Of a stretch of DNA of 35,048 nucleotides, positions 1 through 35,048 are shown one piece after another. The stretch spans positions 1-35,048 of the forward strand of contig JAGWOX010000010.1 in assembly GCA_028877145.1 (NCBI GenBank). Reading direction: 5' to 3'. Made by a program: the position numbers and the translations under genes. The first letter of the stretch is position 1, and each line of letters starts with the position of its first letter. Below the pieces are notes generated by a model that saw only the letters and a program-made list of their open reading frames with translations, was not told where the DNA came from and ran no database searches. The DNA is from Acidobacteriota bacterium (GTDB lineage: Bacteria; Acidobacteriota; Terriglobia; Acidiferrales; UBA7541).

Positions 1-2
1 CA

Positions 3-935
3 ACCATAACAATCACAAACGGCACTTGTCCCGGCACGATCACGACAAACGTCGTGCTTGGCTCTGGCATCATTGCCGATTCAAGCTTGGGCTCAACTCC
101 CTGCATCACCGTGGGGGCAGATGGGCTCACGATCGACCTTAGCACGTACACGCTGGATCTAAGCGGGGCGGGGTCTGCCGCCGTCGCTATCGAAAACAGT
201 ACACACAACAACACGACAATCACAGGCAGCGGTGGCACAATCATCACAGACTACCCTTCCCCTTCGACCACTTCGGCCATCGACATCCAGGGCGGGACCG
301 GCATTTCCATAAATAACGTGACGCTTCAGAATGATCCGGTTAGTGGGGCGGCATGCGCGCAATTCAACCGGACGACCACGAACGGGGGCACCGGCATTTC
401 AATCAATTCGGTGACCGGCGCGAGCCTAAGCGGAAATTCTGTCTATTGTTACCAGTACGGGATTTTCGTCCTGAATAGCACCATCCCGAGCAAAGGTACG
501 GGCTCGATCTCCGGAAACTACCTGGAGGCTGACTCCTACGATATGCTTAATGGAACTAGCGGTGTGTACAGCGGGGGTTTGGTACTCAACAACAGCAGCG
601 GCTGGACAGTGAGCGGCAACACCATTGAGTTCGATGGTGGCTACGATAAGAACTCCACCTGCTTGTATGACGCGACCACTGGAGTGATGTCGTGTGCATT
701 CGGCCTGCAAGTCATCAATTCATCGTCGGCGAACAACGTTTCGAACAACACTGTGAATAGCAATTTCGGCGGCGGCATCTACGCTGACTCTACCACTTCG
801 AACAACAAGTTCGTGGGCGACACGGCATTGAACAATGCCATCTTCGATATCTTCGACGCAGGCAGTCGCAATGGGTGGCACAAGGATACCTGCCTAACCT
901 CTGGAGGGAATCTCGGTTCCCACACGTGTCACTAG
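3..935 (+). CDS. Secreted right-handed beta-helix repeat protein (5' end outside window)
   Basis: The reading frame is open from base 3, so the GTG at 54 is probably internal and the N-terminus lies outside the window. The translation is rich in Asn, Ser, Thr and Gly, with short recurring units such as GTGISINNVTLQN, GTGISINSVTGASLSGN, GWTVSGNTIEFDG and ANNVSNNTVNSNF. These are typical of PbH1 parallel beta-helix proteins (pectate-lyase or NosD-like fold). A G-N-T or N-N-T turn recurs about every 20-25 residues. The last 30 residues carry two Cys (DTCLTSGG, SHTCH) and probably cap the helix. Proteins of this kind are usually exported and bind or cleave polysaccharide, but no catalytic residues can be assigned. 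The same 30-base motif recurs near 296 and 385, showing internal duplication. Fold is likely; substrate is unknown. Confidence 0.7.
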   Translation, partial: TITITNGTCPGTITTNVVLGSGIIADSSLGSTPCITVGADGLTIDLSTYTLDLSGAGSAAVAIENSTHNNTTITGSGGTIITDYPSPSTTSAIDIQGGTGISINNVTLQNDPVSGAACAQFNRTTTNGGTGISINSVTGASLSGNSVYCYQYGIFVLNSTIPSKGTGSISGNYLEADSYDMLNGTSGVYSGGLVLNNSSGWTVSGNTIEFDGGYDKNSTCLYDATTGVMSCAFGLQVINSSSANNVSNNTVNSNFGGGIYADSTTSNNKFVGDTALNNAIFDIFDAGSRNGWHKDTCLTSGGNLGSHTCH

Positions 936-977
936 GCAAGACCACACACTGAAGTCACAATCTGCAAGAGCAGAAGG

Positions 978-1013
978 GGGCGCGCTGGAACATTCGGCGC
1001 GCCCTCAGTTTTT
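978..1013 (+). terminator. Rho-independent terminator of the beta-helix gene
   Basis: Perfect 8-bp arms GGGCGCGC (978-985) and GCGCGCCC (997-1004), an 11-nt loop, then TCAGTTTTT. It lies 43 bp past the beta-helix stop codon. Confidence 0.85.
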
Positions 1014-1071
1014 CGCCTGACGGATACGGATGCGGGGCAATTGCAGGAACTCGGATAGGTCGGGGCAGCGG

Positions 1072-2553
1072 CTAATCTGACTCGCAGGCCAGTCGAGTCA
1101 GCGTCTGGAAGTGGTAGCCCATGACGGCCAGGGTCATCGCGGTATCGAAGGCGTGCCGGTAGCGCGTAGCTGCATCGATCAGGAATTTCCAGTAGGCGGC
1201 GCGGTCGCGACTCAGGACGCCCTGTTTCAATACCGAGCGGCAGAAGGCGACGTAGTCGGAGAATCGCCGGTCCTGGCGATACACCGGGTGGTATTCGGCC
1301 AGGAAGCGGCGAACGCGCTGATAATAGGCCTCGGCGCTGTAGATGCGCTCCAGAATCGACCGATAGCCTTCCACCAGCTTTTCCGGATTCATCTTCGGAA
1401 TGAAATTCAGCCGGAAATCCATGTTGTCGCCGTGACCCTCGTGCAGGATGCGGCCTTCCTTCATCAGCCGGCGATAGAGCTGCGTGCCGGGCACGGCCTG
1501 CAGCAGGCCGACCATGGCGAGCGGAATCGCGCTCTCCTCGATGAATTGCACTTGCCGGTCGAAAACATCATCGGGATCGTTGTCGAATCCCACGATGAAG
1601 CCGGCCATCACTTCCATACCGAATTCGCGGATGTGGCGCACGCTATCGAGCAGGCTGCGGCGCGTATTCTGCATTTTCTGTGCCTGCTTCAGGCTGGATT
1701 CCACCGGCGTCTCGATGCCCAGGAAGACGCGCGTGAAGCCGGCGTCCTTCATCATCTGGAGCAGTTGCGTATCGTCCGCCAGATTGACGGAGGCCTCGGT
1801 GAAGAACGTGAAGGGGCGCCCGTGGCGGTTGTTCCACTCGGAAAGCGCCGGCAGCAGTTCCTTCACCTTGCGCTTGTTGCCGATGAAATTGTCGTCGACG
1901 ATGAAGACCGATCCGCGCCACCTGGCGTCGTAGAGCAGGTCGAGTTCGGCGGTCACCTGCGCGGGAGCCTTCGTTCGCGGCACACGTCCATAGATTTCGA
2001 TGATGTCGCAGAACTCGCAATTGAACGGGCAGCCGCGGGAATACTGGATGGCCATGCCGCTGTAATATTTCGGCTGGATCAGGTGGATCTCGGGCAGGGG
2101 CGTCTTGGCGAGGGAGGGAAGCCCCATGGCGCGGTAGACCGGCTTTGCCGTTCCGGCATCGATATCGGCCGCGAGCCCGGCAATCAGTTCCTCGGCCTCG
2201 CCGATCACCACATGGTCGGCGTACTGGTTCATGTCCTCGACGCTGCTCGTAATCGGCCCGCCCACGACCGTCTTTAGCCCGCGTTCGCGGCAGCGTGCCA
2301 GCATGCGCAGCATCGGTTTCTTCTGCACCAGCATTCCGCTGAAGAGCGCAATGTCCGCCCAGTCCAGATCGGCCTCGGTCAGACGGCGCACGTTCGTATC
2401 CACCAACCGTTTTTGCCAATGTTTCGGCAAAAGCGACGCCACCGTCATCAGTCCAAGTGGCGGATAAGCGGACCGCTTGCCTTCAAACGGCAGCGCGTGC
2501 TTGAAGCTCCAATAGGTATCAGGCCATTCGGGATAAATCAGCAGTGCTTTCAT
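1072..2553 (-). CDS. B12-binding-domain radical SAM protein, DUF4070 type (HpnP-like)
   Basis: A 493-residue protein. The N-terminal ~150 residues form a B12-binding-like Rossmann domain without the DxHxxG histidine, so cobalamin would bind without a protein His ligand. The radical SAM core follows with CPFNCEFC; C175, C179 and C182 bind the 4Fe-4S cluster. The segment IIEIYGRVPRTK after the cluster and the C-terminal part (FNFIPK-like, ILERIYSAEAYYQRV) match the DUF4070 family. That family includes the hopanoid C-2 methylase HpnP, but also many uncharacterised proteins, so substrate and methylation site cannot be read from sequence. The ATG at 2553 follows GAAAGAG with a short spacer. A weak promoter (TTGCAA, 17 nt, TAGTCT) lies on the minus strand upstream. 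No hopanoid genes are nearby. The family call is firm and the HpnP role is only possible. Confidence 0.85.
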   Translation of the reverse strand: MKALLIYPEWPDTYWSFKHALPFEGKRSAYPPLGLMTVASLLPKHWQKRLVDTNVRRLTEADLDWADIALFSGMLVQKKPMLRMLARCRERGLKTVVGGPITSSVEDMNQYADHVVIGEAEELIAGLAADIDAGTAKPVYRAMGLPSLAKTPLPEIHLIQPKYYSGMAIQYSRGCPFNCEFCDIIEIYGRVPRTKAPAQVTAELDLLYDARWRGSVFIVDDNFIGNKRKVKELLPALSEWNNRHGRPFTFFTEASVNLADDTQLLQMMKDAGFTRVFLGIETPVESSLKQAQKMQNTRRSLLDSVRHIREFGMEVMAGFIVGFDNDPDDVFDRQVQFIEESAIPLAMVGLLQAVPGTQLYRRLMKEGRILHEGHGDNMDFRLNFIPKMNPEKLVEGYRSILERIYSAEAYYQRVRRFLAEYHPVYRQDRRFSDYVAFCRSVLKQGVLSRDRAAYWKFLIDAATRYRHAFDTAMTLAVMGYHFQTLTRLACESD

Positions 2554-2706
2554 ATGCTCTTTCGGCTGTCCGACGCCTCGAAACGCAAAACCAGACTAGT
2601 CGGAAGCCGGGCCGGTTGCAAGGGGAATTCCTGCATTTCGACAGCCAATTGGCCTCGAAATACAGGTGATCTGCGGGCCGTTGGCCGCTAAACGCCAATT
2701 ACTAAT

Positions 2707-2727
2707 CACGGGCCGCATCCGCCCGTG
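2707..2727. repeat. Hairpin in the radical SAM / sulfatase divergent spacer
   Basis: Perfect 7-bp arms CACGGGC and GCCCGTG around a 7-nt loop, in the 315-bp spacer 2554-2868. No T-run follows on either strand, so it is not a simple terminator. Role unknown. Confidence 0.45.
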
Positions 2728-2792
2728 GGGTGATGCCGCTCCACATTCCCTTACGGGTAGGGCTCCCTTTGGACCCCCGCTTTCATTCACAC

Positions 2793-2810
2793 ACTGTCAC
2801 TTCTGACAGT
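2793..2810. promoter_or_regulatory. Candidate operator dyad upstream of alkyl sulfatase
   Basis: Perfect 7-bp inverted repeat ACTGTCA-CTTC-TGACAGT, 58 bp before the sulfatase start. A second dyad, GGAGCC-N8-GGCTCC, follows at 2814-2833. The symmetry suits a dimeric repressor site (TGTCA-N4-TGACA) or an RNA hairpin in the leader. No regulator gene is adjacent, so the role is inferred from position only. Confidence 0.4.
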
Positions 2811-2868
2811 TGAGGAGCCGTTCTCCTGGCTCCAAGGTTGTGTCAGATGCCCACGCAAGAGGCTTGAC

Positions 2869-4833
2869 ATGGGAGTGGAGGTTGAAGTGAAACAGGCTAC
2901 CGCGCCGAGCAAAGCAGCAGGGGAACCAAGGGAAGCGACCTCAATAACCAGGCAGACCAATGCCTCAATTCTTAGGCAGTTGCCATTCGATGATGTCCAG
3001 GCGTTCGACGACGTCAGGAGAGGCTTTATGGCGCCCTTGGCGGACGGCGGTGTAATTAAGAACGATCGGGGTCAACCGATTTATGATCTCAGCCAGTTCT
3101 CCTTCCTCAGGGAAGGGGCTCCGGCCCCCGACACCGTCAATCCCAGCCTATGGCGGCAGGCGCAGTTGATCATGAAAGGCGGACTTTTTGAGGTGACTCG
3201 AGGAATCTACCAGGTTCGCGCCGCTGACTTATCCAACATCTCCTTCATCGAGGGCGAGGATGGCCTGGTTGTCGTGGATCCGTTGATTTCGGCCGAGACC
3301 GCGAAGGCCTCACTCGATCTCTATTACGCGAATCGGCCGGAGAAGTTGCCGGTCGTTGCCGTCATCTATTCGCATAGCCACGTCGACCACTTCGGCGGTG
3401 TTCGCGGCATCGTGTCGGAGGAGGAAGTGAAGTCGGGAAGGGTGAAGGTCCTAGCGCCGGACCAGTTCCTGGAGCACGCTTCTTCCGAATTCGTGTATGC
3501 GGGCAACGCCATGAGCCGGCGGGCCAGCTACATGTACGGGACTTTGCTGCCTGCGGGCCCGAAAGGCCAGGTAGGCGCCGGGCTTGGCCCGACCACCTCG
3601 GTCGGCACGATTACGCTGATCCCGCCGACAGATATCATCAAGGAAAATGGCGAAAAGCGCCGGCTCGCCGGCCTCACATTCGAATTCTGGATGGCGCCCA
3701 ATTCCGAAGCGCCGTCCGAGATGTTCTTCTACATACCCGAGAAGAAGGCTCTATGCACCGCCGAGGACGCCACGCACACGCTGCACAATACCTACACGTT
3801 GCGCGGAGCCAAAATCCGCGATCCGCTGGCTTGGTCCAAGTATTTGAACGCAGCCATTCATCGCTGGGGCGGGGAAGCGGAGGTTCTTTACGCGCCGCAT
3901 CATTGGCCCGTCTGGGGCAGCGATCGCATCGTCGAGCATCTCAAAAATCATCGCGACACATACCGCTACATCCACGACCAGGCCGTGCGACTCCTGAACC
4001 ACGGCTACACGATGATTGAGATTGCCGAGATGCTCGAATTGCCGGAGAGCCTCGCAAATGTGTGGTCCACTCGCGGCTACTACGGCAGCTTCAATCACGA
4101 CGTCAAATCGACGTACGTCAGCTACCTCGGCTGGTTCGATGGCAATCCGGCAACCCTGCACCCATTGTCGCCGGTCGAAGCGAGCAAGCGCTACGTCGAA
4201 TTCATGGGCGGCGCCGAGGCTGTCTTGAACAAGGCCATGGCTTATTTCGATAAGGGCGAATATCGCTGGGTCGCCCAGGTGGTGAATCACGTCGTGTTTG
4301 CGGAACCCCAAAATCAAGTCGCGCGGAACCTGCAGGCTGACGCCCTCGAGCAGCTTGGATTCCAGGCGGAGTCTGGCCCGTGGCGTAATTTCTACCTGAC
4401 TGGAGCGAGGGAACTTCGCGAAGGCGTCCCGAAACTTCCCTCGGTCAGTACGGCAAGCCCCGACGCCATCCGCGCCATGAGCCTCGAACTTCTGATTGAC
4501 TGGATTGGCACGCGGATCATTGGCCCCAAGGCCGCCGGTAAAACGATCACCCTGAACGTGAAGTTCACCGATACGGGCGAGGAGTGCGTGATCCGTCTGG
4601 AGAATGGCGCGCTCAACTCCGTGATGGGTAAGCAGGCCGAACGCTCCGACGCGACTATCACACTGACACACGAGATTCTGGAAGAAGCACTGCTCGGCCG
4701 TATCAGTCCATTGATGGCGATCACAACCGGCAAGATCAGGGTCGAAGGCTCCGTGAGCAAGATCACCGAACTCGCCTCGCTCTTGGACACTTTCGATTTC
4801 TGGTTCAACATCGTCACGCCGAACGCGGCGTAA
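2869..4833 (+). CDS. Alkyl sulfatase, SdsA1/YjcS type (class III metallo-beta-lactamase fold)
   Basis: A 654-residue protein, the usual family length. It is predicted to hydrolyse primary alkyl sulfates (such as dodecyl sulfate) to alcohol and sulfate with two zinc ions. Domain order is a metallo-beta-lactamase domain (~100-350), an all-helical dimerisation domain (~360-520) and a C-terminal SCP2-like lipid-binding domain (~530-650). Metal ligands are visible: the HSHVDH motif gives H169, H171, D173 and H174, with E280 (NSE), E299 (TAED) and H344 (APHHWP). The ATG at 2869 has AAGAGG six bases upstream. Secreted family members such as Pseudomonas SdsA1 have a signal peptide. Here the first 45 residues are charged and lack a hydrophobic segment, so the enzyme looks cytoplasmic. 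A six-codon ORF (ATG at 2848, TGA at 2866) sits just ahead and may be a chance leader. Confidence 0.92.
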   Translation: MGVEVEVKQATAPSKAAGEPREATSITRQTNASILRQLPFDDVQAFDDVRRGFMAPLADGGVIKNDRGQPIYDLSQFSFLREGAPAPDTVNPSLWRQAQLIMKGGLFEVTRGIYQVRAADLSNISFIEGEDGLVVVDPLISAETAKASLDLYYANRPEKLPVVAVIYSHSHVDHFGGVRGIVSEEEVKSGRVKVLAPDQFLEHASSEFVYAGNAMSRRASYMYGTLLPAGPKGQVGAGLGPTTSVGTITLIPPTDIIKENGEKRRLAGLTFEFWMAPNSEAPSEMFFYIPEKKALCTAEDATHTLHNTYTLRGAKIRDPLAWSKYLNAAIHRWGGEAEVLYAPHHWPVWGSDRIVEHLKNHRDTYRYIHDQAVRLLNHGYTMIEIAEMLELPESLANVWSTRGYYGSFNHDVKSTYVSYLGWFDGNPATLHPLSPVEASKRYVEFMGGAEAVLNKAMAYFDKGEYRWVAQVVNHVVFAEPQNQVARNLQADALEQLGFQAESGPWRNFYLTGARELREGVPKLPSVSTASPDAIRAMSLELLIDWIGTRIIGPKAAGKTITLNVKFTDTGEECVIRLENGALNSVMGKQAERSDATITLTHEILEEALLGRISPLMAITTGKIRVEGSVSKITELASLLDTFDFWFNIVTPNAA

Positions 4834-4866
4834 AGCACCTCTGTCGGATCTGTCGGCGCGTCGGGC

Positions 4867-4931
4867 GGGACGAGCAAATGCTCGCACGTACGGCGCGCGT
4901 CCCTCTCTTTCCCACAGGGCCCGCTCGTCCC
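4867..4931. repeat. 65-bp inverted-repeat-bounded structure between sulfatase and kinase
   Basis: Outer arms GGGACGAGC (4867-4875) and GCTCGTCCC (4923-4931) are perfect 9-bp complements. Inside are a small GAGCA-AA-TGCTC hairpin and a CGTCCC copy that could pair alternatively with the left arm. It may end sulfatase transcription without a T-run, or be a REP-like element. Confidence 0.45.
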
Positions 4932-5023
4932 TATGCCTGCCCGGCAAGCCGCAATACAGGAAGGCAAAACCGGTGTAAAATCTGCGCCACGCAGCGGCGG
5001 TTCGTAGCCCCCTTGGTCCAGTT

Positions 5024-5040
5024 TCCATTCCAGGAATGGA
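5024..5040. promoter_or_regulatory. 17-bp perfect palindrome upstream of the Ser/Thr kinase
   Basis: TCCATTCC-A-GGAATGGA lies about 90 bp before the kinase start and 45 bp after a TGTAAAAT that could be a -10 element (4973-4980). A further CGAGAG...CTCTCG dyad occurs near 5060-5085. This is a candidate operator, with no direct evidence of the binding protein. Confidence 0.35.
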
Positions 5041-5128
5041 CCGAGGAGGGTGGTTTGACGAGAGATCGGGTGGGCACCTCTCGACGGCGTGAGCGGGCGG
5101 GTGAAATAGGTTTGCGGGAGCCACTGAC

Positions 5129-8100
5129 CTGAAAACGATAGGCAGATATGAGGTGGGGACCCAACTTGGCCGCGGAGCCATGGGCGAGGTGTACCAAGCG
5201 CGCGATCCGCTGATTGGCCGCCCGGTAGCGCTGAAGGTCATTACCAGCGGCTTGGCAGGCCAGCCCGAGTTGCTTGACCGTTTCTATCAGGAAGCGCGAT
5301 CGGCCGGAACACTCCAGCACCCCAACATCGTCACGATTTACGACCTGGGCAAGGAAGGCGAACTTCCCTTCATCGCTATGGAGTATCTGAGCGGTGAGAG
5401 CCTGGAGAAGATGATCGCGCGCCGGCAGTCCATGGCGATTTCGAGGAAAGTGGGCTACATCGTCCAGACGTGCCGGGCGCTCGAATACGCGCACAAGCAC
5501 GGCGTTGTGCATCGCGACATCAAGCCGGCCAACATCATGGTGACAGCCGAAGGCGTGTTGAAAGTGGTGGATTTCGGCATCGCGCGCCTCGTCGACGCCT
5601 CGAAGACACAAACCGGCGCGCTCATCGGCACACTCGGCTACATGTCTCCGCAGCAGCTTCGTGGCGAGCGGGCCGACGAGCGTTCCGATATCTGGGCGGT
5701 CGGCGTGATGTTTTACGAACTGCTCGCCTTTCAGAGGCCGTTCAGCGGCGACAATCCGGCGGCCCTGGTATTGAGCATTATTTCGAGCGAGCCAGCCCCG
5801 CTCGCGAACGCGGCGCCCGGCTGCCCCGCGGAAGTCGAAGCCATTATCTTCCGCATGCTCCAGAAGGACGCGTCGCGTCGCTATCAATCGATGGAAGAAG
5901 CATTGCTCGACCTCGATCCGGTTTGGAAGCGGCTGCAAGGGGAGCAGGTCAACGAGTTGGTGGCCCGGGGCGAACGGCTTATTGAAGAACGCGAACTGAA
6001 GCAGGCGCAACTCGTGCTTCGCGAGGCGTTGCAGGTTGACAGCACTTGCCAGCAGGCCAAAGCGTTCCTCGACACGATAAGCCGCGAACTTCGCCGGCAG
6101 GACGCGCTGCCGCAGGTGCAGGAGCGTATCGGCAAGGCGCAAGATCTGCTGGCGGCTGGCCAGTGGCAACAAGCGAGGGCAGAAGCCCAGGCGGCTCTGA
6201 ACCTTGATTCCATGTGTGAGCAGGCGAACGAACTGCTGGCCGCAGCGGAGCAGGCGATTCAGCGCGCCGATGAGATCGACAGGAAACTTCGTATGTCGAA
6301 AGAGCGGCTGGCGGCCGGAGAACTGACCGACGCCGATCGGACGTTCGAAGAGATTCTTACGCTCGACCCGAAAAATCAGCAGGCGAGGGAACTCCGCCGA
6401 CAGGTTCGCGAGGAGATCGATCGGCGTGACCATCGCAAGCAGGCAATCGCGCGAGTCCACGGTCTGATCTCGGGAGGGTTCTTCGAGCAGGCTGTCGGTG
6501 CAGCCGATGTGGCGCTGGCCGATGATCCGGGCAATGCCGACCTGCTTTCCTTGCGCGAAAGCGCCCGTGTCGGCCAGAGGGAACAGCAGCGGCGAGACGA
6601 TCTCGACAAGCGAATTCGCGAGATAGAGTCCCGGATCCAGCGCGACGAGTTGACCGATGCGATCGATTTGGCGCGAGACACCATCGCCACGCTCGGAGCC
6701 GACACAAGGCTTGCCCAATTGCTTCAATCCGCCGAAAGCGAGCGCCAGCACCGGGAAACGAGGAAGGCGCAGAATGAGAAAGTGGCCGAGGCGCAAACGC
6801 TGCTCGATGCAGGCAAGACGCTCGAAGCATCGCAAGTTCTCGACCATGCCATCGCCACGCAACTGCTCAACGCCTCCGATCCGCGCGTCGACTCCTTGTA
6901 CGGAGAGGTCGAGAAGAGAAACAAGAGGGAGCAAGCGGCAATCGCTCCGCCTCTCACGCCAACCGTGCAGCCCCAGGCTGCGCCGTCGGCCGCGCCAGTG
7001 GCGAAGAAGCGTTTCCCCTTGGGCATCACTGCCGCTGCGGCGGCCGTGCTCCTCCTCGCTGGCGGACTCTATTTCGCGTTCCATCATCGTTCCGTTGTGC
7101 CGCAGACGCGGAGCGACCTCAATTTGCCCGGATCTTCTCCATTGCCGGCACAAGGCGGCTCGCCGCAGACGCAGACGGAATTGAGCCAGCCGCCGTCCCC
7201 GACTGCGCAGCCACCCGTCGATCCTTTGCGTCAGCAGCAACAGCAATTCATGGAGCAGGCGCAGAAGCTAGTCGTCGCCGGCCAATTCGATCAGGCGCTT
7301 GAAGTGGTTGATCGCGCGTTGAAACTCAACGGGCCGCTGCAAACGGACCTTGAACATTTGCGGGCCAGCATCCAGAAGGCTTCGAGCGACAAGGCCGCTC
7401 GAGCCGCGCTTCAGAAGGAAGACCAGCTTTGGAACACGGCTGTCGCCGCATTTGGCCGAAATGATTTCCCAACGGCCACGCGCGATTTCCGCCGGGTGGC
7501 TGCGATGCGGAACGGCGTTCACCAGACCGAAGCGCAAGATTATCTGAACAACCGGATTCCGCAGGCTCGCGCCGGCCGGCAGCTTCAACAGTTAATCGGT
7601 GAATTTGGCGCGGATTCCGGCAACAAAGCCGCTCTCCAACAGCTTCAGGGACAATTCCGAAAATTGGAGAATGTCGGCGGGACGGTCGGGAGCCAGGCGC
7701 GCGACTACGCCGAGAACCGGATTCCCGCTCGCATCGACGCGCTTCTCCAGCCGGCGACAGCTGCGGCGGGTTCGCCAAGCGCTCCCTCAGCTGGCAATGG
7801 AGGGAACGTGAAACCCGCGGCCGAGGTCAACGCCTACAATTCCTTTCTCGCGTTGCCCTCCAATCGTCCACAGGACATCATTTCGAGTGGCGAGACTTTT
7901 CTGAAGAATTATCCGCAGAGCCCCAACGCCGGTGTGGTGTATTCGCGATTGACCCGAGCGTATCAGATCACGGGCCAGGACCGGAAAATGTTGGAAGCGG
8001 GACGAAATGCGCTGAAGGTGAATCCCGACAACGTCGACGTTCTCTCCTCCCTGGCCTATTCGATTCCCCGTCATGTCGATGTAAAAAATCCGGCCAGCGG

Positions 8101-8839
8101 GCAGCTTTTGCTGGAAGTGAAGCAATATGCCGGGCGCGCAATCTCCTTGCTGTCCAAAATGCAGAAGCCGGCCAATCTCTCCGAGGAGCAATTCACAACG
8201 GCTCGGAACAGCGAACTTGCCGCCTGCCACAGCGGTCTTGGACTCATTGATTTCTATCAGAACAACATTCCGGGAATGATTGGCGAGATGGAGCAGGCGG
8301 TCAGCCTGAATCCCAGACCCAACTCCGAGGACCAATATCTGCTGGGCGTCGCCTACGCGAAGGCCGGACGTTGGTCCGACGCGGAGAACCCCTTGGAGGA
8401 GTGCAGCGCGAATTCCGGTCCGATGCAACAGCGCTGCCGCTCCGAACTGGCCGACGTGGAAAAGAACGTTCCGCCGCCCAGTCTTTTTGCTCTTCACAAT
8501 GATTGCTTGACCGTGGTGGGCGGGCCGGCTGGCGGCAATGGGGCAGCGGCCATCGCGGCGCTTCACAACCACTGCAGCCAGGCGCTCTCGGTGATCCCTG
8601 TTGTGCTGAACCCGAAGGGCAAGGGCGGCGATGGAGACTGGTGCAAGGTCGACGGCAACGGCTCGCAGCTCGTCCAGCCAGGAGGCGATCTCGCACTGGG
8701 CGACTCTTCGCTGGTTTATTGCGAGAAGTCAAATTGTTCCGATGTTCATGTGAAATGGAACGCCACGTTCGCCTCCGATCATCAGCGTACCCCCGCGCCA
8801 CAGGTGCAAATCTCGCACAAGTGCCCCAAGGCACGCTAA
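5129..8839 (+). CDS. Transmembrane Ser/Thr protein kinase with TPR-like regions and Cys-rich C-terminal domain
   Basis: About 1236 residues; numbering is from the proposed CTG start. The Hanks-type kinase domain spans ~5-270, with glycine loop GRGAMGEVY, catalytic K36 (VALKV), HRDIKPAN (H128, D130) and DFG at 148-150. The APE motif is replaced by SPQQ. Residues ~275-600 are Gln/Glu/Arg-rich helical repeats resembling TPRs. One membrane helix lies at ~632-653, then a Pro/Gln linker, more TPR-like repeats, and a final ~110-residue domain with six Cys. The second half should lie outside the cytoplasm and could sense a ligand or partner. The first ATG/GTG in frame (GTG 5153) would cut into the first kinase beta strand. 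The frame extends upstream as LKTIGRYEV from CTG 5129, with GGGAG eight bases before it; an in-frame TGA at 5102 bounds the extension. It is transcribed alone. Confidence 0.88.
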   Translation: MKTIGRYEVGTQLGRGAMGEVYQARDPLIGRPVALKVITSGLAGQPELLDRFYQEARSAGTLQHPNIVTIYDLGKEGELPFIAMEYLSGESLEKMIARRQSMAISRKVGYIVQTCRALEYAHKHGVVHRDIKPANIMVTAEGVLKVVDFGIARLVDASKTQTGALIGTLGYMSPQQLRGERADERSDIWAVGVMFYELLAFQRPFSGDNPAALVLSIISSEPAPLANAAPGCPAEVEAIIFRMLQKDASRRYQSMEEALLDLDPVWKRLQGEQVNELVARGERLIEERELKQAQLVLREALQVDSTCQQAKAFLDTISRELRRQDALPQVQERIGKAQDLLAAGQWQQARAEAQAALNLDSMCEQANELLAAAEQAIQRADEIDRKLRMSKERLAAGELTDADRTFEEILTLDPKNQQARELRRQVREEIDRRDHRKQAIARVHGLISGGFFEQAVGAADVALADDPGNADLLSLRESARVGQREQQRRDDLDKRIREIESRIQRDELTDAIDLARDTIATLGADTRLAQLLQSAESERQHRETRKAQNEKVAEAQTLLDAGKTLEASQVLDHAIATQLLNASDPRVDSLYGEVEKRNKREQAAIAPPLTPTVQPQAAPSAAPVAKKRFPLGITAAAAAVLLLAGGLYFAFHHRSVVPQTRSDLNLPGSSPLPAQGGSPQTQTELSQPPSPTAQPPVDPLRQQQQQFMEQAQKLVVAGQFDQALEVVDRALKLNGPLQTDLEHLRASIQKASSDKAARAALQKEDQLWNTAVAAFGRNDFPTATRDFRRVAAMRNGVHQTEAQDYLNNRIPQARAGRQLQQLIGEFGADSGNKAALQQLQGQFRKLENVGGTVGSQARDYAENRIPARIDALLQPATAAAGSPSAPSAGNGGNVKPAAEVNAYNSFLALPSNRPQDIISSGETFLKNYPQSPNAGVVYSRLTRAYQITGQDRKMLEAGRNALKVNPDNVDVLSSLAYSIPRHVDVKNPASGQLLLEVKQYAGRAISLLSKMQKPANLSEEQFTTARNSELAACHSGLGLIDFYQNNIPGMIGEMEQAVSLNPRPNSEDQYLLGVAYAKAGRWSDAENPLEECSANSGPMQQRCRSELADVEKNVPPPSLFALHNDCLTVVGGPAGGNGAAAIAALHNHCSQALSVIPVVLNPKGKGGDGDWCKVDGNGSQLVQPGGDLALGDSSLVYCEKSNCSDVHVKWNATFASDHQRTPAPQVQISHKCPKAR

Positions 8840-8866
8840 GCCAACCACCGGGCCCGGTGCGCGCAG

Positions 8867-8895
8867 TTGACAGGCATCATCGCGCAATGTAATTT
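8867..8895 (+). promoter_or_regulatory. crcB: Sigma-70-type promoter of the fluoride-response operon
   Basis: TTGACA (8867-8872), exactly 17 nt, then TAATTT (8890-8895). Transcription should start near 8902, just upstream of the fluoride aptamer. Confidence 0.8.
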
Positions 8896-8907
8896 TGATT
8901 CGCATAA

Positions 8908-8990
8908 CTCGGGCGATGGAGTTCGCCCTAACCGTCCTTATATGGGACTGATGACTCCTGGCCGCTCGCTGGCGACCGGGAGTTTTTTTA
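8908..8990 (+). ncRNA. Fluoride riboswitch (crcB motif) with overlapping intrinsic terminator
   Basis: The aptamer matches the crcB-motif consensus. Stem GGGCGA (8911-8916) / TCGCCC (8923-8928) encloses the loop TGGAGT. TAACC follows, then a second stem GTCC (8934-8937) / GGAC (8945-8948), then CTGATGACTCC. The loop GGAGT (8918-8922) can pair with ACTCC (8954-8958) as the fluoride-binding pseudoknot. The same ACTCC begins the left arm of a terminator: 8954-8963 pairs with 8974-8983 and is followed by seven T (8983-8989). The two folds exclude each other. Fluoride binding should hold ACTCC in the pseudoknot and allow read-through into crcB; without fluoride the terminator forms. This is a transcriptional ON switch. 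Confidence 0.95.
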
Positions 8991-9027
8991 TGCCCGGCGC
9001 CACGGGCGTGCGGAAAGTGGATATAAG

Positions 9028-9399
9028 GTGCGGATCTTTCTTCTTGTTGTTTTCGGCGCCGTGGGTACGCTGGCCAGGTACGGCCTGCAGGGAGTGGTAC
9101 AGCACCGGGTCAACTCGACGTTTCCAGCCGGAACGCTGACGGTGAATTTGCTTGGTTGTTTCCTCTTGGGCGGGGTGGCCCAGTACGGATTCCACCATTT
9201 GACGATTCCGCCGGAATGGCGGATCGCCATCACCGTGGGCTTTTTCGGTGCATTCACAACCTTTTCTTCTTTCAGCTATGAAACCGTTCGTATGTTCGAG
9301 GATGGGGCGTGGTCAAGTGCCGCTTTTTACGTTGGCTTGAGCCTGATCGGCGGATTACTGGCGGTAATGCTGGGCATACGCCTGGCGGATTTGTTGTAG
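9028..9399 (+). CDS. crcB: Fluoride ion channel CrcB/Fluc
   Basis: A 123-residue, four-helix membrane protein of usual Fluc length. Dual-topology dimers of this family export fluoride across the inner membrane. Family signatures are visible: GAVGTLARY near the N-terminus, GTLTVNLLGCFLLGG in helix 2, and GFFGAFTTFSSFSYE in helix 3, which holds the Phe-box and Na+-site region. The start is GTG at 9028, with GGAAAG about ten bases upstream. The gene lies 38 bp after the terminator of the fluoride riboswitch, which independently supports its function. It is followed after 17 bp by the DUF190 gene, so both are probably induced together by fluoride. Confidence 0.95.
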   Translation: MRIFLLVVFGAVGTLARYGLQGVVQHRVNSTFPAGTLTVNLLGCFLLGGVAQYGFHHLTIPPEWRIAITVGFFGAFTTFSSFSYETVRMFEDGAWSSAAFYVGLSLIGGLLAVMLGIRLADLL

Positions 9400-9416
9400 C
9401 GGAAGGCGGGTCACTT

Positions 9417-9809
9417 ATGCATTCTACGGGAAGCTCGGTTCCTACCCTTGGCGGTCCCGGAGGGCGGATGCACGAAAGATTTGAAGGCGAACGCACGCTG
9501 ATGCGCATCCACATTGGTGAATCGGACCGGTGGCATGGCAAGCCACTCTACGAAGCCATCGTCGAGCTGTTGCGCCACGAGCATTTCAGTGGAGTCACGG
9601 TCCTGCGCGGTGTCGGCGGGTATGGTTCCTCCAGCATCTACCACACGGAAAAGGTTCTGCGTCTCTCACAGGACCTGCCGATCGTGATTGAGGTCGTCGA
9701 ATATACGGAGCGGATCGAGCAGATTCTGCCTCGTCTCGATGAGATGATCGAAGGAGGCTTGCTCACTCTCGAAAAGGTGCGCGTGATCCTGTACCGTCCC
9801 AAGAAATAG
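9417..9809 (+). CDS. DUF190 family protein, CrcB-linked
   Basis: About 130 residues from the ATG at 9417, which has GGAAGG nine bases upstream; an internal ATG at 9468 is possible. The frame extends back into crcB (to 9309), but that part is out-of-frame overlap and unlikely to be translated. Core motifs GKPLYEAIVELLR, GVTVLRGVGGYG and DLPIVIEVVE mark DUF190, small proteins with a PII-like ferredoxin fold that are often found beside crcB. No enzymatic residues are evident, and a regulatory or accessory role in fluoride resistance is inferred from linkage. It shares the riboswitch-controlled transcript with crcB and is closed by the terminator at 10053-10091. Confidence 0.88.
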   Translation: MHSTGSSVPTLGGPGGRMHERFEGERTLMRIHIGESDRWHGKPLYEAIVELLRHEHFSGVTVLRGVGGYGSSSIYHTEKVLRLSQDLPIVIEVVEYTERIEQILPRLDEMIEGGLLTLEKVRVILYRPKK

Positions 9810-10052
9810 CATCCGTTTTCGATGGGGCAGTCTCGCAACGCACAATCGGCGCGCCCTGGCATCGGCCAACGCCTGCTCGGCGATGCGGCAAACCTCATGA
9901 AGCAGCTTTCGGATTTCCACTTCCGGAGGAACCACTCGCTGCCAAAAACAAAGAGAGCGGCTCTCCGCTGGGCTGGTCGACGGTCGGGACGATGCGATCT
10001 GCGGGGGTCGGACAACTAGGCACAATTCTCTTCGGGAGTGAGGGGAGAGCAA
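9810..10052. other. Spacer after the crcB-DUF190 operon
   Basis: The 326-bp gap 9810-10135 holds only short frames. A 65-codon plus-strand ORF at 9822-10019 is Arg/Ser-rich, lacks a ribosome site and shows no recognisable motif, so I do not call it a gene. The terminator at 10053-10091 is the only supported element. Confidence 0.5.
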
Positions 10053-10091
10053 GGGAGCCAGGCCTTCGGTGGTCTGGCTCCCTGATTTTTT
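10053..10091 (+). terminator. Strong intrinsic terminator of crcB-DUF190
   Basis: 12-bp stem GGGAGCCAGGCC (10053-10064) / GGTCTGGCTCCC (10071-10082) with one G-U pair and a 6-nt loop, followed by TGATTTTTT. On the minus strand the T-run is missing, so it mainly serves plus-strand transcription, though the hairpin also follows the convergent gene ending at 10136. Confidence 0.9.
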
Positions 10092-10135
10092 GAGCTAGGC
10101 TTCGACAATGGGTCAAAGCCCGTACCCAGACTCGA

Positions 10136-10771
10136 CTACTGATCCTGTTTGTAATTCTGGACCTGCTGCACGGTGATGGTGGCTGGGCCGACACAAGCTG
10201 CCTCGCCGTTGCCGCCGTTCAGTATGTTCCAATTCACTGTGATGGTGTGCTCTCCCTGCCCGGGATCGGGGTAAACGAAGTTGAACGAATGGGCCGATAG
10301 GGTGCTCTCGGTGAGCGTGATGCAGGTGGTGGTGCAGGCGGAAAGCTCACTAAGGAACGTGGCGCTGACCTGGATAAAGCGTTGATCATAGATGACGTAG
10401 CTTCCCGCCCCCGAAGTTGCCGTTTCTGGTAACACCGCATTGCCATCAACCTGCACGCTGACGCCGGCGCCGATGTTCTGGGTGGATGTGCTGTTGTTCT
10501 GACTCAGTTTGTTACTTGTGTAGAGACCCGTGACGAGAGATGGAGTTATCAGGAGAGCTGCCTGGCCAGTGTTGGGAGTCTGAATTGTGTCGGAGAACAG
10601 TTGGCCGGGATTGCTGCTGCCGCCACTGAGTGTGCCGTCGGAGTTGCTGATGGCACATTGACTGGACTGCTGGTCGAAAACGCTATTCCCACTGCTTTGG
10701 GCCCATGCTGCTGGCCCCGCGAAGAGAAATAACGCCGAAACGAGTGAAATGACAGCTAAGTTTCGTTGCAT
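10136..10771 (-). CDS. Secreted protein of unknown function
   Basis: 211 residues from the ATG at 10771, which has GAGGTGG seven bases upstream; an upstream in-frame start at 10804 would place eleven residues before the signal peptide. The N-terminus MQRNLAVISLVSALFLFAG followed by PAAWAQ is a clear signal peptide with an AxA-type cleavage site. The mature part is rich in Ser, Thr, Asn and Gln, with alternating beta-prone stretches (SYVIYDQRFIQVSATFL, HTITVNWNIL), and suggests a small extracellular beta-sandwich. Four to five Cys (SQCAIS, SACTTTC, EAACVG) may form disulfides. I recognise no family. The gene diverges from another small secreted protein at 11004. Confidence 0.7.
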   Translation of the reverse strand: MQRNLAVISLVSALFLFAGPAAWAQSSGNSVFDQQSSQCAISNSDGTLSGGSSNPGQLFSDTIQTPNTGQAALLITPSLVTGLYTSNKLSQNNSTSTQNIGAGVSVQVDGNAVLPETATSGAGSYVIYDQRFIQVSATFLSELSACTTTCITLTESTLSAHSFNFVYPDPGQGEHTITVNWNILNGGNGEAACVGPATITVQQVQNYKQDQ

Positions 10772-11003
10772 GTCCACCTCATCAAGAAAGCAAAGATGGT
10801 ACAACCCCGGTGTATATGGCTTGGAATGAAGTTAGGAGGGGTTCTCCCGCCTGTCAGTACCCGACGGCAGAAAGCTTGCCGAATGTATAAATCCCTTAGT
10901 TTTGGTACTTTCAGACATTCGTACTGTTGCCCGATTCTCAGATGTGGCGACGTTCACGACGGTACTGATTGACGCCCGGTGGAGGGGAATCTACCATGCC
11001 GGT

Positions 11004-11558
11004 ATGGAAAAGCGCTGGAGCTTTAGAACGCGTCTGGCGAGCTTGGGACTGTTAGCGTTCGTTTTTCTCATTGTTACGCCAGGTGCGCGGGCGAATTGCC
11101 GCACCGCTGATTGCAGAACATTCCAGAAAGTGCTGGCCGAACGCAACTCGGGCTTTGCGATCTTGCGAGGGGTGGTGCTCTCGCGGCAAAGCGACAGGCA
11201 GCCGAACGAGTACGCTGGAAAGGTGAAGCTGCCGGGCGCGGAGCGGTGCACGGTGGAAGTGGTGGGAGGGAGCGAGATGTACCTGTGCGTATTCCCGCCC
11301 CAGACATACGTGAAGATGATCGAGGAATACGATCGCGTCGTTGGCGATGTGAAAGAGGCAATTCCTTCGAAATGGGTCACTTGGGAAGACAAGGGGCAAG
11401 TTCGCAAGGGCGGCCCCGGTCCTGCCAGGGCTTTTCGGGCAGGACCCGGGCGCGGCGCTCCCGTGGTAGAAATCGTGACCCTGATGCCCGCGAAGAAGCC
11501 GCCACATTTGGCCCTGGTGGTCCACCGGGGACAGACCGCAGCGGCCGTGGCCAACTAA
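11004..11558 (+). CDS. Small secreted protein of unknown function
   Basis: 184 residues from the ATG at 11004. The start was chosen because MEKRWSFRTRLASLGLLAFV begins a signal peptide (cleavage near ARA-NC); the frame itself opens at 10902. The mature protein has four Cys (NCRTADC near the N-terminus, ERCTVEV and YLCVFPP), then an Asp/Lys-rich helix and a Gly/Pro/Arg-rich tail. No family is recognised. No Shine-Dalgarno lies at normal distance. TTGACG (10969-10974), 17 nt and TACCAT (10992-10997) precede the ATG by only six bases, so the mRNA may be leaderless, though that -10 is weak. Confidence 0.6.
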   Translation: MEKRWSFRTRLASLGLLAFVFLIVTPGARANCRTADCRTFQKVLAERNSGFAILRGVVLSRQSDRQPNEYAGKVKLPGAERCTVEVVGGSEMYLCVFPPQTYVKMIEEYDRVVGDVKEAIPSKWVTWEDKGQVRKGGPGPARAFRAGPGRGAPVVEIVTLMPAKKPPHLALVVHRGQTAAAVAN

Positions 11559-11962
11559 CCGAGACAATTGACAGGCAGAGCCCTTCCAGCGAACCGGATC
11601 CGCGGTTAGCCGCCTCGTTCCAGAAATGCCGGGCCCATCCGCCTCACGTTGCCCCGAGATGAGCTTTTCTGTCGGCACTGTTTACCAGACGGCCCAGCGC
11701 CCTTAAAAAAACCTGTCCCCAAGGCTGCCAGCAAGAAGCGAATCCGCACGAGCGACCCCGCCGCAAGCCAGTCTGATGCGGGCCTAAGAGGTCAAAAGGG
11801 AGAATTTCGGAAACCACTGGTTCGGGAATAATGGAATCGCGCACCAGCCTGTCGGTAGCCGATTCAGTCACCAGCCTATCGGGCGGATGATCCAGCGGCA
11901 CTTGCCGCAACGATGGGTACATTTCGGGTACAGGCGGATGGCATGTGGATTAAGCGTTTGGA
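11559..11962. other. 404-bp spacer with possible remnant of a small zinc-ribbon ORF
   Basis: No intact gene is seen. If one C of the CCCC run at 11652-11655 is dropped, the frame ending at 11662 (KCRAHPPHVA) joins the frame 11649-11831 (RDELFCRHC, then a Lys-rich tail), which resembles a small zinc-binding protein. No start codon or ribosome site is evident, so this may be chance or a decayed gene. The rest of the spacer shows nothing. Confidence 0.3.
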
Positions 11963-12037
11963 TGGTGCCGGGGGACGGAATCGAACCGCCTACGCCAGCC
12001 TTTTCAGGGCTGCGCTCTACCAGTGAGCTACCCCGGC
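11963..12037 (-). tRNA. tRNA-Phe (GAA), CCA encoded
   Basis: A 75-nt cloverleaf on the minus strand. Acceptor GCCGGGG / CCCCGGC; D-stem GCTC/GAGC with loop ACTGGTA; anticodon stem CAGCC/GGCTG with loop CTGAAAA, giving anticodon GAA (plus-strand 12003-12005); variable loop GCGTA; T-arm GGCGG-TTCGATT-CCGTC; discriminator A and genomic CCA at 11963-11965. All stems pair. It has its own promoter at 12053-12081. Confidence 0.97.
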
Positions 12038-12052
12038 ACGGGGCAAACGATG

Positions 12053-12081
12053 ATTCTAAGGCAATGAAGCGACGGAGGCAA
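12053..12081 (-). promoter_or_regulatory. Promoter of tRNA-Phe
   Basis: On the minus strand TTGCCT (12081-12076), exactly 17 nt, then TAGAAT (12058-12053). The start would be near 12046, about 9 nt before the mature tRNA 5' end. Confidence 0.65.
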
Positions 12082-12187
12082 AGGAGCCTTCGCGGCGGAG
12101 ATTTCGCAATCTCGTTACATCAAGCACCGCTCCGGCAGCCACGGCCGGTGACTTCCTGACCGTCGGACCGGGTCCCGCCAAAGCCGC

Positions 12188-12784
12188 CTATCGCACTGTT
12201 GGTGGGATGCTCTGCAGCTTCAATTCCACCGCTCGGAGCATGAACACGTCTTCCCGGTTGTACAGGAGAACCTCGTCGAGAAGCTTCCGGTCCCCCGTGT
12301 CACAATATTTGCGCCACGTCTGGACCGCCCACAAGCCATCTTTCCCGGGCAGATCCCTCACCAAGCCCAACTTCTTTTCCACTTCTTTCAGTCCGCCGTA
12401 AAGGCCGCGCCGCCAGCATTCGGGCACCAGATCGGTGTGCTCGAATTCCCGATCGAGCACGATACCGAAATGCGTGGCGATCACCGGAAAATCGAATCCG
12501 ACCGACCGCTTCACATCGTCGGGCAGCGAACGGCCGTTGTAGGTGACGATCCTACGCACGCCGCCGAGCGTCAGCAGCAAATTCTCCCGGCTCAGGTCAT
12601 CGCCGACGAACTGAAAGAACTGTTCGCCCGATTCCCGCTCAACCCCCGATTCACCGTCAGGCTCGGCGTCCAGGATTCGCAGGCCGAGAATCGTGATGTT
12701 GTGGTTCTTGTGATCGCGGAACAGCCGCTTGTCGTTGAACGGCCCGACGTAGTCGGTTTCGATGTCCAGGTAGGCAATTTTCAT
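12188..12784 (-). CDS. RNase H-like exonuclease domain protein (YprB-type)
   Basis: 198 residues from the ATG at 12784 (MKIAYLDIET); the frame runs further upstream to 12967 but that part has no protein character. The N-terminal LDIET gives D7 and E9, the first metal ligands of a DEDD exonuclease. The middle TYNGRSLPDDV and later Asp residues resemble Exo II. The C-terminal YNREDVFML supplies the last Asp (Exo III). The ordering fits the RNase_H_2 (YprB) family of DnaQ-fold 3'-5' nucleases. Biological substrate is not known; a role in DNA or RNA processing is inferred. It is the last gene of the minus-strand block after ftsK, separated by 257 bp holding a 24-bp palindrome. A GGAG lies rather far (about 13 nt) upstream. 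Confidence 0.8.
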   Translation of the reverse strand: MKIAYLDIETDYVGPFNDKRLFRDHKNHNITILGLRILDAEPDGESGVERESGEQFFQFVGDDLSRENLLLTLGGVRRIVTYNGRSLPDDVKRSVGFDFPVIATHFGIVLDREFEHTDLVPECWRRGLYGGLKEVEKKLGLVRDLPGKDGLWAVQTWRKYCDTGDRKLLDEVLLYNREDVFMLRAVELKLQSIPPTVR

Positions 12785-12900
12785 TTGTGATCCGCTGCTC
12801 CAGTCGTGGCCAGCGGCAGATAATGCGTGATTTTGCGCGAGCAGGCAAGGGGAACTGTGCCAGGCGGGCGCGAGCCCATGTCGGCCGCCGGGAAGACGCA

Positions 12901-12924
12901 TCATCGTGAGGGCCCTCACGATGA
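12901..12924. repeat. 24-bp perfect palindrome
   Basis: Each half is TCATCGTGAGGG and its exact reverse complement, with no spacer. It lies between ftsK (ends 13042) and the exonuclease gene (starts 12784), about 117 bp upstream of the latter. There is no T-run, so it is not a standard terminator. It may be an operator or a cruciform element. Confidence 0.6.
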
Positions 12925-13041
12925 CTTGGCTTCGGCATCCTTCCCGACACACTTCGTCGGGACTCACCTCGTTCGTCGCAAAGTGCTTCGCTCAGGAGGG
13001 CAAGGCGTAAGAGTGTGCGCCGCCGCGCTCCCCGCAGTGGC

Positions 13042-15426
<2,385 letters not shown>

Positions 15427-15738
15427 CTCTAGCTCCTGGCCAAGGGAAGGCACTAGCGGAAGCGGTCGACTCCACGCGCGGGCGCTATCGCGCGTTCAAC
15501 TGACGGAGGACGAGCAGCTTGAGGATAGCGGGTCCACCCGGAACCCGGTAGGAAATAAAAGGGTTGCGATGCGTAACTGCAAATAGCGCGAGGGAACCGG
15601 GACGGCGACGGCTGCCCTTGCGGAGTTCTCACGTTACCCACCCCCGCACGGAACCCGCAATGCCGCCGCTATCCGGTAGGAAAGTCACACCGCCTGTGGC
15701 CTTTCCCCGACACACGACGGCACCACGCCACCACTGTC
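15427..15738. other. 312-bp spacer upstream of ftsK
   Basis: I see no gene, RNA or clear hairpin. A weak promoter candidate for ftsK on the minus strand (TTGCAG, 18 nt, TTATTT) lies around 15555-15585; its -35 is poor. Confidence 0.3.
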
Positions 15739-16212
15739 TTACATTCGAGGCCTCCTGAAACGAACGGAAGCAATCTCCTTCACCATGCGGTAGGCATCGG
15801 TGCGATTTTGGTAATAGCGAGGGTAGACGGAAACGGCCCGATATCCGAGTTTTTGCCAGAAGGCGATTGCGGGATGATTGTTCAGGGCCGTTTCCAGCTC
15901 CACCATCCTCACCCCTGCCTGCGCCATTTGCTTCTCGATCGCGGACATCAACGCCGATCCCACCCCGTGTCGTCGCGCCTGCTCGCCCACGTCTATCGTG
16001 ATCACGTGCGCGTACCAGTCTTGCCACACTGCAATGACGAATCCGGCGATCTCCTGGCCGAGGAGCGCGACCAGGCAGCGCGATTCGGGCAATTCCAGGT
16101 ATTCACGCAGCATGCGGCGGCTGTAAGCAATACCCGGCTCGTAGCAGGCGCGGTCGATGCGATAGAGCGCCTCAAAATCGCCGGGCTCATAGGGACGCAA
16201 GGTGAGCTTCAC
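15739..16212 (-). CDS. GNAT N-acetyltransferase, RimI-like
   Basis: 157 residues, usual for RimI-type enzymes that acetylate N-terminal amino groups with acetyl-CoA. It opens with LRPYEPGDFEALYRIDRACYEPG. The acetyl-CoA binding loop is ARRHGVGSALM (motif A, R/Q-x-x-G-x-G), preceded by the strand HVITIDV. Motif B follows as VELETALNNHPAIAFWQKLGYRAV, containing the N-x-x-A-I-x-F-Y/W-x-K-x-G-Y pattern of the superfamily. The C-terminus (YYQNRTDAYRMVKE) is also RimI-like. The substrate could be ribosomal protein S18 or another protein. It lies between rnj and ftsK on the same strand. Confidence 0.85.
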   Translation of the reverse strand: MKLTLRPYEPGDFEALYRIDRACYEPGIAYSRRMLREYLELPESRCLVALLGQEIAGFVIAVWQDWYAHVITIDVGEQARRHGVGSALMSAIEKQMAQAGVRMVELETALNNHPAIAFWQKLGYRAVSVYPRYYQNRTDAYRMVKEIASVRFRRPRM

Positions 16213-16304
16213 GTCAGGCTCTCACGGAAATTCAAGTGTACTCCCGCCCATCGCGAGCGCACAGAGGGGCTAAGCCTGAGGCGGAAGAACCGGGCTTGCA
16301 GAGT

Positions 16305-17972
16305 TCAGATTTCGAGGATGACAGGAAGCACCAGTGGGCGCTTCGACGTCTGTCGATTCAGATAGCGGCGCAGATCGGCGCGGATCTTTTCCTTGATGAC
16401 GGTCCAATCCGCCGTTTCGTCGGCATTGGAGCTTTCGATTGTTCGCAGCACCACCTCGCGCGCGCGGCTGGTCAGTTCCTGCCCGTCGTCGGAGGGAACC
16501 AGGCCACGGCTCACGACCTCCGGCAGGCCCTCCATGCGCCCGGTGTGCTTGTCGATCGCGATGATCGGGACAACGACGCCGTCTTCGGCCAGATGCTGGC
16601 GGTCGCGGATCACGGCTTCCTCGATCTCCTCGAGCGAGCCGGAATCGACGCAGACGCGGCCGGCCGGCACGGTATCGCGAATATTTGCCTTTTCCGCGGT
16701 CAATTCCACCTGCTGCCCGTTTTCGACGAGCAGCACGCGCCCAGGAACCATTCCCGTTTGCTCGACCATCGCCGCATGGCGGAACAGCTGCCGGTATTCG
16801 CCGTGCACCGGGATGAAGTAGCGCGGACGCACCAGGTTCAAGACCATCTTCAATTCTTCCTGACTGGCGTGGCCGGAAACGTGGATGGGCTGTCCAGCGC
16901 CGTCCTCGTAATAGACGAGCGCGTGACGGCGGAACATGTGGTCGATCATCCGGAAGATCGGCTTTTCGTTGCCCGGAATGATGCGCGCGGAGAGGATGAC
17001 GGTATCCGAGTGCTCGACCGAAACGAAGCGGTGGTTATCAACTGCGATGCGCGAAAGCGAACTGAGCGGCTCCGCCTGGCTCCCGCTGACGAGCACGACC
17101 AGCTTCTTCGGATCCATCTCCTTGATGTTTTGCGGCTTCACGATCAATCCGTCGGGAATACGCAGCCGGTTCAGGTCGTGGGCGATCTCGACGTTGTCGA
17201 TCATGCTCCGGCCCACGAACGCGACCTTGCGCCCGAGCTTCTCGGAAAGATCGATCACCTGCTGAATCCGGTGCACGGAACTGGCGAAGCAGGAGACCAG
17301 CACTTTGTGCGGCGCCGCGCGAATCAGGTCTTCGAGGCGGGGCAGGACTGCGCGCTCGGAAGGGGTATGTCCCGGCCGCTCGATATTCGTGCTGTCGGCC
17401 ACCAGGGCCAGCACTCCTTCATCTCCGTACCGCGCGAGCGCGGGCAGGTCGAACCGCCGGCTATCGACCGGCGTCGCGTCGATCTTGAAGTCACCGGTAT
17501 GAATCAGCGTGCCGACTGGCGTGCGAATGGCAAGCGCGACGCAATCGATCGTGCTGTGCGTCACCTGGATCGGCTCGATTTTGAACGGGCCCACTTCGAA
17601 CGGCTGGCCGGGAACGATCTCGCGCAGGCGCGCATCGTCGAGAAGTGCGTGCTCTTCCAGTCGGCGGCGAACCAGCGCCAGCGTGAACTCGGTGCCGTAA
17701 ACGGGCACATCGAGGTCTCGCAGAATGTAGGGGATGGCGCCGATGTGGTCTTCGTGGCCGTGTGTCAGCACGATCGCCCGCACGGCTTCACGGTTCTGCT
17801 TCAGATACGTGATGTCGGGAATGACGATATCGACGCCCAAAAGCTCGGCTTCGGGAAACATCATCCCGGCGTCGATTACGATAATGTCGTCGCCGTAGCG
17901 GACGACCATCATGTTCAGGCCGAACTCGCCAAGGCCACCAAGTGGAATTAAACGGAGAGAATGATCACTCAA
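16305..17972 (-). CDS. rnj: Ribonuclease J
   Basis: 555 residues, the standard RNase J length. It is an endo/5'-3' exoribonuclease with a metallo-beta-lactamase and beta-CASP fold, acting in mRNA decay and rRNA maturation. The N-terminus RLIPLGGLGEFGLNMM is the RNase J signature, and HGHEDH (H71, H73, D75, H76) binds the two zinc ions. The beta-CASP region follows (LVADSTN, VLVSCFASSVHRIQQV, PIHVSGHASQEELK, VHGEYRQL), then the small C-terminal domain with RPLVLPVILEI at the end. The likely start is TTG at 17972, because the conserved RLIPLGG lies seven residues in; GAGGTG is rather far upstream (14 nt). It heads the minus-strand block with rimI and ftsK. Confidence 0.97.
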   Translation of the reverse strand: MSDHSLRLIPLGGLGEFGLNMMVVRYGDDIIVIDAGMMFPEAELLGVDIVIPDITYLKQNREAVRAIVLTHGHEDHIGAIPYILRDLDVPVYGTEFTLALVRRRLEEHALLDDARLREIVPGQPFEVGPFKIEPIQVTHSTIDCVALAIRTPVGTLIHTGDFKIDATPVDSRRFDLPALARYGDEGVLALVADSTNIERPGHTPSERAVLPRLEDLIRAAPHKVLVSCFASSVHRIQQVIDLSEKLGRKVAFVGRSMIDNVEIAHDLNRLRIPDGLIVKPQNIKEMDPKKLVVLVSGSQAEPLSSLSRIAVDNHRFVSVEHSDTVILSARIIPGNEKPIFRMIDHMFRRHALVYYEDGAGQPIHVSGHASQEELKMVLNLVRPRYFIPVHGEYRQLFRHAAMVEQTGMVPGRVLLVENGQQVELTAEKANIRDTVPAGRVCVDSGSLEEIEEAVIRDRQHLAEDGVVVPIIAIDKHTGRMEGLPEVVSRGLVPSDDGQELTSRAREVVLRTIESSNADETADWTVIKEKIRADLRRYLNRQTSKRPLVLPVILEI

Positions 17973-18308
17973 TCGGGGTTTTACACCTCATCAATGCACT
18001 ATCGTACCACACCCGGCCGCATCCCCGGCCCCGTAGGGGGGTGATTGCGGGGAATCCAGTCGCAACGGCCAAGTCCTGGAGGAATCAGCCCGACAACGGT
18101 GAAAACCGATCAGTAGCTACGGTCAGCGGATTCCTGGCCCGCGCCTTTTGCCGATCACTCCAAATAGTTTTCCCGCGCCGCGAATCCATCGGCGCCAGAA
18201 AAATTTCTGCGCAGTTCCATATCGCGGCTTTCTCTGTGTAGTATTAGGGCCTTCGAGTCGCTCCGCGAAACCCTGGCGGAAGCCCAGTTGCCTATGTGAG
18301 GTGGAAGA
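17973..18308. other. 336-bp divergent spacer between rnj and the DHS-like gene
   Basis: No gene is seen. It must carry promoters for both flanking genes, but I find no convincing -35/-10 pair. An imperfect hairpin with arms CAGAAA (18196-18201) and TTTCTG (18204-18209) lies about 100 bp before the plus-strand gene. Confidence 0.35.
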
Positions 18309-19400
18309 ATGGCCAAGCCGAAGAAAACCAAGACCGGACGCGTGCTCCACGACCCGATACGAGACAAGCTCGTGCCGATCGAGCCTCTCGATCTCGGCAA
18401 GATCCGGTCGGTCGACGATCTGGTGCGCGCCATGGGTCGCACAGCGTTCACCGCGCGGCAGGTGGGCGACGCGGCTGATGTGCTCGAGGCCATGGCACGC
18501 GACAAGGATTGCTTCGTCGTCCTCACGCTTTCGGGCGCAATGACGGTTGCAAAGATGGGTCTCGTGATCGCCGACCTGATCGATTCCGGCATCGTGAAAG
18601 CCGTTGTATCTACGGGCGCGCTGATGGCTCACGGGCTCGTCGAAGCCGCCGGCCGGTCGCACTTCCGCTACGACCCGAAAATGGACGATAAGGAGCTGTT
18701 CCTTGCCGGCTACAACCGCGTCTACGATTCGATCGAGCCTGAAGTGAATCTCGATTACATCGAAGGCATCACCGAGGAAATCCTCAGCGCTTGGGACGCG
18801 GCGGAAATCATCTCCAGCCACCTGCTCCTCGAACGTGTCGGCGAATACCTTCTCAAGCGTGCCCCCGGCCGCGGCATCCTGAAATCGGCGCGCGAGCGCG
18901 GCGTACCCGTCTACATCCCGGCGTTCACCGATTCTGAATTGGGCATCGATCTGGCGCTCCACAATCGCTGGAGGAGACAGAACGGGATTGAGCCGCTGCG
19001 ATTCGACTCCTACGAGGATTTCGAGCATTTCGCAGAACGCATGCTGGCGCAGAAACGCCGCGGTATTCTCACGATCGGCGGCGGCGTCCCGCGCAACTGG
19101 TCCCAGCAATTCGGCGTCTACACCGAACTGATGATCCGTCGCGGCTTCCAGGAGCCCGGCGACCTCAAGCGCTACCACTACGGCGTGCGCATCTGCCCCG
19201 AACCGGTCCATTGGGGCGGCCTCTCCGGCAGCACCTATTCCGAAGCCATCTCCTGGGGCAAGTTCGTTCCCCCCGAAGAAGGGGGCAAATTCGCGGAAGT
19301 GTTCGACGATGCTACCGTAGCCCTCCCGCTGGTCGCCGGGGCCGTCTTCGAGCGCGTCGGCTACACCAGCGCAAAGAAGCCAAAGCGCCGCCGCGGATGA
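18309..19400 (+). CDS. Deoxyhypusine-synthase-like protein (probable homospermidine synthase)
   Basis: 363 residues. The NAD-binding DHS fold is visible through the segment LTLSGAMTVAKMGLVIADLIDSG, GALMAHGLVEAAG, the TIGGGVPRN loop, and EAISWGKF near the C-terminus. K318 in SWGK corresponds to the lysine that forms the enzyme-butylimine intermediate. Bacteria lack eIF5A, so the eukaryotic reaction is not expected. In the cyanobacterium Anabaena a DHS homologue makes homospermidine from putrescine, which I take as the best guess here. The ATG at 18309 has GAGGTGGAAG directly upstream. The Lys-rich N-terminus (KPKKTKTGR) and C-terminus (KKPKRRRG) are disordered-looking. It converges with the arginine decarboxylase gene, which would supply the polyamine precursor. 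Confidence 0.88.
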   Translation: MAKPKKTKTGRVLHDPIRDKLVPIEPLDLGKIRSVDDLVRAMGRTAFTARQVGDAADVLEAMARDKDCFVVLTLSGAMTVAKMGLVIADLIDSGIVKAVVSTGALMAHGLVEAAGRSHFRYDPKMDDKELFLAGYNRVYDSIEPEVNLDYIEGITEEILSAWDAAEIISSHLLLERVGEYLLKRAPGRGILKSARERGVPVYIPAFTDSELGIDLALHNRWRRQNGIEPLRFDSYEDFEHFAERMLAQKRRGILTIGGGVPRNWSQQFGVYTELMIRRGFQEPGDLKRYHYGVRICPEPVHWGGLSGSTYSEAISWGKFVPPEEGGKFAEVFDDATVALPLVAGAVFERVGYTSAKKPKRRRG

Positions 19401-19456
19401 ACGCGGATTTCACCCAGGCGGCGGCCTTCGAGGTTCACCGCACAATTGCTCTTTTG

Positions 19457-19536
19457 GGATCCTTCGCCCCGATGCCTTCACGGATACGGGGCGGCCCGTA
19501 TTGGAAGAATCGGACCGCTTCGCTTCAGGATGACAG
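19457..19536 (+). repeat. Dispersed ~80-bp repeat, copy A
   Basis: About 90% identical to the reverse complement of 28935-29013. It runs from GGATCCTTCGCCCC to CAGGATGACAG. Internal arms TACGGG-GCGG-CCCGTA form a hairpin, and CGCCCCG...CGGGGCG form a larger one. It occupies most of the spacer between the convergent polyamine genes. Confidence 0.8.
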
Positions 19537-19575
19537 CGGGGGTCATGTATCCGCGTTGATCCGTGGCTGAGGGTT

Positions 19576-20136
19576 TTAGAGGTCTTCTTCCGCGAGAAGA
19601 ATGGCGGCGGCGACGACCGTCGTCCATAGCCCGCGCTTGTCGCCCACCGCCGACTGGGTGATGTTCATCGTGCGGACGATCTTGTTCGAGATGCGGTAGA
19701 CGTCCTTCTTCTCGTCCCACGACAGCTCCGGGTCGAACTCGACGTTGAGCGTCGTGGCCAGCATTTCCGCGGCCAGTTCCTCGCAGTATTCGCCGGCCAC
19801 TTCCTCGGTTTCCCCGAACGAGTGGTGCTCGGACAGGTAGCCGTACATCGACCTGTCGCTGGGAATGGCGATGCCGATCCCGGCGGCGATGAGCCGGTGC
19901 GGCTCGCGGGTGGAGTTTTCGCTCAGAACGGTGAAGGTCACCTGGCCGGGCTTCAGATACTTCAATCCTTCACTGCGGGAGATGAGCTTGGCTCCGGGCG
20001 GCATGATCGAGGAGACGCGAACGATGTTGCAGGCCGCAATGCCGGCAGACCGCAGGGCCAGCTCGAAGCTGCTGAGTCGTTCCCGGTGCTTTCCCACGCC
20101 TTTCGTCAAAAACAGTTTCTTCGCAATGAATGCCAT
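19576..20136 (-). CDS. Pyruvoyl-dependent arginine decarboxylase
   Basis: 186 residues from the ATG at 20136 (MAFIAKKLFLTKGVGKH); the frame extends upstream to 20196 but the added residues are unlike the family. It decarboxylates arginine to agmatine. The proenzyme self-cleaves at the Ser-Ser bond in CNIVRVSSIMPPG (S42-S43), making a pyruvoyl group on the alpha chain. Other family segments are GIGIAIPSDRSMYGYLSEHH and the C-terminal DKRGLWTTVVAAAI. No Shine-Dalgarno is visible, and the short leader carries a U8-loop hairpin. A strong promoter lies at 20168-20196. It converges on the DHS-like gene with the repeat between them, suggesting a polyamine locus. An agmatine-to-putrescine enzyme is not in the window. 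Confidence 0.93.
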   Translation of the reverse strand: MAFIAKKLFLTKGVGKHRERLSSFELALRSAGIAACNIVRVSSIMPPGAKLISRSEGLKYLKPGQVTFTVLSENSTREPHRLIAAGIGIAIPSDRSMYGYLSEHHSFGETEEVAGEYCEELAAEMLATTLNVEFDPELSWDEKKDVYRISNKIVRTMNITQSAVGDKRGLWTTVVAAAILLAEEDL

Positions 20137-20144
20137 AGGTTGTG

Positions 20145-20163
20145 CGCGCAAAAAAAAGGCGCG
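20145..20163 (-). promoter_or_regulatory. Leader hairpin of arginine decarboxylase mRNA
   Basis: On the minus strand CGCGC and GCGCG (5-bp arms) flank a 9-nt loop CTTTTTTTT. It fills most of the predicted ~31-nt leader, directly before a start codon without a Shine-Dalgarno. It could affect translation; this is inference. Confidence 0.35.
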
Positions 20164-20167
20164 ACGA

Positions 20168-20196
20168 AAATTAGCAAGAAGCAAAACCGCTGTCAA
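20168..20196 (-). promoter_or_regulatory. Sigma-70-type promoter of arginine decarboxylase
   Basis: Minus strand TTGACA (20196-20191), exactly 17 nt, TAATTT (20173-20168). The hexamers and spacing are identical to those of the crcB promoter at 8867-8895. Confidence 0.8.
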
Positions 20197-20220
20197 TGCA
20201 CTTCCGCTACTATTCCCATC

Positions 20221-22023
20221 TTAATGTGATCCCGCCGCCCGGCGCCCGGTTTTGAACTCCCCGCCGGAGGCGCGGCGGACCCGCCAGCGGCGGCCCGGAG
20301 ACCCCTCCGAAAACGATGCCGGCGTTCGTCCGCTTTCGGCCTCGCGCAAAAGCATCTGCCGGGCCTCGGCTGGCGCCACCTTCCAGTTGCCATCGGCTTT
20401 GGCCGGGACAGGGTGGCCGGAGCGGAGGTAGTTGATAATCATCGTGCGCTCCTCGTGGCTCGACCTGTAGACCACCGGCAAGCCCAACAGCACCCTGTAG
20501 CCGCCGCCGCCCGCGTAACGATAGTTATTTACAGCGACGCGAAGCTTTTGGGAGGGATCCAGTGTCCGCCCCCGAAAGCGCAAATCGACGATCCGGTCGC
20601 CAACCGGCCGCGTCAGGTCCACTCGGTAGCTGACTCCGGCTGCCGAATCGGCGTTGTAGCTCGGCAATCTCAACTCCCCATTCTCCGCCGGCCAGGCAGG
20701 GAAGAAGCGCGCCGCTTGCTCGAGCGCTTCCCTGAGCTGGGCGCCGTTCATTTCCACCGTGTAGAGCCAGTTTTCGTAGGGGTAGAGAGCAAACACCTCT
20801 CGGATGGTCACCGGCCCTGCCTCCCAGCGTGTCGATGGCATGAACATCGTGGCCAGGGATACGTCCGCTTTCCCATCGGCCAGCTGGACGCGATGGATCA
20901 GGTCCACCAGTGCGTTGTCGTCCACGCGCCCGGCGGCCCCGGAAAGCGGCTGGGTGATTTTCGCGATCACGGTACCCAGGTAGCGTTCCACTTCGGCATG
21001 GTAGGGGGCATCAATCCGCTCGATGCTGGGATCGGGGGGCACGGCACCGGTCACGGGAATCAGATGAGAATGCTTATCCGCCACCTGCCAGTGGCCCGAG
21101 GGGTTGCGCTGCATCGTGACGTCTGCCTCAGCCAGCGATTCGCCCCAATTCTTCGCCTGCGCCATCAGGACGCCATGCACGAATAACTCCGGCATCTGAA
21201 GATGAGTATGCCCGTAGAAGAGCACGTCGATCTGAGGCACCTGCTCGGCCAGTTCCCAGGCCACGTTTTCGTCCGGGTAGATGACTTTGTATTCGCGCCC
21301 GGTCTTCGGGTCCCTGTCGAGGCCAGAGTGCACAATCGCGACCACCAGATCTGCCTTGCGCCGCAGTTGGGGAACGATCCGCCGCGCGGTATCGACGATC
21401 GATTCGAACTGGTAACCGCGATAATGGGCTGGAATCTCCCAGTGTGGCACCGCCGGCGTCACGAAGCCGACGATCGCCACCCGAACACCAGCTACGCGCT
21501 TGATTACATAGGGCGGGAAATATCCGGGCCCGCGAGTGTAGCTCTCGCGAAGGTTCGCTCCGAGCCAGGGAAAATTCGCCTGGCGGTGCGCTTTCCACAG
21601 GACGTTCAGGCCAAAATTGAATTCGTGATTGCCCAGCGCGACGGCGTCGTAATCGAGAGCGTTCATCGCCGCGATCACCGGATTCGGCTTGGTCGTGTCC
21701 TGGCGGGCGAAGTAGTATGCCTCCGCCGATCCTTCGATCAGGTCGCCACAATCGAACAGCAGCACGTGGCGGCGCTCAGAGCGAATTTGCCGCACCAGCG
21801 TCGCGATCTTCGCCAAGCCCCTGTTCGCCGGCCGGTCTTCGACGTCGCTGAACGGCTCGAGGTGCCCGTGAATGTCGGTCGTGCTGAGCAGCGTCAGCCG
21901 CACGGTCTGGACCGAAGCCGCCGAGCGCCCACGCGGCCGCGCCAGACTCGACCCTGCGAGCAGCAGGGAAGCGATCGCTGTGGCGCACGCGGCAAGCCGA
22001 ACACGGAAACAAGTGGAACGCAA
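20221..22023 (-). CDS. Exported 5'-nucleotidase / metallophosphoesterase (UshA family)
   Basis: 600 residues. A signal peptide (RLAACATAIASLLLAGSSLA) directs it out of the cytoplasm. The N-terminal calcineurin-like domain has the metal motifs TDIHGHLEPF (D50, H52), DCGDLIEGS, GNHEFNFG, IVHSG and YGHTHLQMPE. The C-terminal 5'-nucleotidase domain (~350-540) carries the substrate-binding pattern ALYPYENWLYTVEMNGAQLREALEQ and NNYRYAGGGGY. It probably dephosphorylates nucleotides, or 2',3'-cyclic nucleotides, in the periplasm. The C-terminal 30 residues are Arg/Gly/Ser-rich and unlike the family. The TTG start at 22023 was chosen because GAGGAGG lies six bases upstream and the signal peptide begins there. 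A TACAAT (-10-like) lies upstream, but with a poor -35. Confidence 0.92.
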   Translation of the reverse strand: MRSTCFRVRLAACATAIASLLLAGSSLARPRGRSAASVQTVRLTLLSTTDIHGHLEPFSDVEDRPANRGLAKIATLVRQIRSERRHVLLFDCGDLIEGSAEAYYFARQDTTKPNPVIAAMNALDYDAVALGNHEFNFGLNVLWKAHRQANFPWLGANLRESYTRGPGYFPPYVIKRVAGVRVAIVGFVTPAVPHWEIPAHYRGYQFESIVDTARRIVPQLRRKADLVVAIVHSGLDRDPKTGREYKVIYPDENVAWELAEQVPQIDVLFYGHTHLQMPELFVHGVLMAQAKNWGESLAEADVTMQRNPSGHWQVADKHSHLIPVTGAVPPDPSIERIDAPYHAEVERYLGTVIAKITQPLSGAAGRVDDNALVDLIHRVQLADGKADVSLATMFMPSTRWEAGPVTIREVFALYPYENWLYTVEMNGAQLREALEQAARFFPAWPAENGELRLPSYNADSAAGVSYRVDLTRPVGDRIVDLRFRGRTLDPSQKLRVAVNNYRYAGGGGYRVLLGLPVVYRSSHEERTMIINYLRSGHPVPAKADGNWKVAPAEARQMLLREAESGRTPASFSEGSPGRRWRVRRASGGEFKTGRRAAGSH

Positions 22024-22366
22024 GAACCCTCCTCAATTCTTGTTTTTCCGCCCCCAGCAAGGCCGGACGCGGAAAAAAGGAGCAAGAAGCATTGTAGCTT
22101 CCCGCAACTCCAACAGCTTGTGAAATGTCTGTGACAGCACGGAGGGCTTCTGTTCGGCGGCGGGCTTCAGTCCTCAAAATGCGCCCTTAAAGCGCGGCGC
22201 CATACTGAGGATCAATGTAGCTGCCGAAACGCTTTGTTCGTGAGCGAACAGTCCAGTCCCGGGGGCGGACACCCGCTCTCGCCCTTCTCTCTCTGCTATC
22301 TCCCCCAAATCGTTGATTTCGTGAGCCGTTACGGTCCGCCCCCTTCTGGCCATGCAATTGCCCACA
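22024..22366. other. Divergent spacer between 5'-nucleotidase and padR
   Basis: No gene is seen in this part of the 440-bp gap. One perfect hairpin, TGTTCG-TGAG-CGAACA, lies at 22235-22250. The padR-proximal part (22367-22407) holds the dyads described separately. Confidence 0.4.
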
Positions 22367-22407
22367 ACTATACCGTCATGCGATATAGTCTATCGAGCGA
22401 CGATAGA
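22367..22407. promoter_or_regulatory. Compound dyad operator in front of padR (probable PadR autoregulatory site)
   Basis: Two adjoining perfect inverted repeats: ACTATA (22367-22372) N11 TATAGT (22384-22389), and TCTATCG (22389-22395) N5 CGATAGA (22401-22407). They share the AT-rich TAT-rich character of known PadR sites and lie 57 bp before the padR start. TTGCCC at 22358 and GATATA at 22382 could be a promoter covered by the first dyad. Confidence 0.6.
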
Positions 22408-22463
22408 ATGTTTCGTCGGCCGCCAGCTCGAAACAAAAACTCGGCGGCAAGAGGATCATCCCG

Positions 22464-22829
22464 TTGAGAAGAAAAGACGCAACCCAATCTTTTCTCCCCC
22501 TGACCCCGGCGATGTTCCACATTCTGCTGGCCCTCGCCGACGGGGAGAAACACGGCTACGCAATCCTGAAGGAAGTGGCGCGGCGCACCGAGGGAAAGGT
22601 GCGTCTAAGCGCCGGCACCCTTTACGGCAACCTGGCTCGCCTCGAGCGCTCGGGAATGATCGCCGAATCGGGCCGCCGGCCGGCCATCGGGCTGGATGAT
22701 GAGCGGCGTCGGTATTATCGACTAACCCCTTTCGGGCGCGAAGTGGCGCTCGCCGAGGCCCGGCGAATGGAAGAGGCGCTCTCGCAGGCGCGAGCTAAGC
22801 TGCTGATCCACAAGCCGCAAACCACGTAG
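22464..22829 (+). CDS. PadR family transcriptional regulator
   Basis: 121 residues. The N-terminal winged helix has the family signature LTPAMFHILLALADGEKHGYAILKEV and RLSAGTLYGNLARLERSGMIAE, followed by the wing RRRYYRLTPFGREVA. A short C-terminal helix would make the dimer. The start is TTG at 22464, because LRRKDATQSFLPLTP matches the usual beginning of ADOP-linked PadR proteins and AAGAGG lies about ten bases upstream. The stop is 14 bp before the ADOP permease start, so the two are cotranscribed. PadR proteins normally repress their own operon, and the double dyad upstream supports that here. The inducer is unknown. Confidence 0.93.
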   Translation: MRRKDATQSFLPLTPAMFHILLALADGEKHGYAILKEVARRTEGKVRLSAGTLYGNLARLERSGMIAESGRRPAIGLDDERRRYYRLTPFGREVALAEARRMEEALSQARAKLLIHKPQTT

Positions 22830-22843
22830 CGAGGTTTGACGCA

Positions 22844-25498
22844 ATGCCGCAGAGCCAACCTTCCCGCTCGCAAAAATTCTTCCGGATTCTCCTGCGCCTC
22901 TTTCCCTTCGATTTCCGCGGGAATTACGGCGGCGAAATGGCAGGCCTCTTCGATGAGCAGCACCGCGAGGTCGAGCAGCAAGGCGGCCGGATAGGCCTTC
23001 TCAGATTGTGGACCGAGGCGATCTGGGGAATTCTCCGCACCGCCCCGCGCGAGCATTGGGACATCCTCCGTCAGGACTGCCTTTGCGCCTTCCGGATCAT
23101 GCAAAACAATCGCGGCTTCACCGCCATTGCGGTGCTGACCCTGGCTCTCGGAATTGGCGCTAACACCGCCATCTTTAGCGCCGTCGATGCGGTCCTGCTG
23201 CGCCCCTTGCCCTATTCGCAGGGCCAGCAATTGGTCTTCATCCGCGAGCAGGCGAGGAAGGTGGGGGTCGACGACATCCAATGGTCGGTTCCCGAGATCA
23301 AGGACTATCGCCGTCAGAATGACGTGCTATCCGCCTTGGTCGAATACCACTCCATGTCCTTCACGCTGTTTGGCCATGGCGATCCCGATCGCGTGAAAAC
23401 CGGTGTCGTCTCCTGGAACTACTTCGACGTGCTCGGCGTCAGGCCTTTGCTCGGCCGCTCGTTCCGGCCGGAGGACGACCGCATTGGCGCCCCTCCAGTG
23501 CTGTTGCTCAGCAATGAATATTGGCGCGCCAAGTTCGGCGCCGATCCGAATGTGGTTGGCCAGACGTTCGAGATGAACGACAAGGTTCACACTGTCATCG
23601 GTGTTCTGCCGGCTATCCCGCAATATCCGCGGGACAACGATGTCTACATGCCCACCTCGGCCTGTCCCTTTCGGTCCTCCAAAGAAATGATCGAAAGCCG
23701 CGATGGGCACATGATGGAGGTCTTCGGGCGCCTGAAACCCGGCGTCACCCTCGGGCAGGCCCAGGCCGATTTTTCCACCATCGCTTCGCGACTCGAATCG
23801 GAGTACCCGAAATCGTACCCGGCCAACTTGGGATACGCGGTCGCTGTCGCGCCCTTGAAGCAAACCCTCTCCCATGGCGCGCAGCCGACGCTGCTTGCTC
23901 TGCTGGCGGCGGCGGTCTTTGTCCTCCTCATCGCCTGCGCCAACGTTGCCAATCTCACACTCTCCCGGATGGCGAAGCGCGAACGCGAATTCGCCGTCCG
24001 CACCGCCCTCGGAGCGGGACGCATCCGGCTGCTGCGGCAACTGCTCACGGAAAGCTTCCTGCTCGCTCTTCTGGGCGCGGCGGCCGGGCTGTTGCTGGCC
24101 TACGTCAGCCTGCCCCTCCTCACCGACTTCGCCGCGCGGCTCTCGCCGCGCGCCCGGGAGATTCGGATCGACTCGGGCGTCCTTTGGTTCACTCTTCTTG
24201 TCGCTTTCGGCTCAAGCATCGTGTTCGGGTCCATTTCGGCGCTCTTCTCGCGGGTGAACCTTAACGCTGGACTCAAGGAAGGAGCCACGGCTTCCGGGAC
24301 AGGACGGAGCCAAAACCGTGTCCGAAGCGTTTTGGTCGTTTCTCAGGTGGCATTTTCTTTCGTGCTCCTGATTGGAGCGGGCCTGATGCTCCGCAGTCTT
24401 GTGAAAATGCTCCAAGTGAATCCGGGCTTCGTCTCGCAACGTGTGCTGGCGATGCGCATTAACTTCAACTGGTCGAAATACAAAACAGCGGACCGGTATC
24501 CCGAACTCGGAAAGAAACTGGTCGATCGCATCGAGACCGAGCCCGGCGTAATCTCGGCGGCCGTGGCTTCCAGCTATCCCCTCCAACCAGAGCTGCTCTC
24601 CGGCGGTCCCAGCTTGAACAGTTTCCAGATCGAGGGCCGGCCGCTCGGTCCCGGCGAGGCGCCCCCGATCGCCGATACGGTGGATGTCTCTCCAGCATTC
24701 TTCCGGACGTTGGGCATCCCTTTGATCCGTGGGCGCGAATTCCAGCCTTCCGATGACGCGAAAGAGTCCAAGATCGCCGTCATCAACCAGGCGATGCAGC
24801 GCCGGTTCTGGCCGGACGAGGATCCGTTGGGCAAACGCGTCTCTTTCGATGACGGGAAAAACTGGTGGAGGATCGTAGGAGTTGTGGGCGACGTGCGCGA
24901 CCTCGGTCTGGACCGCAAACCAGCTCTCCAAGCGTACGTCTGCCTGGCGCAGGGAGGCGGTGTGGGGACTCTCCTCGTGCGCACCGCGATGGATCCCGCG
25001 GGCATGGGAGATTCGCTCACTCGGGCCGTCCACGAGGTCGATCCCACCACGGCGGTTTCCGAGGTCCTCACGCTCGACCGTGCCCGTTCCGAATCGCTTT
25101 CCTCGCCGCGCACCACCGCCAGCCTGCTCGGCCTCTTTGCCGCGCTTGCGCTCGTGATCGCCACTGCGGGCATCGGCGGCATTCTCGCCCTGATGGTCAG
25201 CCAGAGGGTTCACGAAATTGGAATCCGGATGGCCCTGGGCGCGCCACCATCGGAGGTCCTGGTCATGATCCTGCGGCAGGGCCTGCTCTTGGCGTCGCTG
25301 GGCGTGGCGATCGGCTTCGGCGGCGCACTTGTTCTCACCGGACTTGTGAAGTCGCTGGTCTTTGAAGTGACTCCCACCGATCCGGTCACGTTCGTTGCCG
25401 TGCCGCTTGTTTTCATCACCGCGGCGGTGGTTGCCAGTTACGTGCCGGCGCGGCGTGCGGCATCGATCGATCCCGTCGTAGCTTTACGCTGCGAATAA
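22844..25498 (+). CDS. ADOP-type ABC transporter permease (two MacB-PCD/FtsX repeats) with N-terminal extension
   Basis: 884 residues. A ~90-residue N-terminal prefix (QKFFRILLRLFPFDFRGNYG, a conserved soluble prefix in this family) precedes the first membrane helix ([19 protein letters not shown]). A MacB-like periplasmic domain follows (~120-330), then three FtsX helices with [20 protein letters not shown]. The second repeat opens at LVVSQVAFSFVLLIGAGLML, carries another periplasmic domain (~530-750), and ends with three helices and YVPARRAASIDPVVALRCE. Both core permease units are fused in one chain without an ATPase gene beside it, as is typical for acidobacterial orphan permeases. The substrate is not known; MacB relatives move macrolides, peptides or lipoproteins. 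Control by the PadR upstream is inferred from the operon. Confidence 0.93.
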   Translation: MPQSQPSRSQKFFRILLRLFPFDFRGNYGGEMAGLFDEQHREVEQQGGRIGLLRLWTEAIWGILRTAPREHWDILRQDCLCAFRIMQNNRGFTAIAVLTLALGIGANTAIFSAVDAVLLRPLPYSQGQQLVFIREQARKVGVDDIQWSVPEIKDYRRQNDVLSALVEYHSMSFTLFGHGDPDRVKTGVVSWNYFDVLGVRPLLGRSFRPEDDRIGAPPVLLLSNEYWRAKFGADPNVVGQTFEMNDKVHTVIGVLPAIPQYPRDNDVYMPTSACPFRSSKEMIESRDGHMMEVFGRLKPGVTLGQAQADFSTIASRLESEYPKSYPANLGYAVAVAPLKQTLSHGAQPTLLALLAAAVFVLLIACANVANLTLSRMAKREREFAVRTALGAGRIRLLRQLLTESFLLALLGAAAGLLLAYVSLPLLTDFAARLSPRAREIRIDSGVLWFTLLVAFGSSIVFGSISALFSRVNLNAGLKEGATASGTGRSQNRVRSVLVVSQVAFSFVLLIGAGLMLRSLVKMLQVNPGFVSQRVLAMRINFNWSKYKTADRYPELGKKLVDRIETEPGVISAAVASSYPLQPELLSGGPSLNSFQIEGRPLGPGEAPPIADTVDVSPAFFRTLGIPLIRGREFQPSDDAKESKIAVINQAMQRRFWPDEDPLGKRVSFDDGKNWWRIVGVVGDVRDLGLDRKPALQAYVCLAQGGGVGTLLVRTAMDPAGMGDSLTRAVHEVDPTTAVSEVLTLDRARSESLSSPRTTASLLGLFAALALVIATAGIGGILALMVSQRVHEIGIRMALGAPPSEVLVMILRQGLLLASLGVAIGFGGALVLTGLVKSLVFEVTPTDPVTFVAVPLVFITAAVVASYVPARRAASIDPVVALRCE

Positions 25499-25549
25499 TC
25501 CGTCCGTTCAAATCCGTTCGGTCGCATGGTTGATGCTCCTTTCAGCAGC

Positions 25550-25578
25550 TTGCCAAGCGCGACTGTGTTTCCTATACT
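25550..25578 (+). promoter_or_regulatory. Promoter of sdhCAB
   Basis: TTGCCA (25550-25555), exactly 17 nt, TATACT (25573-25578). The predicted leader is about 36 nt. No clear Shine-Dalgarno precedes the ATG at 25621, only an A-rich tract ending in G. Confidence 0.75.
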
Positions 25579-25620
25579 GACGCTTCGGATTGTCGGGACT
25601 GAAGAATCGTTCAAAAAAAG

Positions 25621-26316
25621 ATGCCAGCAAAAGCTGCCGCCACCGCCGAAGTTACGCCCGAAGCCACAACCGTTCCCGCCGCGGTTCCCAGTCGGAGTTA
25701 TATCTGGGACAAGCTGCATTCGCTGAGCGGCATCGTGCCGATCGGAGCGTTCCTCGCCGAGCATTTCTGGTCCAACAGCTACGCGCTGGTCAGCATCGAC
25801 CGTTACAACCAGGCTTCCTACGACCTCCAGACGATTCCCTGGCGCGTGCCCGTCGAAGCGCTGCTCATCTGGCTTCCGATTCTTTATCACGGCTTTTACG
25901 GCGTATACATCTGGTCGAAGGGCGAATCGAACCTGAGCCGTTACGGCTACGGAGCGAACTGGATGTACGCGCTCCAACGTTGGACCGGGCTCATCGCCTT
26001 CGTTTTCATTGGCTGGCACGTCTACGTCGAGCGCTTCATGACACAAGGACGGTCCACCTATTTCGATGTGGCGACGACGATGGCGAATCCGCTCTACCTG
26101 AGCTTTTACGTCATCGGCATCCTCGCCGTCTCGTTCCATTTCGGCAACGGCCTTTGGCAGTTCGCGAATAAATGGGGGCTGGTGGTGGGCCGTGACGCCC
26201 AGCGCAAGGCCGCCTGGATCACCGGCGCGATCGGGGTGCTCTTCGCCGTCGTGGGCCTGCTGATCATTTTCGGCTTCGTTTTCCAGTGGCGGCCGTTCCA
26301 GTTCTACGCACAATGA
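25621..26316 (+). CDS. sdhC: Succinate dehydrogenase cytochrome b subunit (SdhC, B type)
   Basis: 231 residues with five hydrophobic helices after a ~25-residue Ala/Thr-rich N-terminal tail. It anchors the complex and carries electrons to menaquinone through haem b. Candidate haem-ligand histidines are H33 (KLHSLSG), H48 (AEHFW), and those in YHGFYGVYI, GWHVYVERF and SFHFGNGLW, as in the di-haem Bacillus-type SdhC. The single large anchor fits the three-gene sdhCAB layout and the absence of SdhD. The stop overlaps the sdhA start (ATGA at 26313-26316), so translation is probably coupled. Its promoter is at 25550-25578. Confidence 0.94.
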   Translation: MPAKAAATAEVTPEATTVPAAVPSRSYIWDKLHSLSGIVPIGAFLAEHFWSNSYALVSIDRYNQASYDLQTIPWRVPVEALLIWLPILYHGFYGVYIWSKGESNLSRYGYGANWMYALQRWTGLIAFVFIGWHVYVERFMTQGRSTYFDVATTMANPLYLSFYVIGILAVSFHFGNGLWQFANKWGLVVGRDAQRKAAWITGAIGVLFAVVGLLIIFGFVFQWRPFQFYAQ

Positions 26317-28091
26317 ATCCGACACGAGTCATTCTTATCGGTGGTGGTTTGGCGGGCCTGATGGCCGCGATTCGCGTGGCCGAATTGGGGCACGCCGTCG
26401 ACCTGTTTTCGGTCGTACCGGTGCGCCGGTCGCACTCGGTCTGCGCCCAGGGCGGCATCAACGCAGCCAAGAACCTGAAGGGCGAGGGTGATTCCACCTG
26501 GCAGCATTTCGATGACACCGTTTACGGCGGTGATTTCCTCCAGAATCAGCCCCTCGTCAAGGGAATGTGCGAGGCCGCTCCCGGCATCATCGACCTGCTC
26601 GACCGCATGGGCGTCACCTTCAACCGCACGCCAGAAGGCCTGCTCGATTTCCGCCGCTTCGGCGGCACGCTCTACCACCGCACCGCCTTCGCCGGGGCCA
26701 CGACAGGCCAGCAGCTTCTCTACGCGCTCGACGAGCAGGTGCGCCGGTTCGAGGCCGAAGGCAAGATTCGCAAGCTCGAAGGGTGGATGTTTGTCTCTGC
26801 CGTGCTCGACGACGCCGGCGTCTGCCGCGGCGTCACGGCCGTTAGCCTGCGCAGCGGCGAAGTGCGCGCGTTTCCCGCCGACGCGATCATCGTCGCCACC
26901 GGCGGCATCGGCTCCATCTTCCGCCAGTCGACGAATTCCGTCGCCTGCACCGGATCGGCGCAGTCGGCGCTCTTCCAGCAGGGCGTCAACTATGCCAACG
27001 CCGAGATGATCCAGGTGCACCCCACCGCGATTCCCGGCGAGGACAAGTGCCGGCTGATCAGCGAATCGGTTCGTGGCGAGGGTGGCCGCGTCTGGGTGCC
27101 TAAGACGCCCGGCGACACACGTGATCCGCGCGCGATCCCCGACGCGGAGCGTTTCTATTTCCTCGAGGAATGGTATCCGAAGTACGGGAACCTGGTGCCG
27201 CGCGACGTTGCCACGCGCGCTATCCACAAGGTGGTGTTCGAGGAAGGCCTCGGCATCGACGGCAAGGCGATGGTCTACCTCGACGTCACCCACCTCCCGC
27301 GCGAAATGCTCACCCGCAAGCTCGGCGGCGTCCTGGAAATCTACGAGAAGTTCGTGGGCCTCGACCCGCGCGACCATCCGATGAAGGTCTTTCCCGCCCA
27401 GCACTACACGATGGGCGGTGTCTGGGTCGACAACGAGAACCAGGCGACGAACGTCCCCGGCATCTACGCCGCGGGCGAATGCGAATATCAATATCACGGA
27501 GCGAATCGCCTCGGCGCCAATTCGCTGCTCTCCTGCATCTACGGCGGCATGCTCGCCGGTCCGGCGGCCGTGCGCTATGCGCAGAATCTCGCCAAAGGCT
27601 CGGACACCGTTTCCTCGGATGTCTACGAGCGCGAGCGCAAACGCCAGGAAGACATCTACGAAAAGCTGCGCGGCCAGGAAGGCAGCGAGAACCCCATCAC
27701 CATCTGGAAGGAAATGGGCGAGACGATGACGCAGCACGTCACCGTGATCCGCTACAACAAGGATCTCGAAGCGGCCGACGCGAAGCTCGCCGAACTGCAG
27801 GAGCGCTACAAGCGCATCAATCTGGCCGACCGCGCCCGCTGGGGCAATCAGAGCCTCCACTTCACCCGCGAGCTGGGCAACATGCTCGTGCTCGCCCGCC
27901 TGATTACCCAGTGCGCGGCCTTGCGCAACGAATCGCGCGGTGCGCATTACAAACCCGATTTCCCCGAACGCGATGACGAGAACTGGCTGCGCACCACGCG
28001 CGCGGAATACGACAACGGCAGCTTCAAAATCCACCTCGATCCGGTGGATACGTCGCTGATCACGCCGCGCAAGCGCAGTTACAAAAGCTGA
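26313..28091 (+). CDS. sdhA: Succinate dehydrogenase flavoprotein subunit
   Basis: 592 residues from the ATG at 26313; a GTG-type start at 26286 would overlap sdhC further and is not needed. It oxidises succinate to fumarate. The FAD Rossmann motif is LIGGGLAGLMAAI (~8-20), and RRSHSVCAQGGINAA contains H41, the residue that normally links FAD covalently. Substrate-site motifs are HPTAIPG, SESVRGEGG, FPAQHYTMGGVWVD and NRLGANSLLSC. The C-terminal helical domain includes NMLVLARLITQCAALRNESRGAHYK. The ATGA overlap with sdhC implies coupled translation, and sdhB follows after 25 bp. The sequence is of the quinone-type B subgroup rather than the E. coli type. Confidence 0.97.
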   Translation: MNPTRVILIGGGLAGLMAAIRVAELGHAVDLFSVVPVRRSHSVCAQGGINAAKNLKGEGDSTWQHFDDTVYGGDFLQNQPLVKGMCEAAPGIIDLLDRMGVTFNRTPEGLLDFRRFGGTLYHRTAFAGATTGQQLLYALDEQVRRFEAEGKIRKLEGWMFVSAVLDDAGVCRGVTAVSLRSGEVRAFPADAIIVATGGIGSIFRQSTNSVACTGSAQSALFQQGVNYANAEMIQVHPTAIPGEDKCRLISESVRGEGGRVWVPKTPGDTRDPRAIPDAERFYFLEEWYPKYGNLVPRDVATRAIHKVVFEEGLGIDGKAMVYLDVTHLPREMLTRKLGGVLEIYEKFVGLDPRDHPMKVFPAQHYTMGGVWVDNENQATNVPGIYAAGECEYQYHGANRLGANSLLSCIYGGMLAGPAAVRYAQNLAKGSDTVSSDVYERERKRQEDIYEKLRGQEGSENPITIWKEMGETMTQHVTVIRYNKDLEAADAKLAELQERYKRINLADRARWGNQSLHFTRELGNMLVLARLITQCAALRNESRGAHYKPDFPERDDENWLRTTRAEYDNGSFKIHLDPVDTSLITPRKRSYKS

Positions 28092-28116
28092 GGGCGCGAA
28101 GGCAGGATAACGATCG

Positions 28117-28869
28117 ATGGCTGAAGGCAAAACGATCGTCGTGAAAATCAAGCGGCAGGCGAGTCCGACCGAGCCTGCGCGCTGGGAAGAATTCTCCGTG
28201 CGCTGGCGCCCAAACATGAACGTGATCGCCTGCCTGATCGACATCGCCGAAAACCCGGTGACCCGCTACGGCAAACCCACCACGCCGGTCAGCTACGAGG
28301 CGAACTGCCTGGAAGAAGTCTGCGGCGCCTGCGCTGTGGTCATCAATGGCCGCTCCCGCCAGGCCTGTTCGGCCCTGGTCGATCATCTCGATCAGCCCAT
28401 CCGCATTGAGCCGATGTCCAGCTTCCCAATCGTGCGCGACCTCGTCGTCGACCGGTCGAAAATGTTCGAAGACGCCAAGCGCCTGCGTTGCTGGGTGCCC
28501 ATCGACGGCACCTACGACATCGGCCCGGGTCCGCGCATCGCGCCCGAGCGCCAGCAGGTTGCCTATGCCCTTTCTCGCTGCATCTTCTGCGGCAATTGCC
28601 TCGAAGTCTGCCCGAAAGTGAACGAACACAGCGATTTCGTCGGCGCCGCCCTCATCAATCAGGTGCGCCTGTTCAATATGCATCCGACCGGCGCCATGCA
28701 CGCCCACGAGCGCCTCCAAGCCGTCCGCGGCATTGGCGGCATTCAGGAATGCGACAACGCCCAGAACTGCGTGAAAGCCTGCCCCAAGGGCATCCCGCTG
28801 ACCGAATCGAACAACGACGTAAATCGACAGGCCCTCCTTGACGCCATCTTCGGCTGGATGTTCCGCTAA
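28117..28869 (+). CDS. sdhB: Succinate dehydrogenase iron-sulfur subunit
   Basis: 250 residues. It passes electrons from FAD to quinone through three clusters. The 2Fe-2S ligands are C64, C69, C72 and C84 (NCLEEVCGAC, RQAC). The 4Fe-4S cluster uses C155, C158, C161 and C222 (CIFCGNC, ACP). The 3Fe-4S cluster uses C165, C212 and C218. All expected cysteines are present, so the protein looks functional. It is the last gene of sdhCAB. The spacer after it (28870-29119) has no terminator with a T-run but holds dispersed repeat copy B, whose hairpin might end the transcript. Confidence 0.97.
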   Translation: MAEGKTIVVKIKRQASPTEPARWEEFSVRWRPNMNVIACLIDIAENPVTRYGKPTTPVSYEANCLEEVCGACAVVINGRSRQACSALVDHLDQPIRIEPMSSFPIVRDLVVDRSKMFEDAKRLRCWVPIDGTYDIGPGPRIAPERQQVAYALSRCIFCGNCLEVCPKVNEHSDFVGAALINQVRLFNMHPTGAMHAHERLQAVRGIGGIQECDNAQNCVKACPKGIPLTESNNDVNRQALLDAIFGWMFR

Positions 28870-28934
28870 CGAAGCCCTGATCCCTGGCGCAGAGCGACCC
28901 GCCCGCCAATCCCCATGGGCAGCGACCCACTTTC

Positions 28935-29013
28935 CTGTCATGCTGAGCGAAAAGGTCCGATTCTTACAATACGGACCGCCCCGTATCCGTGAAGGCATCG
29001 GGGCGAAGCATCC
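28935..29013 (-). repeat. Dispersed ~80-bp repeat, copy B (inverted relative to copy A)
   Basis: The minus strand aligns along its whole length with 19457-19536 (~90% identity, one 1-base gap). In the internal hairpin TACGGG-GCGG-TCCGTA a G-U pair replaces the G-C of copy A, so RNA pairing is kept. It lies in the sdhB-dipeptidase spacer. Confidence 0.8.
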
Positions 29014-29119
29014 CGTGAGTCACGCTGTCCTAACCCGTTCTGCCTTCTTGCGCCGTCCTCCCAATTTGCGCGAAACTAGGCGCCCAGTTGGAATCTGAGG
29101 TGTGCCACGAGGTGTCCGA

Positions 29120-30349
29120 ATGCGACTTGTCGCCGCGCTCATTCCCAGCCTGCTGGTCCTCGCCCTTCCGCTGATGTCCGACCAGAAAAAGTCGTACCCC
29201 ATCTCCAAACAAGCTCACGACCTTCATTTCAGTTCCATCGTCATCGATACGCACGACGATACTACCCAGCGCCTCTACTGGGAGCACTTCGACCTCGAAA
29301 CCCATTCCGACGTTGGCCAGATCGATATCCCTCGCATGCGTGAAGGCGGCCTGGGCGCGATCTTCTTCTCGCTCTGGTCGCCGGGAACGATGACGGGGGG
29401 CGCTGCGGTCCAACGCGCCATCGACCTGATCGACTCCGTGCGCGAGCAGGTAGTGCGGCACCCCAACGACCTGATGCTTGCGACCACGGCTGAAGATATC
29501 CGCCGTGCCCACGCCGAAGGGAAGATCGCGGTCCTGATGGGCCTCGAGGGCGGCCACATGATCGCCGACGATCTCGGCGTTCTGCGCACCTACTATGCGC
29601 TCGGCGTTCGCTACATGACGCTCACCCACACCGTGAATACCGACTGGGCCGATTCCTCCGGCGACAAACCCGCGCACAACGGCCTGACGCCCTTCGGGAA
29701 ACAGGTTGTCCTCGAAATGAACCGCCTGGGCATGCTCGTCGATATTTCCCATGTCTCCGATAAAACGTTCTGGGATGTAATGGCCACGAGCAAGGCTCCT
29801 GTCATTGCCTCCCATTCCTCGTGTCGCACCCTCTGCGACGCTCCGCGCAACATGACCGACGACATGATTCGCGCCCTCGCCGCTCACGGTGGCGTCATTC
29901 AGATCAATTACCATGTCGGCTTCCTCAGCCAGGCCTACCGCGACGCGGCGAGGAAAATCCAGCCGGAAATCGATGCCGCCAACAAAAAGGTCGATGAGGC
30001 CTGCGGCGACGATCTGCAATGCCAGGTTTGGGCCGAGGCGCGCGTGAGTGATGAATTCACCAAGGAAGGGAAGCTGCCTCCGGTCAACTGGGAGTTGATC
30101 GTCGATCACATCGACCATGCGGTAAAAATCGCTGGCGCCGACCACGTCGGCCTGGGCTCCGATATGGATGGCTCGATCATGCCGGTAGGAATGGCGGACG
30201 TCACTCACCTCCCGCAGATTACGCAGGCGCTGCTCGATCGCGGCTATTCGCCCGAAGACATCCGGAAAATTCTCGGGTTGAACACTTTGCGGCTGTTGGC
30301 ACAGGCGGAACAGGTCGCGCGGCAGATGCAATCGGCCGGCCACGAGTAG
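29120..30349 (+). CDS. Exported membrane dipeptidase, peptidase M19 (renal dipeptidase family)
   Basis: 409 residues from the ATG at 29120, with GAGGTG nine bases upstream; a GTG at 29102 would put six residues before the signal peptide. MRLVAALIPSLLVLALPLMS is an export signal. The zinc TIM-barrel motifs are in order: DTHDD (H45, D47), GLEGGHMI (bridging Glu), DISHVSDKTF, IASHSSCR and GLGSDMDG. The family cleaves dipeptides, including D-amino-acid dipeptides, and in some bacteria cleaves N-acyl amino acids. The physiological substrate is unknown; peptide scavenging in the periplasm is likely. A Lys/Asp/Cys insert (NKKVDEACGDDLQCQVW) carries a cysteine pair that could form a disulfide. The cyclophilin gene follows 45 bp later on the same strand. 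Confidence 0.93.
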   Translation: MRLVAALIPSLLVLALPLMSDQKKSYPISKQAHDLHFSSIVIDTHDDTTQRLYWEHFDLETHSDVGQIDIPRMREGGLGAIFFSLWSPGTMTGGAAVQRAIDLIDSVREQVVRHPNDLMLATTAEDIRRAHAEGKIAVLMGLEGGHMIADDLGVLRTYYALGVRYMTLTHTVNTDWADSSGDKPAHNGLTPFGKQVVLEMNRLGMLVDISHVSDKTFWDVMATSKAPVIASHSSCRTLCDAPRNMTDDMIRALAAHGGVIQINYHVGFLSQAYRDAARKIQPEIDAANKKVDEACGDDLQCQVWAEARVSDEFTKEGKLPPVNWELIVDHIDHAVKIAGADHVGLGSDMDGSIMPVGMADVTHLPQITQALLDRGYSPEDIRKILGLNTLRLLAQAEQVARQMQSAGHE

Positions 30350-30394
30350 TGTAAAATACAGCGGATTCGGGGAAAAACAGGGGAGTTGACAAAA

Positions 30395-31087
30395 ATGAGA
30401 TACGTTCGCTTACTGGCGGTGCTGGCCGCGTTCGCACTTCCGCTTTCCGCGCAAGAAAAGCCTGCGCCCAAGCCCACCCCGGCGCCGCATCCGCGGCCCG
30501 CGCCCGGACTCTACATGACGTTTGACACCTCGATGGGTGCGATCCAATGCCACCTGTTCCCCAAGGAAGCGCCCGTCACCGTGCACACCATCGTTGGCCT
30601 CGCCACGGGCCACATGTCGTATATCGATCCGCGCACGCACAAGAAGGTGGTGGGCAGGCGCTTCTACGACGGCCTTACGTTCCACCGCGTGATCCCGAAT
30701 TTCATGATTCAAGGCGGCGACCCGCTCGGCACGGGCGAAGGCTCGCCAGAGGGTCCCGGCTTCCCGTTCAAGAATGAGACGTCGCCGAATCTCACCTTCG
30801 ACGTCCCCGGCCGCCTGGCTCTGGCCAATGCAGGCCCGGATACGAACGGCAGCCAATTCTTCATCACCGAGGTTCCCGTTCCCCGTCTCAACGGCGGCTA
30901 TACGATCTTTGGCCAGTGCGAGGACCTGGACGTGGTGAAAGCCATCGCGCGCGTCCCGCGAAACATGGGGAACAACCGCCCCCTGACGCCGGTCGTCATC
31001 CGCCACGTCTACGTTCACTACGTACGTCCCGAACCCACAACGCACCACACAACACCAACCCATCACCACCCCGCCGTGCGCCACTAA
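30395..31087 (+). CDS. Exported peptidyl-prolyl cis-trans isomerase, cyclophilin type, with His-rich tail
   Basis: 230 residues from the ATG at 30395, which has GGGGAG nine bases upstream; the in-frame TTG at 30386 touches that ribosome site and is unlikely. A signal peptide (MRYVRLLAVLAAFALPLSAQ) and a Pro/Lys/Ala linker (~22-45) precede the cyclophilin domain (~46-210). Core motifs are FHRVIPNFMIQGGDP, LALANAGPDTNGSQFFI and YTIFGQ, which line the active site (R and F of FHRVIPNF, Q of the QGGD segment). It should speed proline isomerisation during periplasmic protein folding. The C-terminus is unusual: seven His within the last 16 residues (TTHHTTPTHHHPAVRH), which could bind metal. It may be cotranscribed with the dipeptidase. 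Confidence 0.94.
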   Translation: MRYVRLLAVLAAFALPLSAQEKPAPKPTPAPHPRPAPGLYMTFDTSMGAIQCHLFPKEAPVTVHTIVGLATGHMSYIDPRTHKKVVGRRFYDGLTFHRVIPNFMIQGGDPLGTGEGSPEGPGFPFKNETSPNLTFDVPGRLALANAGPDTNGSQFFITEVPVPRLNGGYTIFGQCEDLDVVKAIARVPRNMGNNRPLTPVVIRHVYVHYVRPEPTTHHTTPTHHHPAVRH

Positions 31088-31225
31088 CTCGTGCGGTTAC
31101 GGTAGACAAGGTCAGCGCTCTCCTGACCCTGAGCCTTTGCCATGTAGCGGTGGGCTTCCGCCAGCCTTTCTCAAGAGTCTGGCCAGCGAATCGCCCCGGC
31201 GTAGATTGGAAGGGTTAAGGAAGTA

Positions 31226-31276
31226 AAAGGGCACTGCCCGTAGGGGCGACCCGGTGGGTCGCCCGCATCTAGTGCC
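31226..31276 (-). terminator. Nested palindrome, probable terminator of the second ADOP gene
   Basis: Inner perfect 9-bp arms GGGCGACCC (31244-31252) / GGGTCGCCC (31256-31264), nested in outer arms GGCACT (31230-31235) / AGTGCC (31271-31276). Read on the minus strand, it follows the ADOP stop codon and ends in CTTTTA. On the plus strand no T-run follows. The core (GTAGGGGCGACCC...) looks like a dispersed palindromic unit. Confidence 0.55.
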
Positions 31277-31293
31277 AATCCCCGGCTACGGCG

Positions 31294-33765
31294 CTACTCG
31301 TGCCGCAGCGCCACCATCGGGTCCACGCGCATCGCCCGGCGAGCGGGAACGTAGCAGGCCCCCAGTGCCACCAGAACCAGCAGCAAAGGCACCGCAACAA
31401 ACGTCACCGGATCGGTCGCGCTGATCCCGTAAAGAATGTCCGAAAGCACGCGCGTCACGGCGAACGCGCCACCGAGGCCGATTCCCACCCCAAGGAGCGC
31501 CAAGCCAAGGCTTCTTCCCAGCACCAGCCGCGCGACGTCGCGCCGCTGCGCCCCAAGGGCCACGCGTATTCCGATCTCATGCGTGCGCTGGTTCACCGTA
31601 TAGGAGATCACGCCGTAAATCCCCACACACGCCAGCACCAGCCCCAATAAACCGGCCAGTCCGAAGAAGTCGGCAGCCAGTTTGGGCAGAATGAGCGCCG
31701 GGGTTGTCGCCTCGTCGATCGTCTCCAGGCTCAGCAGAGGAACTTTCGGGTCCAACTGGCTGGCGATCCTGCGAATCGCGGGCAAGGTCCCCGCCGGATT
31801 CCCGGCTGTTCGCACCACGATCAACCGGTCAGAACCATCGTGCTGCAGGATGCAGCGATAGACGAACGGACGCGCCGGTTCTCCAAGGGTGCGGTACTTG
31901 CCGTTGGCAGCCACTCCCACAACGACGTAATCCTTCTTGTCATTCTCAAACAGCAGATGTTTCCCGATGGGGTTCTCGCCGGGCCAGAAGCGCTCGGCGA
32001 AAGTCTGATTGACGATGGCCACGGGCGGAGCCGTGTCGACGTCCTGGCTGGTGAATGGGTGGCCGCGAAGAATCGGGATGCGCATGGCTGCGAAGTACCC
32101 GGGGCCAGCATCGTTGTCGTCGATTTGTGGCCAGCGATCCTTCGGCGCTGCCGCCTTGTCCGGTGTTGTGACGCCATCCATTTCGATATCGAAGGAAAGA
32201 GGAAGATTCGAGGCGTAGCCTGCGTCCACGACGCCCGGCAGCGCCCTGACGAGCTCTTCCAAGCTGCGATAAAAGGCGGTGGCCTGCTCCGGCTTGTAGC
32301 CTACGATTGTCGGCAGAAATGTCGCAGTGACTGCGTTGCGGCCGTCGAAGCCCGGTTGAACGCGATAGGCATGCATCACGCTGCGGAGCGCAAGCCCCGA
32401 GCAAATCAGGAGGAGAAGCGAAAACGCCATCTGTGCCACGACCAGTCCGTTCAGCAGGCGGTGCTTCGTGGGCCCTCCCGCGCCGGTTCGGCCTTCCTCC
32501 TTCAATGCTCCCGCGGGGCTGGTGCGCGAGGCCGTAAGCGCCGGGGCCAGCCCGAAAAGCGCGGTGGTGAGCGCGACTACCAGCAGGGTGAACAGCAGGA
32601 CGCGGAGATCGATCCGGATTCCCAGCACCACGTTCAGTTCCGTCATCAGCGGCAGGGAATTGAGCCCGCGAAGCAGTTCGCGGTTGAAGGCGAACGTCAG
32701 CGAAACCGCGAAAGCCCCTCCAATGACCGCCACCAGCAGGCTTTCCGTCAGCAACTGCCGCACGAGCCGCAATCGCCCCGCGCCCACGGCCATCCGCACG
32801 GCAAGCTCCTTCCGGCGCGATGTGGCCCGGGCCAGGCTCATCGCCGCCACGTTGGCGCAGGCGATCAGCAGCACCAGCCCCCCCACCACCATTAGTACCA
32901 GCGACGCACCGTACATCTGCTTGTTCACGTCGGGCAGCAGCTTCACGTCGTTCGCATGGAACAACGCGACTGTCTGGTCCTTGTCGGTCTTGGGGTATTC
33001 GTGCGCCAGGCGATCGGCGATGGTTTTCAGTTCGGCCTCTGCCTGGGCCATCGTCACGCCGGGTTTCAGACGTCCGACGGTCCAGAGTTGATAGCTCTCG
33101 CGCCTGTCCATTGGAGTGTGCGACAGAGCTCGCATCGAGTCGGCGGTGATGGGCACCCAAACTTTGGGCATCGGCAGCAACGAAAGGCCGTGGAAATAGG
33201 ACGGAGCAACGCCGATGATCGTGAAGAGTTTCCCGTTCAGGTCGATAGGCTTGCCGAGAATGGCAGGGTCGGCATCGAAATCGCGGAGCCACATGTTGTA
33301 ACTGATCACCGCGACAGAGCTTTCGCCCGGCCGAGCCACAGAGGCCGCATCGAACGTGCGGCCGAGCACCGCCCCCACGCCCAGCGCGTCGAAATAGTTG
33401 GGGGTCACAATCGCGCCCGTGGTCAACTGGCTTGCGCCATTGCGTTCAAACGCGACGGGGACCGAGCGATAACCCAAGAGGCTGGAAAAACTGCGGCTCT
33501 GGCTCTTGAAATCCTGATACTCAGGGTAAGAGAGAGGAATGTCCTTGATGAACAGGAACTTCTGCTTCATCTCCGCGTAGACGTTGACCAACTGCTCGGA
33601 ATTTCGCACCGGAAGCGGCCGCAGCAGCACTCCGTCGATCACGCTGAAAATGGCGGTGTTCGCCCCGATCCCCAGTGCCAGCGTCAGCACCGCGACAACG
33701 GTGAAGCCGGGCGATTTCAGCAGCAGCCGGATCCCGTACCGCAAGTCCTGCCAAAACGTGCCCAT
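31294..33765 (-). CDS. ADOP-type ABC transporter permease (second paralogue, no prefix domain)
   Basis: 823 residues from the ATG at 33765, with GGGAGG eight bases upstream; a GTG at 33774 overlaps that ribosome site. It starts [20 protein letters not shown] and immediately enters the first helix ([19 protein letters not shown]). It has two periplasmic MacB-like domains and two sets of three FtsX helices ([41 protein letters not shown]), ending [19 protein letters not shown]. Compared with the paralogue at 22844, it lacks the ~90-residue N-terminal prefix and has no PadR gene beside it. No ATPase gene is linked. The transported substrate is unknown. Transcription probably ends at the palindrome 31226-31276. 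Confidence 0.93.
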
Positions 33766-33834
33766 GCGCAGCACCTCCCGCGTTCACGGATACGCAGTCG
33801 CAGGTCCGGAAGTTCACCGGATTAGCCAAACGTC

Positions 33835-34336
33835 TCACGCCCCGTCGAAGGGTGGGTTGGCCAGCACCACTGATGCCTCGATCTGGCGATCCGGAATCGT
33901 CCAGTATGTCCTGAGTAATTCGGTCTTGCGCTCAGGGGAAACCAGTCTGAATCCGTGACGCTCGTAAAAACGTATCGCCCAATCGGCCGCGGCCCACGTG
34001 CCGACCAGCATACGGCGCGCGCTCATGCGCCGCAGATGCCCGATAAGAGCGCCGCCGACGCCACGTCCTTGACTGCCGGGCAATACGTAGGCGTGACGAA
34101 TTAGATCGACGTCGCGGATGGGCTTGGATGCCCATCACGCCGAGCAGTTCGCCGTCCGCCTCGTAACCCCAGAACGCGACCCCGGCGGCGATCTCGCCTT
34201 CGAGTTCGTTCATCGTCATATAGGGTTCGTGCCACCGATCAGCCGGAATCACGCCGCGATAGGCTTCAGCGGCGGCGTTGATGATGGCGAAGATGGCCGC
34301 ACGCTCAACATCGCGACAGTGTCGGATATTGCTCAT
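33835..34336 (-). pseudogene. GNAT acetyltransferase, frameshifted
   Basis: Two frames together make one GNAT protein. The first (from ATG 34336) reads MSNIRHCRDVERAAIFAIIN through GELLGVMGIQ. It then turns into low-complexity Arg/Ser sequence. The second frame continues as IRDVDLIRHAYVLPGSQGRG and VGGALIGHL, which contains the acetyl-CoA loop QGRGVGGALI, and then TWAAADWAIRFYERHGFRLV. The switch lies near 34119-34126 (CAAGCCCATC on the minus strand) and is consistent with one inserted base. The protein could not be made in one piece without recoding. Neither an A7- nor U-rich slippery site is present, so decay (or a sequencing error) is more likely than programmed frameshifting. It lies downstream of the hemL remnant. 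Confidence 0.85.
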
Positions 34337-34384
34337 GATGCCAGCCCTCGCGGTGGCGCGTTGTGGCTATGGCGGATGATGGTT

Positions 34385-34656
34385 TCATGACGCGGCAAGA
34401 CATTCCTGCGCCGCCGCAACGATGTGATCGATATCCGCGTGGGTGTGCGCGGCGGATAGGGGAAGCGCTTCGAATTGGGGAGGGAGGAGCAGATCGCCAC
34501 GGTCGAGCACCTAGCGGGCTGCGACCATGCAAGCGCCAATCGCTCTCTCCACAAAGATCGGCTCGCCGCCCACAGCGCGGAATGCGTGCACGGGGCTTTA
34601 CTCCGCCCGCGAGCAAATCGCTTGCCCTCTTGTAAATTTCGCGGCAACGATCGCGC
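34385..34656 (-). pseudogene. hemL: hemL (glutamate-1-semialdehyde 2,1-aminomutase) remnant with large internal deletion
   Basis: Three pieces of GSA aminomutase are found in order on the minus strand. One frame gives REIYKRASDLLAGGV, the N-terminal end. After a 2-base loss, a second frame gives SPVHAFRAVGGEPIFVERAI followed by GACMVAAR and TAG. Directly after that stop comes LLLPPQFEALPLSAAHTHAD with IDHIVAAAQECLAAS and TGA at 34385, the C-terminal end. About 350 central codons, including the PLP-binding lysine, are missing. The remnant starts a few bases after hemB, where hemL is expected in a hemB-hemL operon. The family identity is clear by eye from both termini; a database search was not possible. 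Confidence 0.85.
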
Positions 34657-34659
34657 GCG

Positions 34660-35048
<389 letters not shown>

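Follow-up and report, generated by a model that had tools for sequence, protein, structure and literature searches.

What a bacterial receptor kinase carries outside the membrane, where this part came from and whether it ends in a new sensor module are the questions raised by one gene in the 35,048-nucleotide stretch of acidobacterial DNA analysed here (the window; contig JAGWOX010000010.1, assembly GCA_028877145.1). The gene (5129-8839, plus strand) encodes a Hanks-type receptor kinase of 1236 amino acids, if translation begins at a CTG codon. The first standard start codon is the GTG at 5153, from which an open frame of 1228 amino acids extends to 8839. Inspection by eye placed the conserved kinase start IGRYEV just behind CTG 5129 and upstream of GTG 5153. 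Judged by its position and by the GGGAG upstream of it, CTG 5129 is the likelier start codon of the kinase over GTG 5153, and all residues are numbered from it. At the conserved kinase start, ATG, GTG and TTG are all absent, and CTG occupies 5129-5131 (by eye).

The kinase domain (5159-5890, plus strand) matched PF00069 in the Pfam scan (E 1.1e-52; 179.5 bits, cut-off 31.7). Glycine loop, VALK lysine, HRD and DFG form a complete set, with motif starts at residues 13, 33, 128 and 147, and the protein is a Hanks-type kinase of the RD class. The domain is followed by a cytoplasmic TPR/coiled stretch (5918-6928, plus strand) with Pfam TPR matches, which is present in congeneric kinases too, and then by a single membrane helix found by hydropathy (residues 633-651; 7025-7081, plus strand). 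This helix is the sole strong hydrophobic segment, with a mean hydropathy of 2.07 compared with 1.31 for the runner-up, and the KKR in front of it suggests, by the positive-inside rule, an N-in, C-out topology. Altogether 585 residues lie C-terminal to the helix. Pfam TPR matches, most of them below family cut-offs when parts were scanned alone, and a helical structure model mark this exported half as TPR-like. The preliminary description had announced a kinase with about 580 TPR-like residues outside the membrane, ending in a six-Cys domain of a type it did not recognise, and this layout was confirmed.

The exported half consists of three parts, the first of which is shared with related kinases. 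The helical/TPR stretch of residues ~697-883 (7217-7777, plus strand) has homologues in the exported part of kinases from congeners. Three of these (G002:C60, G003:C160 and the own-genome paralogue G000:C239) are 58-60% identical to the window kinase over residues 1-567 and share with it the kinase domain, cytoplasmic TPR stretch, membrane helix and first exported part. In the exported part, identity to the window kinase was 35% for L025 (residues 623-889), 37% for L026 (residues 697-872) and 51% for L027 (G000:C239), there over residues 811-883 only. The layout agrees with that of the window kinase as far as about residue 889 (L025) or 872 (L026); all three kinases end in a TonB_C-like domain, which is above the Pfam cut-off in G003 only. 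The TPR block and the Cys tail that make up the rest of the window kinase are both lacking from these three congeneric kinases. The paralogue G000:C239 (L027:1832) contains an in-frame TAG just behind DFG, while the congeners carry intact copies; the gene may be broken, or the sequence may contain an error.

Kinases of the window type were detected in 14 of the 89 genomes of the acidobacterial family at E 1e-120, own genome included, and the shortest complete one among those read has 735 amino acids. The ends of 13 complete kinases were compared (L025-L027, L079-L086, L089 and L091), while L087 and L088 are truncated where their contigs stop. A Pfam scan covered eight of the 13 ends, with L083-L086 and L091 left out. 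Among these eight, TonB_C was above the cut-off in two and below it in three, and DUF4440/SnoaL was above it in one and below it in two. Because related kinases in the family end in differing domains, TonB_C-like or SnoaL/DUF4440-like, we regard the exported end as a variable slot, of which the window protein is one more filling.

The filling begins with a block of residues 890-1116 (7796-8476, plus strand), which by identity, tree and TPR fold appears to be a captured exported TPR protein. It is only these residues, approximately, that are 45-51% identical to standalone exported TPR proteins, which were found in all five genomes of the genus. The own-genome copy is 51% identical, so that the block is a distinct sequence. 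At E 1e-8, standalone relatives were present in 84 of 89 family genomes, and at E 1e-12 in 160 of 399 class genomes, more distant TPR proteins included. Thirty standalone proteins (L020-L024 and L033-L057), which were the best matches from the genus and family searches, were examined. Each of the 30 carries a hydrophobic segment at its N-terminus, as judged by eye, and a C-x9-10-C pair close to its other end, and stops 6 to 46 residues past the matched block. Both Cys of the pair are invariant in an alignment of 24 rows, and the window block shares the pair as C-x10-C (1092/1103), with a third Cys at 1033. The standalone proteins, such as G000:C13, thus match window residues 890-1116 with the same pair; they have their own signal-like N-terminus and neither kinase nor tail, whereas the window block lies inside a kinase, has no signal peptide of its own and is followed by 120 residues. 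In the Pfam scan, generic TPR models were the sole matches to the block.

A tree calculated from 31 rows joined the window block to the five standalone proteins of the genus with a support of 100/100, and therefore the copy would stem from this lineage, having been taken at the base of the genus or close to it. The five genus proteins grouped together with the window block outside (support 80/81), and the branch of the window block is long. Given the long branch and this modest support, we are unsure of the exact point of capture relative to the genus base. Among the matches listed for the 89 family genomes and the 399 class genomes, no second fused example was found. All matched frames of the family search besides that of the window have at most 547 amino acids, with one exception: a frame of 873 amino acids in G099, which is longer than the standalone protein that it encloses, and this protein has a signal-like N-terminus of its own. 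Among the matches listed in the class search there were two further frames, of 581 and 604 amino acids. The full architecture of kinase, block and tail was found in one genome assembly and not in the four congeners, which are 91-97% complete.

Behind the block, residues 1117-1236 (8477-8836, plus strand) form an orphan tail. These last 120 residues contain the six Cys (1126, 1149, 1172, 1198, 1203 and 1232). A codon score was calculated for residues 1121-1236 and was 0.098 in frame compared with -0.341 and -0.335 in the other forward frames; none of 3000 letter shuffles reached the in-frame value. Within the gene, the tail is at the low end of the range of the kinase's own in-frame segments (0.080-0.374, these segments being part of the training set). 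The best reverse frame scored 0.019, and with a cruder score the reverse value was 0.079 compared with 0.109 in frame, with one stop in the reverse frame. By these measures the tail residues look like coding sequence. An ALHN[DH]C repeat was considered as a tail-internal duplication and dropped, its score being reached by 20 of 200 shuffles.

Relatives of the tail were sought with the single sequence throughout, a procedure that distant relatives would escape. No Pfam family was matched with a limit of E 10 (although the filters let few matches above about 0.1 through), there was no match in NCBIfam, and the best matches among PDB sequences (E 0.36) and PHROGs (E 0.22) were taken as chance. 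As to known families in these four collections, the absence of a recognised type noted in the preliminary description therefore stands for the last 120 residues. The tail found only itself in its own genome and among plasmids, and besides itself nothing below E 0.24 in the other frames of the window. Among 61 genomes, own included, there were three non-self matches (E 3.8e-4 to 0.0053), none convincing; these matches sit among other open frames, including a long opposite-strand frame that presumably encodes a protein resembling ribosomal protein L2. Among 399 class genomes, six non-self matches over 25-67 residues (E 0.0015-0.009) were likewise not convincing. Three of these (L060, L062 and L063) lie against larger frames that look different; stops interrupt L059 and L061, and the frame of L064 has 61 amino acids. 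Only the tail itself was found in 396 phylum genomes at E 0.003 and, with a 74-aa core of the tail, in 95 order genomes. Pattern searches gave 16 matches in genome contigs and 12 in viral contigs, none of which was confirmed. The survey of other acidobacterial genomes (61, 399, 396 and 95) thus yielded a few chance-level matches and nothing more. As just a single genome yielded the tail, it is, on this evidence, not a recurring module, and the results do not establish the new sensor module that the preliminary description suggested.

Structure prediction gave different results for the two parts of the C-terminal end. The model of the exported half had a mean pLDDT of 79.6 and a pTM of 0.54, and the TPR block was well modelled, with most of it exceeding 90, whereas the tail folded loosely (pLDDT 38-64 by ten-residue blocks). 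Fold matches of the block (VIA-align) included LGN (17.8), TTC0263 (17.3), PilF (2fi7; Z 16.9), PilW (16.3) and MamA (15.5). By its model the block has a predicted TPR fold, and since many TPR proteins are close together in score, no function follows from these matches. For the tail, the low-confidence model contained helices at 1119-1130 and 1138-1154 and strands at 1170-1175, 1178-1181, 1194-1198, 1207-1211 and 1225-1229; folded alone without an alignment, the tail reached a mean pLDDT of 36. Two helices followed by five short strands are hinted at here, not a settled fold. Because the fold search of the exported half bore on the TPR block and barely on the tail, we claim no new fold for the tail.

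The gene lies in a segment that differs between the window and the congener G002. Both flanks of the window are conserved in G002 (1061-4828 and 11960-16213), whereas 4829-11959 had no blastn match (E 1e-5) in the 14 kb of G002 compared, which there has ~2.7 kb of other sequence. The segment contains the kinase gene, crcB, a DUF190 gene and two frames without a Pfam match, and its right edge is a tRNA-Phe gene (11963-12037). GC content here is like that of the surroundings (0.597 compared with 0.611 for the window). The alkyl sulfatase of the left flank was not found at E 1e-60 in the three congeners other than G002. At 9028-9809, the crcB gene, whose product we take to belong to the fluoride channel family, adjoins the DUF190 gene, and the longest DUF190 frame overlaps crcB. 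The frames at 10136-10804 (minus strand) and 10902-11558 (plus strand) look exported and contain several Cys, without a Pfam match at E 0.001.

Taken as a whole, the protein is probably a lineage-specific receptor kinase that arose by fusion with an exported TPR protein, and it would end in an orphan, possibly disulphide-braced cap. When the genus arose, or close to that point, a duplicated kinase would have received at its end a copy of the genus's exported TPR gene, in the position that a TonB_C-like or SnoaL-like domain occupies in sister kinases. The exported block would retain the binding partner of the standalone protein, so that the kinase would read the amount or state of this partner in the envelope. 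The input would likely be the partner of the standalone protein because the arm appears to be a copy of that resident exported protein. To our knowledge, the standalone family has no known binding partner, so that the idea of a retained partner depends on an identity of about one half. Binding outside could alter the pairing of kinase domains or lift a restraint and so set trans-autophosphorylation. Braced by disulphides, the tail would serve as a small cap, either stabilising the solenoid at its end or contributing a further contact; given the low-confidence model, this most likely role is a guess.

An assembly artefact could be thought of, as the fusion is present in one contig of one assembly only, yet it is very improbable: a single uninterrupted frame of 1244 codons, open from before 5129, spans both joins of the kinase gene, third-position GC is 0.62-0.82 in all 21 blocks, and the block, at 51% identity, is distinct from the genome's own standalone gene. 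The remaining alternatives concern the tail. It may be a diverged known domain, or the earlier end domain of the slot, hidden by fast change and by the use of a single sequence. The slot does hold known domains in the relatives, single-sequence searches reach close relatives only, and the low-confidence model has a small beta unit near the end; however, the tail comes after the captured TPR block and not after the kinase's own exported part, and Pfam gave no match at the limit used. We consider this unlikely but deserving of some weight. A little less probable is a lineage-specific extension with little or no function, arising when the captured TPR gene lost its stop codon and the DNA downstream of it came to be translated. 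The tail begins about where the 30 standalone proteins end, the searches gave no convincing relatives and its codon score is among the lowest within the gene, but this score is far from the forward off-frame values and from all shuffles, 120 codons are free of stops, and DNA matches to the compared stretches, including the region behind the own standalone gene, were only chance-level ones of 16-33 bases.

A true new sensor domain, in which the six-Cys module would bind a ligand, metal or redox signal and switch the kinase, appears improbable to us. Six Cys in 120 exported, coding-like residues of no known family, situated where sister kinases bear other end domains, would suit it. A useful module should recur, however, and none of the 399 class, 396 phylum and 95 order genomes contained a convincing second example; moreover, Cys codons are not rare in random frames of DNA of this kind, so that six Cys alone say little. 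Less probable still is the more specific version, in which the tail would be an undescribed fold on a captured TPR arm that switches the kinase in response to the redox or metal status of the envelope, the sensor being assembled within one genus out of a new domain and a local exported protein. We therefore retain fusion with a resident exported protein as the favoured explanation. The tail itself matters only if further examples or a structure appear. The case suggests a route by which a receptor kinase in bacteria can acquire a new input, namely incorporation of an exported protein already resident in the cell, and because the output of the kinase could report on it, the fusion offers a way to learn what the exported TPR protein found across the family binds.

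Among known systems, the PASTA kinases (PknB/Stk1) gave the best NCBIfam match of the kinase domain (residues 3-271 of the 1228-aa frame), but the score of 317.7 bits is below the cut-off of 450 and PASTA was absent from the Pfam scan, which places the window kinase outside this group. A survey from 2005 named TPR-bearing kinases in many bacteria and likened the C-terminal region of a mycobacterial kinase group to Cys-rich hydrophobins (PMC1262709); terms for Acidobacteria have no occurrence in it, and the window tail is set beside the hydrophobin-like region by description only. A narrow search of the open-access literature gave no study of this kinase-TPR fusion in Acidobacteria. The closest comparison is PknS of Xanthomonas citri (XAC4127), a transmembrane Hanks kinase which, according to passages of its description, requires its periplasmic TPR region for signalling: a truncated PknS from which this region was removed failed to complement, and the region may hold the kinase back in the absence of a stimulus (PMC13147305). 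By analogy, we infer that the exported TPR arm of the window kinase is likely to control the kinase by binding a protein of the envelope. Both proteins have an N-terminal kinase, one membrane helix and exported TPRs, a likeness of architecture alone; phosphorylation of a partner ECF sigma factor is a further trait of the PknS-like kinases. PknS has 833 amino acids and three TPRs (PMC13147305) compared with 1236 amino acids in the window kinase, and the passages on PknS contain neither a captured exported protein nor a Cys-rich tail, unlike the window kinase. A TPR-bearing periplasmic half is thus already known in a Hanks kinase, as these passages document (PMC13147305), and the exported TPR half is neither special to this protein nor a new type of sensor: its first part is common to congeneric kinases and its second seems to be a captured standalone protein. 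What is newly seen here is this second part, an exported arm that, judged by its sequence, is apparently a copy of a resident exported TPR protein.

Follow-up and report, generated by a model that had tools for sequence, protein, structure and literature searches.

A disabled hemL remnant next to hemB in an acidobacterial genome, probably a pseudogene

In the acidobacterial genome studied here (G000), only the two ends of hemL, the gene for glutamate-1-semialdehyde 2,1-aminomutase, follow hemB directly on the minus strand, i.e., the first ~43 and the last ~42 codons within window positions 34385-34661. Judged from its DNA, this remnant can make no enzyme, since start codon, reading frame and gene middle are lost. 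We consider it probable, with clear room for doubt, that the remnant is a genuine multi-lesion pseudogene at its ancestral place and that HemL activity is provided by a copy outside the assembly.

Data and Methods

The window, i.e., the whole stretch of 35,048 nucleotides that was analysed, is a single contig (G000:C88, in the following C88) of a 3.88 Mb genome in 349 contigs that is about 91% complete. Congeners compared were G001-G004, and the HemL of G001 served as reference for the alignments of the remnant; in BLASTP against this protein, the N-terminal query joined both frames of the remnant piece. For the family count, we used 50 genomes, each of at least 90% completeness, and called HemL at E <= 1e-100. 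HemL assignment in G000 relied on the curated TIGR00713 cut-off of 527.3 bits, and the HemL of G001 reaches 618.8 bits as a control. To score conservation, we took first and second codon positions that are invariant in the four congeners. Gene names on the contig that carries the other part of hemB (G000:C22, in the following C22) were derived from synteny with G001-G004 and from sequence reading, for hemB and hemD also from searches.

Since the window encodes most of its large genes (FtsK, RNase J, SdhA-like flavoprotein, permeases) at full length, general sequencing noise was rejected as an explanation. As a side observation, a deoxyhypusine synthase-like gene (window 18309-19400, plus strand) and a pyruvoyl-dependent arginine decarboxylase gene (19576-20196, minus strand) adjoin in this bacterial genome.

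Results

The first-pass annotation had reported both HemL termini as readable beside hemB with the gene middle gone, and had named protein alignment as a check. Both fragments do match the HemL ends of G001 (Table 1), within a stretch of 277 bases after hemB from which the middle is missing. At the DNA level, the scores of both ends exceed those of all 500 block shuffles (59 vs. a maximum of 34 and 76 vs. a maximum of 28), and a search across the entire own genome recovers both pieces, each with an internal stop. The N-terminal piece starts with ~21 codons in one frame and reads, after the frameshift, SPVHAFRAVGGEPIFVERAIGA; the translation of the C-terminal piece is R-stop-VLDRGDLLLPPQFEALPLSAAHTHADIDHIVAAAQECLAAS.

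Table 1. Features at the hemL locus, in window coordinates
Feature	Position	Strand	Evidence
MacB/FtsX-type permease; also hemL neighbour in G001 and G002, supporting synteny	31294..33774	-	profile match and synteny
GNAT acetyltransferase gene with one-base frameshift near 34120	33835..34336	-	open 168-aa G016 homologue matches both halves at 58-59%; Acetyltransf_7 in second half
C-terminal hemL remnant, TAG at 34511-34513	34385..34516	-	24/40 identical to G001 HemL, E=1e-13
Deletion junction, about 340 G001 HemL codons replaced by about 5 unassigned codons	34517..34531	-	protein alignments and reading
N-terminal hemL remnant, about 43 codons	34532..34661	-	32/42 identical to G001 HemL residues 8-49, E=2e-18
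Two-base deletion (frameshift) in GGVNSP motif of N-terminal piece	34596..34600	-	alignment with G001-G004
hemB (ALA dehydratase), C-terminal part, cut by contig end, stop now TAG	34660..35048	-	PF00490, 222 bits; rest at G000:C22:1-576
Site of former hemL start codon; hemB/hemL overlap is ATGA in G001 and ATAG here, one base lost	34661..34663	-	DNA alignment with G001-G003

Several details of the first description had to be adjusted. The large loss itself holds, while its size of ~350 codons does not: compared to hemL of G001, the net loss is 1005 bp, i.e., about 335 codons, roughly residues 50-389, a stretch that includes the catalytic lysine region (GKIIGGG in G001). The two ends were said to be in different frames, which is true for the first ~21 codons only, given that the N-terminal piece shares the frame of the C-terminal one from 'SPVHAF' onward. 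Likewise, the stop codon at which they were said to be joined is present as TAG, but forms the second codon of the C-terminal piece.

The disabling changes in hemL are thus a lost start, a 2-base frameshift, a deletion of ~1 kb and a nonsense codon. The first of these also affects hemB, i.e., because one base of the ATGA overlap is lost, hemB stops with TAG and hemL is left without ATG. By eye, the C-terminal piece also seemed to lack three bases in frame; this was discarded, as the alignment shows an unchanged length. In G001 and G002, no counterpart of the broken GNAT gene downstream of the remnant separates hemL from the permease.

The comparison of the hemB-hemL locus in close relatives, another proposed check, shows a full-length hemL next to hemB in 4/4 congeners, each of which has one HemL. 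The remnant shares with these intact genes (TIGR00713 / NF000818) the place after hemB and the protein ends, and with those of G001 and G002 also the permease neighbour; it differs in the lost start codon, frame and ~335 codons and in the GNAT gene between hemL and permease. Homology to both HemL ends is thus found at the syntenic place, as is expected of a pseudogene, and with the several independent lesions seen there in the DNA, we prefer a real pseudogene to a simple mis-join as the explanation.

Within the family, 46/50 genomes have one HemL. The four genomes with none at the E-value threshold are G000, G066, G048 and G058. In G048 and G058 (93-96% completeness) only more distant aminotransferases were matched. 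The hemL of G066 (G066:C103) is interrupted by a run of N much shorter than the roughly 56 codons it replaces; we considered it as a second shortened hemL and ruled this out, since it is a scaffold gap written as N. That is, both records are without the middle of hemL, but in G066 the missing part is indicated by N, with the reading frame maintained on either side, whereas the window holds no N and the remnant shows further lesions.

Contrary to its first description as intact-looking, hemB runs off the end of C88; its other part lies on C22, and about 28 bp are missing between the two, assuming no indels. The assembly break falls at the conserved active-site region (window position 35048; C22 position 1). 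Both contigs fit as two halves of one hemB, these halves show a like distance to the congeners, and the tetranucleotide similarity of C22 and C88 (0.979) is higher than for any congener. Together with synteny, distance and tetranucleotide make-up disfavour a chimera with a foreign organism.

An artefact of assembly or strain mixture, for which the end of C88 would be a low-coverage or chimeric path while the organism has a normal hemL, is rather unlikely in our assessment but has to be reckoned with. It is consistent with the contig break inside hemB, only 28 bp short of C22, with the position of the remnant 0.4-0.7 kb from the contig end and with the fragmentation into 349 contigs, by which hemE is cut as well; furthermore, the family genome G066 is without a whole hemL only through the run of N in its gene. 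On the other hand, there is no such N in the window, synteny with G001 and G002 holds on both sides, and a mis-join would account neither for the nonsense codon, the lost start and the 2-base deletion in hemL nor for the frameshifted GNAT gene. A real deletion, which the first-pass annotation set beside a mis-joined assembly, is thus supported by the congeners' full gene at this place and by the several lesions, while mis-assembly stays as its alternative.

We also compared how conserved sites have changed. In the remnant, 16/116 of the scored sites are changed vs. 13/540 in hemB of the same genome (p=3e-6). HemL ends are, however, more variable than hemB in intact genes too, and compared to the most variable intact HemL (G004, 13/131) the remnant shows no significant excess of changes (p=0.44), such that relaxed selection was dropped as stand-alone proof of a pseudogene. 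At the protein level, 3/13 conserved positions of the C-terminal piece are changed, whereas none of 29 intact HemL has more than 1 such change.

As for the remaining haem route in G000, C22 continues from hemB to hemD, hemC, hemA (for which a search had been proposed) and a ccsA-like gene, all of them open. Ferrochelatase is present, and so is hemE, which is cut after about 85 residues at the end of contig G000:C148; searching the assembly for its other part gave no match. No HemL above the TIGR00713 cut-off was found in the assembled ~91% of the genome, where the best score (173.7 bits) belongs to another aminotransferase. Nor does the assembly contain an ALA synthase above the TIGR01821 cut-off (best 304.7 vs. 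338.55 bits); the best candidate fits the BioF/Kbl family TIGR01825 better (580.7 bits). Another copy, another ALA route, uptake or mis-assembly, as listed in the first-pass annotation, is hence a sensible set of options, from which these searches remove a second HemL and an ALA synthase over cut-off as far as the assembled part reaches.

The six class III aminotransferases of G000 make it conceivable that one of them took over the aminomutase step. This is highly improbable: all six have their best matches in other families (acetylornithine-type PRK05769, aspartate aminotransferase families, BioA beside BioF, ArgD, PRK06148), none exceeds 174 bits where the hemL cut-off would have to be reached, and such enzymes also occur in congeners with a retained HemL.

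Discussion

The observations are best explained by a decay of hemL at the end of a ccsA-hemA-hemC-hemD-hemB-hemL operon. The remnant resembles ordinary bacterial pseudogenes in that the ancestral place is kept, several disabling changes are present and the adjoining hemB is conserved. It differs from them in that haem synthesis depends on hemL, normally a single-copy gene, for which reason a substitute for HemL is to be expected. With the remaining haem route retained, HemL activity would most likely be due to a further hemL in the part of the genome that the assembly misses; as no second HemL occurs in the assembled ~91%, we can only infer this supply. The family's HemL copy number, normally exactly one, counts against it.

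Alternatively, HemL may truly be lost and the cell may rely on glutamate-1-semialdehyde slowly and spontaneously turning into ALA, or take up ALA or haem. Neither HemL nor ALA synthase was found in the assembly, and bacterial hemL knockouts are reported to keep some growth without ALA, which has been attributed to spontaneous conversion (PMC6399207); given this record, a leaky state without HemL is conceivable. We nevertheless regard such a loss as decidedly improbable, given that haem genes both upstream and downstream of this step are kept, with hemB under strong constraint, that 46/50 family genomes keep HemL and that the assembly is only ~91% complete. The broader proposition of an acidobacterium with hemA, hemC, hemD and hemB in which HemL is wholly lost and ALA is formed from glutamate-1-semialdehyde either by an unrecognised enzyme or spontaneously is likewise improbable.

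Our literature search for bacteria in which hemL is lost or a pseudogene returned nothing directly relevant. A pseudogene of this sort is an ordinary kind of event, and none of the readings is unusual except for a truly HemL-less pathway. Pending a check of the reads, the broken hemL is a curiosity rather than a discovery; most probably it is just a dead gene of the ordinary kind. Should a copy have escaped the assembly, which is the likelier case, this illustrates that pathway gaps in fragmented genomes call for read-level checks. If the loss is real and there is no other copy, the formation of ALA without HemL could be studied in this organism.
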